Part shown: one piece after another, positions 1-64,000 of the stretch
Layout of the letters: each line of letters opens with the position of its first letter
How positions within the stretch are numbered: position 1 is the stretch's first letter
Source: Methanomassiliicoccales archaeon PtaU1.Bin124
GTDB lineage: Archaea; Thermoplasmatota; Thermoplasmata; Methanomassiliicoccales; UBA472
DNA length: 64,000 bases
Direction: 5' to 3'
NCBI GenBank assembly: GCA_002067865.1
Contig: MVRC01000005.1
Coordinates: forward strand, 62,001 to 126,000
Translations under genes and position numbers: made by a program
The notes under the pieces: model-generated
The model's input: only the letters and a program-made list of their open reading frames with translations
Told to the model about the DNA's origin: nothing
Databases searched by the model: none

Positions 1-60
1 TCTCTGCAAGCGTTCTTCATCATGATGGCATTAAATAGCTCACCCAGGGATTGCGCCTGC

Positions 61-774
61 GTGGCGGTCATAGAGGTCAGGGGATTAAGGAAAACGTACG
101 GGAACTTCATTGCTCTGGACGACATCAATTTCCAGGTCAGGGAAGGCAGCTTCTTCGGCTGCTTTGGCCCGAACGGGGCCGGAAAATCCACTCTTCTTAA
201 GATCCTCACCGGCCAGATCAACTCATCCGGTGGTCAGGCGAACGTGCTCGGGATCGACCCTGGAACCGATCCGTTGGGCGTGAAAAGGGTGATAGGCATC
301 GTGCCGGAGGTCGAATCCCCCCCATCCTACCTGACCGCTACCGAGTTCCTGCAGTTCGTGGGCACAGTCCGCATGGTGGAGGACCTGGACAACAAGGTGT
401 CCCACTGGCTGGAGGTTTTCGACCTGCAGAGCTCGGCCGGTACGTTATGCCGGGACCTTTCGAAGGGGATGAGGCAGAAGCTCATGCTTTCCGCTGCGTT
501 CATCCATGAGCCCAAGGTCCTATTCCTGGACGAGCCTTTCATCAACCTCGACCCGATCTACCAGCGCAAGCTGAAGGACATCCTGCAGGAGCTCAAGGGC
601 CAGGGGGTCACGATATTCCTCAATTCCCATATTCTTGACATCGCGCAGAAATTGTGCGATGAGTTCATCATCCTGAACAAGGGCAAGGTCGTCGCCTATG
701 ACACCGCGCAGAACCTGCTGGCCAGGGGTGTGGACCTGGAGACGGAGTTCTTCAGGCTGGTGGAGAGCGGATGA
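61..774 (+). CDS. ABC-2 type transporter, ATP-binding subunit
   Basis: ATPase of an ABC exporter that powers the membrane protein encoded directly downstream. The protein has a Walker A motif GPNGAGKST near residue 39, the signature LSKGMRQK, and Walker B VLFLDEPF followed by a switch histidine in NSHILD. At about 237 residues it is the usual single-domain length. The frame is open from an ATG at 22, but homology to the family begins at MAVIEVRGLRKTYG, so I prefer the GTG at 61. Its stop overlaps the next start by four bases (ATGA), which implies translational coupling. The transported substrate cannot be told from the sequence. Confidence 0.88.
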   Translation: MAVIEVRGLRKTYGNFIALDDINFQVREGSFFGCFGPNGAGKSTLLKILTGQINSSGGQANVLGIDPGTDPLGVKRVIGIVPEVESPPSYLTATEFLQFVGTVRMVEDLDNKVSHWLEVFDLQSSAGTLCRDLSKGMRQKLMLSAAFIHEPKVLFLDEPFINLDPIYQRKLKDILQELKGQGVTIFLNSHILDIAQKLCDEFIILNKGKVVAYDTAQNLLARGVDLETEFFRLVESG

Positions 775-2231
775 CCGGCATCCTCGGCCTGATGATGAGG
801 GAGGAATACCGGCTTCACGTGTCCTATTCCTCCAGCCGGGTCTTCTTCACCATGCCCCTGTACGTGATACTCTTCACGGCGTTCTTCGGGGCCACGTTCG
901 GGACCTTCTCCGGCACCATGTCGCTGTCCCAGATCATCATAATGGTCCACCTGGGGCTTTTCATATACGGGTTAAGCGTGGGCGCCTTCGGCTTCCTCGG
1001 CAGAACGTACATCGAGAGGAGGTATGGAAAGAACAACTTCCTGGTGACGATGCCCTTCCTTGTCCCGATATCGTTCAGGAAAGTTTACCTGGCGATGTTC
1101 GTACGGGACCTGATCTTCTACTCGTTCCTCATCCTGGGCCCGGCGTTCGTGGGCCTGAGCATCGCATCCATCGTGGTCCATTACCAATTCATATCCATCG
1201 TGCTCTTGTTCGCCGCGCTCTTCCTAAGTTTCCTGATGGGGCTGGCGTTCAGCTTCCTGGTTTCGGTCATCTACACCAGGAGCAGGCCCGTGTTCCTAGC
1301 CGTGGTGGCGGGGTTCATGGCGCTGGTCATATCCAACGGGGTGTTCAACGCCTTCCCGCTGTCATATCTGCTGCCCAGCGTCGGTTTGCAGCTGGCGGTC
1401 CAGCCGTTCGGACATGATGCCGTCATGGCCGCCGCCTACGCCCTCGTTAGCATCGCCGTTTCGGCGTTGTTCATGTTGCTGGCGGCCACGTTGGTCAGGG
1501 TGGAGTTCGAGTCGAAGAGCAACCATTACACCGACCGGTTCTACACGTTCCTGTACAGGATGAGGTTCTTTGGCAGGTACAGCGTCCTCCTAGCCAAGGA
1601 GTTCGTCGACATCATCAGATCCGGACTGGTCAGCAAGATGGCCTTCGCCTACGTGGCACCGCTCACTTTCCTCAGCCTGTCCACCTGGTACATCAACACC
1701 GGATTGAAGATCCCGGTCGGATTCAATGCGGTCTTCTATGCAGGCATGGTGGGTTTCTTCGGCGTGCTGGTGTACAACTGGCTCACCAGCATCGATCTGC
1801 AGGATTATTATGAGACCATGCCCTTCGGGGTCCCGGACCTGATAAAGGCGAAGATACTGGCATATCTGCTCCTCACCTTCGGCGTGTCGATAGCCTTCGT
1901 GGTGGGCGTGGCGTTCCTGAACGGCGAGACCCGGCTGTTATGGCTGGCTATACCGGTCCTGCTGATCACCTCGCTCTACATGGTCATGGCGACCGCCTAT
2001 CTCACGGGGCTGCGCACCAGCTCGTTCCTGTTCGATCCGAGCGTCATGTCCCGCTTCGCTGTGGTCGCGATGGTGCCGGACATCATCATCACCATCCTTT
2101 CCTTCAGCGTCGACACCTCCCCCGCCTATGCTGTCACCGGAATTGGCCTCTCGCTCACGCTCCTTCTCATCGCCACCAAGTTCTTCTACGACCGCATCGA
2201 GCGCAGATGGGCGGGAACGGGGTTCAGCTAA
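771..2231 (+). CDS. ABC-2 type transporter, permease subunit
   Basis: Integral membrane protein of 486 residues, partner of the upstream ATPase. It has roughly twelve hydrophobic segments in two blocks, separated by a charged stretch around residues 245-280. The size and the cotranscribed ATPase fit an ABC-2 exporter with a fused or duplicated permease. There is no extracellular binding-protein gene nearby, which supports export rather than import. Identification rests on hydrophobicity and context, since ABC-2 permeases have little sequence signature. Confidence 0.8.
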   Translation: MTGILGLMMREEYRLHVSYSSSRVFFTMPLYVILFTAFFGATFGTFSGTMSLSQIIIMVHLGLFIYGLSVGAFGFLGRTYIERRYGKNNFLVTMPFLVPISFRKVYLAMFVRDLIFYSFLILGPAFVGLSIASIVVHYQFISIVLLFAALFLSFLMGLAFSFLVSVIYTRSRPVFLAVVAGFMALVISNGVFNAFPLSYLLPSVGLQLAVQPFGHDAVMAAAYALVSIAVSALFMLLAATLVRVEFESKSNHYTDRFYTFLYRMRFFGRYSVLLAKEFVDIIRSGLVSKMAFAYVAPLTFLSLSTWYINTGLKIPVGFNAVFYAGMVGFFGVLVYNWLTSIDLQDYYETMPFGVPDLIKAKILAYLLLTFGVSIAFVVGVAFLNGETRLLWLAIPVLLITSLYMVMATAYLTGLRTSSFLFDPSVMSRFAVVAMVPDIIITILSFSVDTSPAYAVTGIGLSLTLLLIATKFFYDRIERRWAGTGFS

Positions 2232-2263
2232 GCTGACATTTATCTACGGTACGGTTGATATCG

Positions 2264-2842
2264 ATGGCCATGCGGGGGGAGCATTGGTTCAGAAGGTGCA
2301 TCCATCTATGCACTCCATTGTTCCTCTTCTACTACTGGATGCCCTCGCCGCTGTGGTCCGGCGGGCCGGAGAAGATCCAGGGTCTGTTCGTCATCCTTGG
2401 CATCGTCTACGTTTTCGAGGCCTTCAGGCTCTCCTCCAAGGCCAGGTATCCCGGGATGCGGCATTACGAGGAGACAAGACTGGCCTCTTACGCCTGGGCC
2501 GCCACAGGTCTGGCCGTCCTTTTCCTATCGGTCCCGGTGGAGATCGCCACACCGGTCGTGATCGGAATGGCATGGGTCGACCCGTTGATCGGGGAGATGA
2601 GGGGCAGGGGGAACCCCGATTATCCTTCCGTTCCTATGGCCATCTATTTCGTGCTGGCGCTGACCTCGATGACCTACTTTTACGGACCGGACATCCGGGT
2701 GGTCGTGATAGCTTTGGTCATATCCCCCTTGGCCGTATGGGTGGAGGCCAGACGATGGTGGAAACTGGACGACGATTTCACCATGATGGTCGTTCCTGCC
2801 GCGGTCGCGGGGGTTTTGGCCTGGATCATGGGTCTGATATGA
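2264..2842 (+). CDS. SEC59/DGK1/VTE5-like CTP-dependent lipid kinase family membrane protein
   Basis: Polytopic membrane protein of about 192 residues. It carries an early RR-x-x-H segment (WFRRCIHLCTP), an acidic loop DPLIGEMRGRGN, and a late E-A-R-x-W-W-K-L-D-D-D-F-T stretch. These resemble the conserved points of the dolichol/phytol/diacylglycerol kinase family, which uses CTP to phosphorylate polyprenols or lipids. In an archaeon the likely substrate is an isoprenoid alcohol; this is inference. The frame also opens at a TTG at 2255, but ATG 2264 or 2270 looks more natural. It lies 32 bases after the ABC-2 permease and may be cotranscribed. Confidence 0.6.
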   Translation: MAMRGEHWFRRCIHLCTPLFLFYYWMPSPLWSGGPEKIQGLFVILGIVYVFEAFRLSSKARYPGMRHYEETRLASYAWAATGLAVLFLSVPVEIATPVVIGMAWVDPLIGEMRGRGNPDYPSVPMAIYFVLALTSMTYFYGPDIRVVVIALVISPLAVWVEARRWWKLDDDFTMMVVPAAVAGVLAWIMGLI

Positions 2843-2928
2843 ACCATCATAGGATCCAGTGTAAAAATGAGCTTGATCTGCCTAAGCTTCAGCTATCGGG
2901 CAGAACAAAATGAAAAAAGGGAGGTTCT

Positions 2929-3072
2929 TCAGTTGCCGAGCAAGCCCTTGCGCTTGTACCACCGGTCGTATCCCTTTATGAAGGACTGGGTCGGTGCTTT
3001 GTGGCAGTTCTGTGCCGCTTCAAGGGTGTCGTGGACCTTGCCGCATTCCCAGCACTGGTGAACGGTCTTCAT
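2929..3072 (-). CDS. Small zinc-binding protein (47 aa), unknown function
   Basis: A 47-residue protein starting MKTVHQCWECGKVHDTLEAA. It has C-x2-C followed twelve residues later by C-H (NCHKAP), a plausible single zinc knuckle, and a basic C-terminus KGYDRWYKRKGLLGN. I place the start at the ATG at 3072. A TATA-like ATTATATG on the minus strand at 3096-3103 sits about 27 bases upstream, as expected for a leaderless transcript. The plus-strand frame over the same bases is less protein-like. I do not recognise a named family; a nucleic-acid-binding role is only a guess. Confidence 0.65.
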   Translation of the reverse strand: MKTVHQCWECGKVHDTLEAAQNCHKAPTQSFIKGYDRWYKRKGLLGN

Positions 3073-3095
3073 CGCCACGTGAAACCGATAAGATG

Positions 3096-3103
3096 CATAT
3101 AAT
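3096..3103 (-). promoter_or_regulatory. TATA box for the 47-aa zinc protein
   Basis: ATTATATG read on the minus strand, centred about 27 bases before the ATG at 3072. This spacing predicts a leaderless mRNA. Confidence 0.55.
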
Positions 3104-3217
3104 CTTAATGGATGATGCAAGAGGGAGCTTGTGCATTCGTCCTTTGCTCATTTCAGACCGTTGGATTGTTAAGGTCTGTCAGGGCATCCCACCACGGCCT
3201 TGGTAATAACTATTTTA

Positions 3218-3225
3218 TTTATAAT
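3218..3225 (+). promoter_or_regulatory. TATA box for the regulator at 3248
   Basis: TTTATAAT in an A/T-rich stretch, about 27 bases before the ATG at 3248. It predicts a leaderless transcript and supports that ATG over the earlier in-frame start at 3200. Confidence 0.6.
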
Positions 3226-3247
3226 CAAAAAACGCCTTTACTTTATA

Positions 3248-3745
3248 ATGAACAAGATTAAGGTCATCAATGAACCCTCTGAACTAGTTCCTATGCTGAG
3301 GGCCGTTGATACCCCGGTGAAGAGGGATGTCCTCAAAGAGGTCACCATGGAATGGAAGACCTTGAAAGAGATCGAGGACAAGTATGGAGTGGAGGGCAAA
3401 GAGGCCCTCAAGTTTTTTGAGAAGATGAAACTGGTCGAGACCCGCTGGCAACCCTCGAGCGGGAACCGTCCGGAGAAGGCGTATCACACTTACTACAACT
3501 CTTTTCATATCAATGCGTCCTGGCCTGTATATGAGATCAGCGACGTCCTCTCCGTGGCAATGATGCCGGAGGAGGAATTCCTGGAGCTGGAGAAGAAGAT
3601 CCTGGACCAGGTCGGAAAGGAAGGCAAGTTCGCCGGGGACGTGGCCGAGGCCATGGGGCTCACATCCACCATGCTGAAGAGCGTGGTGAAGAGGTCGGTC
3701 CGCCTGGATTATCGCGGACACCGCCTCGAGAAGGTCAAGGAGTAA
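3248..3745 (+). CDS. Winged-helix (ArsR-like) transcriptional regulator
   Basis: A 165-residue cytosolic protein. The N-terminal half (about residues 10-75) reads as a winged helix: PVKRDVLKEVTMEWKTLKEI is followed by a recognition-helix-like EGKEALKFFEKMKLVE and a wing ending near HTYYNSF. The C-terminal half has a second helical HTH-like segment (KFAGDVAEAMGLTSTMLKSV), so it may contain two DNA-binding modules. No ligand motif is visible. It is followed 15 bases later by trm56, possibly in one transcript. Target genes are unknown. Confidence 0.65.
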   Translation: MNKIKVINEPSELVPMLRAVDTPVKRDVLKEVTMEWKTLKEIEDKYGVEGKEALKFFEKMKLVETRWQPSSGNRPEKAYHTYYNSFHINASWPVYEISDVLSVAMMPEEEFLELEKKILDQVGKEGKFAGDVAEAMGLTSTMLKSVVKRSVRLDYRGHRLEKVKE

Positions 3746-3760
3746 TTCTCCGGTGTGTTT

Positions 3761-4288
3761 ATGGCGGATATCTGGGTACTGCGTCTCGGACATCGGCCGG
3801 AGCGTGACAAGCGCATTTCCACTCATGTAGCCCTCACGGCCCGCGCCTTCGGGGCCAAGGGCATCATCGTCTCCACGAAGGACGAGGGGCTGGAGGAGAG
3901 CGTAAAGGATGTGGCGGACCGCTTTGGAGGGGAGTTCACCATATCCACCGGCGTCAGCTGGAGGCCGTATCTGCGGGACTTCAAGCAGCGTGGAAGGATA
4001 GCCCATCTCACCATGTACGGCATGCCGGTGGACGAGGTCTCGAAGGACGTCCCGCTGGACAAGGACCTGCTGATCGTGGTCGGGGCCGAGAAGGTCCCGC
4101 CCGAGGTCTATCAGGCCGCAGATTTCAATATCTGTGTAGGCAACCAGCCACACTCGGAGGTGGCCGCCCTGGCCATCCTTCTCGACCGTCTCACTCAGGG
4201 TTCCTGGGTGGGCAAGGAGTTCAAGGGGGGCACAATCAAAGTTCTGCCATGCGAGAGGGGAAAGCATGTCATCAACCCTACCGAATGA
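3761..4288 (+). CDS. trm56: tRNA (cytidine(56)-2'-O)-methyltransferase
   Basis: Archaeal SPOUT-class enzyme that methylates the ribose of C56 in the T-loop of tRNA using S-adenosylmethionine. The opening VLRLGHRPERDKRISTHVAL, the central HLTMYG and VGAEKVP, and the knot motif VGNQPHSEVAALAI are the hallmarks of aTrm56. At 175 residues it has the usual length. An in-frame GTG lies two codons upstream, but ATG 3761 gives the family N-terminus. The next gene begins inside its 3' end, a 23-base overlap suggesting coupling. Confidence 0.93.
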   Translation: MADIWVLRLGHRPERDKRISTHVALTARAFGAKGIIVSTKDEGLEESVKDVADRFGGEFTISTGVSWRPYLRDFKQRGRIAHLTMYGMPVDEVSKDVPLDKDLLIVVGAEKVPPEVYQAADFNICVGNQPHSEVAALAILLDRLTQGSWVGKEFKGGTIKVLPCERGKHVINPTE

Positions 4289-4850
4289 AAGGGCCTGTCT
4301 GGAGATCCTGAAGGAGGAGGGGTGCTCGGACAAGGTCATCCGGCATTGTTGCATAGTGAACAGTGTGGCCACAAGGATCGCCAAGGCGTGCAACGCCGAT
4401 TTCGAACTGGTGAACGCCGGTTCATGGCTCCATGATGTGGGGCGGTCCCGGACCCACGGGGTGAAGCATGTCTCCGAGGGCGTGGTCATCGCACGTGCGC
4501 GGAACCTCCCAGAACCGTTGATCAGGATCATCTCCAGGCATATTGCCGCGGGATTCACCCGCGAGGAGGCTATGGCATTGGGCCTGCCTGACGGCACATA
4601 CATGCCAGAGACGCTGGAGGAGAAGATCGTCTGCCATTCCGATAACCTCGTGGGCGACGATCAGGTGATGACGCTCGACGATGCGGTGGACGAGCTCATC
4701 GTCCGGGGATACAGCATCACGGCGCAAAGGATGAAGGCCATGCACGAAGAGCTGTCAGAGGCCTGCGGTGCAGATCTGGACGATCTCATTCAGGGTTCTG
4801 ACCTGGTGCCGAAGGCGCTCAAAAGGTGCGCCGTTTATACTTCCCGCTGA
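4266..4850 (+). CDS. HD-domain phosphohydrolase, archaeal family
   Basis: A 194-residue HD-superfamily protein. The metal-binding His-Asp pair is in GSWLHDVGRSRTHG, with further histidines at KHVSEG and SRHIAAGFT. The layout matches the small archaeal HD family often annotated as TIGR00295. HD proteins hydrolyse phosphate esters, commonly nucleotides; the substrate here is not known. The start lies inside trm56, pointing to an RNA- or nucleotide-linked operon. Its last 32 bases overlap the 3' end of the convergent carbonic-anhydrase-like gene. Confidence 0.8.
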   Translation: MSSTLPNERACLEILKEEGCSDKVIRHCCIVNSVATRIAKACNADFELVNAGSWLHDVGRSRTHGVKHVSEGVVIARARNLPEPLIRIISRHIAAGFTREEAMALGLPDGTYMPETLEEKIVCHSDNLVGDDQVMTLDDAVDELIVRGYSITAQRMKAMHEELSEACGADLDDLIQGSDLVPKALKRCAVYTSR

Positions 4851-5313
4851 TATAATCGTCCCGCAGGGTCTGGTAGCTGAGAGAGGACCGTTGGGCGGTC
4901 TCCAATATGCTCGGGTCGTTCGCCTTGACGACCTTACCAGGCACTCCCATTACGACCGATTTGGGCGGTATCTCCGTCTTGGAGGTCACGATGGCGTTGG
5001 CACCGATGATACATTCGTCCCCGATGGAGGCGCCGTCGAGGATGGTGGAGTTGATGCCGATCAGGCAGTTATTGCCGATCACAGCACCGTTTATGACAGC
5101 GCCATGCCCTATGGTCGTGTCCCTGCCTATGTAGGTCGGATAATCATGACTGGCATGGATGACGGCGGTGTCCTGGACGTTGCTGTTCTCGCCGATGACG
5201 ATGGCGTTGAGGTCTCCCCGGATGACCGCACAAGGCCAAATGCTGACACCGTTGGCGAGGGTGACGTTTCCTAGGACGACAGCTGATGGGTCAATGTACA
5301 CCTTTTCAGCCAC
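4819..5313 (-). CDS. Gamma-carbonic-anhydrase-like hexapeptide-repeat protein, one zinc ligand replaced
   Basis: Left-handed beta-helix protein of 164 residues built of hexapeptide repeats (for example IGENSNVQ, IGNNCLIG, IGDECIIG). It aligns by eye with the YrdA/Cam family. Family members use three histidines to hold the catalytic metal. Here His53 (AVIHAS) and His70 (TIGHG) are present, but the third position in H-x4-H is Asn75 (HGAVINGAV; codon AAC instead of CAC). It may therefore bind metal differently, be inactive, or serve another role. The C-terminus GVPGKVVK is typical of the family. Confidence 0.85.
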   Translation of the reverse strand: MAEKVYIDPSAVVLGNVTLANGVSIWPCAVIRGDLNAIVIGENSNVQDTAVIHASHDYPTYIGRDTTIGHGAVINGAVIGNNCLIGINSTILDGASIGDECIIGANAIVTSKTEIPPKSVVMGVPGKVVKANDPSILETAQRSSLSYQTLRDDYISGKYKRRTF

Positions 5314-5354
5314 GGTGCATCACTCGACCCGAAAATACGGAAAAGATTGTCCGT

Positions 5355-5651
5355 TCAATCGGATTCTTCGGCCGCAGGCTTCGCCGGGGCCTTCGCCGCC
5401 GCCTTCTTACCGGCCGCGACGCGCTTCGGGAAGTACTTCAGCAGAACGACATCCCCGACGGACTGGATCCAGCGGTAAGGCACGTTGACGGCCTTGGATT
5501 CCTCTACCAACAGCGGGTTGGTCTCGCTGATGAAAAGTCCGTCTACCTTTTTGTTCTCGATGTCGATGACCAGATTGTTGACAGTTCCCAGAAATATGCC
5601 GTTCGGAGTGTAAACCTGAAGGCCGATTAGCTCAGTGGCTTCCTCTTGCAT
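5355..5651 (-). CDS. PRC-barrel domain protein with Lys/Ala-rich tail
   Basis: A 98-residue protein. Residues 1-75 form a PRC-barrel (LIGLQVYTPNGIFLGTVNNLVID, then DGLFISETNP and NVPYRWIQSVGDVVLLKYF). It ends in a basic, alanine-rich tail (AAGKKAAAKAPAKPAAEESD). Small archaeal PRC-barrel proteins are widespread but uncharacterised; a role in RNA binding or cell division has been proposed for some. Longer in-frame starts exist (to 5786), but the family N-terminus and the ATG at 5651 fit best. A minus-strand TATA-like CATATACT lies near 5741-5748, implying a leader of about 65 bases or an earlier start at 5684. Confidence 0.78.
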   Translation of the reverse strand: MQEEATELIGLQVYTPNGIFLGTVNNLVIDIENKKVDGLFISETNPLLVEESKAVNVPYRWIQSVGDVVLLKYFPKRVAAGKKAAAKAPAKPAAEESD

Positions 5652-5808
5652 CGCCGTCCCCTGAGCCACAGTATCACCGAACATGGTTAAAAAGGTTCCC
5701 AGATTTTTCCATTCGCGCCCAAGGACACCGAACATCAAAATAGTATATGGTTCCATAAAACCGGGACAAGGCGGGTCATTCCACAAGGCCGAAGCATGTC
5801 AGGGAAAC

Positions 5809-5818
5809 GTTTATATCC
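5809..5818 (+). promoter_or_regulatory. TATA box for thioredoxin gene
   Basis: GTTTATATCC, predicting transcription from about 5840. That leaves a leader of about 30 bases before the ATG at 5872, with a weak GAGGG ribosome-binding site. Confidence 0.5.
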
Positions 5819-5871
5819 GATTGGTTGCTTCGGTTTTGTGTAAACAACGCACAACCGAATGAGGGCCGACG

Positions 5872-6279
5872 ATGGTAGAGGACGAAGAGCTGGAAATGAT
5901 CCGGGCAAGAAAGCTCAATGCGTTGATGGAAGGTAAGAACAAAGGAGATGTAAGAATGGCTGGAACCGTTGAGATAATCACTGATGCAACTTTCGAGAGC
6001 TTCATCAAGAAGGACAAGCTGGTTGTCATTGATTGCTGGGCCCCGTGGTGCGGCCCTTGCCGCGCACTGGCCCCGAAGATCGAGGAGCTCTCCAATGAAA
6101 TGGCCGACAAGATATCCTTCGGCAAGCTCAACACCGATGAGAACGAAGGAGTGCCAATGCGCTTCAATATCTCTGCCATACCCACCCTGCTCATCTTCAA
6201 GAACGGCAACTTCGTGGACAGGATCGTCGGGTCTGGAACGAAAGAGTTCATGAAGTCGAAGTTTGAAAAACACCTTTGA
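5872..6279 (+). CDS. Thioredoxin with charged N-terminal extension
   Basis: Cytosolic thiol-disulfide oxidoreductase. The thioredoxin fold occupies about residues 30-135, with the active site WCGPC (Cys60, Cys63) and cis-proline segment SAIPTLLIFKNG. Residues 1-28 form a charged helix-like extension (EDEELEMIRARKLNALM) not needed for the fold and reminiscent of the N-terminus of PDCD5-type proteins. A second ATG at 5956 has its own ribosome-binding-like AAAGGAGA and would give a standard thioredoxin, so two products are possible. Thioredoxin reductase is the next gene. Confidence 0.9.
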   Translation: MVEDEELEMIRARKLNALMEGKNKGDVRMAGTVEIITDATFESFIKKDKLVVIDCWAPWCGPCRALAPKIEELSNEMADKISFGKLNTDENEGVPMRFNISAIPTLLIFKNGNFVDRIVGSGTKEFMKSKFEKHL

Positions 6280-6289
6280 TCCTTTTCTC

Positions 6290-6305
6290 AAGGGCGAATG
6301 CCCTT
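6290..6305 (+). terminator. Stem-loop terminator after thioredoxin gene
   Basis: AAGGGC-GAAT-GCCCTT forms a perfect 6-bp stem with a 4-base loop ten bases after the thioredoxin stop. T-rich tracts (CCTTTTC) flank it on both sides. Confidence 0.5.
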
Positions 6306-6308
6306 ATC

Positions 6309-6326
6309 CTTTTCGTATACGAAAAG
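6309..6326. promoter_or_regulatory. 18-bp perfect palindrome, candidate operator
   Basis: CTTTTCGTATACGAAAAG is its own reverse complement over 18 bases. It lies 41 bases before the thioredoxin reductase ATG. The position and symmetry suit a dimeric regulator; the HTH protein encoded after the reductase is one candidate. A transcript hairpin is less likely because there is no loop. Confidence 0.5.
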
Positions 6327-6367
6327 CACTTTTAGGTAATGATGCCAATATATCAGGCGGTGCTGTG

Positions 6368-7255
6368 ATGCAATGCGATATCGTCGTCATCGGCTGCGGG
6401 GCGGCAGGCCTTCAGGCGGCCATCCACGCGGCCCGAAAAAAGACCAAGGTCGTCATTCTGGGCCATCCAGAATCGTCAGCGCTGTGGAAGGCGCACATTG
6501 ATAACTACTTCGGGGTCCGGTCGATCACTGGAAAGGAGATGCTGGAGATCGGGATGGAACAGGCCAGGGAGGTAGGGGTGGAGATCGTTGCCGAGGAGGC
6601 GATCACCCTGGGCAGGACCGATTCAGGGTTCAAGGTGACTACCGATGGCATGAAGGAATTGGAGTGCAAGGCTCTGATCATGGCAACTGGCATCTCCCGC
6701 ACCAAGCTGAACGTGCCGGGGGAGAGGGAATTCCATGGCCTGGGGGTCAGCTACTGCGCCAATTGTGATTGCCATTTCTTCAAGAAGAAGAGCGTGGCCA
6801 TAATAGGCGATGGCAGCAACGCGGCCGTGGCGGCGCTACTTCTCAAGGATTATGCATCGACGGTCTACTGGATATCACAGCAGCGGAAGGCCTCGCCTGA
6901 GCTGGTCGAGCGGGTCCGGGGGACCTCTATCCAGATGATCGATGGCTGGCCGGCGAAGATCACCGGCGAGCAGGTGGTCAAGGTGATGGAACTGCAGGAC
7001 GGGAAGGTCCTGGCGGTCGACGGTATTTTCATCGAGCTGGGAGCCAAGGGGGCGGCCGACATGGCATTGGAGGTCGACCTGGTGGCCGACGAGGAGGGCA
7101 GGCTTCCTGTCGACGCGAGGTGCAAGACCGAGGTCGAGGGAGTCTACGCTTGCGGTGACATAACTGGACAGCCTTGGCAGGTGGCCAGGGCGGTGGGCCA
7201 GGGCTGCGTGGCCGGACTGGAGGCAGCAGCGTTCGTACGAAAGGAAAAGGAGTGA
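6368..7255 (+). CDS. trxB: Thioredoxin reductase (FAD/NAD(P)-dependent)
   Basis: Flavoprotein disulfide reductase of 295 residues. It has the FAD-binding GCGAAG at residues 9-14, the redox pair C130-x-x-C133 in SYCANCDC (with an extra Cys135), a second nucleotide-binding GDGS near 147, and the closing FAD motif VYACGDITGQPW. I chose ATG 6368, preceded by AGGCGG; the frame is open further upstream but without similarity. The pyridine-nucleotide site lacks the usual GGGxxA/HRRxxxR signature, so it may use an unusual electron donor. Its substrate is presumably the neighbouring thioredoxin. Confidence 0.9.
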   Translation: MQCDIVVIGCGAAGLQAAIHAARKKTKVVILGHPESSALWKAHIDNYFGVRSITGKEMLEIGMEQAREVGVEIVAEEAITLGRTDSGFKVTTDGMKELECKALIMATGISRTKLNVPGEREFHGLGVSYCANCDCHFFKKKSVAIIGDGSNAAVAALLLKDYASTVYWISQQRKASPELVERVRGTSIQMIDGWPAKITGEQVVKVMELQDGKVLAVDGIFIELGAKGAADMALEVDLVADEEGRLPVDARCKTEVEGVYACGDITGQPWQVARAVGQGCVAGLEAAAFVRKEKE

Positions 7256-7259
7256 GCAC

Positions 7260-7781
7260 ATGACGTTCGTGGATGAGCTGGTAGCGGGGATCCTGCGCAG
7301 CGAGGAAGGATTCGCGGAGGCTCTGCGCAAGATATTGGACGAGGACCTGAAGATATCCGTGCCTGAGTTCTGTCAGCTGACCGGACTGTCTCAGAGCACT
7401 GTCTACAAGATATTGCAGGACCAGAGGGAGCCGAACCTGCGCACGGTCAGGGCGGTGATCAAGGCCGTGCGGAAGCTCGACAAATATCCTGGCGGGGAGT
7501 TCATCGGCATCATCGCGGCCAAGCCGGTCCTGGTGAAGATCGAGGAGAGGATAGTCCAGGTCGGAGACCGTCAGGTCAGGGTAAAGGAATATCCGGCGGG
7601 GACCATGGAAGAGGCCATCATCGCGGCGGTGAAGGCGGAGAGGGATGGCGCATTGGCGATCGTGTGCGCGCCCATCATCGCACCGACCATCGAGAAGATA
7701 TTGAGGATCCCGGTCCAGGTGGTCATCCCGCGCGAGAGCGTGGTCAGGGCGATCGATCAGGCGGCGCAAAAGGTGTTCTAG
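7260..7781 (+). CDS. HTH transcriptional regulator with C-terminal sensor-like domain
   Basis: A 173-residue protein. Residues about 30-75 form an XRE/Cro-like helix-turn-helix (ISVPEFCQLTGLSQSTVYKILQ, then REPNLRTVRAVIKAV). The C-terminal domain (about 85-173) is alpha/beta, ending IVCAPIIAPTIEKILRIPVQVVIP, and resembles the domain of the archaeal COG1709 regulators. It starts four bases after the thioredoxin reductase stop and so probably shares its transcript. It may respond to redox state or a small ligand, but nothing in the sequence proves this. Confidence 0.75.
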   Translation: MTFVDELVAGILRSEEGFAEALRKILDEDLKISVPEFCQLTGLSQSTVYKILQDQREPNLRTVRAVIKAVRKLDKYPGGEFIGIIAAKPVLVKIEERIVQVGDRQVRVKEYPAGTMEEAIIAAVKAERDGALAIVCAPIIAPTIEKILRIPVQVVIPRESVVRAIDQAAQKVF

Positions 7782-7782
7782 A

Positions 7783-8550
7783 TCAGGCAGGCCGCTGCTG
7801 GGACTGGATGGTCTCCTGCTCCAGCTCGGCGAGTATCCTCTTCCTGAGCGCAAGGAACGCCGGGTCGGCCCGGTCCCTGGGGCGAGGTTGCTTGACCTCG
7901 AAGACCTCCTTGATCCGGCTAGGCCTGGAGGTCAGCACGACAACACGGTCCGCTAGGAACACCGCCTCATCCACCGAGTGCGTGACGAACAGGACCGTCT
8001 TCCTCGTTTCTTCCCAGATGCGCAAAAGCTCCTTCTGCATCTGATTTCTGGTCTGTGCATCCAGCGCTCCGAACGGTTCGTCCATGAGGAGGATCTCTGG
8101 GTCGTTGGCGAGCGCTCTGGCGATCCCGACCCGCTGCTTCATGCCGCCCGATAATTGCTTAGGGAGGTAGCTCTCGAAACCCTTCAGCCCCACCAATTCG
8201 ATGTACTTGTCAGACCGGACCTTACGCTCCGCGACATCCAAGCCCTTGATCTCCAGCCCGAACTCCACGTTCTTCCGGACATTGCGCCATGGCAGGAGGG
8301 CGAACTCCTGGAAGACCATGCCCCGGTCAGAACCAGGCCCATTGACCTCCTTGCCATCGAGCATCAGGCTTCCAGATGTCCTCTCTTCAAGTCCAGCCAC
8401 GATCCTAAGGACCGTCGTTTTTCCGCAGCCAGATGGGCCTAGGATGCAGACGAACTCCCCCTCCTTCACATCATAGGTGAAGTCGTCGATTGCGACCATG
8501 GTCCCTTCTTCCTTGGGGAATTCCTTGTGAAGGTTCTTGATCTGCAACAT
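7783..8550 (-). CDS. NitT/TauT-family ABC importer, ATP-binding subunit
   Basis: ATPase of 255 residues of the nitrate/sulfonate/taurine importer group. Motifs are Walker A GPSGCGKTT, Q-loop FQEFALLPW, signature LSGGMKQR, Walker B ILLMDEPFGALD and the switch HSVDEAVFLADR, all typical of SsuB/TauB. The frame opens at 8589, but the ATG at 8550 (MLQIKNLHKEFP) fits the family. It is the last gene of a three-gene operon (binding protein, permease, ATPase), four bases after the permease stop. The actual substrate is unknown. Confidence 0.92.
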   Translation of the reverse strand: MLQIKNLHKEFPKEEGTMVAIDDFTYDVKEGEFVCILGPSGCGKTTVLRIVAGLEERTSGSLMLDGKEVNGPGSDRGMVFQEFALLPWRNVRKNVEFGLEIKGLDVAERKVRSDKYIELVGLKGFESYLPKQLSGGMKQRVGIARALANDPEILLMDEPFGALDAQTRNQMQKELLRIWEETRKTVLFVTHSVDEAVFLADRVVVLTSRPSRIKEVFEVKQPRPRDRADPAFLALRKRILAELEQETIQSQQRPA

Positions 8551-8554
8551 TTGC

Positions 8555-9379
8555 CTACTCCCCCCTGGTCTTGAGGATGTAGTTCTCAATGTACTCTGCC
8601 AGGCTGACCGTGCTCAGGCCCAGCACTGCAAGGACGATGATCCCTGCGTATGCGTTCTCGATGGGCGCGTTGAATGCATAGTACCAGATGTACAATCCCA
8701 GGCCGCCCCCGATGGCCATGATCATCTCTGCCGCAACTATGCACATCCAGGCCACGCCCAGGCCGATGCGCACACCGGTCATCATGTAAGGAAGCGTGAA
8801 CGGAACGACGATCTTGTTGAAGATCTGCAATCTTGAAGCGCCCTGCGTCTTTGCCGCATCATAGTAGATGGGATCGACGCTCTTGACACCGAACGATACA
8901 CTGGTGATTATCGGGAAGACCGCTCCAATGGTGATGGCCAGGACCGGACCCCAGATATAGCTGAAGAGGACGAAGAATATCGGCACCCAAACGATCGGCG
9001 GTATGGGACGGAATATCTCCACGATGGGCTTCAACAATATCTCTGTGGTACGGGAGAAACCCATCAGAAGGCCAGCAGGGACACCGATCGCAAACGCGAT
9101 GATGAACCCCAACCCGAACCTCTGCACGCTGGCCCAGATATTTTCCCACATGGTCGTGCCAAATATCGGGTCTGGTCCGGAGAACGACGTGACCAGCGCA
9201 TCCCATACCTTGCCAGGTCCTGGCAGATAATCAGAATGGAGCACGACGGATGCGATCTGCCAGATCGCGATAAAAACGACTAATGAGATGATCGTGAACA
9301 GTACTTGCCGATACATGGTGTCGGCCAGAAGGAGGCCTTTCAGCCGCTTGACGAATTTTCTTCCCTTCTGGTCTTCCAT
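8555..9379 (-). CDS. NitT/TauT-family ABC importer, permease subunit
   Basis: Membrane protein of 274 residues with about six transmembrane segments, similar to SsuC/TauC. The EAA loop that docks on the ATPase is visible as DAAKTQGASRLQIFNKIVVPFTLPYMMTG split around the conserved G. The family motif RPIPPIVWVPIFF is also present. It lies between the binding-protein and ATPase genes, 67 bases after the former. Confidence 0.92.
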   Translation of the reverse strand: MEDQKGRKFVKRLKGLLLADTMYRQVLFTIISLVVFIAIWQIASVVLHSDYLPGPGKVWDALVTSFSGPDPIFGTTMWENIWASVQRFGLGFIIAFAIGVPAGLLMGFSRTTEILLKPIVEIFRPIPPIVWVPIFFVLFSYIWGPVLAITIGAVFPIITSVSFGVKSVDPIYYDAAKTQGASRLQIFNKIVVPFTLPYMMTGVRIGLGVAWMCIVAAEMIMAIGGGLGLYIWYYAFNAPIENAYAGIIVLAVLGLSTVSLAEYIENYILKTRGE

Positions 9380-9446
9380 ATTATCACGTCCGAATTGAGA
9401 GAAAGATAGAAAAAGGTTTCAATGCTCCCAGCTGTTCAAACTCGGC

Positions 9447-10553
9447 TCATGTTCCAGCTAGCCTGATCTCATATCCCTGTTGATTGGCATAATAGATGAG
9501 CAACAGGTGCTGGATGGAACCGGGTCCAGGAGTGGCCACGGTCTTATTCGCCAGGTCCGCGAACGTGTTGATGGAGTTCGCCACGACGATGGCGGATCCC
9601 TCGGCGTTCGCCAGGGCAACGATCTTGATGTCGGTGCCGGCGTTGATGCGCTGCTGCAGGGCAGGCGGGGCACCCAGATAGGCAACATCAATGGCGTTGG
9701 CCGCGAAAGCGGTCATGACCGCAGGACCCGCAGAGAAGCCTGCCGGGTTCGGCGTAGTTACCGTAACCCCATACATCTCGAACAGAGTTTGACCTCCCCA
9801 GAGGGTGGTGTTCATGGCGATGACGCGGGCGAACTGATGCAGGTCACCCGTCAGATAGCCCATGCTGACAGTTCCCAATATCGTGGAGCTGGGCTGGATG
9901 GTCTGTGCTGCCTGATAATAGGAGAGGTCAACGATGTTGTTGATGTAGTTGGTGCTGTTGGAGAAGCCTCTCTCCTGCAATTTCGCGGAGGTCACGATGT
10001 TCAGATCGATGAACTGGTCGACATAGAATGCCATGTAGTCCTTGACCTGCTGCGTTATCTCACTGACGAACTTGATGTGTTCAGTGGCGTTCTCGACCAC
10101 GACGGTCGACCTGCCGCTGAAGGCGGCTCCGATCTCCAAGGCCTTGGTATAGTTCGGCGAGGTCGGGTCGGACAGAGCGTTTTCCAACCACTGGTTCGCT
10201 ACGATATCGGCCTTTATGATGCGGGCCAATAGCTCTGCGTTGTTCCCGCTCTCCGCCCAGGCGGTCCTGGTCGCGATCACACAGCACGGGTGATTTTCCC
10301 AAACGTCCCCGGACCAGATAAGGATCTTACCGGTCCCAGCTACGACCGAGTCAGAGACATATGGCTCCCAAGATACCCCTGCTGACACGGTCCCGTTCGA
10401 AATGGCCGTCTTCTGCAGGCCTGGCGCTACAATGCTGTAGTAGACCGTCTTGTTCGGCTTGTTCCCGTTCATCGTAGTGAACGCGAAAACACCGGCAATG
10501 ACGATCGCCACGACCGCGATCACGGCGATGATGGTCAAAGTCCTCTTCTCCAT
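9447..10553 (-). CDS. NitT/TauT-type substrate-binding protein with circularly permuted lobes
   Basis: Membrane-anchored binding protein of 368 residues. Residues 6-27 are a signal/anchor helix. In this family the order is normally lobe I (GYLTGDLHQ, YLGAPPAL, ANAEGSAIVV, TVATPGPGSIQHLLL) followed by lobe II (VAPGLQKTAI, GVSWEPYVSD, ENHPCCVIA). Here the lobe II module comes first (about 35-210) and the lobe I module last (about 226-368, ending YEIRLAGT). The break falls where family members run on from LAGT into the K-T-V-Y-Y segment. The frame is intact and the operon complete, so the protein looks functional. Start: ATG 10553 after AAGGTG; a GTG lies at 10562. Confidence 0.88.
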   Translation of the reverse strand: MEKRTLTIIAVIAVVAIVIAGVFAFTTMNGNKPNKTVYYSIVAPGLQKTAISNGTVSAGVSWEPYVSDSVVAGTGKILIWSGDVWENHPCCVIATRTAWAESGNNAELLARIIKADIVANQWLENALSDPTSPNYTKALEIGAAFSGRSTVVVENATEHIKFVSEITQQVKDYMAFYVDQFIDLNIVTSAKLQERGFSNSTNYINNIVDLSYYQAAQTIQPSSTILGTVSMGYLTGDLHQFARVIAMNTTLWGGQTLFEMYGVTVTTPNPAGFSAGPAVMTAFAANAIDVAYLGAPPALQQRINAGTDIKIVALANAEGSAIVVANSINTFADLANKTVATPGPGSIQHLLLIYYANQQGYEIRLAGT

Positions 10554-10584
10554 GAAATACACCTTGAGCGTTTGTAGCCGCCAA

Positions 10585-10594
10585 CCATATAAAT
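10585..10594 (-). promoter_or_regulatory. TATA box of the NitT/TauT-type operon
   Basis: ATTTATATGG on the minus strand, about 35 bases before the ATG at 10553. The short leader contains the AAGGTG ribosome-binding site. Confidence 0.6.
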
Positions 10595-10858
10595 GATTTT
10601 CGTACAGTTCGGTTTACTCTATCCTAATTGTACAATTGGCTATTTTTTTATCCTTTTCCGATAACATCTGGAATAATTTGATTATCATAGGAATCGACGG
10701 ATTCCGGTCTCTATCACGATCGTGTTAACGACCCAAACTTCTCGCGCATCCCCTGGTCCGATGTTCTTGTTGGAATGATCGAACAGATATCAATATCCAT
10801 TGATTTTTTTGCTGATATCTAAAAAAAGTACCAAATATGCATTATTTTATAACGTAAG
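10595..10858. promoter_or_regulatory. Divergent intergenic region with several inverted repeats
   Basis: Non-coding A/T-rich region between the importer operon and its divergent regulator. It contains a 12-bp palindrome AATTGTACAATT (10626-10637), a 6-bp inverted repeat GGAATC-GACG-GATTCC (10690-10705), a 10-bp palindrome CACGATCGTG (10715-10724) and a repeated GATATC near 10788-10818. AAATATGC at 10833-10840 is a likely TATA for the rightward gene. I see no ORF. The repeats are candidate operators for the regulator encoded at 10859. Confidence 0.5.
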
Positions 10859-11314
10859 ATGAGGAAGATGTTCGAACTAAATGTTGTCAGCAACACGCCC
10901 TTGACGCCTTTGAAGGACGTGGACGAGGTCGCCCTTCAGTTCCTGCAGTCGATCGGTTATCTGCCCAAGGGGTATGACCCAAAGACAGCGGCTAGAAGCG
11001 TGGAGGATTCCGTGCCCTACCTGATGTTCATGGAGTGCTTCCTCAAGAACATGAAGAGGGTCTGGCTGGTGGAGGAGATGACGGTCAAGTTCGGCACGAC
11101 CAAACCGACCATCTACAGGCATCTCAACAAGTTGAAGGCCATCGATATCCTGGAGGAGGTCGATGTGGAACGAGATGGGAAGTCGCGTAAGGGCTACCGC
11201 ATCCGTTATGGCGACCTGAAGAAGGCCTGGAGCTTCACCGAGGCGAACGTAGAGATGGCCATGGAATCTTACCGGCAGACGCTGGAGCATATGCAGAAGC
11301 TGGTGGAGGACTGA
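10859..11314 (+). CDS. HTH transcriptional regulator, divergent to the importer operon
   Basis: A 151-residue protein. The C-terminal two thirds hold a winged helix: VWLVEEMTVKFGTTKPTIYR, then HLNKLKAIDILEEVDV and a basic wing RDGKSRKGYRIRYG, followed by a helix that may dimerise. The N-terminal 50 residues are of unknown fold. It is transcribed away from the NitT/TauT-type operon across a repeat-rich region, so local control of that operon is a reasonable inference. A TATA-like element near 10833 implies a leaderless mRNA. Confidence 0.72.
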   Translation: MRKMFELNVVSNTPLTPLKDVDEVALQFLQSIGYLPKGYDPKTAARSVEDSVPYLMFMECFLKNMKRVWLVEEMTVKFGTTKPTIYRHLNKLKAIDILEEVDVERDGKSRKGYRIRYGDLKKAWSFTEANVEMAMESYRQTLEHMQKLVED

Positions 11315-11316
11315 TC

Positions 11317-11604
11317 ATGTCCCCGGCCGAGAAGGTGCCCACGAAACTGACGAAATGCTCCAAGTACCGCATCGTCAGCAAGGGCGACCACAGCATGAAC
11401 GTCATCACCATCGGAGAGTTCCAGGGATATGTCCAGTTCGGACAGGACTCGGCTCTCTGCATCAAGATGGAGAGCGACAACCCCGGCCTGAACGGGTTCT
11501 TGCGCATCCTGCCCATCCAAAGCGTCCTTTACATCGACGTCCTCAAGACCAACGAGGAGGAAGAGGTAAAGAAGAAGGACTCTCCTCAGGTCTCCTACGG
11601 CTGA
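11317..11604 (+). CDS. Conserved-looking small protein, unknown function (95 aa)
   Basis: I do not recognise a family. The protein is soluble and predicted beta-rich (SKYRIVSKGDHSMNVITIGE, then GYVQFGQDSALCIKM and GFLRILPIQSVLYIDVL), ending in a charged tail (TNEEEEVKKKDSPQ). It begins two bases after the regulator stop and ends nine bases before elp3, so the three genes are probably cotranscribed. Base usage matches its neighbours. The even spacing and compact domain make it a believable gene. Confidence 0.65.
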   Translation: MSPAEKVPTKLTKCSKYRIVSKGDHSMNVITIGEFQGYVQFGQDSALCIKMESDNPGLNGFLRILPIQSVLYIDVLKTNEEEEVKKKDSPQVSYG

Positions 11605-11613
11605 AGAATTCTG

Positions 11614-13155
11614 ATGAGCCAGGACGAGTATCATCGCCGCCTCACCGAACTGATACTGTCGGGCGAGGTGAAGGACAAGGCAGGGCTGCAGAAGGCCAAG
11701 ATCAAGCTGTGCCGCGAACTGCATCTTCCCTCCGTTCCGCCCAATTCCGAGACGATCGAGAGGCTGGACGAGGAAACGTTCCGCCGCATGGAGGACATCA
11801 TCAAGCGCAAGCCAGTGAGAACACTGAGCGGAGTGGCGGTGGTGGCAGTGATGACCTCCCCCGCGCCCTGTCCTCACGGCCGTTGCACCTATTGCCCCGG
11901 CGGAGTCGACAACAATTCTCCCCAATCATACACAGGCAAGGAGCCGGCGGCCCGCAGAGCATCGTACAACGAGTACGATCCTTTCAGGCAAACAAAGGCC
12001 CGGGTGGAGCAGCTGGAGGCCATCGGTCACGACACGGACAAGATCGACCTCATCATCATGGGAGGGACCTTCACCTCCCGCCCGGTGGAATACCAGGATG
12101 GTTTTGTCAAGGGCTGCTTCGATGCGATGAACGGGACGGCGGCGAAGGACCTGGTGGAGGCACAATCGCTGAACGAGATGGCGCAACATCGCTGCATCGG
12201 CCTGACCATAGAGACCAGGCCTGACAGCTTCGATGCCGCCATGGCCGACCACGTCCTCCGCCTCGGGGCGACCCGGGTCGAGTTCGGCGTGCAGATACTG
12301 GATGACGACATCCTCCGCTCGGTGAACCGCGGCCACGGGGTTCAGGCCGTGATCGACGCCACCAAGGTGGCCAAGGACAGGGGGCTCAAGGTCTGCTATC
12401 ACCTCATGCCAGGGCTGCCTGGAGTGAACGCGGAGAAGGACATCGCCTCGTTCCGCATGATGTTCAGCGATGAGCGCTTCATGCCGGACATGCTGAAGAT
12501 CTATCCCACACTGGTGGTGGGAGGCACCCCCCTGCATAATGATTGGGTCGAGGGGAGGTACTCGCCATACACCACGGCCGAGGCCACCAAGGTCGTGGCC
12601 GACATGAAGGCGATGACCCCGACCTTCGCCCGCATCCAGAGGATCCAGCGCGACATCCCGGTGCAGCTCATCCAGGCAGGGGTGGACAAGAGCCATCTGA
12701 GGGAGCTGGCAAGGGATGAACTGGCGTCGACCGGGCGTTCCTGCCATTGCATACGATGCAGGGAGGTGGGGCTCAAGGGCATCAAGACCTTCCTGCCAGA
12801 GGAGGTGGCATGGAACAGGACCAGCTACCGTGCCTCGGGCGGCTGGGAGCATTTCATATCTGCAGATCTTCCCGCCTGCGATGGCTTGGTGGGATATGTC
12901 AGGCTGCGTCTGGGCGACCGGACGAGGACCGCCCGCGTCAGGGAGCTGAAGGTGTTCGGACAGATGGCCAGGCTCGGCCTCGATGGTAAGGTGCAGCATC
13001 GCGGCTTCGGCAAGGAGCTGTTGGCTCGGGCCGAGGCTTTCGCCCGGGAGGCTGGCTACGAGGAGATCGCGGTCACCAGCGGAGTTGGGGTCAGGGGATA
13101 TTATGCTGGCCTGGGCTATCGCCGTGAAGGGACCTACATGGTCAAGACCCTCTAG
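11614..13155 (+). CDS. elp3: Elp3, tRNA uridine-34 modification radical SAM/acetyltransferase
   Basis: Archaeal Elp3 of 513 residues that installs the carboxymethyl-type side chain on wobble uridine of tRNA from acetyl-CoA and SAM. The radical SAM cluster cysteines are C86, C91 and C94 in CPHGRCTYCPGG, an Elp3-specific spacing. IGLTIETRPD and VEFGVQILDDDIL follow in the barrel. The C-terminal GNAT domain has the acetyl-CoA loop HRGFGKELL and ends YYAGLGYRREGTYMVK. The protein is full length and no other Elongator subunits are expected in archaea. Confidence 0.95.
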   Translation: MSQDEYHRRLTELILSGEVKDKAGLQKAKIKLCRELHLPSVPPNSETIERLDEETFRRMEDIIKRKPVRTLSGVAVVAVMTSPAPCPHGRCTYCPGGVDNNSPQSYTGKEPAARRASYNEYDPFRQTKARVEQLEAIGHDTDKIDLIIMGGTFTSRPVEYQDGFVKGCFDAMNGTAAKDLVEAQSLNEMAQHRCIGLTIETRPDSFDAAMADHVLRLGATRVEFGVQILDDDILRSVNRGHGVQAVIDATKVAKDRGLKVCYHLMPGLPGVNAEKDIASFRMMFSDERFMPDMLKIYPTLVVGGTPLHNDWVEGRYSPYTTAEATKVVADMKAMTPTFARIQRIQRDIPVQLIQAGVDKSHLRELARDELASTGRSCHCIRCREVGLKGIKTFLPEEVAWNRTSYRASGGWEHFISADLPACDGLVGYVRLRLGDRTRTARVRELKVFGQMARLGLDGKVQHRGFGKELLARAEAFAREAGYEEIAVTSGVGVRGYYAGLGYRREGTYMVKTL

Positions 13156-13231
13156 CCGACCATGCTGGATTCATTATTATTATGACAAATGATTTATGGG
13201 CACATCACCATGCCATGAGAGGGATGGAATA

Positions 13232-13846
13232 ATGGCATGTCTCGTTTGTGGAAATCGCACCAGCGCAGGTGCGAGCCTTTGCAGTCGCTGTTTTAAACGG
13301 ATCGAGGACCCTGTTCAGAACCTCGACCTTGCCGCAGACCCCATGGCCGATATCCGCTTCACGGCCAAGAACAGCGCGATCCTACGCATCGGCCCCTCCT
13401 TCGTCGGGGAGGTCCACTTGGACAAAGGGATGGACCATTCCCTCACGTTCGACCGCATGGTGGGCGGGGCTGACAGGTCCCACATTCCATCCTTCATTGA
13501 CAAGTACTTCAGCGATCTCGGCGTCGGTCTAGTGCTCACCGGTGAGGAGAGGGTGCCCTCGCGCAAGCTGATCGGGGATATCATTACCGCCGCGGAGGGC
13601 ATGGAACTGGAAGGGGCCTACTGGGGCAAGGCATGCCTCCGCATGGGCAACATCATATCGCTGGCCGTGCGCAAGGCGGCATTGCTGCCATTGGAACCTT
13701 CCGATTCGTTCGCTCTGGTCGATGGTCTGCGCAGGAGGGCCAAGGCCATGTACGACCGGGCCCTGAAATATCCTGATCTGACCGAGATAGCCGAGAGGAA
13801 CATGGCCAAGATGGAAGGCTGGGCCATGTCGGAGGGGAGGGCATGA
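13232..13846 (+). CDS. Zinc-finger protein of unknown function, coupled to TPR gene
   Basis: A 204-residue protein. An N-terminal CxxC-x10-CxxC ribbon (C3, C6, C17, C20 in MACLVCGNRTSAGASLCSRC) precedes a mixed alpha/beta region without recognisable motifs (GPSFVGEVHLDKGMDHSLTF, then LGVGLVLTGEERVPSRKL). Start ATG 13232 follows GAGAGGGATGG. Its stop overlaps the start of the next gene by four bases, so the two proteins are made together and may interact. I cannot assign a function. Confidence 0.65.
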   Translation: MACLVCGNRTSAGASLCSRCFKRIEDPVQNLDLAADPMADIRFTAKNSAILRIGPSFVGEVHLDKGMDHSLTFDRMVGGADRSHIPSFIDKYFSDLGVGLVLTGEERVPSRKLIGDIITAAEGMELEGAYWGKACLRMGNIISLAVRKAALLPLEPSDSFALVDGLRRRAKAMYDRALKYPDLTEIAERNMAKMEGWAMSEGRA

Positions 13847-16404
13847 GCGATCTGAGCCGTATCCTCGACGAGAGGATGGACGACCGGATCATCGCCGCCA
13901 TCAACGATCTGGACTTCAAGCAGTTCCAGGACCTGATGGGCAATCTGCTGGTGCATATCGGCGTCAAGGAAACGAGCAGGGAGGAGGAGGGCGATTCGAT
14001 CCTCTTCCGCGGCGAAGGGGAGGAAGGGGTGTTCCTCGTCCTGGCATCCCGCATGTTCGACCACGCCTCATTGTCGGCGATGCGCAGGCTGCGCTCTCTG
14101 GCCACGGCCGAGGGTCGAAACCCGGTACTGCTCATCACCACCGATCTCAGTCACGAGGGCCGCACCTTTGCCGAGAAGGAAGGCATCTCCTATGCGGACA
14201 AGCCCAAGATCCTCCTTTTGCTGAGGAAGTACGAGCTGTCCGATTCGCTCATGCAGGACATCGACAAGAAGATCCTGGAGCAGGACGGCAAGAGGGTGCT
14301 TCCCTCTGCCGGCAAGTTCGACCATCACATGCAGACGGCCATGGAGCACATGGACAAGGGGCGCTTCAAGGACGCCTTGTACAGCCTGGACCGCGCCCTG
14401 GAGATAAAGCCGGACCACGAGGAGGTATGGCAGGCCAAGGCGAACGCGCTGTTCAACCTGGGCAGATTGGATGAGGCGCTGGAGGCATGCCAGAAGGCCA
14501 CCTCCCTGCGTCCCCGGGACCATTCCTCGTGGTACCTTCTGGGGCTGATCGAAGGGCAGATGGGCAATTACGAGGGAGAGGTCAAGGCCTACGACAATGT
14601 GCTGAAGCTGCAGCCGAACAACCGCTCGGCCATGCTGAACAAGGGCACGGCCCTGTACCGCCTGCGCAAGATGGACCAGGCGCTCAAGGTCTACGACCAG
14701 ATGCTCAAGTTCTATCCCAACGACGCCATGGCCTACAACAACCGCGGCATCGTGTTGAAGGCGATGCAGAGGTGGGCTGAGGCACTGGACTCGTTCGCCA
14801 AGGCCATCTCACTGGACCGCAGCTATGTCAATCCGATCATCAACACTGGACTGATCCACTCCGAGGCAGGCCAGCATGTCCAGGCCATCGATGACTGGAA
14901 GCGCGCCCTGCAGATAGAGCGGAGGAGACCCGAGCTGTGGCTCAGCCTGGGACTGTCTCAAAGGGCGACCGGAGACCTCGAATCGGCCCTGGATTCATTC
15001 GACAAAGCACTGGACCTGGACCCCGGACTGGAGGAGGCTAGGAGACAGCAGATGGAGATCATGGCGATCCTGGCCCCGCCCATGCCGCAGGCCGAATCGG
15101 CACCGGAGGCCGCTACAGAGGTATCGTTGGAGGGGCCAGAGGTCCCGCCTGAAGAAGTACGGCCGTTGCCGGTCGAGGTCGGAACGGCACCGTTGGCGCC
15201 CGCGATCGAGGCGGAAAAGCAGATCCAGGTGAGCGAGGGGTCGGCCAAGGAGATCGTCCCTATGGCAGAGGCCGGTCCATTGGTCGAAGTCCCGCAGGCC
15301 AAGGCAGAGCTGCAGGTGGTCAAGACCGGAGAGAGTCGCATCGCCGTGGCAGAGGTCCCGGGAGCGATGCAGGCGGTGCCGGAGGAGAGGACCGCCTTGG
15401 CAGAGGTCCAGAACGTCATCGCCGAGGCCATCGAACCGCCGATGGACCCACATGAGAGGCATGTCCGGACCATCACTCTGATGTTGTTGGTCGGAGAGGC
15501 CGACCAGGCGGTCAGGGAGGCGGAGATCGCACTGGCCGAGGAGCCTGATGCGCCCGACCTCATAAGGCTGAAGGCGAAGGCATTGACGTCCGCCGGAAGG
15601 ATGGACGCCGCATTGCCGGTCCTGACCGACATATTCCTGCGGGAGAAGGACGAGTATGCCCTGTATGACATAGAGGCGCTGTCCTACCGCTTCAACCAGA
15701 AGGCGGAGGGCAGGAGGTTGCTGTCCGGCATCTCCCCCAGCAGGGAGAGCGTCGCCAGGGACCTATGCTACAGCCTGGAGTCCTCCCAATGGGACGATGC
15801 GATCACAAAGGCCAGGAACGCCGGTCCGAACGCCTCGGCGATCAGCCGGGCATCGCAGGCGCTGGCGCTGATGATGAAGGGCCGTTACCGCGAGGCCTCG
15901 AAGTTCTGGAAGGAAGTGCTGGAGGATCACCCCGGTTCGGCGGAGGCGCTGAACAACCTGGGCGTCTGCATGCGCTTCATGGGCGAGTACGGCTACGAAG
16001 AGCCGATACATTACATGGTCATGGCCACGATGGTTGACCCAGGCTATGCGGATGCCTGGAACAACGTGGGCTGCGTATATTTCGCCGCTGGCGCTTACGA
16101 CGAGTCGCTGAAGGCTTTTAAGAACGCCATCGCCCTGGACAGGAGGCCTGATTACTACCTGAACCTGACCAGCGTGTTGATGGCGCTGAACGAGATCGAC
16201 GCGGCGAAGGACGCGTTGACGTCGGCGCTGAAGCTGGAGGAGAGCGCAGAGGTGCTGTTCATGCTGGCGGTCATCGCGGAGCGTGAGGGCGACATGAAGT
16301 GGGCCCTGAAGCTGTACGATGATACTCTGGCGTTGAAGCCTGACTTCAAGGACGCGGTGTTCAACCGGCAAAGGGTCAAGCTGTTCCTGAAGTACAACAA
16401 GTGA
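13843..16404 (+). CDS. Large TPR-repeat protein with Mrr-like N-terminal domain
   Basis: An 853-residue soluble protein in four parts. Residues about 20-130 resemble the Mrr-type restriction-endonuclease fold (DLDFKQFQDLMGNLLVHIG, then GVFLVLASRM, VLLITTDLSHEGRTFAEKEG). The usual catalytic Q-x-K/E-x-K position reads A-S-R, so it is probably not a nuclease. Residues about 160-410 are tandem TPRs (A-x-x-x-x-G-R-x-x-x-A-L units). A Pro/Ala/Glu/Val-rich linker covers about 410-545, and a second TPR block reaches the end. TPR proteins are scaffolds; the partner is likely the coupled zinc protein. Assignment of the N-terminal domain is tentative. Confidence 0.82.
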   Translation: MSDLSRILDERMDDRIIAAINDLDFKQFQDLMGNLLVHIGVKETSREEEGDSILFRGEGEEGVFLVLASRMFDHASLSAMRRLRSLATAEGRNPVLLITTDLSHEGRTFAEKEGISYADKPKILLLLRKYELSDSLMQDIDKKILEQDGKRVLPSAGKFDHHMQTAMEHMDKGRFKDALYSLDRALEIKPDHEEVWQAKANALFNLGRLDEALEACQKATSLRPRDHSSWYLLGLIEGQMGNYEGEVKAYDNVLKLQPNNRSAMLNKGTALYRLRKMDQALKVYDQMLKFYPNDAMAYNNRGIVLKAMQRWAEALDSFAKAISLDRSYVNPIINTGLIHSEAGQHVQAIDDWKRALQIERRRPELWLSLGLSQRATGDLESALDSFDKALDLDPGLEEARRQQMEIMAILAPPMPQAESAPEAATEVSLEGPEVPPEEVRPLPVEVGTAPLAPAIEAEKQIQVSEGSAKEIVPMAEAGPLVEVPQAKAELQVVKTGESRIAVAEVPGAMQAVPEERTALAEVQNVIAEAIEPPMDPHERHVRTITLMLLVGEADQAVREAEIALAEEPDAPDLIRLKAKALTSAGRMDAALPVLTDIFLREKDEYALYDIEALSYRFNQKAEGRRLLSGISPSRESVARDLCYSLESSQWDDAITKARNAGPNASAISRASQALALMMKGRYREASKFWKEVLEDHPGSAEALNNLGVCMRFMGEYGYEEPIHYMVMATMVDPGYADAWNNVGCVYFAAGAYDESLKAFKNAIALDRRPDYYLNLTSVLMALNEIDAAKDALTSALKLEESAEVLFMLAVIAEREGDMKWALKLYDDTLALKPDFKDAVFNRQRVKLFLKYNK

Positions 16405-16422
16405 GCGGCCCGTGAAGGCCGC
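16405..16422. terminator. Stem-loop between convergent genes
   Basis: GCGGCC-CGTGAA-GGCCGC forms a perfect 6-bp stem with a 6-base loop immediately after the TPR stop codon, followed by CAGAAAAAC. Its place between two converging genes suits a terminator. Confidence 0.45.
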
Positions 16423-16444
16423 CAGAAAAACGAATTAAGTTGTT

Positions 16445-16687
16445 TCAGCGGGAGATGTTCATGACGACGACGTCACGCACGTCGCGCATCTCGCTGAACG
16501 GCAGCACAAGGCGTCCCTGAGCATCGCTCTTGAAAAGCCTGGCGTCGATCTCCTCGGCCGGGATGACCAGCACGTGGTTGATATCCCCGGTGGCCGTGTT
16601 GAGGACGAAGTTGTCGATCATGCCCAGGATCTGGCCGTCGTTGGTCATGACGGTCTTGCCCTTCAGCTCGGTGATGAATTTCCTCAT
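16445..16687 (-). CDS. PRC-barrel domain protein
   Basis: An 80-residue single-domain PRC-barrel protein (FITELKGKTVMTNDGQILGM, then NFVLNTATGDINHVLVIPAE and a final DVVVMNIS strand). It is the second PRC-barrel gene in the window but lacks the basic tail of the first. The frame opens at a GTG (16696), but that codon touches the GGAGGGG ribosome-binding site. The ATG at 16687 has normal spacing, so I use it. A TATA-like sequence on the minus strand lies around 16741-16748. The function of this family in archaea is not established. Confidence 0.8.
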   Translation of the reverse strand: MRKFITELKGKTVMTNDGQILGMIDNFVLNTATGDINHVLVIPAEEIDARLFKSDAQGRLVLPFSEMRDVRDVVVMNISR

Positions 16688-16764
16688 TAGTTGCACCCCT
16701 CCAGATGGTCCTTCTGGTTAGCGTTGAATGTGATTGTGCGTATATATTGCTTACGCGGGTCCAG

Positions 16765-17310
16765 TCATCCCATGTACTCGCCGTAATAACGGCAGCGGCA
16801 GAGGGGGGTCGCCTTGGAATGCAGCCTCTTGGTGCATGCAGGATGAGGCAGGGGCATGGCGCTGAGCGCCTCCTCTATGGTGAGCTTGACGCCGTCGTAC
16901 TTCTTGCAGGCGGGGGTCACCGCCTCGAACCCCAGCTCCTTGAATATGCGCAGCTCCATGCGGTGCATCTCGCCCAGGGCCATGTTGGGGTCGAGACCGC
17001 AGACGCTCTGATATTCCCCGACGGCCGCCATCAGCTTGGCCTTCATCTGCGGGTCATCGGCGTTCTGGATCAGGGTGGAGAGAAGGGATAGAACCGCCTC
17101 CATGTCGCTCAGGTCCCTATTCTCATACCTCTTGGCCCTGCGCTTGGCCATCTCCAGGTCCGTCTCGCCCATGTAGAACTGGGCCAGGACCTTCAGTCCA
17201 ATGTCGCGCAGGGGCAGGTCCCGCTTCACCACCTTGATCGGCGTCGCCTTGGTGACACGGACCTCCTTCTTCTCCTCAGTGGCCTTCGGTTTTCCTTGCT
17301 TGGTGACCAT
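16765..17310 (-). CDS. Unknown protein downstream of cdc48 (181 aa)
   Basis: I do not recognise this family. The first 20 residues are lysine-rich and probably flexible. The middle (about 35-130) is helical and rich in charged residues (GETDLEMAKRRAKRYENRDL, then SLLSTLIQNADDPQMKAKLM). The C-terminal 40 residues carry four cysteines (TPACKKYDG, PHPACTKRLHSK, PLCRCRYYGEY), perhaps a metal site. It starts 15 bases after the CDC48 stop on the same strand, so it is likely cotranscribed and could be a CDC48 cofactor or client-linked protein. That link is inference from position. Confidence 0.65.
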   Translation of the reverse strand: MVTKQGKPKATEEKKEVRVTKATPIKVVKRDLPLRDIGLKVLAQFYMGETDLEMAKRRAKRYENRDLSDMEAVLSLLSTLIQNADDPQMKAKLMAAVGEYQSVCGLDPNMALGEMHRMELRIFKELGFEAVTPACKKYDGVKLTIEEALSAMPLPHPACTKRLHSKATPLCRCRYYGEYMG

Positions 17311-17325
17311 CTCGTCATCGCTCCA

Positions 17326-19524
17326 TTAACGGTAAATGCCCATCTCATCGACGCCCATGCGGACCTTTTCCAGGGTGCGGCTGAGGTTCTCGTACTGCTT
17401 GGTGATGTCCTTGCTGACCGAGGCCTTGATGACCTTCAGGGCGGCCTCGAAGTGCCTGCCCTCCACCGTCATGGCATTGCGGTCCTCGCGGAGGGCGACC
17501 ATGGCCGCCTCGCGGCATAGGTTCTCCAGGTCCGCTCCGACGTAGCCGTCCGTACGGGCGGCGATGCCGACGAGGTCGACGTCCTTCAGCGGCATGCGCT
17601 TGGTGTGGACCTGCAATATGCTCAGCCTGGCATCCTCGTCGGGCTGGGGGATCAGGATCAGCCGATCGAACCTGCCGGGGCGCAGCAGCGCCGGGTCGAC
17701 GATGTCCGGGCGGTTGGTGGCCGCTATGACCGTGACCGCCTCCAGCGATTCCATGCCATCGATCGAGGTCAGCAACTGGTTCACCACCCTCTCTGTCACG
17801 TCAGAGTCACCGCCGGAACCTCTCCGCGGAGCGATGGCGTCGATCTCGTCCAGGAACACTACGGATGGGGCGACCTGTTTGGCCTTCTTGAACGCCTGGC
17901 GCACGGCCTTTTCCGATTCGCCCACCCACTTGCTCATGATCTCTGGACCTTTGATGGAGATGAAGTTCGCCCTCGATTCCGTGGCGACCGCCTTCGCCAG
18001 CATGGTCTTACCGGTGCCTGGCGGTCCGTAGAGCAGGATGCCCTTGGCGGGACGGATGCCCAGGCGCTTGAACGCCTCTGGCGAATCCAATGGCAGCTCG
18101 ACCATCTCCCGCAGCTGCTGCTTCACGTTCTCCAGGCCGCCCACGTCCTGCCAGGTGATGTGGGGGATCTCCACTAGCACCTCTCGCATGGCGGAAGGTT
18201 CCATGTCCTTCAAGGCCTCCTGGAAGTCGTCCATGGTGACCCTCATCTTCTCCAGGACCTCAGGCGGTATGGCCTTGTCCAGCTCCAGTTCGGGGACATA
18301 ACGGCCCAGGCACTTCATGGCCGCCTCCCTGGCCAATGCCGCCAGGTCGGCCCCAACGAACCCATGGGTCTGGGCGGCGAACCTCTCGATGTCGAACCCT
18401 TCCTCCAGGGGCATACCCCTGGTGTGTATCTCCAGGATCTCCCGCCTTCCCTTCCTCGACGGCACACCTATCTCGATCTCTCGGTCGAAGCGACCGGGGC
18501 GACGCAGGGCCGGGTCGATGGCATCCTCCCGATTGGTGGCGGCTATGACGATGACCTGACCTCTGCCAGACAGTCCGTCCATGAGGGTCAGCATCTGTGC
18601 CACGACCCTCCTCTCTAGCTCGCCTGTCACATCCTCCCGCTTGGGGGCGATGGAATCGATCTCGTCAATGAAGATGAGCGACGGGGCGTTCTTCTCCGCC
18701 TCCTCGAAGCGCTCCCGCAGCTTCTCCTCGCTCTGACCATAGTACTTGGAAATGATCTCTGGGCCCTGGATGGAATAGAAACTGGCGCCCGCCTCGTTGG
18801 CGACCGCCTTAGCAAGAAGCGTCTTGCCGGTCCCTGGCGGCCCATAGAGCAGCACGCCCTTCGGGGCATCGATCCCGAGGCGATCGAAGAGCTCGGGGTG
18901 CTTCAGCGGCAGCTCGATCATCTCGCGGACCCGCTGCAGCTCCTCGTCCAGGCCGCCCACGTCATCGTAGGTGATGGACGTGGTGCTGGTATCCTTGGCC
19001 TCGGTCGGTTCGGTCTTCACGACCAGCTCGGTGTGGTCACCCACTACGACGACGCCGGCAGGGGCGGTGTTGACGACCTTGAAGGGCAGCCATCCGCCCA
19101 TGAGCGCGATGTTGGGGATGATGAGCTCATCGCCCTTCACCAGGGGCCGGGAGACCAATCCCTTGCGGATCAGGTCCTCGACTCCAGTTCCAAAACGAAT
19201 CTGTTTTCCCTCAGGGACCTTGGGGGCCACGGTCACCTTCGAGGCAGGCTGGGTATCGGCCTTCTGCACCGTGACCTTCTCGCCCATGGAGACGTTCGCA
19301 TTGGAACGCAGTATGCCGTCGATCCGTACCAGGCCCTTTCCCTCATCCTCTTGGGCCGCGCGGAACACCTTGGCCGCCGTCGACCTCTTGCCGACGATCT
19401 CGATGATATCGCCCTGCTCCACGCCCAAGGCCTTTCTGGTCTGCGTGTCTATTCTGGCCCGTCCGAACCCTACCTCGGATTGATGCTGGGCCTTAGCCAC
19501 TCTCAGAACCACGGTCTCCGACAT
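17326..19524 (-). CDS. cdc48: CDC48/VCP-family AAA ATPase
   Basis: Archaeal homologue of p97/VAT, a hexameric unfoldase acting on proteins destined for the proteasome. It is 732 residues long. The N-terminal double-psi-barrel domain spans about residues 1-185 ([18 protein letters not shown]). D1 has Walker A GPPGTGKT near 226 and Walker [16 protein letters not shown]2 repeats them with GPPGTGKT near 500 and [16 protein letters not shown]. Arginine-finger regions ([20 protein letters not shown]) are present in both rings. The start ATG at 19524 gives the standard N-terminus. An unknown gene follows 15 bases downstream. Confidence 0.96.
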
Positions 19525-19628
19525 ATGTCTAATCCCCCTGGAACGGAATCCCCTCCGGGGTTAATAAGGTTGCCAACCACCAGTGTTCCTTGGGCAATGC
19601 TTATCCCCCGCATTCGGATACCCCTGAC

Positions 19629-20498
19629 ATGCGATTCTCCGCCGATTGCGTCCCCTGCCTCCTGAACAGGGTTGTCTACGAGACCGACCTGGTCGCTCCA
19701 GAAAGGAGGGAGGAGGCGATGGAGGCGGCACTTCACGAGATCAATAACGGGTTTTCGGGCAGGGAGAACTCGGCGAAGTTGGCCACGCGCGTGCATCGAA
19801 TGGTCTATGACATCATCGGGGACCCAGACCCATATCTCGATCTCAAAGAGCGCAGCAACGAAGCCGCCCGGTCGGTCCTTCCAGCGGCGAAGAGGTTCAT
19901 CGATGGTTCAGAGGACCGCCTGAAGGCGGCATGCCAGGTGGCCATCGCTGGCAACGTCATGGATTTCGGTATAGACGTGGGCCTGGACGGCCCGGAAGGG
20001 TTCGGCAGGAAGTTCCAGGAGATCCTGGCCGAAGGCCTGCAGGTGGACGATGTGGACCGTCTGAGGTCCCATGCATCCCGAGCCAAGAACATCATCTTCC
20101 TAACCGACAACAGCGGCGAGATCGTGCTGGACCAGTTCCTGGTCCGCGAGCTTCAGGCGCTAGGGGCGAAGGTGACGGGCGTGGTGAAGGGAGAGGCCAT
20201 CATCACCGACGCCACGGAAAAGGACCTGCACGAGACCGGTATGGATGGGATCTTTGACGAGTGGACCACGACCGGGATGTTCGCCATAGGGGTCGACCTG
20301 GACCGTTCGCCACCTCTAAGGAACATGCTCGGGAAGGCGGATTTGGTGGTCTCGAAGGGAATGGCCAACTTCGAGGCGCTTTCAGACGATGGATTGAAAA
20401 ACGTGGCATACCTTTTGCGGGCCAAGTGCCGTCCGGTGGCAGAGTCCATCGGGGCAAAGAAGGACGATAATGTCGTAAGGGTCATCGAGAACGCGTGA
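19629..20498 (+). CDS. DUF89/ARMT1-like damage-control phosphatase family protein
   Basis: A 289-residue protein of the DUF89 family, which includes metal-dependent phosphatases thought to clear damaged phosphometabolites. Hallmarks are the N-terminal CVPCLLNR cysteines, the metal-site motif FLTDNSGEIVLD near 155-166, and the later KGMANFEAL. ATG 19629 is preferred over the in-frame ATG at 19590, as the family begins MRFSADCVPCL. A TATA-like CTTATCC about 28 bases upstream suggests a leaderless mRNA. It is divergent from cdc48 and is followed by the sugar nucleotidyltransferase. The physiological substrate is unknown. Confidence 0.85.
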   Translation: MRFSADCVPCLLNRVVYETDLVAPERREEAMEAALHEINNGFSGRENSAKLATRVHRMVYDIIGDPDPYLDLKERSNEAARSVLPAAKRFIDGSEDRLKAACQVAIAGNVMDFGIDVGLDGPEGFGRKFQEILAEGLQVDDVDRLRSHASRAKNIIFLTDNSGEIVLDQFLVRELQALGAKVTGVVKGEAIITDATEKDLHETGMDGIFDEWTTTGMFAIGVDLDRSPPLRNMLGKADLVVSKGMANFEALSDDGLKNVAYLLRAKCRPVAESIGAKKDDNVVRVIENA

Positions 20499-20507
20499 GG
20501 CGATGGG

Positions 20508-21530
20508 ATGAAGGGCAAGGTCAGGCAGGCGGTCATCATGGCAGGCGGGGAGGGGACCAGGCTCAAACCTCTGACGCCGGTCCTGGGAAGGCCGTGCATC
20601 GAGTACACCATCCGCTCCATGGTCAGCGCTGGCGTGGAGGAGGTCATCCTGGCACTGGGCTATCGTTCACAGGACATCAAGGAAGCGCTGGGGGACGGGA
20701 AAGGTCTGGGGGTGGAGCTGATCTATTCATATGAGGACGTCCCGATGGGCACGGCCGGTTCCGTGAAGCTGCTCCAGGACAGACTGGATGAGACGTTCCT
20801 GATCGGTTCGGGCGATACCTTGACCGATGCCGACCTCGACGATCTGGTCGATTTCCATTTCAAGAGCGGGGCAGAGGCCACCATGAGCCTCACCCAGGTG
20901 GACCATCCCGAACAGTTCGGCATCGTCGGCACGGATGAGAACGGGAGGATTACCAGGTTCAAGGAGAAGCCGAGAACGGAGGAGGTGTTCTCCAATGTCA
21001 TCAATGCCGGCACCTATGTCCTGCAGAGGGACGTGCTGGACCTGGTCCCGAAGAACCATAAATGGGACTTTTCAAAGAACCTCTACATGGACATGCTGGC
21101 CCAGGGGAGGAAGCTCTATGCATCGACCCTTAAAGGGTACTGGAAGGACATAGGCAGGCCATCGGACCTGCTCGAGGCGAACCTGCGCATGGCCGACAAG
21201 GTGGGGGAGCCCACTTATGTGCCTGGGGCCATCACCGAGGGGAACATGGTGGTGGGCGAGGTGGCATGCTCCGGCGCAGCGATCACAGGTCCGGCATATG
21301 TCGGGAGCGGTTCCAGGCTGAGCACCGGGTCCGAGGCCATCTCCTCATGCCTGGGTAAGGACATCGTCCTAGAGGCCGAAGCGGTGGTGGAAAAGTGCCT
21401 CCTGCTCGATGGGTGCGTCATCGGCAAAGGGACCGCCCTGCGGAACACCATATTGGGGAAAGGTTGCAAGGTCGCCGCTGGCATGGTCATCAGGGACACC
21501 GTCGCCGGGGACGGGGTCATTTTCGAATGA
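20508..21530 (+). CDS. Sugar-1-phosphate nucleotidyltransferase with hexapeptide-repeat C-terminus
   Basis: Makes NDP-sugars from NTP and sugar 1-phosphate for glycan synthesis. The N-terminal Rossmann-like domain (about 1-230) carries the activating motif MAGGEGTRLKPLTPVLGRP and substrate-site segments VPMGTAGSVK and FKEKPR. The C-terminus (about 245-340) is a left-handed beta-helix (IGKGTALRNTILGKG). The arrangement matches archaeal COG1208 enzymes. Whether it uses glucose, mannose or heptose 1-phosphate cannot be read from the sequence. The heptose genes 5 kb away make it a candidate for that pathway, a weak inference. Confidence 0.88.
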   Translation: MKGKVRQAVIMAGGEGTRLKPLTPVLGRPCIEYTIRSMVSAGVEEVILALGYRSQDIKEALGDGKGLGVELIYSYEDVPMGTAGSVKLLQDRLDETFLIGSGDTLTDADLDDLVDFHFKSGAEATMSLTQVDHPEQFGIVGTDENGRITRFKEKPRTEEVFSNVINAGTYVLQRDVLDLVPKNHKWDFSKNLYMDMLAQGRKLYASTLKGYWKDIGRPSDLLEANLRMADKVGEPTYVPGAITEGNMVVGEVACSGAAITGPAYVGSGSRLSTGSEAISSCLGKDIVLEAEAVVEKCLLLDGCVIGKGTALRNTILGKGCKVAAGMVIRDTVAGDGVIFE

Positions 21531-21570
21531 CCGACCTCGAATAACTGGATGCAAGGTATCCCTGGCTGTC

Positions 21571-21578
21571 CTTATATA
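21571..21578 (+). promoter_or_regulatory. TATA box for EamA transporter gene
   Basis: CTTATATA about 20-25 bases upstream of the GTG at 21594 and TTG at 21600. It supports a leaderless start there rather than at the ATG at 21549, which lies before the promoter. Confidence 0.55.
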
Positions 21579-21593
21579 TCGCCCCACGATACA

Positions 21594-22505
21594 GTGGCGT
21601 TGACCGAAAGGAAGTTGGGCGCTGAGCTGCCCTTGGTCATCTCCGGGGTGATCTGGGGTTCGTCGTTCGTGACGAGCAAGATCGGAGTAGAGCACATGGA
21701 CCCAGTGCTCTTCTCTTTCCTAAGGTACTTGTTCGCATCCCTTTCGATCATTCCGATCCTCATCTTCTTCAAGAGGTTCGACCGCAAGGTGCTGACTAAC
21801 AAATACATCATAGCCATCAGCATACTGAACGCAGTCGCGATGGCCCTGCAGAACATCAGCATGACGATGACGACGTCCACCAACGCCGTGCTGCTGATCA
21901 ACATCAACATCGTGTTCATCGCCTTGCTGGCGGTCCTCATCCTGAAGGAGGTGCTGACCAGGCGCACGATCGCCGGTCTCCTTCTGGGCATGTTCGGGGC
22001 CTTCATCATCACCACGAACGGCAGCTTCGATTCCCTGGCGGGCGGCAACGTGCTGGGCAACATGATCGCGCTGATCTCCGGCCTGCTCTGGGCGTTCTAT
22101 GTCATCTACCTGACCAAGGCATTGCATTCCGGGGTGGACGAGGTCTCGGCCACATTGGTGACGATCCTATACACGATGCTCGCCCTTCTGCCCCTGAGCA
22201 TCGTGGTCCAGCCCAGCTATGCCGTCGATGCGACCGCCATCGGAATGGCGATCTATGGCGGCATAATGTGCACCACCGTCGCCTTCCTGCTGTACAACTA
22301 TGGCCTTAGGGTGCTGGGGGCGACGACGGCATCGGTCATATTGCTGACGGAGATGGTGTTCGGGATGTTCTTCTCCATCATATTCCTGAACGAGATCCCC
22401 ACGGTGGCCATAGCGATAGGGGCGGGCTTGATACTCATCGCTGTCTGGATAATGTCGATGAAGAAAAAGGACGGGGCCGTGGCGCGGCCTAAGATTCACG
22501 AGTAA
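21594..22505 (+). CDS. EamA/DMT-superfamily transporter
   Basis: Membrane protein of about 303 residues with ten predicted transmembrane helices in two EamA repeats. The first begins LPLVISGVIWGSSFVTSKIG and the second near GNMIALISGLLWAFYVIYL, each with the family's G-x-x-W-G/A-x-x-F pattern. Members export or exchange small metabolites; the substrate here is unknown. The start is GTG 21594 or TTG 21600, judged from the TATA box. Ten bases overlap the 3' end of the convergent ACT gene. Confidence 0.88.
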   Translation: MALTERKLGAELPLVISGVIWGSSFVTSKIGVEHMDPVLFSFLRYLFASLSIIPILIFFKRFDRKVLTNKYIIAISILNAVAMALQNISMTMTTSTNAVLLININIVFIALLAVLILKEVLTRRTIAGLLLGMFGAFIITTNGSFDSLAGGNVLGNMIALISGLLWAFYVIYLTKALHSGVDEVSATLVTILYTMLALLPLSIVVQPSYAVDATAIGMAIYGGIMCTTVAFLLYNYGLRVLGATTASVILLTEMVFGMFFSIIFLNEIPTVAIAIGAGLILIAVWIMSMKKKDGAVARPKIHE

Positions 22506-22885
22506 TCCAGAATTTCCTTGGCCTTGTCCATCTTGTCGACGGAGAATGCCAATTCCTCGATGGGGGTCTGCGCTCCGAGGATGAAGAGCGACTCGATGTT
22601 CACTCCGCCCCTGGCGAGCTTCTTGGTCATCTTCTGCAGCTCTCCAGGCTTGTCAAGGACCGCCATAACGATGATCTCCTTCTCCGAGAACGGTATCCCA
22701 GCAGAGTTCAGGGCACTTCTGGCCGAGGCATCGTCGTCGGTGATGATATGGATCACCGGGTTCCCTTGTCCCAGGTCCGTGGCGATGCCACGGATGTTGA
22801 CAGCTTTCTTTGCCAGGACCTCAGCGATCCGGGCCACTTCGCCGATCTTGTCCTGAATGTGCACGTCGAATTGCTTCAGGGTCAT
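22496..22885 (-). CDS. Tandem ACT-domain protein
   Basis: A 129-residue protein of two ACT domains. The first is FDVHIQDKIGEVARIAEVLAKK with NIRGIAT; the second is IIVMAVLDKPGELQKMTKKL with NIESLFI. ACT domains bind amino acids and usually regulate metabolism; stand-alone tandem forms (COG4747 type) are common in archaea and of unknown target. A GAGGAGG ribosome-binding site precedes the ATG at 22885, and TATA-like GATTAATTA lies near 22920. It is probably monocistronic. Confidence 0.88.
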   Translation of the reverse strand: MTLKQFDVHIQDKIGEVARIAEVLAKKAVNIRGIATDLGQGNPVIHIITDDDASARSALNSAGIPFSEKEIIVMAVLDKPGELQKMTKKLARGGVNIESLFILGAQTPIEELAFSVDKMDKAKEILDYS

Positions 22886-23000
22886 TGGATCCTCCTCATC
22901 GTCATCTATGCATGCACCACCTAATTAATCCCAACGGCACGGCCAACATGGCCTGATAACTTCCGAAGATCGAAGAAGGTAACAAAATCCGTTTGCCGAT

Positions 23001-24107
23001 CTATTTCTTGAAGATCATGCTGGAGGAATCGTACAGGAAGCCGATCCCGAACCCGAGGAAGAGGGATAGCATCTGCACGGTGTTGATATCGGAGAAGACC
23101 CAGTAAAACGCGTAGAGGCTGATCAGGTAACCCGAGAATCCCGTGAAGACGAGCTTGGCGCCCTGCACGATGCCGTCCCTTCTGCCCACGTTGGACAACA
23201 ATCTGTTCGCTATCACCAGGTAGCTGATGGACAGGAAGATGGCCAGCAGCATGGAGTTGATCATGTCCGCCGTGAGGATGGTATTGGTCAGGCGGAGTAC
23301 GCCGAAGGTGAAGAGAAGACCGAGCAGAAGGGCTGCAAGATAGCGACCACGAATATCGATTATGAAAAAGGTGGTGGCCGCGGCCAGGGCCTTGCCCCAG
23401 ATGCCGCACTGGCGCATTATGGAGATGATGATGGTGGAACTGAGCTTCGATTCGCCGCTGCGGCGGCTGTTGAACTTGAAGACCACCTCAGAGATCTTGG
23501 CGTCGCGAGGAACGAACTTCAGCAGGTCGAACAGACCCTTGAACCCCTTCCTCTCGAACTTGCCATCGTTCTCCCTGATGACCTTCTGGCAGAGCTGGGT
23601 CCTGCCTGAGAAGAATCCGCTCATGATATCGGAGGAGCGGGGCTGCCTTTTCCAGCGCAGGTAGCTCGAGGCCATGGCGTTGGCGGCCCATGAGGCCATC
23701 ATCCTGGCGGAGGACAGCTCTACCTTGTCCTCCCTGACCCCGATGGCCATATCGCTCCCTTCGTGCATCTTCTCAATGAGCTCCCCCACGGATGTCGGGG
23801 GGTGCTGGAAGTCGGAGTCCATGACAACGAAGAAATCGGTCTTGGAATGCATGATGCCGTCGAAGATCGATGCGGTAAGCCCCTTGTCCGATGGGTCGCG
23901 GCTGACCACGGTGACATCATGGCCCTTGGCAGCGAATTCCCTGGCCTTCTGAGCGGTCCCATCCTTGGAGTTGTCATCCATGACCAGGATCGAGGCCTTG
24001 GGGTACAAGCCCACCAAGGTCTCCAACATTGGGACTATGTTGTCCCCTTCGTTCAGGGTAGGTAATATTATGGAAAATGGATTACTCCCAGCCCATCCCG
24101 ATTGCAT
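23001..24107 (-). CDS. Family 2 glycosyltransferase fused to GtrA-like membrane domain
   Basis: A 368-residue polyprenyl-phosphate sugar transferase. The catalytic GT2 domain (about 1-235) shows FSIILPTLNEGDNI, VMDDNSKDGT and the metal-binding VMDSDFQHPP, as in dolichol-phosphate mannosyltransferase (DPM1). The C-terminal 120 residues contain about four transmembrane helices of the GtrA type (RGRYLAALLLGLLFTFGVL) that may flip the lipid-linked sugar. I chose ATG 24107 because a TATA box lies 29 bases upstream; longer frames pass through the promoter. It is divergent to another glycosyltransferase. Confidence 0.88.
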   Translation of the reverse strand: MQSGWAGSNPFSIILPTLNEGDNIVPMLETLVGLYPKASILVMDDNSKDGTAQKAREFAAKGHDVTVVSRDPSDKGLTASIFDGIMHSKTDFFVVMDSDFQHPPTSVGELIEKMHEGSDMAIGVREDKVELSSARMMASWAANAMASSYLRWKRQPRSSDIMSGFFSGRTQLCQKVIRENDGKFERKGFKGLFDLLKFVPRDAKISEVVFKFNSRRSGESKLSSTIIISIMRQCGIWGKALAAATTFFIIDIRGRYLAALLLGLLFTFGVLRLTNTILTADMINSMLLAIFLSISYLVIANRLLSNVGRRDGIVQGAKLVFTGFSGYLISLYAFYWVFSDINTVQMLSLFLGFGIGFLYDSSSMIFKK

Positions 24108-24130
24108 GGTCCCACACCTACATTTTCCTA

Positions 24131-24140
24131 GGTTATAAAT
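24131..24140 (-). promoter_or_regulatory. TATA box for GT2-GtrA gene
   Basis: ATTTATAACC on the minus strand, centred about 29 bases before the ATG at 24107. It predicts a leaderless mRNA and fixes the start. Confidence 0.6.
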
Positions 24141-24234
24141 AATTTTGCGGCGGAGGAAGCGACGGCCAAACACGGTCCATTTGGCCGCTCCAGGATGATG
24201 GCCTTGCATTCTTCGAGCATGTTCCTTTCAAAAG

Positions 24235-24242
24235 ACTATAAT
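24235..24242 (+). promoter_or_regulatory. TATA box for divergent glycosyltransferase
   Basis: ACTATAAT about 34 bases before the ATG at 24273. It excludes the longer in-frame ORF that starts at 24195. Confidence 0.55.
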
Positions 24243-24272
24243 AGGCACAGGGGATTCGATATCGTCCCTGCA

Positions 24273-25148
24273 ATGAACGTTTCCGTTGGTGTCTGTGCAT
24301 ATAACGAGGCGGGCAACATCGCCCGCTGTCTGGAATCGGTGGTTTCGCAGAAGATGGAGGATTACCCTCTCATCGAGATAGTCGTCGTTTCCAGCGGCAG
24401 CACGGATGCTACCGATGACGTGGTCACGCAGTTCTCCCAAAGGGACCAGCGGGTCCGATTGGTGCGGCAGGAGAAGAGGGAAGGAAAGAACTCGGCCGTC
24501 AACGAGTTCATGCGCCAGGCAAAAGGAGACTTGCTTGTCCTCGTGAATGCCGATAACATCGTAGAAGCAGGTTCCCTGGGCAATCTGGTCAGGCCTTTCC
24601 ATGACGAAAAGGTCGGGGTGGCCGGGGGGCATCCTTTGCCGGTGAATGACAAATCCACCGTGGCCGGGTTCGCGGTCCACATGCTCTGGGACATGCATCA
24701 CCGCCTCTCTCTCATCTATCCCAAGGTGGGGGAGATGATGGCCTTCCGCAATCTTCACATCCAGATACCGACCGGGATGCAGTCCGACGAGGACCTGATC
24801 CGCATGGACCTGGAGAAGAAGGGATATAGATCGGTCTATGTTGGAGAGGCAACGGTCAAGAACAAGGGGCCGTCGACCATCAGAGATTACATCAAGCAGA
24901 GGACGAGGGTCAACATCGGGGAGCGTTACATGAAGAAGTGGTTCGATGTGGACATCCCCACCTGGGACCCGCGTTTCCTGTTCCAGGCGCTCCAGTCGTT
25001 CATCAAGGAGAACTGGAGATATCTGGACAAGATGTTCCTCGCCATCTGCCTGGAAGCATATGCGCGCGTCTATGCCTCTCTCCATGTCCGAATGGACAAG
25101 GGGGACAGGCCGGTCTGGAGCATTGTGGAGACGACCAAGAAGCTCTGA
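24273..25148 (+). CDS. Family 2 glycosyltransferase
   Basis: A 291-residue GT-A fold transferase. It starts MNVSVGVCAYNEAGNIARCL, with the nucleotide-sugar site VVVSSGSTDATDD, the metal-binding VLVNADNIVEAGSL near residue 92 (D-N in place of the common D-x-D), and acceptor-region MQSDEDLIRMDL. The C-terminal part is hydrophobic and aromatic (DPRFLFQALQSFIKENWRYL) and may touch the membrane. It probably acts in the same surface-glycan pathway as its neighbours. The sugar and acceptor are unknown. The stop is followed directly by the stop of the convergent heptose gene. Confidence 0.85.
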   Translation: MNVSVGVCAYNEAGNIARCLESVVSQKMEDYPLIEIVVVSSGSTDATDDVVTQFSQRDQRVRLVRQEKREGKNSAVNEFMRQAKGDLLVLVNADNIVEAGSLGNLVRPFHDEKVGVAGGHPLPVNDKSTVAGFAVHMLWDMHHRLSLIYPKVGEMMAFRNLHIQIPTGMQSDEDLIRMDLEKKGYRSVYVGEATVKNKGPSTIRDYIKQRTRVNIGERYMKKWFDVDIPTWDPRFLFQALQSFIKENWRYLDKMFLAICLEAYARVYASLHVRMDKGDRPVWSIVETTKKL

Positions 25149-26180
25149 TCAGTTCTTCAGCAGGTCGCCGATGGCCTTGACGAACGTATATCCCTCGCTG
25201 ACCTGGATCGCTTTTATGCCAAGTCTTTTGCCGAGCTCGACATCGTGGGCGCTATCCCCGATGATGAACGAATCGCCGAGGGAGATGTGGTGTTCGTCGA
25301 TGGCCCGTTCTATCATGCCGAGATTGGGCTTGCGGCATTTGCAGCCCTCATCGGGATGATGCGGACAGTAGTAGATGGCGTCGATCTTGCCTCCCTCCGC
25401 AGCGATGTCCGCCCGGAGCTTCTCGTGGATCTTTGCCAGCGTGGCCTCGGTGAACTTCCCCCGGGCCACTCCGCTCTGGTTGGTGACGATTATGACCAGA
25501 TACCCCGCGTCGTTCAGCCTCTTTATGGCCTTACCGACCCCAGGGAACACCTTCAGGTCCTCCGGACGGGGACAGTACGGCACATCCTTCACGATGGTGT
25601 CGTCCCTGTCGATGAACGCAGCCTTCTTGGCGAACATGGCGTTCTCCACCAGGCCACATATGACGTGCCCGGCGGCCATGTAGCCTTCCTGGATACGTGG
25701 CGTGCGGTCAGTGGGAATGGTCAAGGCAAGGTCCGTCTCGTCCTTCAAGGCGCCCTTGATGCCGGTGAAGCCGACGGTGACAGCACCCATCTCCTTGGCC
25801 CTCCTGATGGCCTTCAAGACGTTCTTCGAGCTGCCGGAGGTGCTGATGCCGACCACAACGTCGCCTCTCTGCACGATGCTCTCCACATTGCGGCAGAAGA
25901 CGTCGTCATAGCTGTAATCGTTCCCTATGGCGGTGATGGCGGAGATACTGCAGAAGCTGAGAGCCTTCAGGGCTGGTCTGTCGAAAAGATATCTGCCATT
26001 GAACTCAGCGGCAAGGTGCATTGCGTCAGCCGCGCTGCCGCCATTCCCGAAGAAGACGACCTTGCTTCCGGCCTTGAGCGCTACGGTCATGGCATCGGCG
26101 ATCGCATGTACCTGGGTCGGGTCGATCGACGATATGATCGACGCGGACTGTTCCAGCTCTCTCTTGATCATCGCCTTCAT
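25149..26180 (-). CDS. GmhA-GmhB fusion: heptose-7-phosphate isomerase plus heptose-bisphosphate phosphatase
   Basis: A 343-residue two-domain protein. Residues 1-185 are a SIS isomerase like GmhA (FFGNGGSAADAMHLAAEF, GISTSGSSKN), which makes D-glycero-D-manno-heptose 7-phosphate from sedoheptulose 7-phosphate. Residues 186-343 are a HAD phosphatase like GmhB: nucleophile FIDRDDTI (D191, D193), the zinc loop CPHHPDEGCKCRKP, and IIGDSAHDVE. The usual DxDGT reads DRDDT. The ATG at 26180 follows GGAGGT and overlaps the stop of the heptose kinase gene by four bases. Domain order brackets the kinase step in the pathway. Confidence 0.88.
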   Translation of the reverse strand: MKAMIKRELEQSASIISSIDPTQVHAIADAMTVALKAGSKVVFFGNGGSAADAMHLAAEFNGRYLFDRPALKALSFCSISAITAIGNDYSYDDVFCRNVESIVQRGDVVVGISTSGSSKNVLKAIRRAKEMGAVTVGFTGIKGALKDETDLALTIPTDRTPRIQEGYMAAGHVICGLVENAMFAKKAAFIDRDDTIVKDVPYCPRPEDLKVFPGVGKAIKRLNDAGYLVIIVTNQSGVARGKFTEATLAKIHEKLRADIAAEGGKIDAIYYCPHHPDEGCKCRKPNLGMIERAIDEHHISLGDSFIIGDSAHDVELGKRLGIKAIQVSEGYTFVKAIGDLLKN

Positions 26181-27202
26181 TTCCAATACCTCCAGGTCTG
26201 CAGGCCATGCTTGTCGAAGTTGAAGTTGGTGATGTGGACGTCAAGCTTGGCCAGTTCGTCAGCCACGATATGTTTCTTATCGTATTCGCAGATGAAGAAC
26301 ATGAACCCCCCGCCGCCGGCGCCGGAGATCTTACCTCCGATGGCCCCGTTCTCCATGGCAGTGCGATAGATGGTGTCCACCCGCTCGTTGGTGATCTTCT
26401 GGGTGAACTTCTTCTTATGCTCCCATGATTCGTTCAGGAGCAGCCCCATGCGGCGGATGTCCCCCTTCATGAGCGCATCCTTGGTATCGTACGCCAGCCT
26501 TCTGGCGTTGTCCAATGCGGCGATGACATCCTCCTTCTTGTCGATGACGCCCTTCGTCTGGTCATCGATGATGTTCGCCCCATCTCTGGTCTTGCCAGTG
26601 TAGCACAGAAGCATGTTGTAATGGAGCTCATGCAGGACATCGGAGCGGATGCGCAAGGGAGTGACGATCGTCTCCTCTCCCCTGAACTCCATGAAATTGA
26701 ATCCGCCGAACACCGCGGCATATTGGTCCTGCCTGCCCCCCTTGAACCCTAGCTCCGTACGTTCCAGCTTGTAGGCCAGGCGGGCCATCTCATATTGGCT
26801 GATGGGCTCGTTCAACCATTCCGCGACCGCCCCCAGAATGGAAACGATCACGGTCGATGAACCGCCCAGACCGCTTCCAGGTGGCGCATCGCAATGAAGG
26901 AACATGTCGGCGCCCTGCTTCACATCGAAATGGTTCAGCACCGCCTTGATGAGATCGAGATTGCCATCATATTGAAGCATGCCATTCGCCTTCCATCGCT
27001 CCTCCCTGCCATAATCCAGTGAGCGGATGGTGATCTCCTTGTCCTTTCGAGGGGAGATGGAACAGAAGGCATAGCGATCGATGGTGGAAGAGATGACCGC
27101 TCCGCCCCTCTCGTCGCTATAGGGGGAGACGTCCGTCCCACCGCCAGCGAAACTGATGCGCAGAGGGGCGCGGCTTCGGATGAGAACATCTCTTTCCGGC
27201 AT
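26177..27202 (-). CDS. GHMP kinase, HddA-like D-glycero-D-manno-heptose-7-phosphate kinase
   Basis: A 341-residue sugar kinase. It has the N-terminal substrate segment SRAPLRISFAGGGTDVSPYS characteristic of the HddA branch, the ATP loop PPGSGLGGSS, the helix GGRQDQYAAVFGG, and the C-terminal GKISGAGGGGFMFF. It would phosphorylate heptose 7-phosphate at C1, between the two activities of the fused gene downstream. A strong AGGAGG ribosome-binding site lies five bases before the ATG. TATA-like CATAAATCC sits near 27229-27237 on the minus strand. Confidence 0.88.
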   Translation of the reverse strand: MPERDVLIRSRAPLRISFAGGGTDVSPYSDERGGAVISSTIDRYAFCSISPRKDKEITIRSLDYGREERWKANGMLQYDGNLDLIKAVLNHFDVKQGADMFLHCDAPPGSGLGGSSTVIVSILGAVAEWLNEPISQYEMARLAYKLERTELGFKGGRQDQYAAVFGGFNFMEFRGEETIVTPLRIRSDVLHELHYNMLLCYTGKTRDGANIIDDQTKGVIDKKEDVIAALDNARRLAYDTKDALMKGDIRRMGLLLNESWEHKKKFTQKITNERVDTIYRTAMENGAIGGKISGAGGGGFMFFICEYDKKHIVADELAKLDVHITNFNFDKHGLQTWRYWK

Positions 27203-27449
27203 AGTTCCTCCTACATGAGGCAGGAGGGATTTATGAGATTGCCTCCTTACATGGCGAGCCGGATTTGCTATGGTTATTACGATTAATGTCTAATTTTAGA
27301 CATAGTAATTCATTCCCTGTCGGATTTTCAAAAGTGAAAATTCGAGCTACGAGAATCGTAGCATTTTTATTGTTATCCATATCGATAGCCAGTCATTAGC
27401 CAGCATACAAAAATAGCTTTAAATTAAATCACGGCATACCGCAGAAATT
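27203..27449. other. Intergenic region between heptose operon and amino acid importer
   Basis: A/T-rich and without a convincing ORF. It holds the leftward promoter of the heptose kinase gene, three consecutive stem-loops (annotated separately) and the TATA box CTTTAAATT at 27418-27426 for the importer. That TATA box is about 28 bases before the ATG at 27450, which predicts a leaderless mRNA. Confidence 0.6.
27286..27372 (+). ncRNA. Candidate structured RNA or operator array: three stem-loops and a T run
   Basis: Three perfect inverted repeats follow each other: ATGTCTAA-TT-TTAGACAT (27286-27303), TTTTCA-AAAG-TGAAAA (27325-27340) and GCTACGA-GAA-TCGTAGC (27346-27362). The last is followed by ATTTTTATT, like an intrinsic terminator on the plus strand. 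No plus-strand gene lies upstream for 2 kb, so a short independent RNA is possible. Alternatively the first two may be protein-binding sites for the importer promoter. The type is uncertain. Confidence 0.35.
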
Positions 27450-28316
27450 ATGTCAGAATCTGCGGGAGACAAACCGTCGGCGAGCCCGGAGCTCGTCAAA
27501 AAGAAGGGCCCGAAGCCGATTTTGATCGCGGCCGTCGCTATCATTGTCGTCATCGCTTTGGTTGCTGTCGTGGTTGCAGGAGGATTCCTCAACACGAAGG
27601 AGAAGACTACGCTGGAAAAGATCAAGGACCGTGGTTACATCATCGTTGGTACCGATGTGCCGTATCCTCCCTTCGAGTTCTACAACACGACCTCTGCCAA
27701 GTATGAGGGAGTGGACATGGAGGTCATCAACAAGGTGGCCCAGTATCTCAATGTGACCGTCAAGGTGGTGCCTTATGGGTTCTCTGAGCTCATCGGCGCT
27801 GTCCAGACCGGCAAGATCGACGTTGCCATCTCGTCCATGACCATCACCGCCAGCAGAGAGGAGGCCATCGACTTCTCCGTGCCATACTATGACGCCAACC
27901 AGGCTTGCCTGGTGAAGGATGGAAGTTCCATCACCAGCGCCGAGGACCTGCGCAACATCGTCGTCGCTGCCCAGCTGGGTACCACCGGTGCGTTCTGGGT
28001 CCAGGACAACCTCGTGACAAAGGGCAACATCACCTCGGGTCAGGCAGTCGTCTATGACTTCGTCGATACCGCGGTCCTGTCCGTCCAGAACGGCCAGAGC
28101 TCCTGCTGCATCATCGACACCCCAGTGGCCAATGGATACGCCACCGACACCGCCTACAACCTGCACGTCGCGTTCACCATCCAGACCAACGAGCAGTACG
28201 GTATCGCCATGAAGTCCGGTGAGACCTCATTGAAGGCCGCCGTCGATGCCGCGTTGACCGCGATGAAGAACGACGGATCGCTGCACGCCATCCTGGAGAA
28301 GTACAACGTTCTCTAA
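27450..28316 (+). CDS. Polar amino acid ABC importer, substrate-binding protein
   Basis: Membrane-anchored binding protein of 288 residues of the GlnH/HisJ family. A cytosolic stretch of about 23 residues precedes one transmembrane anchor (PILIAAVAIIVVIALVAVVV). The binding domain opens GYIIVGTDVPYPPFEFYN and contains AISSMTITASREEAIDFS, the family's ligand-pocket signature. An unusual Cys-Cys pair occurs in SSCCIIDTP, where most members have a single D-x-x-V context. It is the first gene of a three-gene importer operon. Confidence 0.93.
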   Translation: MSESAGDKPSASPELVKKKGPKPILIAAVAIIVVIALVAVVVAGGFLNTKEKTTLEKIKDRGYIIVGTDVPYPPFEFYNTTSAKYEGVDMEVINKVAQYLNVTVKVVPYGFSELIGAVQTGKIDVAISSMTITASREEAIDFSVPYYDANQACLVKDGSSITSAEDLRNIVVAAQLGTTGAFWVQDNLVTKGNITSGQAVVYDFVDTAVLSVQNGQSSCCIIDTPVANGYATDTAYNLHVAFTIQTNEQYGIAMKSGETSLKAAVDAALTAMKNDGSLHAILEKYNVL

Positions 28317-28371
28317 ACGATTCAAACCCCTTTCAAACATTTTCAAATGATATGACACCGAGGAAGCAACG

Positions 28372-29043
28372 ATGAATCTGGACTGGAGCGTCATAGGGGA
28401 GAATTTTAACTATCTGATGGCGGGGGCCGAGCTCACCATCATCATCAGCATTCTATCGATCTTCCTCGGTTTCGTTGGCGGCATCTTCATCGGTATGTGC
28501 CGCATCTCCAAAAACCCGCTTATCTACTATCCATCGACGGCATATGTGGAGGCATTCCGCGGGACGCCACTGTTGATCCAGATATTCCTTGTCTATCTGG
28601 GTCTGTCCTCGTTCAACATACAGCTCAGCGCCTGGGACGCGGGCATCTTGGCCCTGTCTTTGAACAGTGCTGCATATCAGTCGGAGATATTCAGGGGCGG
28701 CATACAGAGCATACCAAAGGGCCAGATGGAGGCCGCTCGCTCCATGGGCCTGACCTACAACCAATCGATGTTCAAGGTGATCATCCCTCAGGCTCTGCGC
28801 AATGCCCTTCCACCTTACACGAACGAGTTCTGTACGATGATCAAGGACTCGTCATTGGTCAGCGCGATCAGCGTTATGGAACTAACCTGGTCCGCGAAGA
28901 ACGTCATCTCTGTCACGTTCCAACCATTCGTGGTCTACATCTTCATCGCATTCCTATATTTCCTGATGACCTTCGTCACGACCAGATTCATGCGCTACCT
29001 TGAGAAACGATATGCCATACCAGGAATGATGGGGGCTGAGTAA
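28372..29043 (+). CDS. Polar amino acid ABC importer, permease
   Basis: A 223-residue membrane protein of the HisM/GlnP group. It has the early TIIISILSIFLGFVGGIFIG, the FRGTPLLIQIFLVYLGL motif, and the EAA loop EAARSMGLTYNQSMFKVIIP with ALRNALPPYTNEF. A hydrophobic C-terminus completes about five helices. It lies 55 bases after the binding-protein gene; that gap contains CAAACCCCTTTCAAAC, a motif seen after several stops here. It abuts the ATPase gene with no spacer. Confidence 0.93.
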   Translation: MNLDWSVIGENFNYLMAGAELTIIISILSIFLGFVGGIFIGMCRISKNPLIYYPSTAYVEAFRGTPLLIQIFLVYLGLSSFNIQLSAWDAGILALSLNSAAYQSEIFRGGIQSIPKGQMEAARSMGLTYNQSMFKVIIPQALRNALPPYTNEFCTMIKDSSLVSAISVMELTWSAKNVISVTFQPFVVYIFIAFLYFLMTFVTTRFMRYLEKRYAIPGMMGAE

Positions 29044-29955
29044 ATGGAGACCCCAATAATCGAAGTGATCGGCCTGGAAAAGGCATTCGGGGACCATATG
29101 GTGCTGAAGGGCATTTCGATGACCGTCTACCCTAAGGAAGTGGTGGTCGTCATCGGACCGAGCGGCAGCGGCAAATCCACGCTGCTTCGCTGCCTGAACA
29201 GATTGAACGAGCCAACTAATGGAAAGATCCTCTTCCAAGGCTATGATATCATGAGCCCGGACATCGACATCAACGTCGTCAGGTCCCAGATGAACATGGT
29301 CTTCCAGAACTTCAACCTCTTCATGCATCTCTCCGTGAAGAAGAACGTCACTCTGGCGCTCACCAGCGTAAAGAAGATCACCCAGGAAGAGGCTGACAGG
29401 ATCGCCGATGAGACGCTGCTGAAGGTAGGCCTCACCGAGAAAGCCGATGCCTATCCTGGACAACTGTCGGGAGGGCAGCAACAGCGCGTGGCGATCGCCC
29501 GGGCTCTGGCCATGGACCCTAAGGTCATCTTGTTCGACGAACCCACGTCCGCCTTGGACCCCGAGCTCATCGGCGAAGTGCTCGACGTGATGAAGAAGCT
29601 GGCCGAATCAGGCATGACCATGGTCGTCGTCACCCACGAGATGGGATTCGCCAGGGAGATGGCCGACCGGGTCATATTCATGGACGAGGGCGTCATTGCC
29701 GAGTCCGGTCCGCCAGAGGAGATCTTCACCAACCCCAAGAATGAACGCACCAGGATATTCCTGAAGCGGATCCTCAAGGAGATAGAGGACATGGACCCGC
29801 TGAAGCCCAAGTATGAAACGCCGGAGCTGGCCCCGGAGGCCGAAGGGGTCAAGGCGGCGGAAGAGGGCTACAAGTGGAGCCAAGAGCACAAAGAGCCAGA
29901 TGAGCAGAAACGCTGGCTTGGCTTCAAGTTCTTGAAGAGGGACAAGAAGAAGTGA
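29044..29955 (+). CDS. Polar amino acid ABC importer, ATP-binding subunit
   Basis: GlnQ-type ATPase of 303 residues. It shows Walker [11 protein letters not shown]-loop [12 protein letters not shown], signature LSGGQQQR, Walker [15 protein letters not shown] and switch [14 protein letters not shown]. The core ends near residue 245 with [16 protein letters not shown]. An extra charged tail of about 50 residues ([18 protein letters not shown] and on) is not usual for the family and could be regulatory. The start codon follows the permease stop directly. Confidence 0.93.
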
Positions 29956-29978
29956 TGCCAGCAAGCGCATGGGAATCA

Positions 29979-29986
29979 TTAAATAT
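29979..29986 (+). promoter_or_regulatory. TATA box of the ilv-type operon
   Basis: TTAAATAT, centred about 29 bases before the leader ATG at 30012. It predicts a transcript that begins at or just before that ATG. Confidence 0.55.
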
Positions 29987-30011
29987 CCTGGCCTTAATAC
30001 AATCGGCTGCC

Positions 30012-30077
30012 ATGTGCAGTGCTGCCGCTACTGTCGTCATTTTGGTCTTGTCCAGCGGGCAGCTTGTCATCGCCTGA
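30012..30077 (+). CDS. Branched-chain-rich leader peptide (21 codons)
   Basis: A short ORF between the TATA box and the first structural genes of the ilv-type operon. Its product begins MCSAAA and continues TVVILVLSSGQLVIA: nine of 21 residues are Val, Leu or Ile, six of them consecutive. The start lies where a leaderless transcript would begin. The ORF ends at TGA 30075-30077, directly followed by the stem-loop that covers a ribosome-binding site. The composition mirrors bacterial ilv leader peptides. That it controls the operon is inference; no translation evidence exists here. Confidence 0.5.
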   Translation: MCSAAATVVILVLSSGQLVIA

Positions 30078-30109
30078 AAAGGAGGTGGCGGTGCATGGCT
30101 GTCTCCTTT
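30078..30109 (+). promoter_or_regulatory. Stem-loop masking a Shine-Dalgarno site after the leader ORF
   Basis: AAAGGAG (30078-30084) can pair with CTCCTTT (30103-30109), a perfect 7-bp stem with an 18-base loop. The left arm is the ribosome-binding site for the ATG at 30095, which lies in the loop. A second pairing is available inside the leader ORF: GCTGCC 30021-30026 with GGCAGC 30058-30063. A ribosome stalled on the leader could disturb these structures. Confidence 0.45.
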
Positions 30110-30136
30110 GTGTTTGTGAGGTGTAGAGGATGCTGA
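30095..30136 (+). CDS. Second short ORF (13 codons) coupled to the 80-aa ORF
   Basis: Encodes MAVSFVFVRCRGC after a strong AAAGGAGGT eight bases upstream. Its stop overlaps the ATG of the 80-residue ORF at 30130 (ATGCTGA), so it could deliver ribosomes to that gene. It may be a coupling device rather than a functional peptide. Confidence 0.4.
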   Translation: MAVSFVFVRCRGC

Positions 30137-30372
30137 AAACCCTAAACTGGTTGTCGCTGGTCGGTCTGGTGGGCGGTGGGGAGCGGAAGAAGCCCAAGAA
30201 GCTCATGGGCGACATGGACGACGGTCAGTTCCATTTCGCCTGGAACTCAACCCCGAAGTATCCGAAGAGCTCGGACAACGGCAGGGACGATGAAGGGTAC
30301 CTCGCTCCGATAAAGAAGCTTCATACCATGAAGAACTATGAGATATCCAGTAAGGGCAAGAAGAAGAGCTAG
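30130..30372 (+). CDS. Unknown basic protein (80 aa) in ilv-type operon
   Basis: I do not recognise it. After a short hydrophobic start (MLKTLNWLSLVGLVGG) the protein is polar and basic (ERKKPKKLMGDMDDGQFHFAW, with KNYEISSKGKKKS at the end). It lacks its own strong ribosome-binding site but overlaps the stop of a short ORF that has one. It ends 22 bases before the ACT gene on the same strand. It could be real and operon-linked, or merely a leader segment. Confidence 0.45.
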   Translation: MLKTLNWLSLVGLVGGGERKKPKKLMGDMDDGQFHFAWNSTPKYPKSSDNGRDDEGYLAPIKKLHTMKNYEISSKGKKKS

Positions 30373-30394
30373 GCGATCGTGGAGGTGTTGAAAA

Positions 30395-30760
30395 ATGGAA
30401 GTGGTTTCGATGGTCGTGAACGACGAATTCGGTGTCATGCAGAGGATCGTGGGTGAGTTCACCCGCCGTAAGATCAACATCGAGACGATCGTCGTCGGAA
30501 AGTGCGAGATACCAGGCAAGGCCAGGGTGGTGCTGGGCGTGAAGGACATGTCGATGGCCGAATCGGCCGTGAACGCCCTCAAGCAGAGGGTGCACGATGT
30601 GATCTCGATCGAGATCATGGAGCAGGCCCGGATCGAGGCCTATGCGCTCACCAGCAACGGAAACGGCAAGGCCCGTTTGATCGGGGCCGTGGACGAGGTG
30701 GACCGGATGGTGGAAGCGGCCAAACCGGACAAGTTCGTAAAGGCGATCAACGCCATCTGA
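30395..30760 (+). CDS. Acetolactate synthase small-subunit-like ACT protein
   Basis: A 121-residue protein resembling IlvN/IlvH, the regulatory subunit that mediates valine feedback on acetolactate synthase. The N-terminal ACT domain (about 1-75) has MVVNDEFGVMQRIVGEFTRR and NIETIVVGKCE. The remaining 45 residues are a shortened second half (ARIEAYALTSNGNGKARLIG). It follows GGAGGTG by eight bases and is nine bases upstream of ilvE. The catalytic subunit is not in this window. Confidence 0.8.
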   Translation: MEVVSMVVNDEFGVMQRIVGEFTRRKINIETIVVGKCEIPGKARVVLGVKDMSMAESAVNALKQRVHDVISIEIMEQARIEAYALTSNGNGKARLIGAVDEVDRMVEAAKPDKFVKAINAI

Positions 30761-30769
30761 GGGACACCC

Positions 30770-31690
30770 ATGAACGACTCAAAGATCTGGATGGACGGAC
30801 AGTTGGTAGACTTCAAGGATGCGAAGGTGCACGTGCTGACCCACTGCCTGCACTATGGCAGCGGCGTCTTCGAGGGCATCCGCATCTATGACACGAAGAA
30901 AGGCAGGGCGATCTTCCGCCTGGAGGACCACATGGTCCGGTTCATGAACTCGGCCAAGGCCATCTCGATGCCGATGCCGTACGAGCTGGACGAGCTTTGC
31001 GAAGCGTGCCGGGAAGTGGTAAGGGCAGCACCGCCGGAAGGGGACTACCTTCGTCCTCTGGCGTTCTTCGGCATGAACCCCACCGGCAACATCGGGGTCA
31101 ACCCGCTGAAGAGCCCGGTCAACGTGGTCATCGCCTGCACCCACATGGGGGCGTACGTAGGTAAGGAGCAGCTGGAGAAGGGAGCGAAGATCATCACATC
31201 CAGCTGGGAGAAGCCCTCGAACCGGGCGGCGATGCTGAACGCCAAGGTCTGCGGGAACTACATCAATTCCGTAGTGGCCAGGGTGGAGGCGATCAAGCGC
31301 GGGGCGGACGAGGCGTTGATGCTGAATGCCAATGGCACCGTGGCCGAAGGCACTGGGGAGAACATATTCATGGTCAAGAAGGGCCTGATCATCACGCCCG
31401 ATCTCTCATCCGGGGTGCTGGAGGGCATCACCCGGGATTCGGTCATGACCATCGCCAAGGACCTTGGATACAATGTGATCGAGAAGCAGATCACCCGTTC
31501 CGAACTGTATCTGGCCGATGAGGTTCTCATGACCGGCACGGCGGCCGAGGTCACTCCCATTGGCAGCATCGACGATGTGCTCATCGGCGAAGGTAAGGCA
31601 GGCCCGATCACCAAGGCGATACAGAAGAAGTTCGCCGCGGCGGTCGTCGGCAAGGAGCCAAAGTACAAGGCCTGGCTGGACCTCGTTTAA
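30770..31690 (+). CDS. ilvE: Branched-chain amino acid aminotransferase
   Basis: Class IV PLP aminotransferase of 306 residues that interconverts Val, Leu and Ile with their 2-oxo acids in the cytosol. Motifs include the N-terminal HVLTHCLHYGSGVFEGIRIY, the PLP lysine in LNAKVCGNY near residue 160, ADEALMLNANGTVAEGTGEN, and the late ELYLADEVLMTGTAAEVTPI. The length is standard. It is the last gene of the leader-containing operon and is followed by a T-rich terminator. Confidence 0.93.
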   Translation: MNDSKIWMDGQLVDFKDAKVHVLTHCLHYGSGVFEGIRIYDTKKGRAIFRLEDHMVRFMNSAKAISMPMPYELDELCEACREVVRAAPPEGDYLRPLAFFGMNPTGNIGVNPLKSPVNVVIACTHMGAYVGKEQLEKGAKIITSSWEKPSNRAAMLNAKVCGNYINSVVARVEAIKRGADEALMLNANGTVAEGTGENIFMVKKGLIITPDLSSGVLEGITRDSVMTIAKDLGYNVIEKQITRSELYLADEVLMTGTAAEVTPIGSIDDVLIGEGKAGPITKAIQKKFAAAVVGKEPKYKAWLDLV

Positions 31691-31735
31691 AACCCTTTTT
31701 ATCCATTCCTTTTTTAATTTTCCTTTTTCTCTGCC
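31691..31735 (+). terminator. T-rich terminator after ilvE
   Basis: Directly after the stop, AACCCTTTTTATCC is followed by CCTTTTTTAATTTTCCTTTTTC, given here in two pieces. Successive T runs on the coding strand are the usual archaeal termination signal. Confidence 0.6.
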
Positions 31736-31743
31736 AGAGGGAT

Positions 31744-31750
31744 TTTATAT
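31744..31750 (+). promoter_or_regulatory. TATA box of the 2-oxoacid oxidoreductase operon
   Basis: TTTATAT, about 28 bases before the GTG at 31775. It implies a leaderless mRNA beginning with GTG. Confidence 0.6.
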
Positions 31751-31774
31751 CGCCCGCTGGACTATGACCATGCG

Positions 31775-32686
31775 GTGAATCGTGTGTACGAGGTTCGTTT
31801 TCATGGCAGGGGCGGTCAAGGCGCGGTAATGGCGGCGCAGGCGTTCGCCGAGGCGGCCGTCCTCAGCGGTCATCACGCTCAGGCGTTCCCATACTTTGGG
31901 GCAGAGCGCAGGGGCGCACCGGTCCGAGCGTTCGCCCGAGTGGACGATGCCAAGATCACCATCAAGTCCCAGATCTATGAGCCAGACCTGGTCGTCATCC
32001 TCGACGAATCTCTTCTCGAGATCGACCCGGTCGTGGACGGGCTGAAGGCAGAAGGCAGGGCCGTGGTGAACACTATGAAAGGCCCTGAAGAACTGGACCT
32101 GGGCGTCTCAGTCGATTGTGCTGCCGTCGATGCCAGCATCATCGCGCTGGAGACCATCAAGGCGCCCATAGTCAACACCGCCATCCTTGGCGCGCTGGCG
32201 AGAATGACCGATCTGGTCACCATCGAGGCCGTGAAGCAGGCCATTTCGGACCGCTTCGGGGAGAAATTGGGGCCGCAGGCCGCCGCAGCCAACTCACTCG
32301 CGGCGGAGCTGGCATATCAGAGGGCCAAGGTCGGCCGGTGCAAGGGAGAAAGGCCGATCGTGCAACGCAAGGTCTGGCTGCCAGATTGGGAAAAGGTCCC
32401 GCCAGGCGTGGTATTGGCCCAGGATTCGGTGGAAGGGGTGGCAATCGGTCCCGGTTCATCACTGACGAACTTCACCGGTACCTGGAGGACGGTCACTCCC
32501 CGATACCTCAAGGAGAAGTGCATTCGATGTCTCCGCTGCTGGTTCTGTTGTCCAGAGGGGTGCATCAAGCGTCAGCCAGATGATTATGAGAAATGGGATT
32601 ACCGTTACTGCAAGGGCTGTGGCATTTGTTCGAACGTGTGCCCGGTCCAGGCCATAGTCATGGAAAAGGGGGTGAAGGAATGGTGA
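31775..32686 (+). CDS. porGD: 2-oxoacid:ferredoxin oxidoreductase, fused gamma-delta subunit (Por type)
   Basis: A 303-residue fusion of two subunits. Residues about 1-190 are PorG-like (VRFHGRGGQGAVMAAQAFAE and FPYFGAERRGAPVRAFAR). About 215-303 are the PorD ferredoxin module with two [4Fe-4S] motifs (CIRCLRCWFCCPEGC and CKGCGICSNVCP). The enzyme reversibly links pyruvate or a related 2-oxo acid, CoA and ferredoxin. The start is a GTG placed by the TATA box; nearby ATGs are out of frame. The stop overlaps the alpha subunit start. Confidence 0.92.
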   Translation: MNRVYEVRFHGRGGQGAVMAAQAFAEAAVLSGHHAQAFPYFGAERRGAPVRAFARVDDAKITIKSQIYEPDLVVILDESLLEIDPVVDGLKAEGRAVVNTMKGPEELDLGVSVDCAAVDASIIALETIKAPIVNTAILGALARMTDLVTIEAVKQAISDRFGEKLGPQAAAANSLAAELAYQRAKVGRCKGERPIVQRKVWLPDWEKVPPGVVLAQDSVEGVAIGPGSSLTNFTGTWRTVTPRYLKEKCIRCLRCWFCCPEGCIKRQPDDYEKWDYRYCKGCGICSNVCPVQAIVMEKGVKEW

Positions 32687-33855
32687 TGAAGGTCCTCAGC
32701 GCCGATCATGCGGTCGCCTGGGGGGTCCGCCTGGCAAGGGCCGAGGTCGTTCCGGCCTTCCCCATCACACCCCAAACATTGATCATGGAACTACTGGCGG
32801 AGTTCATCTACGACGGCGAGATGGACGCCGATTTCATACCGGCCGAAAGCGAGCACAGTGTAATGAGCGTGGCCGTCGGTGCATCGGCCGGAGGTGTGAG
32901 GACCTTCACCGCGACCTCCTCGCAAGGGCTGGCATTGATGCACGAGATGCTCTACGCGGCCCCGCAGACCCGGCTGCCCATCGTCATGGCCAATGTGAAC
33001 CGGTCGCTGGGAGCGGCGGCTGGAATCTGGGCGGAGCATAACGATTCCATGCCAGAGCGGGAGTCGGGATGGCTCCAGGTATATGTGGAGGATGGACAGG
33101 AGGCGCTCGACATGACGATCCAGGCCTATCGACTGGCCGAGGACAGGAGGGTGCTGTTGCCGATCATGGTATGCTTGGATGGTTTCATCCTATCCCACAC
33201 GGTCGAAAGATTGGAGCTGCCAGACCAGCGAGCGGTGGACGATTTCCTTCCCAAGTTCGCGCCACAGGACGTCCTGGACCCCGAGGAGCCGAAGACGTTC
33301 AACCCCATCGTTCCACCAGAGTATGCGATGGAGATGAGATACCAGCTGGACAGGGCGATGGACGGAGCATCTTCGGTCGTGGCCGAGGTGGACTCGGTCT
33401 TCGCCTCCAGCTTCGGCCGCTCGTACGGCGGCCTATTGGAGAAATATCGCATGGACGACGCTGAGTACGCTCTGATCACTCTAGGCACGGCCACCAGCAC
33501 GGCCCGGACCATCGTCGATGAGCTCCGCGCTGCCGGCAAGAGGGCGGGCCTGATCAAATTGAGGTTCATGCGGCCGTTCCCCCACGAGAAGCTGAGGGAA
33601 GCGTGCAAGGGACTGAAGGCATTGGGCGTCTTCGACCGTTCCGTCGGATTCAATCGTTTCGGTCCGGTCTTCACGGAGGTCCGCAATTCCCTGTACGACC
33701 TCAAGATCCCGATCACGGACCATATCGGCGGCATCGGGGGGAGGGATGTGACCCTGAACGACATGAGGGACATCTATGCCGCACTGGAGAGGAGCACGGA
33801 GAACGGTAAGGTGAGGCCCGTCACCTGGCACGGCCTGAGGGGGGTGCAGCGATGA
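32680..33855 (+). CDS. porA: 2-oxoacid:ferredoxin oxidoreductase alpha subunit (Por type)
   Basis: A 391-residue subunit carrying the substrate-binding and pyrimidine-side TPP regions. Recognisable segments are VVPAFPITPQTLIMELLAEF, ESEHSVMSVAVGASAGGVRT, TFTATSSQGLALMHEML and VCLDGFILSHTVERLELPDQ. These match PorA more closely than KorA. The start is ATG 32680 or 32686, both overlapping the preceding stop (TGGTGATG), with GGGGGTG as ribosome-binding site. The beta gene overlaps its end by four bases. Confidence 0.93.
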   Translation: MVMKVLSADHAVAWGVRLARAEVVPAFPITPQTLIMELLAEFIYDGEMDADFIPAESEHSVMSVAVGASAGGVRTFTATSSQGLALMHEMLYAAPQTRLPIVMANVNRSLGAAAGIWAEHNDSMPERESGWLQVYVEDGQEALDMTIQAYRLAEDRRVLLPIMVCLDGFILSHTVERLELPDQRAVDDFLPKFAPQDVLDPEEPKTFNPIVPPEYAMEMRYQLDRAMDGASSVVAEVDSVFASSFGRSYGGLLEKYRMDDAEYALITLGTATSTARTIVDELRAAGKRAGLIKLRFMRPFPHEKLREACKGLKALGVFDRSVGFNRFGPVFTEVRNSLYDLKIPITDHIGGIGGRDVTLNDMRDIYAALERSTENGKVRPVTWHGLRGVQR

Positions 33856-34820
33856 GCGAAGAGATGGCGACGATCAAGGACATGCCAAACAACGATTACT
33901 TCCTGAGCGGCCATGGCGCCTGTCCGGGCTGCGGGGTGGCCATAGCCGTCAAGAACATCATGCGCATTCTCGGCCCGGACACGACCGTTTATGTGCCAGC
34001 GTCCTGCCTCATCGTGTTCAGCGCTCTCTACCCAACCTCGGCATTCCGCAACCCGTTCCTGTTCACCGCCTTCGAGAACACCGGCGCCGTCATCACCGGC
34101 ATCAAGGCCGCCCAGCGCAGAAGGGGGGTCCAGGGGAACGTGGTCGGATTCGCGGGAGACGGGGGCACGTTCGATATCGGGCTCCAGGCCATGTCAGGGG
34201 CGGCGGAAAGGGGCGAGGACGTTCTGTATGTCTGCCTGGACAACGAGGCCTACATGAACACCGGCATCCAGCGTTCCGGTGCAACGCCCTTCGGGGCTTG
34301 GACCACCACTTCGCCAGTAGGTAAGGTGAGGCAGGGGAAGAGGCAGATGAAGAAGGACATCATGGACATCGTCATCGCCAATCAGCCTGCTTACGCCGCC
34401 ACGCTCTCGATCGCACACTTTTCCGATTTCATCAAGAAGGTGGACAAAGCGAAGAGGATGAAAGGGTTCCGCTTCCTGCACGTGCTGACGCCGTGCGTAC
34501 CTGGCTGGAAGACAGAGTCGATCAGGTCGGTGGAATTGGCCCGGCTGGCCGTTGAGACTGGTATGTGGACGCTGTACGAATGGGAGTTCGGGGAGGCCCG
34601 GTCCACCTACAGACCGAAGGAGATGCGACCAGTGACCGACTATCTCATGCCGCAGGGGAGGTTCCGCCACATGTCAAAGGACGACCTGAACCTGCTGCAG
34701 CGTTGGTTGTGCGAGAAATGGTACTATCATTACGGCCACGAGGTGGAACAGCCAGTATGTCATATCAACCATGAGGAGAAGCCGATGCACTTCGACGGGG
34801 ACCCGCTTCACGGCGTATGA
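33852..34820 (+). CDS. porB: 2-oxoacid:ferredoxin oxidoreductase beta subunit (Por type)
   Basis: A 322-residue TPP-binding subunit. It has the cluster-ligand segment GHGACPGCGVAIAVK, the TPP/Mg motif GFAGDGGTFDIGLQAMSGA, and CLDNEAYMNTGIQRSGATPF, the last typical of pyruvate or 2-ketoisovalerate enzymes. A C-terminal extension beyond about residue 290 is rich in His and Tyr (KWYYHYGHEVEQPVCHIN). The substrate is most likely pyruvate, but a branched-chain 2-oxo acid is possible given the adjacent ilvE operon. Thirteen bases overlap the convergent kinase gene. Confidence 0.92.
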   Translation: MSEEMATIKDMPNNDYFLSGHGACPGCGVAIAVKNIMRILGPDTTVYVPASCLIVFSALYPTSAFRNPFLFTAFENTGAVITGIKAAQRRRGVQGNVVGFAGDGGTFDIGLQAMSGAAERGEDVLYVCLDNEAYMNTGIQRSGATPFGAWTTTSPVGKVRQGKRQMKKDIMDIVIANQPAYAATLSIAHFSDFIKKVDKAKRMKGFRFLHVLTPCVPGWKTESIRSVELARLAVETGMWTLYEWEFGEARSTYRPKEMRPVTDYLMPQGRFRHMSKDDLNLLQRWLCEKWYYHYGHEVEQPVCHINHEEKPMHFDGDPLHGV

Positions 34821-36616
34821 TCCCGTTTGGCCTGACGGCAAATGCTGTCATCGACCATCGGCGATCCTGGCGGACGCAGTTCGATGATGAAACGAGTGCC
34901 GCTGGGGGCGTTGTCGAACACGCTGATCGAACCTCCAAATCTTTCCACCAGCCTCTTGACCAGGAATAGGCCATATCCCATGCCCTTCGAGCTCCTAGAC
35001 TTGGTGCCAAGCTGGAACATCGTGCCTTTCAGCTCGGGCGGCATACCCTTTCCATTATCGGCCACCTCTATGGTGCAACCCAGGTCCGTTTTTTTCAGGA
35101 TGATCTCAGCCACATTCCCGCCAGAATGCCTTATGGCGTTCCCTACAAGATTGTCCAGTACGTTCTCCAGGGACTCATCGGCCATGGCCGTGCATTCCCC
35201 TATGATGTTGATGGAAAAGCCGCTCACCTGATGGTTGTTGCGCACTCTCTCCGCCATCGCTCTGACATCGACCGCCTTTAGGTCCAGGGGCTCATTGATC
35301 GCCCTCATCATGCGTTTCATCCTCTGAACCAAGGAATCCATGTTCCGGATGGCGTTGTCCATCCTCGCCAGATTCTCCTCCTTTCCATTGATCTTGTAGA
35401 GGTCCAGATTTCCGGATATTATCGACAGCTGGTTCACCGTATCGTGCACCAGGATCCGGTTGATCAGGTCCAGTGCATCGTTCAGTTCGCTGGTCTTTTC
35501 CTGGTATCTTTCCAGCTCGGTGATGTCCAGTCCGGTGAGGATGACCCTGACGCTCCCTTCCAGGTCGGCCTCGCCGCCCTTCCAGAGTATCGATATGCAT
35601 TCTCCCTTCTGCTTCACCGATTGCCTGAACGAGTCTATCTCTCTAGAACGGAGCCTTGGAATATTGGCCGATAATCGTTCGGCCCCCTCACCATGGAACA
35701 GCAACGATATCTCCTTCCCGTTGATGTCCTTCTCCTCGCCGCCGATCAGTTCTCTCATCTTCCGGTTCACATGCACGACCTTATTGTCGTCATCAAGGAG
35801 CGCCAAGAATGAATGGCCTCTCTCCCCCAGTGTCCGGTATATCTCCTCGCTGGTGCTGAGGGACCGATACATCGAATCCAGCGGCCGTGTGATGCTCACG
35901 TATACGACCGCTATGAAGATCATTCCGAAAGCCACCAGCGTCAGCAGATGTCCGATAAGGTTGAAGATGTCATAGACGCCCAGATAGTTGGTGAAGCAGA
36001 TTTCGGCCACGATCGAGAGGAACAACGCAATAGACAATGCCACGTACGTGCTTCTATCCAGGCTTTTCCTTCTTTGGTAGAGCAATACCCATGCGACGGC
36101 CATCAAGGCCGCGATCACGTATTCGCTGATCACCTTGAACGGTGTCAGGCCGGTGCCTTCAACGTAGCAGGCGGGGAAGACGCCGAAATAAATGGCCGCG
36201 AACGTGCCCACGGTGAAGAGGCCGAACAGACCGCCGATGAGGTAATCGTTGACCTTCTTGCCGATCAGCAGGAACGCTCCGATGAAACAGAACGCTTCCA
36301 GATACTTTTGCGCGATCCACAGCTGGGTGGGCAGGTTCGAATCGATCCCCGGCAATATGCCCATCCCCTTGTACGTGATGAGATGAAGAAGGTCGATGAT
36401 GGCGATGGCGAAGAACCCTATGCCAAGGGTCATCAGATAGGAATCGTTCGTCTTTCGTGTGATCCAGGCCAAGGTGCCGATGGCGAACAGGATGGCCAAG
36501 ATGAAGATCTCCACCATCACATGGAAGAAGAGATAGGAGTACAGACTGGTCAGGTAGAGGACGAACAGTGCGCATAGGGTGAAGACCAGCGTTTTCAGGT
36601 ATCTCTTCTCCAACAT
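34808..36616 (-). CDS. Membrane histidine kinase with MASE3 sensor and PAS domain
   Basis: A 602-residue sensor kinase. The N-terminal MASE3 region (about 1-245) has seven or eight membrane helices and the hallmark IIDLLHLITYKGMGI. A PAS domain follows (about 265-385: GHSFLALLDDDNKVVHVNRK). The dimerisation helix has the phosphoacceptor HDTVNQLSII, and the ATPase domain has VLDNLVGNAIRHS, VADNGKGMP and GMGYGLFLVK. The ATG at 36616 follows GGAGGTG; the frame runs on upstream through a TATA-like TTTAAATATC near 36659-36668. No response regulator is encoded nearby. Confidence 0.9.
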   Translation of the reverse strand: MLEKRYLKTLVFTLCALFVLYLTSLYSYLFFHVMVEIFILAILFAIGTLAWITRKTNDSYLMTLGIGFFAIAIIDLLHLITYKGMGILPGIDSNLPTQLWIAQKYLEAFCFIGAFLLIGKKVNDYLIGGLFGLFTVGTFAAIYFGVFPACYVEGTGLTPFKVISEYVIAALMAVAWVLLYQRRKSLDRSTYVALSIALFLSIVAEICFTNYLGVYDIFNLIGHLLTLVAFGMIFIAVVYVSITRPLDSMYRSLSTSEEIYRTLGERGHSFLALLDDDNKVVHVNRKMRELIGGEEKDINGKEISLLFHGEGAERLSANIPRLRSREIDSFRQSVKQKGECISILWKGGEADLEGSVRVILTGLDITELERYQEKTSELNDALDLINRILVHDTVNQLSIISGNLDLYKINGKEENLARMDNAIRNMDSLVQRMKRMMRAINEPLDLKAVDVRAMAERVRNNHQVSGFSINIIGECTAMADESLENVLDNLVGNAIRHSGGNVAEIILKKTDLGCTIEVADNGKGMPPELKGTMFQLGTKSRSSKGMGYGLFLVKRLVERFGGSISVFDNAPSGTRFIIELRPPGSPMVDDSICRQAKRDHTP

Positions 36617-36769
36617 GGCGTCCACCTCCATGTGAACGAGGTAGAGTATCTCACTACCTATGATATTTAAACGAGCGGTCCTTAAGGGGTCAAGTCCGAA
36701 CAAATTCCACTGCTTGTTACAAATAAGCCAGATGGTATGTGTGCATGGACCCCATGCTCCTCCAAACCC

Positions 36770-36777
36770 TTTTATAC
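36770..36777 (+). promoter_or_regulatory. TATA box of the L7Ae operon
   Basis: TTTTATAC, predicting transcription from about 36798. The untranslated leader before the ATG at 36858 would be about 58 bases. Confidence 0.6.
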
Positions 36778-36820
36778 GACCATCCCTTTGAGCAGTTCTG
36801 CTCTTTTGAGCCCATGAATA

Positions 36821-36850
36821 ATGAGGATGTTTAACAACATCGGAAGGAGG
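36821..36850 (+). promoter_or_regulatory. Kink-turn-like element over the L7Ae ribosome-binding site
   Basis: In the leader of the L7Ae gene, GATGTT (36826-36831) pairs with AACATC (36836-36841). The stem is flanked by ATGAG on the 5' side and GGAAGGAGG on the 3' side. Together they read like a box C (ATGAGGA, consensus RUGAUGA) opposite a box D (CGGA, consensus CUGA), with the tandem G-A pairs in place. The 3' strand runs into the Shine-Dalgarno site. L7Ae is known to bind kink-turns and, in Sulfolobus, to repress its own mRNA this way. Confidence 0.4.
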
Positions 36851-36857
36851 TAAAAGA

Positions 36858-37229
36858 ATGGCGAAGCCAATCTTCGTTAAGTTCGAAATGCCGAAGGAAC
36901 TGCAGGACAAGGCCTATGAGGTCGTCGAGCTCGCTCGCGACTCTGGCAAGATCAAGAAGGGGACCAACGAGGTCACCAAGCTGGTCGAGAGGGGCGAGGC
37001 CGTCCTGGTCGTTATGGCCGAGGACGTACAGCCCCCAGAGATCCTGGCCCACATCCCGCTCCTGGCCGAGGAGAGGAACGTCGCCTACGTCTACGTTCCG
37101 AGCAAGCTTGAGTTGGGAAACGCATGCGGCCTGTCGAAGCCGACCGCATCCCTGGCCATCCTGGACGCCGGAAAGGGAAAGCCGGTCCTGGACGCATTGA
37201 TCGACCAGGTCAAGAAGCTGAAGAAGTAA
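36858..37229 (+). CDS. rpl7ae: Ribosomal protein L7Ae
   Basis: A 123-residue kink-turn-binding protein of the large ribosomal subunit, also a core part of archaeal box C/D and H/ACA RNPs and RNase P. The RNA-contacting KKGTNEVTKLVERGEAVLVV and the family stretch AEDVQPPEILAHIPLLAEE are clear. The ribosome-binding site GGAAGGAGG is strong. The gene begins the conserved archaeal cluster L7Ae-S28e-L24e-Ndk-aIF5B. The leader contains a possible self-binding element. Confidence 0.97.
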   Translation: MAKPIFVKFEMPKELQDKAYEVVELARDSGKIKKGTNEVTKLVERGEAVLVVMAEDVQPPEILAHIPLLAEERNVAYVYVPSKLELGNACGLSKPTASLAILDAGKGKPVLDALIDQVKKLKK

Positions 37230-37242
37230 AAAGGTGTGACAC

Positions 37243-37458
37243 ATGGCAGACGATGAGGGAAGCATCCCATCGGAGGTCGTGGAGATCATCGGCCGCACTG
37301 GCATGACCGGCGAGGCGACTCAGGTCAAGGTCCGTGTGCTCGATGGCCGCGACAAGGGCCGTATCATCACCCGCAACATCATGGGACCAGTCCGCATGGG
37401 CGACATCCTTATGCTGCGCGAGACTTCCAGGGAAGCCAGGAAGCTCTCCATCCGTTAA
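37243..37458 (+). CDS. rps28e: Ribosomal protein S28e
   Basis: A 71-residue small-subunit protein, full length. It shows [20 protein letters not shown] and the conserved C-terminal [25 protein letters not shown] pattern (split here), ending LSIR. It is 13 bases downstream of L7Ae and 19 bases before L24e, in the standard archaeal order. Confidence 0.97.
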
Positions 37459-37477
37459 TCTGCAAGGAGGAATAAAA

Positions 37478-37711
37478 ATGGTCGAACAAAAGATCTGCTC
37501 CTTCTGCGGCACCGAGATCGAACCCGGCACGGGCAAGATGTTCGTCAAGAAGGATGGAACCGTCTTCATGTTCTGCACCCACAAGTGCTACATGAACATG
37601 ATCCAGATGAAGCGCATTCCCCGTACCACCGAGTGGACCAAGGCCTATGCGACCGCCAAGGCCATCTCGAAGGCGGAGAAGCACGTAGAACAGCCTGAGC
37701 AGAAGGCGTGA
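37478..37711 (+). CDS. rpl24e: Ribosomal protein L24e
   Basis: A 77-residue large-subunit protein with the zinc finger [16 protein letters not shown] followed by FCTHKCYMN, giving the four expected cysteines. The ATG at 37478 follows AAGGAGG; the open frame extends upstream across the S28e gene but without meaning. A short Lys/Glu-rich tail follows the core. Its stop overlaps the start of ndk by four bases. Confidence 0.96.
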
Positions 37712-38169
37712 GCTCAATGATAGAGCGCACCTTCGTCATGTTGAAGCCGGACGCCGTACAGCGTGGCCTGATGGGCGATATCGTCGCCCGCCTGGAGCGC
37801 AAGGGCTACAAGCCGGTAGCGATGAAGCTCATGCACATCCCCCGCGAGCTGGCGGAGCGCCACTACGGGGAGCACAAGGGCAAGAGCTTCTTCATGGGTC
37901 TGATCGACTACATCACCTCCGGCCCGGTGCTGGTGATGGTGTGGGAGGGAGAGAACGTCGTGGCGGACATGAGGGCCATGATGGGCAAGACGAACCCCAA
38001 GGACGCCTTGCCTGGCACCATCCGCGGTGACTTCGCCCAGCAGACCGGCAGGAACATCATCCACGGCTCCGACTCCGTCGAGTCGGCCAAGCGGGAGATC
38101 GCCCTGTTCTTCAACGACTACGAGCTGCAGAGCTGGAAGCTGACTTCCGAGCCCTGGCTGTTCGAGTGA
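37708..38169 (+). CDS. ndk: Nucleoside diphosphate kinase
   Basis: A 153-residue enzyme that balances nucleoside triphosphates. The opening [20 protein letters not shown], the KPDA motif, and the active-site histidine in [16 protein letters not shown] are all present. It is coupled to L24e by an ATGA overlap. Its stop is followed by CAAACCCCTTTTCATTCC, a probable termination tract. Confidence 0.97.
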
Positions 38170-38241
38170 ACGGTCCAAACCCCTTTTCATTCCATATTTT
38201 TCATCCAGATATCAAAATCGCGTCCATTTCTTAAGGAAACT

Positions 38242-38249
38242 ACAAATAT
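38242..38249 (+). promoter_or_regulatory. TATA box for aIF5B
   Basis: ACAAATAT about 26 bases before the ATG at 38271, predicting a leaderless mRNA. aIF5B therefore has its own promoter despite the cluster arrangement. Confidence 0.5.
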
Positions 38250-38270
38250 CGATTCTCTAATGCGACAAAT

Positions 38271-40022
38271 ATGACCATCCGGCAGCCGATCGTCAGCGTG
38301 CTGGGCCATGTAGACCATGGTAAGACCAGCCTTCTGGATTACATACGTGGGACGACGGTTTCGGCGCGCGAGGCCGGGTTCATCACTCAGCATATCGGGG
38401 CCACCGAAGTGCCCCTGGAGCACATCGAGAAGGTGTGCGCCCAGCTGATGGGAAAGAAGAAGTTCAACGTCCCCGGGCTGCTGTTCATCGATACCCCCGG
38501 GCATCAGTCGTTCACCTCCCTGCGCGCCAGGGGCGGTTCATTGGCCGACATCGCCATTCTGGTCATCGACATCAACGAGGGCCTGAAGCCCCAGACGATC
38601 GAATCGATCAACATCCTGCGCCGTTACAAGACCCCGTTCATCATCGCCATGAACAAGATCGACCTAATCGACGGCTGGATATCGAATCCAAAGATGCCGT
38701 TCATCCTCTCCGAGAAGAAGCAGATGGAAGAGGTGCAGGAACGGGTCAACATGCGGATGTACGATATCATAGGGCGCATCAGCATGGAAGGCCTCTCGGC
38801 GGACAGATATGACCGCATCGAGGACTTCACTAAGAACATCGCCTTGGTCCCGGTCAGCGCCAAGACCGGAGAGGGCATCCCGGACCTTCTCCTCGTCCTT
38901 ATCGGTCTGGCCCAGCGTTTCCTGGAAGGGAAGCTGAACACCGAGGAGGGCCCGGCCAAGGGAACGATACTCGAGGTCAAGGAAGAGAAGGGTTTGGGGC
39001 AGACTATCGATGTCATCGTCTATTCAGGCACGCTCCACCGCGGCGATACCGTCGCATTGGGCACGAGGAGCGGAAAACCGCTCGTCACGAAGGTGAAGGC
39101 GGTGCTTAAGCCGAAACCGCTCGATGAGATACGCGACCCACGGGACAGATTCGATTCTGTCAGGGAGATATCCGCCGCCGCAGGTGTCAAGGTCAGCTGC
39201 CAGACGCTGGAGGGCGTGCTGGCCGGTGCGCCGTTGCGGGTCATCGACGGCAACCAGAAAGAGGTTCTGGAGGAGATCGCATCGGAGACCAAGGTCAACA
39301 TCAAGACCGAGGAGTCTGGAATCATGGTCAAGGCCGATGCCATCGGTTCCCTCGAGGCGCTGGCGTTCGAAGCGGACAAGGCCAAGATCCCCATCCGCAA
39401 GTATGAGGTGGGGGACATCTCCAGGCGCGACCTGATCGAGGTTTCCGCCTACAACGATCCATACCTCCGCGTCATCCTCGGATTCAACATCAACATGCTT
39501 CCCGATGCCAAGGATGCATTGGCCAGCCATGACGTCAAGGTCTTTAACAATAACGTCGTCTACGGCCTTATCGATGAGTACCAGAAGTGGCTGGCCGAGG
39601 AGAAGCGAAAGGCCGAGGAGGCCAAGCGTGCATCCGTCTCGTTCCCGGCCAAGTTCCGCATCCTACCCAATTGCGTGTTCCGCGTCAGCAAGCCAGCAAT
39701 CGTTGGCGTTCGAGTTCTGGCCGGGCGGTTGAGGAACAACATGGCGGTGGTCGATCGCGACGGCAAGGACATCGGACGCATCAAATCGCTGCGCAGCGGG
39801 GAAGATACCTTGAAGGAGGCGCTGGCCGGCCAGGAGGTCGCCATCGCCATCGACGGCCCCACCGTTGGCAGGCAGATCGACGTCGAGGATGTACTGTACG
39901 TGGACATCCTGGAATCGGAGTACAAGAACCTGGCCGATTACGGCCTCAACGAAGATGAAAAGATGGTCCTGGAAGAGATCGGCGAGATAAAGCGCCGCCA
40001 GGACCCGTTCTGGGGAATGTAA
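38271..40022 (+). CDS. infB: Translation initiation factor aIF5B (IF-2-like GTPase)
   Basis: A 583-residue GTPase that promotes ribosomal subunit joining. G1 is [15 protein letters not shown]3 IDTPGHQSF, G4 MNKIDLIDGW. Two beta-barrel domains and the long helix (DEYQKWLAEEKRKAEEAKRA) connect to the C-terminal domain IV. The length is that of the short archaeal form without the eukaryotic N-terminal extension. The family often hosts inteins at G1; none is present here. Confidence 0.97.
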   Translation: MTIRQPIVSVLGHVDHGKTSLLDYIRGTTVSAREAGFITQHIGATEVPLEHIEKVCAQLMGKKKFNVPGLLFIDTPGHQSFTSLRARGGSLADIAILVIDINEGLKPQTIESINILRRYKTPFIIAMNKIDLIDGWISNPKMPFILSEKKQMEEVQERVNMRMYDIIGRISMEGLSADRYDRIEDFTKNIALVPVSAKTGEGIPDLLLVLIGLAQRFLEGKLNTEEGPAKGTILEVKEEKGLGQTIDVIVYSGTLHRGDTVALGTRSGKPLVTKVKAVLKPKPLDEIRDPRDRFDSVREISAAAGVKVSCQTLEGVLAGAPLRVIDGNQKEVLEEIASETKVNIKTEESGIMVKADAIGSLEALAFEADKAKIPIRKYEVGDISRRDLIEVSAYNDPYLRVILGFNINMLPDAKDALASHDVKVFNNNVVYGLIDEYQKWLAEEKRKAEEAKRASVSFPAKFRILPNCVFRVSKPAIVGVRVLAGRLRNNMAVVDRDGKDIGRIKSLRSGEDTLKEALAGQEVAIAIDGPTVGRQIDVEDVLYVDILESEYKNLADYGLNEDEKMVLEEIGEIKRRQDPFWGM

Positions 40023-40032
40023 GGAAAAGGTT

Positions 40033-40638
40033 TTACGGCGCTGGCGGCTGTGGAGGCACCGGCGGCGCTGGAGGCAGGTTCTTCTTCTTGTGCTTCATTA
40101 TGAGGAAGAGCACCACCGCCACGAGGATCGCCAGCACTATAATGACAACGATCCAGATGGCCCAGATGATCTCCTCGATGGGTATGATGTCGCCGTTGGT
40201 GACCGAGACATCATAATCGATCTCGAGAGAACCGGTGTTGGCCTTGTTGTCGACCACCAGGTAGAAGATCTTCTGTTCCGTCAGCGTGATGAAACCGAAA
40301 GCGATGACCTTGCCGAACACGTTGGAGCTGTCCCAGGTCTTGTTAGCCGTGTATGCGCTCCCTGTCGTATACTTGTTATAGTTATCCTCGTCCAGCAGCA
40401 GGACCTTGAAGCCCGTGACCGACGTTGCGGTCGTCTGGTTGATATAGAATCCCAGATAGGTCGCGGCATGCGAGGTGTCGTTGAGCGCCTGGATCTTGAC
40501 CAAGGCCTTATACCCGCCCGCAGGAACGCTCGTCGTCCCCTTCTGTTGGTCCACCGTTTCGGCGGCAACAGCCGGCATTATCAATGAGATCGCTAGCAGT
40601 GCGATGATGAGAGATGTGATCGTCTTGGTACCGTTCAT
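40033..40638 (-). CDS. Type I membrane protein with signal peptide and proline-rich tail, p24/GOLD-like
   Basis: A 201-residue exported protein. A signal peptide (about 1-25, cleavage near AVAAE) precedes an extracytoplasmic beta-rich domain of about 120 residues ending IFYLVVDNKANTGSLEIDYD. Then come one transmembrane helix (about 158-180) and a cytoplasmic tail KHKKKNLPPAPPVPPQPPAP. The topology and the YLVVDNKA-type strand recall emp24/p24 GOLD proteins of eukaryotes. That similarity is by eye only and could be coincidental. The tail looks like a protein-interaction segment. Confidence 0.65.
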   Translation of the reverse strand: MNGTKTITSLIIALLAISLIMPAVAAETVDQQKGTTSVPAGGYKALVKIQALNDTSHAATYLGFYINQTTATSVTGFKVLLLDEDNYNKYTTGSAYTANKTWDSSNVFGKVIAFGFITLTEQKIFYLVVDNKANTGSLEIDYDVSVTNGDIIPIEEIIWAIWIVVIIVLAILVAVVLFLIMKHKKKNLPPAPPVPPQPPAP

Positions 40639-40699
40639 TAACTCCCCTGGCAGGGAACATACAATTCAGCATATCATTTTTTCCTAATGCCGGGGTCGG

Positions 40700-41773
40700 T
40701 CACATCTTCTTAACAGGCGGAGCGTCGACCCCTTCCTGGTGCTGATGAGAATGGCTCGAATCTGGCCAGTGGACATGGGTATGGACGATCTCTGGATGCA
40801 CATGGCGATGTGAATGTCTGCCTTGCTCGTCCGGATGGTGTTCGTGCTCACCATCATCGTGGGCATGGACATGTTCGTGCTCCACCGCCTCGTGTCGATG
40901 CTCGTGGGCATGTCCCTCCCTGGTGATGGTCCAGGTCCCGAAGGCCATGAGCCCTCCGGCGACCAGCAGCTGTAAGGTGATATGGTCGCCCAGCAAGGGT
41001 ATGGAGGCGACGGCAGCAACGTACGGACCGACGGAAAAGAACGTGCCGGTCCGCGATGAGCCGAGATATTTAAGACCGACCATGAAAAGGGCCATGCTGA
41101 CCCCGTAGCAGACCATGCCGATGGCCAGTGCCTCGGCCGTCGCCAAACTAGCCCCCGCCCCGCCATAGAGGGATAGCCCCAGGGTGAGCGAGACCGACGC
41201 CGCCACGGCGCTTTTTATCAAGGCCAGTTGCACCGGGTCATGATCGGAGACCTTCTGCATGAGGTTGTTGTCGATGCCCCAGCAGACCATGGCCAGCACG
41301 ATAAGTATGGGTCCCTCCCCCAAGACCATTCCGCCCGGCGAATAGGAGATGATGAAACTCGCTCCGGTCATGGCCGCCAGCGCGGTCCATAACCTCCATC
41401 CTCCATGTTCGCGGAAGACGGCAACGGCTATGACGGCCGTGGCGACCCCTTCCAAGTTCAGAAGGAGCGAAGCGGATGATCCGGCCGTGCTCTGCAGACC
41501 GACCATGAGCAGTATCGGGGCTAGGACGCCGCCTGCGAAGACGGCGCCTGCCAAGTACGGCACATCATACCTGGTCAGGGGGGAAGATGACCTTGCTGGG
41601 GACGTACCCCCTCGTATCAGCGTCCAGATCAGCAGGCCCAGGAACGAGCCCGCATACAGCAGACCGGCCAGGGTGACGGCAGGTATGTCGCCCACCAGCA
41701 CCTTCGAGAAAGGGACGCTGAGGCCGAACAGCGCCCCCGAGACCAGCACCGCCAAGATGGGGCCCTTGACCAT
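40700..41773 (-). CDS. EamA-family transporter with histidine-rich C-terminal tail
   Basis: A 357-residue protein. Residues about 1-285 contain ten membrane helices in two EamA repeats (GALFGLSVPFSKVLVGDIPA; LVMVCWGIDNNLMQ-like second half). The last 70 residues are soluble and extraordinarily rich in His with Asp and Glu (HAHEHRHEAVEHEHVHAHDD and HSHRHVHPEIVHTHVHW). Such tails bind zinc, nickel or cobalt in other transporters. Metal transport or metal-dependent gating is an inference. The ATG at 41773 has GAGGGTGG upstream; a TTG lies at 41797. Confidence 0.85.
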   Translation of the reverse strand: MVKGPILAVLVSGALFGLSVPFSKVLVGDIPAVTLAGLLYAGSFLGLLIWTLIRGGTSPARSSSPLTRYDVPYLAGAVFAGGVLAPILLMVGLQSTAGSSASLLLNLEGVATAVIAVAVFREHGGWRLWTALAAMTGASFIISYSPGGMVLGEGPILIVLAMVCWGIDNNLMQKVSDHDPVQLALIKSAVAASVSLTLGLSLYGGAGASLATAEALAIGMVCYGVSMALFMVGLKYLGSSRTGTFFSVGPYVAAVASIPLLGDHITLQLLVAGGLMAFGTWTITREGHAHEHRHEAVEHEHVHAHDDGEHEHHPDEQGRHSHRHVHPEIVHTHVHWPDSSHSHQHQEGVDAPPVKKM

Positions 41774-41958
41774 GTTCCCGCTACCACCCTCAACCAATAA
41801 CTACTTCTTGGTGGAAGGGATGAACTGGAACGAAGGTGGTCTGGCCCCTCGCTGTATTCTTCGATGACCATACCCAGCATCGTCAACGGGCAGGAACCAT
41901 CACAATGAAAAATTATTTAAGGGGAACTACATTAGGGCGGTTACTCTAAGGTGATATG

Positions 41959-42357
41959 ATGGTCGAATTCAAAGCTGTCATCAACGACGCAAAGTCTGGA
42001 AAGTCCTACCAGGTCAGCGTCTCGGGACACCACGCCAACTCCTTGATCGGCAAGAAGATCGGCGATGTGGTGGACGGAATATTCGTTGGTCTGCCTGGCT
42101 ACAAGCTTCAGGTCACCGGCGGAAGCGACAAGGATGGTTTCCCCATGCGCCACGACCTCCCCGGTCCGCGCCGCAAGAAGCTCCTGGTCGCTGACGGACA
42201 TGGCTTCAACTCCCCCTCCGACGGTATGAGGAAGAAGAAGTCCTTCCGTGGCAACACCATCGCCCCTGACACTGTCCAGCTGAACATGAAGATCAGCACC
42301 CCGGGCGCCAAGGCCATCGAGGACCTCATCAAGAAAGAAGAAGCCCCCAAGCAGTAG
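41959..42357 (+). CDS. rps6e: Ribosomal protein S6e
   Basis: A 132-residue small-subunit protein. The family stretch GKKIGDVVDGIFVGLPGYKL, then GGSDKDGFPMRHDLPGPRRK, is conserved, ending with KSFRGNTIAPDTVQLNMKI. There are two adjacent ATGs (41956 and 41959); the second has better spacing from AAGGTG. TATA-like TTATTTAA lies near 41909-41915. It heads the S6e-aIF2gamma-PIN cluster. Confidence 0.96.
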   Translation: MVEFKAVINDAKSGKSYQVSVSGHHANSLIGKKIGDVVDGIFVGLPGYKLQVTGGSDKDGFPMRHDLPGPRRKKLLVADGHGFNSPSDGMRKKKSFRGNTIAPDTVQLNMKISTPGAKAIEDLIKKEEAPKQ

Positions 42358-42367
42358 AGGCTTCTAA

Positions 42368-43591
42368 ATGAAGAACGTCCGCCAGCCTGAAATCAACATC
42401 GGCATGATCGGTCACGTCGACCATGGAAAGACGACGCTGACCAAAGCTCTGAGCGGTACCTGGACCGACCGTCACTCCGAAGAGGTCAAGAGAGGTATCT
42501 CCATCCGCCTAGGCTATGCGGACGTGACTTTCTACAAGTGCCCCGATTGCGGTACTTATACTTCGAAGCCGACCTGCCTCTGCGGCGGGAAGGCGGAGAT
42601 CCTGCGCCCGGTCTCCTTCGTGGATGCCCCGGGACATGAGACGCTGATGGCCACCATGCTCTCCGGAGCGGCCATGATGGACGGCGCTCTTCTGCTGGTC
42701 GCAGCGAACGAGAAGTGCCCCCAGCCGCAGACCAAGGAGCATCTCATGGCGCTGAGCATCATCGGCGTCGAGAAGATCATCATAGTGCAGAACAAGATCG
42801 ACATCGTCACCAAGGAAGAGGCCTTGGACAACTTCCGCCAGATAAAGGAGTTCGTCAAAGGCACCATCGCCGAGAACGCGCCGATCATACCGGTCTCGGC
42901 CCATCACGACGTCAACATCGACAAGCTCATCGAGACGATCGAGACGTACATTCCGACCCCGAAGCACGACGACAAGAAGCCCGTGCGCATGTTCGTTGCT
43001 CGCAGCTTCGACATCAACACCCCCGGCACCGAGCCCAAGGACCTCAAGGGAGGCGTTCTCGGTGGAAGCATCATCCAGGGACGCCTGGAGATCGGGGATG
43101 AGATCGAGGTCGTTCCAGGCCGCAAGGTGGATATGCCCGGCGGCAAGACCGCGTGGGAGAAGATCACCACCAAGGTCGTTTCACTTCATGCCGGTAACAA
43201 CGAGCTCACCAAGGCCAGGCCAGGCGGGCTCATTGCGGTCGGCACTCTTCTGGACCCTTCGCTGACCAAGTCCGACGGTCTCACCGGCCGCGTCGCCGGT
43301 AAGCCAGGCACACTTCCGCCAGTGGTCGCCAAGATCACCATGGCCACCAATCTGCTGGACCGCGTGGTCGGTACGGCCGAGAACCTGGCGGTGGAGCACA
43401 TCAAGACCAACGAGCCCCTCATGCTGTCCGTCGGTACCGCGACCACCGTCGGCGTCGTGACCAGCGCCCGCAACGAATCGGTCGATGTGAACCTCAAGCT
43501 GCCCGTCTGCACAGAAAAGGGCCAGCGCGTCGCCATCTCCCGTAAGATCAGCAACAAGTGGCGTCTGATCGGATACGGCATCGTGCAGTGA
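42368..43591 (+). CDS. eif2g: Translation initiation factor aIF2 subunit gamma
   Basis: A 407-residue EF-Tu-like GTPase that delivers initiator tRNA. G1 is [17 protein letters not shown], the zinc-binding knuckle is [19 protein letters not shown]3 [10 protein letters not shown], and G4 [10 protein letters not shown]. The three-domain length is standard. It is ten bases after S6e and six bases before the PIN-domain gene. Confidence 0.97.
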
Positions 43592-43597
43592 GGGCGC

Positions 43598-43954
43598 ATG
43601 AAGCGCGTCGTTCTCGACACCAACGCCCTCTTGATGCCATTCGAGTTCTCCATCAATCTGGACATCGAGCTGAAGTCATTGCTCGGGGACTGCGAGATAT
43701 TCGTCCCTGGCCCGGTCATCGGCGAACTGAGGCGTTCTAAGAACAAGTATGCCAAGGCCGCATCGGCGTTGGCCTCGAAGTACAAACTGTACCCGATGGC
43801 AACCCAAGGCGATGCCGGCGTCATCCAATCGGCCAAGGAATTGGACGCGTACGTGGTGACGAACGATTTCCCCCTGCAGAAGAAGCTGAGGCAGGCAGGG
43901 ATCCGGCCGATCTACCTCCGGTCCAAGAACCACCTGTACCTGGACGAGTTCTAG
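43598..43954 (+). CDS. PIN-domain protein, Fcf1/Utp24-like
   Basis: A 118-residue PIN-fold protein, a putative RNA endonuclease. Acidic metal-site residues appear in VVLDTNALLMPFEF (D7), VIGELRR, DAGVIQSAKELD and VVTNDFPLQKKLR. Its place after aIF2 gamma is conserved in many archaea, and relatives (Fcf1/Utp24) process pre-rRNA. That role here is inferred. It is unlikely to be a VapC toxin because no antitoxin gene is adjacent. It overlaps the convergent gene by four bases. Confidence 0.85.
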   Translation: MKRVVLDTNALLMPFEFSINLDIELKSLLGDCEIFVPGPVIGELRRSKNKYAKAASALASKYKLYPMATQGDAGVIQSAKELDAYVVTNDFPLQKKLRQAGIRPIYLRSKNHLYLDEF

Positions 43955-44769
43955 ATCAGCGGCCGGGGAGGGTCCTCTTCCCCTTCCACCCTCTTATCCT
44001 TTATCTGCGTCATCCTCGTCTCCAGGATCATTTTTCCGGTCTCGGTGACGGCATAGATGGGTATCTTGTTTCCGACCTTCATGACGTCCCTCTTCTGCGC
44101 CTCGGCGCGAACGTTCCTGGAGGCGCAGGCGGAGATGATGTCGCAATGCTCGAACAAGGAGCGGGAGTCATCTTCGGAGAGAAGGGTGGTATGGACCGCG
44201 AACAGGACGACATGGTTGCCGAACTCATGCCTCAGAACCTCGGCGTCGTGACCGGTGGCCACAGAGACCCCGATCTTCTGATAGCCCATGGCCTGGGCCT
44301 TGAACGCACCCATGACCTGGTCTATCTTTGCGCCCAGCGGGTCCAGCACGCGGTTGATGCCTATCTCCTCGATGACCTCGGGAATGGGGCTGGTCCTGAT
44401 GACACCGGATATCCTCCCGCCGATGCCCTGCACCACCTCTGGGTCCTCGATGACGACCGTCCCAGCACCTTCGCACACGATGACCGCGCAGTCGAGCATG
44501 CCTTTGGTGATGGACATGCCCATGAGCTCGCTCACTCCGAACGACAGGAAGTCATGCATGCGCAGCTTCCTTTCCGGGCAGCACATCCCGAAATCCTTCA
44601 TGCGGAACTCGACGTTCTTCCTGACGATCTCGGGGGTGATCTCCTCGATGCCCCTGTGCTTGTGGAAAAGGGGGCAGTACTTCACCAATGGTTCTCCGAC
44701 CTCGACCACCTTGCCATCCTCGATGACGACCCTGGTCTTCCCCAAAGCCTCGATCTCATGCCTGCTCAT
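43951..44769 (-). CDS. DUF2099 protein, methanogenesis marker 8
   Basis: A 272-residue protein matching the family called methanogenesis marker protein 8. Typical stretches are ALGKTRVVIEDGKVVEVGEP, CPLFHKHRGIEEITPEIVRK, FGMCCPERKLRMHDFLSFG and VIVCEGAGTVVIEDPEVVQG. The family is largely confined to methanogens and has no established biochemical role; conserved cysteines hint at a cofactor or metal. This is the best single indicator of a methanogenic lifestyle in the window. TATA-like GATTTATACG lies near 44800-44809 on the minus strand. Confidence 0.88.
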   Translation of the reverse strand: MSRHEIEALGKTRVVIEDGKVVEVGEPLVKYCPLFHKHRGIEEITPEIVRKNVEFRMKDFGMCCPERKLRMHDFLSFGVSELMGMSITKGMLDCAVIVCEGAGTVVIEDPEVVQGIGGRISGVIRTSPIPEVIEEIGINRVLDPLGAKIDQVMGAFKAQAMGYQKIGVSVATGHDAEVLRHEFGNHVVLFAVHTTLLSEDDSRSLFEHCDIISACASRNVRAEAQKRDVMKVGNKIPIYAVTETGKMILETRMTQIKDKRVEGEEDPPRPLI

Positions 44770-44882
44770 GGAAATCGGTCATACTAACTCGCACCTCGTA
44801 TAAATCCACTTAGAAATTTTCGTCAATGGTCCCATCTGCAGTCCAAGAATATTATCACAAAAGATAACGACCCCCATCTCTG

Positions 44883-44890
44883 ATTTATAA
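44883..44890 (+). promoter_or_regulatory. TATA box for histidine kinase at 44923
   Basis: ATTTATAA, predicting transcription from about 44913 and a leader of about ten bases. Confidence 0.5.
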
Positions 44891-44922
44891 CCGGTTCGTC
44901 AATAGTTCAAGCACGGTTTTCT

Positions 44923-46971
44923 ATGGACGCAGGAACGCTGTTCATCGTTCAGATCATCTCCGCCATCGCCTCGATGGGTACGTTCATGATCACCTTCTGG
45001 TTCAAGAAGAACCCCGAGTCCAGATACTTCAGGCTGCTAGCAGGGGTGTGCGCTTTCTGGGCCTTCTTCTATGGGATGGAGCTCTTCCTGCCCACGCTCA
45101 ATGAGAAGATCCTCGCGATGCAAATGCGGTTCATGATATCCCCTTACATGGGGGTGGCCATCGTGATGATTTCGGCGAAACATTTCGGGTGGGAGCGCCT
45201 ACTCACCCTGAAGTGGAAGATCGCCATCTACTTCGTCCCGGTCCTGACCACTTTCATCGCGCTGACCTGGAACTACCATCACCTCTTCCGTTACGATTTC
45301 GCCCTCTCCCAGGTCGGCGACCTTACCATCCTCACATACACCAACGGTTTCTGGTTCATCATCTACATGATCAGCACCTATGTTCTCTCCCTCCTTTCCA
45401 TATCCATCTCGGTGAACGCGGTCAGGGGGGCGAACAAGGTTTACGCCCTGCAAGGTCTGGTCTTCTTCCTGGCCATCACCATCCCGCTCTTCCCCGATCT
45501 GGTTCATCAGATGAACTCCTCTCCCATACCGGGGTACAACCTCAGCTCGGCCCTGTTTGCCATTTCCAGCATCCTCATCCTCTGGAGCATCTACCACCTG
45601 CAGATGCTGAACATCAAGCCCGTGGTCAGGGCAGAGGTCATGGAACGACTGACCGACCCAGTATTGCTGCTGGACGAGGACGACCGGCTGATGGACTACA
45701 ACTCTGCCGCCGCTACCGCCTTCTCCTGGGACGGCCAGGGCCAGATGGGCAAGAACCTGGTGGAGCTGCTGCCCGAGATAACTCCCTTGTTGATCATTGG
45801 TGATACGAAGGCCCACTTCCCCGAAATTGTCCATGTCAAGCATGGCCTCCGTGTCATCTATGAGGTGAACACCACCAACGTGGTCATCGATGGTCGGATA
45901 AAAGAGAGGATAATCATCCTCAGGGACGTCACCATCCGTAAGAGCGCGCAGGATGCACTAAGGGAGCGGGAAAGGCAATACCGGGAACTGCTGGACAGGG
46001 CCCCGTTCCCCGTCGTTCTGACCAATATGTCGGATAACAGGGTGCTCTTCCTAAACGAAAAGATGGAGAAGAAGTTCGAGGTCGACAAGACACGGGTTTT
46101 TGGATTGGAGGCCAAGGTATTCTATGCGAATCCCGAGGACAGAGCCAGGATGCTTGCCATACTGAATGATAAAGGCAGCGTGTCCGAGTTCGAGGCCCAG
46201 ATGGTCTCATCCACCGGCAAGAAGTTCTGGGCCTTCATCACCGCCACCACGATCAACTTCGAAGGGACCCATTCGATCTTCGCCGCGTTCAACGACATAT
46301 CTGAACGCAAGCAGATGGAAGATGCCCTTCGTGTGACCAACAAGAAGCTCATGCTCCTATCCAGCGTCTCCCGGCATGACATGGTGAACCAGCTGACGGT
46401 GCTGTCCGGGTATCTGGCCATCGCTCAGGAGAATCCCGAACCGGAAAAGATGGGCCATGCCTTCTCCCGCATGGGCGCCAGCGTCAATTCCCTCAGGAAC
46501 ATGATAGAGTTCACCAAGGACTATCAGGAGCTGGGGGCCAGAGAGCCAGGATGGTTCGATCTCACCGAGCTGGTGGAGCGTTCGAGGTCCAAGGCGGCCC
46601 TCAGCGGCATCCATGTGGACGTCGACCTGAAGGGGGTCAGGGTGTATGGAGACGCATTGATCGAGAAGGTCTTCTCGAACCTGTTCGACAACAGCATCCG
46701 CCATGGCGGCAAGGTGACTGTGATCAGAATCGCCCTGGAGGAGGGAGACAAAGGGACGATCGTCTACTTCCAGGACGATGGCGTGGGGGTGGCGGCCGAG
46801 GACAAGGAAAGGATATTCCAGAGGGGATTCGGCAAGAACACCGGCCTGGGCCTGTTCCTGTCCCGGGAGATCCTGGCCATAACCGGCATGTCGATCAAGG
46901 AGAACGGCGTCGCAGGGCAGGGCGCGAGGTTCGAGATATCCGTGCCCGCAAGCATCTATCGCAAGGCGTAA
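44923..46971 (+). CDS. Membrane histidine kinase with 7TM sensor and two PAS domains
   Basis: A 682-residue sensor kinase. About residues 1-230 hold seven membrane helices of the histidine-kinase 7TM type (FWAFFYGMELFLPTLNEKIL; GFWFIIYMISTYVLSLLSIS). A first PAS-like domain covers about 240-340 and a second about 350-460 (LLDRAPFPVVLTNMSDNRVL). The H-box reads SVSRHDMVNQLTVLSGYL, and the ATPase domain has VFSNLFDNSIRHGG, FQDDGVGV and NTGLGLFLSREIL. As with the kinase at 34808, no response regulator is adjacent. Confidence 0.9.
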   Translation: MDAGTLFIVQIISAIASMGTFMITFWFKKNPESRYFRLLAGVCAFWAFFYGMELFLPTLNEKILAMQMRFMISPYMGVAIVMISAKHFGWERLLTLKWKIAIYFVPVLTTFIALTWNYHHLFRYDFALSQVGDLTILTYTNGFWFIIYMISTYVLSLLSISISVNAVRGANKVYALQGLVFFLAITIPLFPDLVHQMNSSPIPGYNLSSALFAISSILILWSIYHLQMLNIKPVVRAEVMERLTDPVLLLDEDDRLMDYNSAAATAFSWDGQGQMGKNLVELLPEITPLLIIGDTKAHFPEIVHVKHGLRVIYEVNTTNVVIDGRIKERIIILRDVTIRKSAQDALRERERQYRELLDRAPFPVVLTNMSDNRVLFLNEKMEKKFEVDKTRVFGLEAKVFYANPEDRARMLAILNDKGSVSEFEAQMVSSTGKKFWAFITATTINFEGTHSIFAAFNDISERKQMEDALRVTNKKLMLLSSVSRHDMVNQLTVLSGYLAIAQENPEPEKMGHAFSRMGASVNSLRNMIEFTKDYQELGAREPGWFDLTELVERSRSKAALSGIHVDVDLKGVRVYGDALIEKVFSNLFDNSIRHGGKVTVIRIALEEGDKGTIVYFQDDGVGVAAEDKERIFQRGFGKNTGLGLFLSREILAITGMSIKENGVAGQGARFEISVPASIYRKA

Positions 46972-47089
46972 GCAGTTCGCATCAACCTTCTGCGGGCGTG
47001 AATCCTCAGTCGCAAATGTATAAATCGAACCTACCGGATAATCGGGACGCTCACCAATACGTGAGTAAATACCCGTTGAGGCGTAGGCC

Positions 47090-47773
47090 ATGATGGAAAT
47101 GACGCAGGCGGAGGGCGATGAAAAATTCATTCTGGCCCTCAGGCGCATCGCGCTCATGGGGGGGATGCACGATTACGTCGTCATCAGCTCCAGGGAGCTT
47201 GGCGAGCTGCTGGCCATGAGCCAGCAGTCCGCATCGAAGAGGATACTCGAACTTCTTGATGCCGAACTGATCAGCCGGGATCTGGGAGCCAGGAGGCAGC
47301 GCATCCGGCTCACTCAGAAGGGCATCGACCTTCTGCGCAAGGAGTATACCGAGTATCAGCGCATCTTCGAGATGCGCGATGAGGTCGTCATCAAAGGGAT
47401 CGTGGTCACCGGCATGGGTGAAGGACAGTACTATGTCACCCAGCCTGGCTACCAGGAACAGTTCACTGAGAAGCTGGGCTTCACCCCCTACGAGGGCACA
47501 TTGAACGTGAAGGTGCCGGCCAGCGAGCTGCACAAGGTGCAGACCATGAAGAAGGCCAAGCCCATCGTCGTGCGGGGCTTCGAGCGGAACGGCCGCACGT
47601 TCGGTGACGTGGAGTGCCACAAGGCCACCATCCAGAACATCGAATGCGCCGTGGTCGTCCCGACCAGGTCGCATTACGACGACGTGCTGGAGATCCTCTG
47701 CAAGTACCACCTGCGCCGCACCCTGTCGATCAACGATGGGGACGAGGTCGAGGTGCGGGTCAGCCTGGTCTGA
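47090..47773 (+). CDS. ribK: CTP-dependent riboflavin kinase with N-terminal winged helix
   Basis: A 227-residue archaeal FMN-forming enzyme that uses CTP. Residues about 1-95 are a winged helix (SRELGELLAMSQQSASKRIL, then RQRIRLTQKGIDLLRKEY). Residues 100-227 are the RibK (DUF120) barrel with GIVVTGMGEGQYYVTQPGY, LGFTPYEGTLNVKVP and the terminal RRTLSINDGDEVEVRVSL. The HTH suggests it also regulates transcription, as proposed for such fusions. TATA-like ATGTATAAAT lies near 47015-47024. It converges on purQ with no spacer. Confidence 0.93.
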   Translation: MMEMTQAEGDEKFILALRRIALMGGMHDYVVISSRELGELLAMSQQSASKRILELLDAELISRDLGARRQRIRLTQKGIDLLRKEYTEYQRIFEMRDEVVIKGIVVTGMGEGQYYVTQPGYQEQFTEKLGFTPYEGTLNVKVPASELHKVQTMKKAKPIVVRGFERNGRTFGDVECHKATIQNIECAVVVPTRSHYDDVLEILCKYHLRRTLSINDGDEVEVRVSLV

Positions 47774-48610
47774 TCAGGCCTTGCGCACCAACCGGTCCAC
47801 GACCGATTCGAATATGGCCCTTCCGTCACCGGCGCTGTTCGGGTTCTCCCCGGTCCGGGTGAAATCTGGGTGGCCATAGCGGTACATTACCCTCTCTGGA
47901 TGGGGCATCATTCCCATCACGTTGCCTGCTGGATTGCATATGCCGGCGATGTTCGACAAAGAACCGTTCGGGCACCAGGGATATCCGGCATAGTTGCCTT
48001 CAGGGTCCACGTACCGGAACACGATCTGGTCGTTCTCCTCCATCTTGTCCAGCATCTTCTTTTCCTTGCTCTTCTCGAACATCAGCTTGCCCTCGGCGTG
48101 GGCGCAGGGGAACATGACGATCTTGCCCTTGGCCATACCGTTGGTGAATATGCACTTCCCCTTGTTCTCGTGCTTCAGAAGGGTCGGCGTGCACTCAAAA
48201 CGAGCCGAGGAATTGGTATACAGGGCGGCCTGTGGATGATCGCTCATGATGCCGTCCATGGCCGGCAACAGGCCCAGCTCCACCAGGATCTGGAAGCCAT
48301 TGCATACGCCGATGACCGGCTTCTCCTTCGAGACGAACGCCTTCAGCTCCTTCGAAAGGGAGCTCTTCATGCGTGCGGCGAATATCGCGCCGGCCCGGAC
48401 ATAGTCACCGGCAGAGAATCCGCCTGGCAATGCCAGTACGTCGTAATCGGGCAGGTTCCGCCTCATGTCGACGGAGCACTTGCCGATGAGCTGCTTGAGA
48501 TGGACCTTTTCCGGCGATGCTCCCAGCTGTCTGAACGCCTGGAACATCTCCTCTTCGCAGTTGGTGCCTTCGATGCGCAGCACGCAGACCTTGATATCTT
48601 CGCTCTTCAT
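47774..48610 (-). CDS. purQ: Phosphoribosylformylglycinamidine synthase, glutaminase subunit
   Basis: A 278-residue class I glutamine amidotransferase that supplies ammonia to PurL. The nucleophile is in GVCNGFQILVELGL, the N-terminal motif is VLRIEGTNCEEEM, and the catalytic His-Glu pair is in MMPHPERVMY. The ATG at 48610 has GAGGTG six bases upstream. The protein is slightly longer than bacterial PurQ. It is the last gene of purS-purL-purQ. Confidence 0.95.
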   Translation of the reverse strand: MKSEDIKVCVLRIEGTNCEEEMFQAFRQLGASPEKVHLKQLIGKCSVDMRRNLPDYDVLALPGGFSAGDYVRAGAIFAARMKSSLSKELKAFVSKEKPVIGVCNGFQILVELGLLPAMDGIMSDHPQAALYTNSSARFECTPTLLKHENKGKCIFTNGMAKGKIVMFPCAHAEGKLMFEKSKEKKMLDKMEENDQIVFRYVDPEGNYAGYPWCPNGSLSNIAGICNPAGNVMGMMPHPERVMYRYGHPDFTRTGENPNSAGDGRAIFESVVDRLVRKA

Positions 48611-48620
48611 CGTCATCACC

Positions 48621-50957
48621 TCACACAAGCAGCTCCCACAGGGGCTTGCTCCATCTTTCCCTCAGGACGTCCACGGGCTTCTCCAGCACCAGGCCTTCGT
48701 TGCTGATCGCCAGACTGTTCCCTCCCACCTGTCCGATGCGCGTGACCGGTACCGCCATGCGGTCCAGGAACTCCTTCTCCCGGCCCTTCTCCACCTCGAC
48801 CACCCACCGGGTGTTGGACTCGGAGAACAGCGAAACGGTGTTGGGCAGCGGGTTCATGACGGAGAGATCGATCTCAGCGCCGACATCGCCACCGATGCAC
48901 ATCTCGGCCAGGGCCACCGCCAGACCGCCGTCGGAGACGTCGTGGCAGGAGCGCAGCATCTCGCTGGCCATGCAGGCGTTCAGGCTCGTGATGGATTTCT
49001 GCAGCAGCTTGGCATCGACGTCCGGCACCTCTCCTCCCTTTCCGCCGAAGGTGCGGAAGAGGGTGGAGCCGCCGAACTCGGCCTTCGTCCGGCCGACCAG
49101 GTAAAGAGCGTTCCCCTCACGTTTCAGGTCGGTGGTGACGCATTTCCGGATGTCTTCGACGATGCCCAGGCCCATGACCGTCACCGTCGGAAGGCAGGAA
49201 CCGGTAGGCGCCTCGTTGTACAATGAAACGTTCCCGGATGGTATGGCCAGGTTCAGTATCTTGGCCGTCTCGCCCATACCGGCCACGGCCTCCTTCAGTT
49301 CGCCCAGCCTTTCCGGCTTCTCGGGATTGCCGAAGTTGAGGCAGTTCGTGAGGGCGTGCGGACGTCCCCCGACCGCCACGATGTTGCGGCATGCCTCATC
49401 GACCGAGGTGGCCCCTCCCCTGTATGGGTCATGCGAGGTGAACCAGGGGTTCACTCCGATGGCCACGGCCAGGCCGCGGTAGGAATCGGGGAGCGGCTTC
49501 ACGACCGTCGCATCGGACGGGCCGCGCAGGTTGATCTTGCCAGAGAGCGGCTTTACTATGGTGCTGCCGCGCACCTCGTGGTCGTACTGCTTCACGACCC
49601 ACTCCTTGCTGGCGATGTTCGGGTCGCTCAGCATCTTGAGAAGTATCTTGTCGAAGTCCATGGGCAGCTTGGGGAACACCTCCGTCCTCTTGGTCTGCGG
49701 GGACTGGACCTTCGACGGACGGCAATACTCCGGTCCGGCGGTGAGGAACTCCAGGTCCATGTCGAACACCTGGACCCCATCGAACAACAGCTTCACTTTC
49801 TTGCCAGGGACGACCTTCCCGATGACCGTGGCGTTCACGTCCCACAGGTCGAAGATCTCCAGGATGCGCTTGACGTTCTTCCGCGGTGCCGCGAGCATCA
49901 TGCGCTCCTGCGACTCCGATACCCATATCTCCCACGGGGCCAGGCCCGACTCCTTCAGCGGCACCTTGTCCATGTCGACTTCGGCGCCGCATCCTCCGGA
50001 CAATGCCATCTCGCCCACGACGCAGGAGAGACCGCCTCCGCCCAGGTCCTTCATGCCATGGATGAGGCCCTTGGAGTTCACTTCCAGGCAGGCGTGGATC
50101 AATGGCTCCTTGGTGATCGGGTCGCCCAGCTGCACCGCGCCTCTGGACTCGTCCTCCGAAGAGGCCTTCAGTTCCGCCGAGGCGAACGTTACGCCATGAA
50201 TGCCGTCCCTTCCGGTGCGTCCTCCCACCAGTATGAGCACATCGCCTGTTCCCTTGACGGCGTTCGTCACCAGCTCGGAGCGCTTCACGATGCCGATGCA
50301 TCCCACGTTGACGAGGCAATTGCCCGCGTACGACTCATCGAACCAGATACCGCCAGCGATGGTGGGTATGCCGATCCTGTTGCCGTAGTCGCGGATGCCT
50401 GAGACCACGCCGCCCATCAGATATCTGGGCGACTTCGCCCCCGCCGGCAGCTCGACCGGCCTGTCGATCGGCCCGAAGAACAGCGGGTCGATGAGGCCGA
50501 TGGGCTGGGCGCCCATGCACAGCACATCCCTGACGATGCCGCCGATGCCGGTGGCCGCTCCGCCGTACGGTTCGATGGCGGAAGGATGATTGTGCGATTC
50601 GATGCGGAGGGCATAGCCATACTCATCATCGAACGCCATCACGCCGGCGTCGCCCTTTGACAGCACGTCCTCGTGCTTGATGTTGAAAATGTGCTCCCGC
50701 AGGAACACTTTGGAGCTCTTGTAACAGCAATGCTCGCTCCAGGCTTGGGCCAGCGACTGGATCTCCACGTCGGTGGGATCGCGGTTCAGGGAACGGAAGT
50801 GCTCCCGGACGCGCTTCATCTCATCCAGGCTGAGGTTCAGCCCCAGGTCCTTGCTCAGCTCCTGCAGCTGCGGGTCCGAGGCCTTGTCCAGACTGACATC
50901 GAACAGGTGAAAGGGAACGTCCCTCTTCTTCAGCAAACGATCGATGGCCATGCGCAT
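48621..50957 (-). CDS. purL: Phosphoribosylformylglycinamidine synthase, large subunit (PurL)
   Basis: A 778-residue AIR-synthetase-fold ATPase for the fourth step of purine synthesis. Recognisable segments are LAQAWSEHCCYKSSK, ALRIESHNHPSAIEPYGGAATGIGG (in parts), MKDLGGGGLSCVVGEM and CHDVSDGGLAVALAEM. It is the small archaeal/Gram-positive type that needs separate PurS and PurQ. The ATG at 50957 shares a base with the purS stop (TGATG). Confidence 0.96.
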   Translation of the reverse strand: MRMAIDRLLKKRDVPFHLFDVSLDKASDPQLQELSKDLGLNLSLDEMKRVREHFRSLNRDPTDVEIQSLAQAWSEHCCYKSSKVFLREHIFNIKHEDVLSKGDAGVMAFDDEYGYALRIESHNHPSAIEPYGGAATGIGGIVRDVLCMGAQPIGLIDPLFFGPIDRPVELPAGAKSPRYLMGGVVSGIRDYGNRIGIPTIAGGIWFDESYAGNCLVNVGCIGIVKRSELVTNAVKGTGDVLILVGGRTGRDGIHGVTFASAELKASSEDESRGAVQLGDPITKEPLIHACLEVNSKGLIHGMKDLGGGGLSCVVGEMALSGGCGAEVDMDKVPLKESGLAPWEIWVSESQERMMLAAPRKNVKRILEIFDLWDVNATVIGKVVPGKKVKLLFDGVQVFDMDLEFLTAGPEYCRPSKVQSPQTKRTEVFPKLPMDFDKILLKMLSDPNIASKEWVVKQYDHEVRGSTIVKPLSGKINLRGPSDATVVKPLPDSYRGLAVAIGVNPWFTSHDPYRGGATSVDEACRNIVAVGGRPHALTNCLNFGNPEKPERLGELKEAVAGMGETAKILNLAIPSGNVSLYNEAPTGSCLPTVTVMGLGIVEDIRKCVTTDLKREGNALYLVGRTKAEFGGSTLFRTFGGKGGEVPDVDAKLLQKSITSLNACMASEMLRSCHDVSDGGLAVALAEMCIGGDVGAEIDLSVMNPLPNTVSLFSESNTRWVVEVEKGREKEFLDRMAVPVTRIGQVGGNSLAISNEGLVLEKPVDVLRERWSKPLWELLV

Positions 50958-51196
50958 CACTTGATCTGCACGGAGAATTTCTGAATCACAGGGTTGGCCA
51001 GCAGCTTGCGGCACATCTCCTCGCAGGCCTTCTTGGCCTCAGCGGGGGAGGCGTCCAGCTCCACCACGAACAGCTTGATGGACCTGACGTTCGCGATTCC
51101 CTCAAATCCCAAAAGCTCCAGGGCCTTCTTGGTGTTCTGGCCTTCGGGGTCGGCCACACCTGGCTTGAGCTCGATCCTGATCTCGGCAACGACCAT
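50957..51196 (-). CDS. purS: Phosphoribosylformylglycinamidine synthase, PurS subunit
   Basis: A 79-residue protein that bridges PurL and PurQ. It shows EIRIELKPGVADPEGQNTKK, ALELLGFEGI and the closing KLLANPVIQKFSVQI. TATA-like CTTATTTAAC lies near 51229-51238 on the minus strand, so this gene heads the purSLQ operon. The end overlaps the purL start. Confidence 0.96.
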   Translation of the reverse strand: MVVAEIRIELKPGVADPEGQNTKKALELLGFEGIANVRSIKLFVVELDASPAEAKKACEEMCRKLLANPVIQKFSVQIK

Positions 51197-51254
51197 TTCT
51201 AGCGCACCTAATCGGGAATCCCGCCACCGTTAAATAAGATGTTGCTTCCCACGT

Positions 51255-51917
51255 TCATAACGGCCTGATGTGCCAGAACTCCTCGATGGCGGAGAACCCG
51301 CCGGAGAGCATGAACTCGACCGCAATGGCGGCCAAAAGCAGACCCATGATACGGGTGAAGGCGGCCGCGCCGCTCTTCCCCATCTTGGCGAACACCGGGT
51401 CGGAATATTTCATCAAAAGCAGGCTGATGATCATGGTGAAGAAAATCCCTGCAAAGATGGCCAGAAGGTCGAACCCGACGCTGTCGCCGGCCGTGGCGTA
51501 GGACACGTAGATCATAACTGTCGTGATGGCCCCCGGGCCGGCGAACAGGGGTATGCCCAGCGGGACGACGCCCACCTCCTCCTTCTCTGCCGCTTCCTCA
51601 TGCTCCGCCTCGGTCATCTTGGTGCGGGACAGCTGCCCCCGCACCATCGAGAACGCGATGGAGAACAGCAAAATGCCACCGGCGATCTTGAACGCCGGGA
51701 TGGTGATGCCATAGAGCTCGAAGATGTAGTTGCCCAGCAGCGCGAAGACGATCAAAATGCCGCCTGCGACGAGACAGGTCTTGTTGCGCACCCTGCGCTT
51801 CTGTTCCGGCGTGTAGCCTTCAGTGATGGCCACGAACACCGGAATGTTGCCTAGAGGGTTCACTATGGCGAAAATGGAAGCGAATGCGGTCAGCGCGAAC
51901 TCCAGGCCCATTGCCAT
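51255..51917 (-). CDS. MarC-family integral membrane protein
   Basis: A 220-residue protein with six membrane helices. It has the family start FASIFAIVNPLGNIPVFVAI, the second-half match PLGIPLFAGPGAITTVMIYV, and a charged loop between helices 3 and 4 (SRTKMTEAEHEEAAEKEE). The function of MarC proteins is not settled; early links to antibiotic resistance were not confirmed. It is 18 bases downstream of trmI and probably in the same transcript. Confidence 0.9.
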   Translation of the reverse strand: MAMGLEFALTAFASIFAIVNPLGNIPVFVAITEGYTPEQKRRVRNKTCLVAGGILIVFALLGNYIFELYGITIPAFKIAGGILLFSIAFSMVRGQLSRTKMTEAEHEEAAEKEEVGVVPLGIPLFAGPGAITTVMIYVSYATAGDSVGFDLLAIFAGIFFTMIISLLLMKYSDPVFAKMGKSGAAAFTRIMGLLLAAIAVEFMLSGGFSAIEEFWHIRPL

Positions 51918-51935
51918 CCCTACGCACTTGGTCTT

Positions 51936-52709
51936 TTATTGCTTTTGTGCTTGACAGGCCAGCCTTCCGAAGGCCAGATATCCGGTGTGGCCCAGCATCT
52001 CGTATGAGGGCCGGACCCCCATATCATGCACTTCCATGGCCCTCTGGATGTTCTCCAGCGCCTTGACCTCGACGAATCCGGAGGCGCGCATCTTCTTAAC
52101 CACCAGCTCCAACTGGTTCGTGTTAGGGACGTAGACACATAACCTGCCCCCGCTCCGAAGGAATCTGCTGACATTGTCTACCGCCACCCAGGGGTCAGGC
52201 ATGTCCAGAACGACGGCGTCAGCCTTCTGCTCCAGCTCGATCGTCCTTATGTCCCCGATCCTGAGGGTCCATAGCCGCTTCGATCTGGTCTTGGCCACGT
52301 TCCTGCGGCCCTTGTCGCCGAAGTCCTCCCTCAGCTCCACCGAGATGACCTTCCCAGTGGGTTCGACGGAATGAAGGAGGGCGGTGGTCAGCGCGCCCGA
52401 GCCCAGTCCTGCCTCGACGACGACATCTCCGTCCTTCAGGTCCAGTTCGAAGACGATCGTGGCCGCGTCCTTGGGCATGATTATCTGCGCCCCCCTCTCG
52501 ACCGCCTCCATGAGGTCCGACACACCCGGGCTTAGAACGGTGAAGTTCTTGCCAGCCAGGGAGACGCATCCGCCGTCTCCTGCCTCGATGATCTTGTTGC
52601 CGTCGATGACACCCAGGGAAGGGAGCTTGATCATGCCCCTCTCCAATTTGAGCCAGAACTTCTTCCCCTTGTCATCGAGGAGGAAGACGATATCGCCCTC
52701 GGTCCACAT
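51936..52709 (-). CDS. trmI: tRNA (adenine-N1)-methyltransferase TrmI
   Basis: A 257-residue SAM-dependent enzyme that methylates A57/A58 of archaeal tRNA. The small N-terminal barrel (about 1-75) is followed by the Rossmann domain with VVEAGLGSGALTTALLHSV, ISVELREDF, VVLDMPDPWVAVDN and YVPNTNQLELVV. The C-terminus LGHTGYLAFGRLA is typical of the family. The ATG at 52709 is preferred over 52751, since the latter overlaps the upstream gene. Its start is eight bases after that gene's stop. Confidence 0.93.
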   Translation of the reverse strand: MWTEGDIVFLLDDKGKKFWLKLERGMIKLPSLGVIDGNKIIEAGDGGCVSLAGKNFTVLSPGVSDLMEAVERGAQIIMPKDAATIVFELDLKDGDVVVEAGLGSGALTTALLHSVEPTGKVISVELREDFGDKGRRNVAKTRSKRLWTLRIGDIRTIELEQKADAVVLDMPDPWVAVDNVSRFLRSGGRLCVYVPNTNQLELVVKKMRASGFVEVKALENIQRAMEVHDMGVRPSYEMLGHTGYLAFGRLACQAQKQ

Positions 52710-52717
52710 CTCCGCAC

Positions 52718-53326
52718 TCAACCTTTCAGCTTCGTGCCGCAGATGGGGCATTTCTCATCGAACGAGGAGACGGCGGCGCGGCAGTTCGGGCAGCGCGGGA
52801 TGCCTTCGATCTGCTGCATCTTGGGCCTGGGAGCCTCTTCGACCGGCTTCACGACCTCATTCGGAGGTTCGAGATCCTCGACCTCCTCTACCACCGGTTG
52901 GACGACCTCGGTCGGCGCGGCCTCCGGTTCTGGTGCAGGCTCCGATTCGGAAGCGGCCGGTTCTGTCACCTCGACCGCCGCGGTCTCTACCTTCGTTTCG
53001 ACCTTCGCCTCCACCACCGGTTCCACCTTCGGCTCCGGGGCCTTTTCTGGTTCGACCTTTGCCGGCTCATCCTTCTTCTCAGGCTGCTCGGCGAACTTGT
53101 ACTCAGGCTTTCCATAGTCCGGCTTCGGGGGGAGCTCCCGCCCCTTGGGCTGGGACTTCTCCACCCGGATGACATAGATGATGAATCCGATTGCGCTCAG
53201 AGGTATACAGATCAGTATCCACTTGATGTCCAGATTCTTCCTGTCCCTCATGTCCAGGTAGACCAAGAAGGCGGACAATACGCCCAGCAAAAGCCAGACT
53301 CCCAATATCAAATAAAGGTCGACCAT
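52718..53326 (-). CDS. Membrane protein with Pro/Glu/Val-rich linker and C-terminal zinc ribbon
   Basis: A 202-residue protein of unknown function. Two membrane helices (about 3-24 and 37-54) are followed by a low-complexity linker of about 110 residues (EPAKVEPEKAPEPKVEPVVE and similar). It ends in a zinc ribbon RCPNCRAAVSSFDEKCPICG. The linker would hold the ribbon away from the membrane in the cytoplasm. It is cotranscribed with trmI. Several other zinc-ribbon membrane proteins occur nearby, at 55361 and 55996. Confidence 0.75.
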   Translation of the reverse strand: MVDLYLILGVWLLLGVLSAFLVYLDMRDRKNLDIKWILICIPLSAIGFIIYVIRVEKSQPKGRELPPKPDYGKPEYKFAEQPEKKDEPAKVEPEKAPEPKVEPVVEAKVETKVETAAVEVTEPAASESEPAPEPEAAPTEVVQPVVEEVEDLEPPNEVVKPVEEAPRPKMQQIEGIPRCPNCRAAVSSFDEKCPICGTKLKG

Positions 53327-53447
53327 CCCTATCCCGGCTAAGCAATCGAATTCATCGTATATAATTTTTTTATTTATTGGAATTAATAAAATAATGGAAG
53401 CGAGCGGTTTATTCTCCAGGCCCGGTCCTCTTTCAATATACCAAATT

Positions 53448-53456
53448 CTTTAATAG
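53448..53456 (+). promoter_or_regulatory. TATA box for small membrane protein
   Basis: CTTTAATAG, about 25 bases before the ATG at 53476, predicting a leaderless mRNA. Confidence 0.5.
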
Positions 53457-53475
53457 CCTGTTGCCCTTTTGCGCC

Positions 53476-53703
53476 ATGATGGCTGAGGAAAAGACCGTCA
53501 ACAAGCTGCTGACCATACTCTCCCTGGTACTTATCGTGGGAGCACTGGCCTTCTGGATCGCCTGGGGAGCGGCCTTCAACGGATGGAACATGTTCGACAA
53601 GAACTACATCGGCGTCTATGCCATATTCTCTACCATGTTCCTCTTCGGTCTGTTCGGCTTCCTCTTGGCCCGTGCCAGGAAGTCCGAATCGGCCCAGAAC
53701 TGA
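53476..53703 (+). CDS. Small two-helix membrane protein (75 aa), unknown function
   Basis: A short polar N-terminus (MMAEEKTVNK) is followed by two transmembrane helices (LLTILSLVLIVGALAFWIAW and YAIFSTMFLFGLFGFLLA) and a charged end RARKSESAQN. Two adjacent ATGs (53476 and 53479) are possible starts; the TATA box suits either. It is flanked by its own promoter and terminator, so it appears to be a separate gene. I do not recognise the family. Confidence 0.65.
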   Translation: MMAEEKTVNKLLTILSLVLIVGALAFWIAWGAAFNGWNMFDKNYIGVYAIFSTMFLFGLFGFLLARARKSESAQN

Positions 53704-53710
53704 TCATAAA

Positions 53711-53770
53711 CCCTTTCCAGTAACATTGGTTTTGATCTGTTTTTTGAAAAGTAAGAAAATAATGAAAGGG
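53711..53770. terminator. Bidirectional terminator region
   Basis: Between two convergent genes, CCCTTTC (53711-53717) is the inverse of GAAAGGG (53764-53770). The plus strand carries GGTTTTGATCTGTTTTTTG and the minus strand a matching TTTTC/TTATTTTC tract. It fits termination of both transcripts. Confidence 0.5.
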
Positions 53771-53786
53771 GAAGTCGTTTGGCCTC

Positions 53787-55184
53787 TCACATCGCCCTGG
53801 CAGCGTAGGCGGCCTTGTCGGTCTCCTTGCCGCAGATGATGCACTTACCCTTGAAGTTCTCGCCGGTGTAGGGTGTGCCTAGAAGCTTCAGTTCGGTCTT
53901 CTGTTCGAATGCATGGCCGCATTCGGGGTCGCCGCACCATCCGAACCTCACTACCTTCGACGGGATCGTGTCGGCCGATTCGATGGTCTGGATGCGTCCG
54001 AACATGCGCTCCTTGGCCCCTTCCTGCATCTGCTTGACGATGGTCTCCAGGGTCTCCTTGACCTGGGCCACGACCTGGCCCCGGTCGAACGTTCCCTTCC
54101 TCCCATCCAAGCGAACGGCATAGGAAACCTTTCCGCCCTCGATGTCGCGCATACCCAGCTCAAGGCGCAATGGCACTCCCTTTATCTCCCAGTTGTAGAA
54201 CTTGCTGCCAGGCCTCTCATCCTTGTCGTCCAGCACGACACGTATGCCTGCCGCTGCCAGTTCCTGCTTCAGCTTCTGCGCTTCGGCCGAGACGGCCTCG
54301 ACCTTTCCCTTGGCCAGGATGGGGATGATGACCACCTGGAACGGAGCGATCTCCGGAGGCAGTGCCAGTCCCTTGTCGTCGCCGTGAACTCCCACGACCG
54401 CCCCGAGCAATCGCTCGCTCATGCCGAAGGTGGTCTGGTGACAGTACTTCATGCTGCCGTCGGCCGCCTCGTACTTTATATCGTACGGGCGGGAGAAGTT
54501 CTCCTTGTAGTGGTGGATCGAACCGAGCTGGAGGCTCTTCCCCTCTGGCATCAGCGTGTCCACGCCAACGGTATAGAACGCCCCGGGGAACTTGTCCCAG
54601 TCGGTGCGCTTGAGAAGCAGGTATGGCAGGCAAAGGCGCTTCATGATCTGCTCCAGGATGACGAAGTCCTCCTCTACCTGGCGTTGAGCGTCGTCGTAAT
54701 CGACGTGGCAGGTGTGCGATTCGAAGAAGTGGATCTCCCTCACGCGGATGAACGCCCTCGTCATCTTCGTCTCGTACCGGAACGTGTTGACGATCTGGTA
54801 GGTCTTTAAGGGCAGGTCGGAATGGGACCTGACCCAGAGGGCGAAGATTGGGTACATCGCGGTCTCGGAGGTCGGGCGGAGCAGCAGCTTGATGTCCAGC
54901 TCGTTCAGCCCGGCGTGGGTGACCCAATAGACCTCGGCGTCGAATCCCTTGATGTGGTCCTTCTCCTTCTGGAACTCGGTCTCGGGGATGAGCAGGGGGA
55001 AGCACACCTCATCGTGCCCGGTGACGTCGCACTCCTGGCGGATGAACGTGTCGATGTGGCGCATAATCTTCCAGCCGTAAGGTGTCCAGACGTTCATGCC
55101 CTTGATCGGGTAGCGCTTGTCAGTAAGATTGGCAAGCTCGACGATCTCGTTGTACCATTCGCTGAAGTCTTCCTCTTTCTTCAT
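53787..55184 (-). CDS. proS: Prolyl-tRNA synthetase (archaeal/eukaryotic type)
   Basis: A 465-residue class II synthetase. Motif 2 is TYQIVNTFRYETKMTRAFIR, with the active-site RVREIHFFESH. The KYCHQTTFGMSERLLGAVVG segment leads into motif 3, and an anticodon-binding domain follows. The C-terminal zinc-binding domain shows CGDPECGHAFEQKTE and CIICGKE, ending in the family's aromatic-containing tail AAYAARAM. The ATG at 55184 follows AAAGGTG; a GTG lies at 55193. Confidence 0.96.
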   Translation of the reverse strand: MKKEEDFSEWYNEIVELANLTDKRYPIKGMNVWTPYGWKIMRHIDTFIRQECDVTGHDEVCFPLLIPETEFQKEKDHIKGFDAEVYWVTHAGLNELDIKLLLRPTSETAMYPIFALWVRSHSDLPLKTYQIVNTFRYETKMTRAFIRVREIHFFESHTCHVDYDDAQRQVEEDFVILEQIMKRLCLPYLLLKRTDWDKFPGAFYTVGVDTLMPEGKSLQLGSIHHYKENFSRPYDIKYEAADGSMKYCHQTTFGMSERLLGAVVGVHGDDKGLALPPEIAPFQVVIIPILAKGKVEAVSAEAQKLKQELAAAGIRVVLDDKDERPGSKFYNWEIKGVPLRLELGMRDIEGGKVSYAVRLDGRKGTFDRGQVVAQVKETLETIVKQMQEGAKERMFGRIQTIESADTIPSKVVRFGWCGDPECGHAFEQKTELKLLGTPYTGENFKGKCIICGKETDKAAYAARAM

Positions 55185-55360
55185 TTCGGGCACCTTTCGG
55201 TGGAGGTCGGAAAGGTATTGATGTTTTAAAGTTTTTTCAGGACCTCAGTGTCCAGAAATTCCATCGCCAACGTTTTCAGGCCGACCAGTCGATGCGACAT
55301 ACTTAAATCGATAGTTTGGCCATGACGGCCGGGGGAGATTGAACGGAGTTCAAAGGGGCA

Positions 55361-55996
55361 TTGATCAAGGAGTTCGTTCCTGAAGGCAAGGACGTCAACT
55401 TTCGTAGGCTGTATCTTAAATCGGTACCGTTCATCATGATCATCCCAGTGGTCATAATGGTGGCCGTGTGGTGGTACCTTGGCCTCTTTTATACAATGCC
55501 TTGGACCTGGATCCTGTTCGTCGGATTTATTTTTCTGGAAATACTCACCTACATCTTGATCGAGAATGTAATAACGGTTTGGACCAGTCCCATCACCTTC
55601 TACTCCAACGGAGTCGAGACGAAACGATCGATCTGGAACAAGGTCCGGAAGGTCTCAGGGTTCACGGAACGGTCAATGATCGATCATTTCGTGTTCCGGG
55701 AGTTCGTGATGGTCTCGGGAAGGCCCACCAGACATGTGGTGCATGTCTCCATGGCCATGAGGTCCGGAAAGATGAGGTACATAGGCAGCCAAGAGTTCGA
55801 GGTGGCCATGGTCATGAAGGATGTGGTGGAGAGGTCGTACAACATGAAGGCTCAGTGGTTCGGTGATGGAAGAACGTCCGCCGGTCCAGCAAAGGTAGGG
55901 CCGACCGGACCATCTGGCATGCCATATTGCATAAATTGTGGCAGTCAGCTCGAGGAGGGTTCGAGCTTCTGCATGAAATGCGGGGGCAAGCAGTGA
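55361..55996 (+). CDS. Membrane protein with C-terminal zinc ribbon (211 aa)
   Basis: Unknown function. Two membrane helices (about 24-44 and 48-70) are followed by a soluble domain with basic character (SNGVETKRSIWNKVRKVSG), probably a PH-like fold, a Gly/Pro/Ser linker, and a zinc ribbon CINCGSQLEEGSSFCMKCGG. The only in-frame start after the upstream stop is TTG 55361; TATA-like ACTTAAAT lies near 55301-55308. Its stop overlaps the next start (TGATG), so the two ribbon proteins are coupled. Confidence 0.7.
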   Translation: MIKEFVPEGKDVNFRRLYLKSVPFIMIIPVVIMVAVWWYLGLFYTMPWTWILFVGFIFLEILTYILIENVITVWTSPITFYSNGVETKRSIWNKVRKVSGFTERSMIDHFVFREFVMVSGRPTRHVVHVSMAMRSGKMRYIGSQEFEVAMVMKDVVERSYNMKAQWFGDGRTSAGPAKVGPTGPSGMPYCINCGSQLEEGSSFCMKCGGKQ

Positions 55997-56661
55997 TGAA
56001 ATGCAGCACCTGCGGCTCAGAGATGCCTGACCATGCGAAGTTCTGCGGCAAGTGTGGTGCGAATTTGGTCGTGCCGATCAAGCCACCGCAGGATGTGCTG
56101 TGCAAACAATGCGGCAGGAGGATGGGTCCTGGCGACAAGTTCTGCCAGGCCTGCGGGAACAACAACAACGACCCACCAGGGAATCCCTGGTCGCAGGGCC
56201 AGACCCCGAACCCGTACCAACCGAGCAGCCACTCTCCCCCGACCATGAACTGTCCCAGATGCCGTTCGATGCTCTCGCCGGGCCAGACGGTCTGCGCCAC
56301 CTGCGGCTTCAACCTGTACGGAATGGAGCGGAAGGACCGTTCAGGGCAGGCCGGAGGCATAATCGTCGCCGCGGCCCTGTTCAATGTGATGATCTATGGG
56401 CTGGCCACCCTGGGATCGTTCATCGGGGAGTTCGACACCGGGACCAGGATGATGCTGGTCGGCCTGACGATCGCCAACATGTTCGCCATCTGGGGTGGGT
56501 TCCAGGCAGTATACCGCCGGCGCTTCGGCATAAGCCTCTTCTCGTCGGCCATAACTATGTTCGGCTTCGTGTTCTTCCTCGGCATCATCGGGTTCGTGCT
56601 ACTGCTGGTGTCAAAGGACGCCTTCGTCCGGCAGACCGCCCCGCCAGGGATGTATCGCTAG
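55996..56661 (+). CDS. Membrane protein with three N-terminal zinc ribbons (221 aa)
   Basis: Unknown function. Three CxxC-CxxC ribbons occupy about residues 3-105: CSTCGSEMPDHAKFCGKCG, then CKQCGRRMGPGDKFCQACG, then CPRCRSMLSPGQTVCATCG. An Asn/Pro-rich stretch separates the second and third. Three or four membrane helices follow (IVAAALFNVMIYGLATLGSF and on). Ribbons and membrane part are in the opposite order to the coupled upstream protein. They may bind nucleic acid or a protein partner at the inner membrane face; this is a guess. Confidence 0.75.
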   Translation: MKCSTCGSEMPDHAKFCGKCGANLVVPIKPPQDVLCKQCGRRMGPGDKFCQACGNNNNDPPGNPWSQGQTPNPYQPSSHSPPTMNCPRCRSMLSPGQTVCATCGFNLYGMERKDRSGQAGGIIVAAALFNVMIYGLATLGSFIGEFDTGTRMMLVGLTIANMFAIWGGFQAVYRRRFGISLFSSAITMFGFVFFLGIIGFVLLLVSKDAFVRQTAPPGMYR

Positions 56662-56662
56662 C

Positions 56663-57511
56663 TCAGATCGCCTTGGCGATCTCAGGTGCCACGGAAACGA
56701 CCGAGACCTCGTTCTCCAGCGTGTTGGCCGAGACGATCTTGTCGCAGTTCTTGCGCAGACGGTCCAGCCCTCCCCCTATGAACAGTCCGTGGGTGCAGGC
56801 GGCATAGACGGAGCGAGCGCCGAGACGCTTCAGTTCCTCGGTCGCGGCCGCGATGGTCCCGCCGGTGGAGATGATGTCATCGACGATCAGCACCTTCTTG
56901 TTCTTGGCGTCGATGTTCTTCGGGCTCATATGCACCTGGGTGCCGCTGAGCCTGGTCTTGATCAGGTAATCCCATTCGCAGCCGAGGGTCTCGGCCACCA
57001 GGCCGGCCCTCTTCAACGCCCCTTCGTCGGGAGCAAGCACCAGATCGATGGCGGCGTCCCGGAAGTACCGCCCGATGGCCGGTGCGGCGTAGATGTTAGT
57101 GACATCCGCCTCGTCGAACCAGTCCATGATGTCGATGTTGTGGATATCGACCAGGATGACCTTGTCCGCGTTCAGCTGGATGTGGTCCACCATGACACGT
57201 GCGCTCCACGGCTCCCCCTTGTTGAACCGGGTGTCCTGGCGGGCGTAACCGAAGTAAGGTACGACGTTCGTGATCTTCTTCGCTCCCAGGCCGATAGCTG
57301 CATCCTGGAGCAGCAACAGCTCCACCAGGTTCTGGTCCGGGTAGGAGTTCTGCACGATGACGACCTCGTCATCCAATGATTCCGCGCCCAGTCTCAAGTA
57401 GCATTCTCCGTCCGGGAATCGCTTCACACCGGCGGGGATATAGGTGGCGTTCATCTCCGCGGCCAGGTCCTGGGCCAGCTTGGATGAGGCGGAACCTCCG
57501 ATGACTATCAT
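56663..57511 (-). CDS. prs: Ribose-phosphate pyrophosphokinase (PRPP synthetase)
   Basis: A 282-residue enzyme making PRPP for nucleotide, histidine and methanopterin synthesis. Motifs are FPDGECYLRL, the flexible loop PYFGYARQDTRFNKGEP, and the PRPP loop VLIVDDIISTGGTIAAATEE. It belongs to the short archaeal class. The ATG at 57511 is chosen because a TATA-like CTTAAGAAT sits about 26 bases upstream and homology begins MIVIGGSASS. It converges on the zinc-ribbon gene with no spacer. Confidence 0.95.
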   Translation of the reverse strand: MIVIGGSASSKLAQDLAAEMNATYIPAGVKRFPDGECYLRLGAESLDDEVVIVQNSYPDQNLVELLLLQDAAIGLGAKKITNVVPYFGYARQDTRFNKGEPWSARVMVDHIQLNADKVILVDIHNIDIMDWFDEADVTNIYAAPAIGRYFRDAAIDLVLAPDEGALKRAGLVAETLGCEWDYLIKTRLSGTQVHMSPKNIDAKNKKVLIVDDIISTGGTIAAATEELKRLGARSVYAACTHGLFIGGGLDRLRKNCDKIVSANTLENEVSVVSVAPEIAKAI

Positions 57512-57722
57512 GATGCTCCCGATGTGCCTGGATATTCTTAAGGGATTCGTCATGCGTCAAAAACAAGGACCAACGCTCGTTCATTCATGACCGCAGGAGG
57601 GCTGGACGTGTTGGGCTTGGGTCACATCGCAGCAATCCTTCGCTTCGCTGATGCGCAGGAGAAGATAGGTCAAATCGCAAACCATTTTATTCTCATCGGC
57701 ATATATAGCGGCCGGGACTGGG
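57512..57722. other. Divergent promoter region between prs and herA
   Basis: Contains the leftward TATA-like element near 57532-57542 and rightward candidates CATTTTATT (57683-57691) and CATATATA (57699-57706). I see no convincing ORF, RNA gene or long repeat. Confidence 0.5.
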
Positions 57723-59390
57723 ATGCAAACCAATTCAGACTTTACTACGTCAGGGAGCCGCGCTGAGAACAGGCCGTTGGAGGAAGAGGAAGACCCCATA
57801 GCCAACGAGCCCGAGATGGACGATGCCGGAGCGGACGACCCCATAGAGGCCGAACCGACCGTTCATCCTTCAGAGATAGCGGCGCCGAAGGAAAGGGCTC
57901 CAGCCACCCACGTCGTCGAGGACGCGAAATATGGTACATTGGAAGGCGTCGGCGTCATCTTCGGCACCGTCGGGACCGCCGAGTTCAACGCCCGCCTCAT
58001 CGGCGACATCGACAAGATGGAATATGTCATGGTCAAGCACCTGCATGACGGCTGGACGCTGGGCCAGATCATCGACGTGCAGAGGAAGACCGATCTCACC
58101 GTGGAGAAGGCCAAGCGCATCTCCGACGGGGGATCGGTCGACATCGACGAGATCGTCATCGCCAAGGTGGACGTGGTGGGCTACCGCGACGACCGGAACC
58201 TGCTTCAGGTGCCGCGCTCTCCCTTCAAGGCCGGGGACATGATCTTCCGGGCCAAGGACGAGCTCATCAAAGAGGTCATCGGGCTGAAGGAGAACACCCC
58301 GACCGGTGCGTACCTGGGCCTTCTTTTCGGCCACGACATCCGCATCGAAGTGGACATCAACTCCATGGTGCAGAAGCACGTCTGCATCCTGGCCAAGACC
58401 GGGGGCGGCAAGTCGTTCCTGTGCGGCGACCTGATCGAGGAGCTGATGAAGCACGATGTTACGGTCATGGTCATCGACCCGCACGGCGAATATGGCGCGA
58501 TGCGCGACAAGGGCTCCCATCCGAAGGGAGCGAGGGAGTTCCACATCACCCCGCGCAGCTTCGACGACAAGATATTGGAGTTCGCCACCGACACTACCGC
58601 CAACAAGAACGCCAAGCCGTTGAAGTTCACGCTGGCTAACATCGAGGCCAGAGATCTTCTGGCGCTCACCCAGATCAAGAACGGTAAGACGTTCCTCACC
58701 GCCCTGCGCCGGGCCATCGACTCGGTCAAGTCGGTCAAGAAGGACTATGGGCTGAAGGAGATCATCGCCATGCTCGAGTCCGAGGAGGACGCGAACAACA
58801 ACTCCCTCATCGCCGAGCTGGAGTACCTGAACGAGGTCAACATTTTCGCCCCGCAGGGCACGAAGATCGACGAGCTGGTGCAGAAGGGGAAGATGACCAT
58901 CATCAACCTGAGAGGCACGCCTCCAGACATCGCCGAGCTCATCGTCAACCGCATCGCCTCCGCATTGTTCGAGCTGCGCAAGATCGGCAAGGTGCCGCCG
59001 ATGATGCTGGTGTGCGAGGAAGCGCACAACTGGTGCCCGCAGCAGGGACTGTCCGCATCCAGCAAGATATTGCGCACCATCGCCGCGGAAGGGCGTAAGT
59101 TCGGCCTCGGCCTCACCATCATCAGCCAGAGAGCGGCGAAGATCGACAAGAACGTACTGAGCCAGTGCAATACCCAGATGATATTGAAGGTCACCAATCC
59201 GAACGACCTGAAGGCCATCACCAACTCGCTGGAGGGCATCGCCGCCGGAATGGACGAGGAGATCCAGCGCCTGCCCATCGGCGTGGCGCTCATCGTCGGA
59301 GGCAACATCCAGAACCCGCTGTTCATCGAGGTCCGTCCGCGCGAGTCCCGCCATGGCGGCGAGAGCGTGGAGATCATCCCGACGAGGTGA
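57723..59390 (+). CDS. herA: HerA-family (DUF87) ATPase
   Basis: A 555-residue hexameric DNA-translocase-type ATPase. An acidic, probably disordered N-terminus (about 1-65) precedes a HAS-barrel region and the ATPase core: Walker A CILAKTGGGKSF (224-231), VIDPHGEYGAM, and Walker B region MMLVCEEAHNWCPQQG. The C-terminal sensor region has LGLTIISQRAAKIDKNVLSQ. HerA normally works with the nuclease NurA in end resection beside Mre11-Rad50. None of these genes is in the window, so this could also be a HerA paralogue. Confidence 0.88.
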   Translation: MQTNSDFTTSGSRAENRPLEEEEDPIANEPEMDDAGADDPIEAEPTVHPSEIAAPKERAPATHVVEDAKYGTLEGVGVIFGTVGTAEFNARLIGDIDKMEYVMVKHLHDGWTLGQIIDVQRKTDLTVEKAKRISDGGSVDIDEIVIAKVDVVGYRDDRNLLQVPRSPFKAGDMIFRAKDELIKEVIGLKENTPTGAYLGLLFGHDIRIEVDINSMVQKHVCILAKTGGGKSFLCGDLIEELMKHDVTVMVIDPHGEYGAMRDKGSHPKGAREFHITPRSFDDKILEFATDTTANKNAKPLKFTLANIEARDLLALTQIKNGKTFLTALRRAIDSVKSVKKDYGLKEIIAMLESEEDANNNSLIAELEYLNEVNIFAPQGTKIDELVQKGKMTIINLRGTPPDIAELIVNRIASALFELRKIGKVPPMMLVCEEAHNWCPQQGLSASSKILRTIAAEGRKFGLGLTIISQRAAKIDKNVLSQCNTQMILKVTNPNDLKAITNSLEGIAAGMDEEIQRLPIGVALIVGGNIQNPLFIEVRPRESRHGGESVEIIPTR

Positions 59391-59688
59391 TGCTACGCGG
59401 GACGTCATCACCCCGGAGCACATGGAGAAGTACCTGGACACGACGAAACGCGCGTTGGCGAAGATCAAGATCGCCGCGCCGGAGCGCTCCTACAATCGTC
59501 GTCTGGCCGAGAACTTTCTGCAGATGGCCAACACATATTACAACGATGCATTGCACTTCAAGGAGCAGGGCGATTTCGTCAATGCCTTTGCATGCGTGAA
59601 CTATGCCCACGGATGGATCGACTGCGGCGCACGCATTGGGCTGTTCGACGTAGGCCAGGACGACCAGCTGTTCACACTGTTCGAATGA
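59353..59688 (+). CDS. DUF357 helical protein
   Basis: A small all-helical archaeal protein family of unknown function. The core reads ITPEHMEKYLDTTKRALAKI and ENFLQMANTYYNDALHFKEQ, ending FACVNYAHGWIDCGARIGLF. The first 18 residues from the ATG at 59353 look unlike the family and overlap herA by 38 bases. The next in-frame ATG (59422) would cut into the conserved core. The true start may be a non-ATG codon between them. Position after herA suggests cotranscription. Confidence 0.78.
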   Translation: MAARAWRSSRRGDATRDVITPEHMEKYLDTTKRALAKIKIAAPERSYNRRLAENFLQMANTYYNDALHFKEQGDFVNAFACVNYAHGWIDCGARIGLFDVGQDDQLFTLFE

Positions 59689-59692
59689 TCGT

Positions 59693-60556
59693 TCAGAGCA
59701 TCCTGGGGCCTTCGAAGTCCACCTTGGCCTCGTAGACAGTGCCGAACTTGGCCAGCCTACGCATGAGCAGGGGGATGTCCGGGCCGGTGGTGAAGACGGA
59801 ATTGCCGATCATGCACATCGAGCCGACGTTCTCGGAACCGATACCGGCCAGCGCCTTGGAGACGGCATCGGTCTCGAGGCCTGACTCCTTCATGAAGCGG
59901 ACGGACTGGCGGAACAGATTATGCACGTCCCGGTCCTCATTGAAACGGTTGAACGCCGCCTCGGCGGCCTTGTTCAGCTTGTCAAACTTCTTCGGGTCGT
60001 TGATGACAGAGGCGGTATCGATGCTCGAACCCAATCTGGCCAGGACCATATCGAAGTTGCCGTCCAAACGGACCACCTCGCCTGCCGGGGGAAGTCCCTC
60101 CTTCACCCTCATCTCCATGCCGCCTGTCCGAATGGCGGCGATATCGCCCAGGCCAGTACCGCACTGCACCTCTGCGATATGCGCTGCATCATAGGCGGCG
60201 TCTTCGCCCTGGCCCAATAGTTCAGACAATGCCAGGGAGGCGGACAGAGCGCCGGCGGCGCTCATGCCGAACCCCTGCGAGATCGGCAGGTGAAGCGTGG
60301 TGAATATCTTGGTGTCCAGCTTTTCCTCGCCCAGCAGCGTTTTGGCGGCGCTCTCGGTGACCCTCGCCTTCGCCTTCGCTCCGTTGATGAAGATGTCCAA
60401 TTTCCCAGTGCCGTTCTCCAGCACCACGCGCGACTCAGCGCCGAGATTGATGGAGAACCCAGCCCCACGCGAGCCGGTCGCGAGCGGATCTGGGTGACGG
60501 CAGATCTGGAAGAACCCGGTCAAATGTCCGGGGCAGAACGCCATGGCCTGCCTCAT
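59693..60556 (-). CDS. Pantoate kinase
   Basis: A 287-residue GHMP-type kinase of the archaeal CoA pathway, which converts pantoate to 4-phosphopantoate before joining with beta-alanine. It shows FCPGHLTGFFQICRHPDPLA, the ATP loop PISQGFGMSAAGALSASLAL and CGTGLGDIAAIRTGG. The start at 60556 overlaps the coaBC stop (ATGA); an alternative ATG is at 60544. The partner phosphopantothenate synthetase is not in the window. Confidence 0.92.
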   Translation of the reverse strand: MRQAMAFCPGHLTGFFQICRHPDPLATGSRGAGFSINLGAESRVVLENGTGKLDIFINGAKAKARVTESAAKTLLGEEKLDTKIFTTLHLPISQGFGMSAAGALSASLALSELLGQGEDAAYDAAHIAEVQCGTGLGDIAAIRTGGMEMRVKEGLPPAGEVVRLDGNFDMVLARLGSSIDTASVINDPKKFDKLNKAAEAAFNRFNEDRDVHNLFRQSVRFMKESGLETDAVSKALAGIGSENVGSMCMIGNSVFTTGPDIPLLMRRLAKFGTVYEAKVDFEGPRML

Positions 60557-61749
60557 AGCAATCGCCTCGCTTGGATGAGGATTTCCCTTGCCACGCTCGA
60601 CTTGCTGCCCTCGAAGCTCACTGGTGCATCGTCCTTTGACATGTAGACCACCTTCGTCTTGCCTGGGACCACGTCCTTCAGGTCATTGGCCACGATCGCG
60701 TCGAGGCCTGCGTTCTTGCTGCATGCGTTGGCCTTGCGCAGCAACTGCGCCTCGCCCACGCCCGATTCCGCCTTGAACCCCACCACCTTTGCCTCCTTGC
60801 GGCATATCAGCGACAGTACCTTTGGCATGGCATGGAGGTGCAATGTCACCTTGTCCCTGTCGGTCGGTATCTTGCCAGTTGTTGGTTCGGGGGCGAAATC
60901 GGATAACGCCGCCGGGACCAGGACCAGGTCATGGTCGATGGCATCGATCATGACCAGGAGGTCCGCCATAGTGCGGAAGCGTTTGGTGATGATATGATCC
61001 GGAATCTGCACCGAGCAGCGGCCCATCCACAGCTCCACTTCCGCTCCCATCTCGTATGCGGCCGACGCCAGTTCCACGGCCGTCTCTCCAGTGCCGCGAT
61101 TGCTGATGGTGCGCATGTCGTCGATCGGCTCCTCGGAAGAACCGCCGATGATGAGGAGGCGCTTGCCGGAATATTCATTCCCGCCCAATCTGCGGATGGT
61201 CGCGGCCACGATCTCGTTCTTCTCAGCGATCTTGGCCTTTCCTTCCACCATCCTCGGACCGATGAAGCCCACGCCCTCCCTCTTCAGCGCCTCGATGTTC
61301 TTTGCAACGAACGGGTTGGCGAACATGGCGGCGTGCATGGCCGGAGCGATCATAGTGGGCGTACAGGAACCGAGGGCGACCGTCGCCATGGTGGTGACAG
61401 GTGTGTCATCTACACCGCCAGCGATCTTGGAGATGGTGTTGGCCGTGCAAGGAGCGATGAGAAGAAGGTCCGCTTTGTCAGAAGCGTTACCGAAGAAGGT
61501 GACATGCTGCACACGTCCATCGATGGCGGTCGTGACAGGATTTCCCGTGGCGAACTCCATGGAGCAGGGGGTGATTATCTTCGCCCCCTCCTCGCTCATG
61601 ACCACATGGACCTCCGCCCCGTGCCGGATCAGCTCCCTCGCCAGCTCGACACACTCTACTGCAGCGATCGAGCCAGTTATGCCCAGGACGATCCTCTTCC
61701 CCTGGAGCTTCGAGCTTTTCATCCCTATGATGGAACGGGACGGATACAT
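60553..61749 (-). CDS. coaBC: Bifunctional phosphopantothenoylcysteine decarboxylase/ligase
   Basis: A 398-residue fusion. The N-terminal flavoprotein CoaC (about 1-190) has RIVLGITGSIAAVECVELAR, the catalytic-site APAMHAAMFANPF region, and GFIGPRMVEGKAKI. The C-terminal CoaB ligase (about 200-398) has LLIIGGSSEEPIDDMRTISN and ALSDFAPEP. The leaderless-type spacing from a TATA element at about 61772-61780 supports ATG 61749 over 61722. It forms an operon with pantoate kinase. Confidence 0.94.
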   Translation of the reverse strand: MYPSRSIIGMKSSKLQGKRIVLGITGSIAAVECVELARELIRHGAEVHVVMSEEGAKIITPCSMEFATGNPVTTAIDGRVQHVTFFGNASDKADLLLIAPCTANTISKIAGGVDDTPVTTMATVALGSCTPTMIAPAMHAAMFANPFVAKNIEALKREGVGFIGPRMVEGKAKIAEKNEIVAATIRRLGGNEYSGKRLLIIGGSSEEPIDDMRTISNRGTGETAVELASAAYEMGAEVELWMGRCSVQIPDHIITKRFRTMADLLVMIDAIDHDLVLVPAALSDFAPEPTTGKIPTDRDKVTLHLHAMPKVLSLICRKEAKVVGFKAESGVGEAQLLRKANACSKNAGLDAIVANDLKDVVPGKTKVVYMSKDDAPVSFEGSKSSVAREILIQARRLL

Positions 61750-61771
61750 GTCCGCTCCATCCCCCGACTCC

Positions 61772-61780
61772 GACTTAAAG
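61772..61780 (-). promoter_or_regulatory. TATA box of coaBC operon, inside the tmk 3' end
   Basis: CTTTAAGTC on the minus strand, about 28 bases before the ATG at 61749. It overlaps the last codons of the upstream thymidylate kinase gene. Confidence 0.5.
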
Positions 61781-62374
61781 ATTCTGCACTATGTGATTCA
61801 TCACGTAGGTTAGAACATCGTCCAAAGGCTGGTCGGCGTCCACGCGATGGAACGAGGGGTCGATAGCCTCGACCTTGCGGTAGTTCTCATCCACCTGACG
61901 GAGGAAGTCCAGCTTCTCGAACTTGGAGCGGCCGTTCCTGTCGCTCATGCGATCGAGGGCCTTCTCCACCTCGAGCACGAAATAGTAAGTCACGTCCGGA
62001 ACTCGGATGATGCGCTGGTTGATGTTCCACAGCCAGTTCATCGGGTCCTCCAACCGGTCGCCGAGCGTGGCCGTCTGGTATGCCAATGTCGAAGCGTAGT
62101 AGCGGTCGCACACGACCCATTTTCCTTCGGCCAGCAGCTTCTCTATCTGCCTGGTGTGCTCGGCCCTGTCGGCCATGAACAATAGTGCCTCGGCCAGATC
62201 ATCAGTCCCGTCGGAGTTCGCCCGTCGAACGGCCTCTCCCAGCCAGGAGTCGGACGGCTCCATGGTCAGGACGCAATCGATGCCCTTCTTCCTCAGTCGC
62301 TCGGCCACCAGCTTGGCCACGGTGCTCTTGCCCGTGCCGTCTATGCCCTCGAACACGATGAAGCGGCCCTTCAT
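61775..62374 (-). CDS. tmk: Thymidylate kinase
   Basis: A 199-residue dTMP kinase. It has the P-loop FEGIDGTGKSTVAKLVAERL, the DRYYASTLAYQ motif, and the lid region DRNGRSKFEKLDFLRQV. The length is standard. Its start overlaps the stop of the glycine decarboxylase subunit 2 gene by four bases, so it is read on the same transcript. Confidence 0.95.
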   Translation of the reverse strand: MKGRFIVFEGIDGTGKSTVAKLVAERLRKKGIDCVLTMEPSDSWLGEAVRRANSDGTDDLAEALLFMADRAEHTRQIEKLLAEGKWVVCDRYYASTLAYQTATLGDRLEDPMNWLWNINQRIIRVPDVTYYFVLEVEKALDRMSDRNGRSKFEKLDFLRQVDENYRKVEAIDPSFHRVDADQPLDDVLTYVMNHIVQNL

Positions 62375-63846
62375 TTGCTGCCCCCAGAGAATTTATCGGC
62401 CTTCGCCTGGTAGATGCGCCAGGTGAGCACCAGTTCCTTGGCGGCGAACAGCTCGTCGACGCGTGCCACACTGGTCGCGTTCGGGGCGGACCTGACCGTC
62501 TCGGCGCTCTCGCCTGCTATCTCCTTCATCGCCCTGGCGAACTCGTCCAAGGTATCTTTCGTTTCCGTCTCGGTGGGCTCGATCATGATGGCCTCGTCCA
62601 CCAGCAGCGGGAAGTAGATGGTAGGGGCCATGAATCCCCGGTCCAGCAGCCTCTTCACCAGGTCGAGGGTGCGCACGCCCTTCTCATCCGCCAGCGTCTT
62701 TCCGCTCAGCACGAACTCGTGCTTGCGCAGCTTGCCATAGGGCATCGGGAACGTGTCCTCGAGCTGGCCGCGCAGATAGTTGGCGTTCAGCACCGCCTTC
62801 TGCGAGACCTCTTTGAGGCCGTCGGATCCGTTCCGCAGGATGTAAGCATAGGCGCGGGCCAGCACAGCGAAGTTGCCGAAGTAGGAACGCACCTTGCCGA
62901 TGCTGTCCGGCCTATCGCAGATCAGGTGGTACCTCTCTCCGTCCTTGGCTATGCGGGGCAACGGCAGGAACGGCTCCAGGCGAGAGCACACCCCGACCGG
63001 GCCAGCCCCCGGTCCTCCCCCGCCGTGAGGCGTGGCGAAGGTCTTGTGGAGATTGAAATGCACGATGTCGAAGTTCATCGCACCTGGCGAAGTGTGGCCC
63101 AGGATGGCGTTGAAGTTGGCACCGTCATAGTAGAGCAGCGCGCCGGCATCATGCACCAGGTTCGCTATCTCCTCTATCTGTGGCTCGAACAGGCCGAGCG
63201 TGTTCGGGTTGGTGATCATGAACGCGGCGGTCTTGTCCGAGAGCGCAGCCTTCAGAGAATCCAGGTCCACGCAGCCGTTCTTGCTGGTGGGGATCTCGAT
63301 GACCTCGAAGCCGGCCATGGCCGCGCTGGCCGGGTTCGTGCCGTGCGCTGCGTCCGGCACGATGACCTCGGTCCGCTCCTGGCCGTTCTTTTTATGGAAG
63401 GCCTTCGCGATGAGCATGCCGGTGAACTCGCCTTGCGCCCCGGCCGCCGGCTGGAGCGTCACGGCGGCCATGCCGGATATGGCGCACAATGCCTGTTCCA
63501 GCTCGTACATCAATCTCAGCGATCCCTGCATGGCCGCCTCGTCCTGCATAGGATGGACGTTCACGACGGTCGAAAGGGATGCCACCTGGTCGGCGTACTT
63601 GGGATTGTACTTCATGGTGCAAGAGCCCAATGGATAGAACCCGTTGTCCAGGCCGTAGTTCATCTGGGATAGGTTGGTGTAATGCTTCACCACCTCCCTC
63701 TCGGGGATGTCAGGCAGGCACAGTCCGGAACGGGCCATGCCCTCCGGCACGAGCGATACCTCTGTTCTGTCGGATAGGAAGCAGAAGTCGCTCTCCCCCA
63801 CCCGCTCGAATATGAGCTTATCGTCCCATCTGGCCTGGCGGAACAT
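62371..63846 (-). CDS. gcvPB: Glycine dehydrogenase (decarboxylating) subunit 2
   Basis: A 491-residue PLP subunit of the P-protein of the glycine cleavage system, in the split form of archaea and many bacteria. The PLP lysine is in HFNLHKTFATPHGGGGPGAG, with YPLGSCTMKYNPK and PDAAHGTNPASAAMAGF upstream. It starts immediately after the subunit 1 stop (TAGATG). The T and H proteins are not seen here. Confidence 0.95.
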   Translation of the reverse strand: MFRQARWDDKLIFERVGESDFCFLSDRTEVSLVPEGMARSGLCLPDIPEREVVKHYTNLSQMNYGLDNGFYPLGSCTMKYNPKYADQVASLSTVVNVHPMQDEAAMQGSLRLMYELEQALCAISGMAAVTLQPAAGAQGEFTGMLIAKAFHKKNGQERTEVIVPDAAHGTNPASAAMAGFEVIEIPTSKNGCVDLDSLKAALSDKTAAFMITNPNTLGLFEPQIEEIANLVHDAGALLYYDGANFNAILGHTSPGAMNFDIVHFNLHKTFATPHGGGGPGAGPVGVCSRLEPFLPLPRIAKDGERYHLICDRPDSIGKVRSYFGNFAVLARAYAYILRNGSDGLKEVSQKAVLNANYLRGQLEDTFPMPYGKLRKHEFVLSGKTLADEKGVRTLDLVKRLLDRGFMAPTIYFPLLVDEAIMIEPTETETKDTLDEFARAMKEIAGESAETVRSAPNATSVARVDELFAAKELVLTWRIYQAKADKFSGGSK

Positions 63847-64000
63847 CTAGGCCACCTCCCTCAGCACGTTGACGAGGCGGTCAAGGTCGGCCTCGGTGTG
63901 CATCTCGGTCGTGGCCAGCAGCATATGGTCTGTCATTCTCGGCACATGCCTCTGCATGTCCGCCCCACCGATCAGGCCGTGCTTCAGGAGCAGCTTGTTC
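63847..64000 (-). CDS. gcvPA: Glycine dehydrogenase (decarboxylating) subunit 1, C-terminal end
   Basis: Partial gene, cut by the window edge. The last 50 codons read NKLLLKHGLIGGADMQR, then MTDHMLLATTEMHTEADLDR and LVNVLREVA before TAG. This matches the C-terminus of the N-terminal-half subunit of split GcvP. Its adjacency to subunit 2 confirms it. Confidence 0.85.
   Translation of the reverse strand, partial: NKLLLKHGLIGGADMQRHVPRMTDHMLLATTEMHTEADLDRLVNVLREVA

Follow-up and report, generated by a model that had tools for sequence, protein, structure and literature searches.

A gene on the reverse strand of the window (the whole stretch of DNA analysed, 64,000 nucleotides) encodes a substrate-binding protein which, judged from its sequence, is a natural circular permutant of the SsuA/NitT-type importer binding proteins, as the first-pass annotation had proposed. 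The best explanation, to which a probability of about 0.85 was given, is a working membrane-anchored, circularly permuted binding protein of the SsuA/NMT1 type, whose segment order most likely arose through duplication and trimming. Transport is an inferred function, as there is no experiment on ligand binding or transport, and the structure is a prediction whose coordinates were not superposed.

The reading frame starts with ATG at 10553 and ends with TGA at 9447, giving 368 codons without an internal stop; a pseudogene was rejected. The start codon was kept across an alignment of 26 proteins with the same segment order (type 1, T1), in which the mean column identity was 46% and W-E-P, H-P-C-C, D237, H239 and Q348 were invariant. 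Both features expected of an importer binding protein, i.e. adjoining permease and ATPase genes and an N-terminal anchor, were observed (Table 1). The unbroken frame and the intact permease and ATPase genes had been described correctly before. Genes for thioredoxin, a thioredoxin-reductase-like protein and a Cro/XRE-type regulator (window 5872-7781) lie beside the transporter, a neighbourhood conserved in much of the order; in Archaeoglobi and Methanoperedens, too, this operon is adjoined by the regulator. No Rfam match and no tRNA were found in the window.

Table 1. Features of the binding-protein gene and its neighbours (window positions; residues are those of the window protein unless stated)
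Feature	Position	Strand	Remarks
Substrate-binding protein gene, 368 aa, inferred circular permutant, order B-A (type 1, T1)	9447..10553	-	
Membrane anchor / signal helix, N-terminal, residues 1-28	10470..10553	-	Hydrophobic helix 3-28 predicted
Block B, residues 36-228	9870..10448	-	Matches residues 197-376 of canonical G002 homologue
Block A, residues 229-368	9450..9869	-	Matches residues 52-191 of canonical G002 homologue
New joint, canonical C-terminus to canonical N-terminus, residues ~217-227, AAQTIQPSSTI	9873..9905	-	
C-terminal side of cut, residues 362-368, EIRLAGT, predicted inside lobe 2	9450..9470	-	Strand 362-365
HPCC motif, residues 88-91	10281..10292	-	Invariant in 26/26 type-1 proteins
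ABC permease gene	8555..9379	-	PF00528, 81 bits; adjoins binding protein in nearly all relatives
ABC ATPase gene	7783..8550	-	PF00005, 111.7 bits
Divergent helix-turn-helix gene, conserved neighbour	10859..11314	+	Weak HTH_20 match below cut-off; synteny
Cro/XRE-type HTH regulator gene, conserved neighbour	7260..7781	+	PF01381

Against a close canonical homologue, a circular permutant should give two inverted local matches, which become a single match once it is rotated; this was fulfilled. The profile PF13379 (NMT1_2) placed its positions 147-240 at residues 30-125 of the window protein, and the last 151 residues alone matched profile positions 27-147. After rotation the same profile aligned in one stretch (27-240) with 89.2 bits, compared with 79.8 bits unrotated, both exceeding the gathering cut-off of 24.7 bits. 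TIGR01728 likewise changed from two inverted stretches to one (83.2 to 90.2 bits). Thus the inverted matches predicted for the separate halves were found, and the single collinear full-length alignment that would have refuted the permutation did not occur without rotation. In blastp against the canonical homologue of the same genus (genome G002, locus L032), residues 229-368 matched 52-191 and residues 36-217 matched 197-376; the rotated protein gave one HSP of 327 aa with 43% identity (E 9e-101). When all rotations were scanned against this homologue, the score peaked at a start at residues 227-229 (729, compared with 379 unrotated and a median of 573). A sequence search of the PDB gave the same inversion of segments against E. 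coli SsuA.

The TIGR01728 scores are below the 163.5-bit cut-off of the SsuA_fam model, and SsuA proper was rejected; SaoX was rejected as well (NF040735, 32.9 bits, 41.6 bits rotated, cut-off 300 bits).

The same order had been suggested as something to look for in related genomes, and a search of 150 of them gave best full-length matches collinear with the window protein. T1 was observed in dozens of independent assemblies at 40-58% identity. By profile order it is carried by many genera of Methanomassiliicoccales, other Thermoplasmatota, Archaeoglobi/Geoglobus, Methanoperedens, Methanohalarchaeum, Methanomicrobiales and some Bacillota including Thermincola; one match (genome G175, contig C41) is type 1 when the strand is taken into account. 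The plasmid search gave distant bacterial binding proteins only, all partial and below 60% identity. Several T1 loci have unusual gene structures. In genome G035 (loci L035 and L138, about 2590-3769 of L035) the gene is spread over two overlapping frames, by a frameshift or a sequencing error. At L142:3031-3936, immediately before a type-1 gene on its upstream side, there is a separate ORF of 302 aa with a partial match to block A; this ORF is possibly a half-gene or an unrelated binding protein. In two genomes the type-1 domain is joined to a long extracellular region, which by eye resembles fibronectin-III repeats followed by a C-terminal membrane segment (L037:4671-7436, G008) or a PKD/beta-helix-like region (L038:1-2700, G011). 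Both fusions are probably repurposed surface proteins.

A structure prediction had also been called for. The AlphaFold2 model based on the 26-member alignment was confident (pLDDT 92.3, pTM 0.86), as was that of the canonical L032 protein (pLDDT 91.2, pTM 0.85), and the lists of their elements were identical apart from rotation. The two models differ in what follows the anchor: in L032 it is the lobe 1 strand of GYLxGDLHQ, in the window protein the strand TVYYSIV. The last strand of the window protein is EIRL, which in canonical proteins runs on into the strand found here at residues 36-41; the observation that the protein stops at YEIRLAGT, where normal members continue into KTVYY, was correct. 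The strands TVYYSIV and EIRL adjoin each other in the canonical second lobe, by the established architecture of type II binding proteins, so the cut is predicted to be a loop inside lobe 2, after EIRLAGT and before KTVYY. In canonical terms, block B holds the second part of lobe 2 followed by the C-terminal part of lobe 1, and block A the N-terminal part of lobe 1 followed by the first part of lobe 2. The new joint falls between the two inverted HSPs and forms a loop between helix 211-216 and strand 227-232 in the model. Since the new termini are in a lobe 2 loop, the permutation divides lobe 2 and makes lobe 1, which is discontinuous in the canonical order, continuous. The claim of two lobes in swapped order thus holds for the permuted order only: a simple lobe swap was rejected, as the cut lies within lobe 2 and not between the lobes.

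Both interlobe crossings are retained in the model of the window protein, so the hinge is not obviously altered. The suspected change of hinge mechanics is thus not evident for T1; a cut hinge was seen only in relatives of types T3 and T4 (below). The membrane anchor, on lobe 1 in canonical proteins, is on lobe 2 here. Only one permease gene is present in the operon, so the permease is presumably a symmetric homodimer, and such symmetry may account for the inferred tolerance of tethering by either lobe.

Foldseek respects chain order. Searched against the PDB, the canonical model had 1006 matches at E <= 1e-3 (TauA 1.5e-18, SsuA about 1e-17, NrtA), and the permuted model of similar confidence had only three weak ones, the best being OpuAC (6e-4). 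Permuted proteins are under-detected by searches of this kind.

The family has at least five segment orders, the canonical one and four rotations. By profile order, 132 non-identical units were typed: 15 canonical (T0), 78 T1 with two more from one dimer, 23 T2 with six more from three dimers, six T3 and two T4. In window numbering, the rotation scan put the best start at about 227-229 for T0, at 308/309 for T2 (cut in lobe 1), at 80/81 for T3 (hinge 2) and at 336/337 for T4 (hinge 1). The cuts of T3 and T4 fall at a hinge and thereby remove one covalent interlobe crossing. T2 and T3 belong to family f2 of Methanomassiliicoccales; T4 was found in two Theionarchaea, where a lipobox-like signal immediately precedes the cut. 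The permutation is natural, as had been supposed, and it is not a one-off, being one state among these orders.

Different orders occupy the same genomic slot. In the window and in genomes G001, G002 and G038 the gene order is Elp3, a small gene (undetected in G038), regulator, binding protein, permease, ATPase, regulator, thioredoxin reductase and thioredoxin; in this slot the window has a T1 binding protein and the other three have a canonical one. Both flanks of the window align with G002 DNA at about 69-70%, and the alignment breaks only around the binding-protein gene. In the tree of permease plus ATPase, G001 and G002 do not stand beside the window genome, so the contrast within the genus may be due to replacement of the operon rather than to rotation in place. 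T0 and T3 are scattered in this tree too. The tree of de-permuted binding proteins (82 rows, 320 columns) implied at least eight changes of order. T2 and T3 together were nested within T1 (support 100/99), with T3 at two places within T2, and AU tests rejected a single clade for T0 (p 1.1e-6) and for T3 (p 1.2e-4).

An argument independent of trees came from the span between the SIQ-type motif and WEP. It is mostly 51 aa in the canonical proteins of bacteria, Borrarchaeum and G188, 60 aa in the nested canonical proteins and about 60-65 aa in T2 and T3, and the 9-10 extra residues of the long forms are located exactly at the T1 cut. On the sequence evidence, these residues look like a scar left where the ends of T1 were fused again, in forms that seem to descend from T1. 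The direction of the changes is inferred, and the reverse sequence of events, in which a long loop was present before the cut, is not excluded.

Permutation by duplication is expected to leave tandem single-frame dimers (PMC3320104), and such dimers were observed. In G021 a single frame of 731 aa (L036:4231-6423) has the order B-A-B-A with units 52% identical; the HPCC, SIQ and WEP motifs are lost in its first unit, as if this unit were about to be trimmed. It is the sole type-1 dimer and comes from one assembly. Three genomes of f2 have type-2 single-frame dimers (L060:2885-5254, L061:2669-5047 and L062:2973-5282) of 770-793 aa with units 70-86% identical, and one of them, G061, is a single-contig genome. 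The middle of each dimer is a complete A-B (canonical) unit. A canonical A-B-A-B dimer, the direct precursor of T1, was not found among the typed relatives. By the inferred route, an in-frame tandem duplication of the canonical gene would give A-B-A-B, and a deletion behind the anchor together with a C-terminal truncation would leave B-A. The canonical chain ends, which lie in lobe 1, would thereby be joined (residues ~217-227) and new ends opened in the lobe 2 loop. Further rounds starting from B-A-B-A could produce the other rotations, and a return to A-B would be possible. On this reading the fold, the cleft motifs and both crossings are retained, so the lobes should still close on a ligand and pass it to the permease in the normal way; mechanically, the chief difference is that the anchor tethers lobe 2 and not lobe 1.

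The same product could be reached if the gene had been split into halves which were later fused in the other order. The end product would be identical, and the G035 gene over two overlapping frames could be taken for such a split; that split looks like a frameshift, stand-alone half genes were not found as regular genes, and single-frame tandem dimers, which are the hallmark of duplication, were observed. Fission and fusion is thus unlikely, if still conceivable. An assembly rearrangement or chimera within the gene would also create an apparent permutation. The window belongs to a draft genome in 18 contigs; no support for a rearrangement was found, and because the same order recurs in so many independent assemblies at the identities given above, such an error can be excluded for practical purposes.

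It might also be supposed that the permuted protein is a decaying or repurposed receptor no longer serving transport. The two domain fusions, which have neither a neighbouring permease nor HPCC, point this way, but the operon of the window is intact, its genome has no second close homologue of the binding protein, and the cleft motifs are invariant across type 1, which makes this reading very improbable for the window protein. A working importer protein permuted by duplication and trimming therefore remains the preferred reading. The wider account is favoured by only a narrow balance: permutation would have been repeated (canonical to T1, T1 to T2, T2 to T3 perhaps twice, and T4 separately, plus a return to the canonical order), the dimers would be living intermediates, and T3 and T4 would work with one covalent interlobe crossing.

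HxCC was present in 126 of the 132 units of the whole family. The six units without HPCC include the decaying dimer unit and the two fusions. Near-universal HPCC and the thioredoxin and thioredoxin-reductase neighbours suggest a ligand related to thiols or metals, but merely as a lead without binding data, and the literature gave no firm answer on the substrate. A likeness between HPCC and the Thi5 motif CCCFC was considered and dropped, since the motif positions do not coincide.

The nearest characterized systems are SsuA, TauA and NrtA (PF13379, TIGR01728), which share with the window protein a homologous domain of type II fold and an operon with permease and ATPase; the window protein differs in its rotated order, its score below the SsuA_fam cut-off and its substrate, which is not established. 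SaoX (NF040735), the binding subunit of a Sec-assisted organometallic system (PMC13188914), is the second-nearest named family after rotation and also has a cysteine/selenocysteine-rich context, but its model has the canonical order and its selenoprotein operon is absent at the window locus. Naturally permuted binding proteins have been described before. TpMglB-2 (Tp0684) of Treponema is a circularly permuted glucose-binding lipoprotein ('Cluster Bc'), for which the permutation may be an adaptation to tethering according to its authors (PMC4990184). It and the window protein are both naturally permuted, tethered ABC binding proteins with both ends in one lobe. TpMglB-2 differs in its type I (cluster B) fold, of which the window protein, a homologue of the type II SsuA/TauA proteins, is not a member, and in its sugar ligand and an added fourth hinge crossing, and no rotation series was reported for it. 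The glycine-betaine binding proteins OpuAC and ProX are a permutation family (PMC2395249), i.e. type II proteins that are circular permutants of one another, and OpuAC is also the top chain-order match in the PDB. They are distant (<24% identity), were detected by structure, belong to another family with another ligand, and, unlike the window family, lack a same-locus contrast and intermediates. Permutation by tandem duplication and trimming, with intermediates, was described for saposin/swaposin and DNA methyltransferases (PMC3320104); what differs here is that the protein is the binding subunit of an importer, that it seems to have been rotated serially and that it may have returned to the canonical order. 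In open-licence papers, to which the literature search was limited, no report of permutation in the SsuA/NMT1 type was found, nor any in which a single family combines the canonical order with several rotations in conserved synteny; this does not rule out an earlier report. The multi-step rotation series thus appears to be the new element.

As a rule, circular permutation has been inferred by comparing distant proteins for which the intermediates are missing. Here the relatives carry the canonical order or three further rotations, giving a rare series on the rotation of a protein in evolution. The finding also bears on the mechanics of binding proteins, with the anchor on the other lobe in the window protein and the hinge cut in two sub-families. 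Orders, scars and dimers are found in close homologues, some of them in one slot, so the model of duplication and trimming can be tested step by step in this family.
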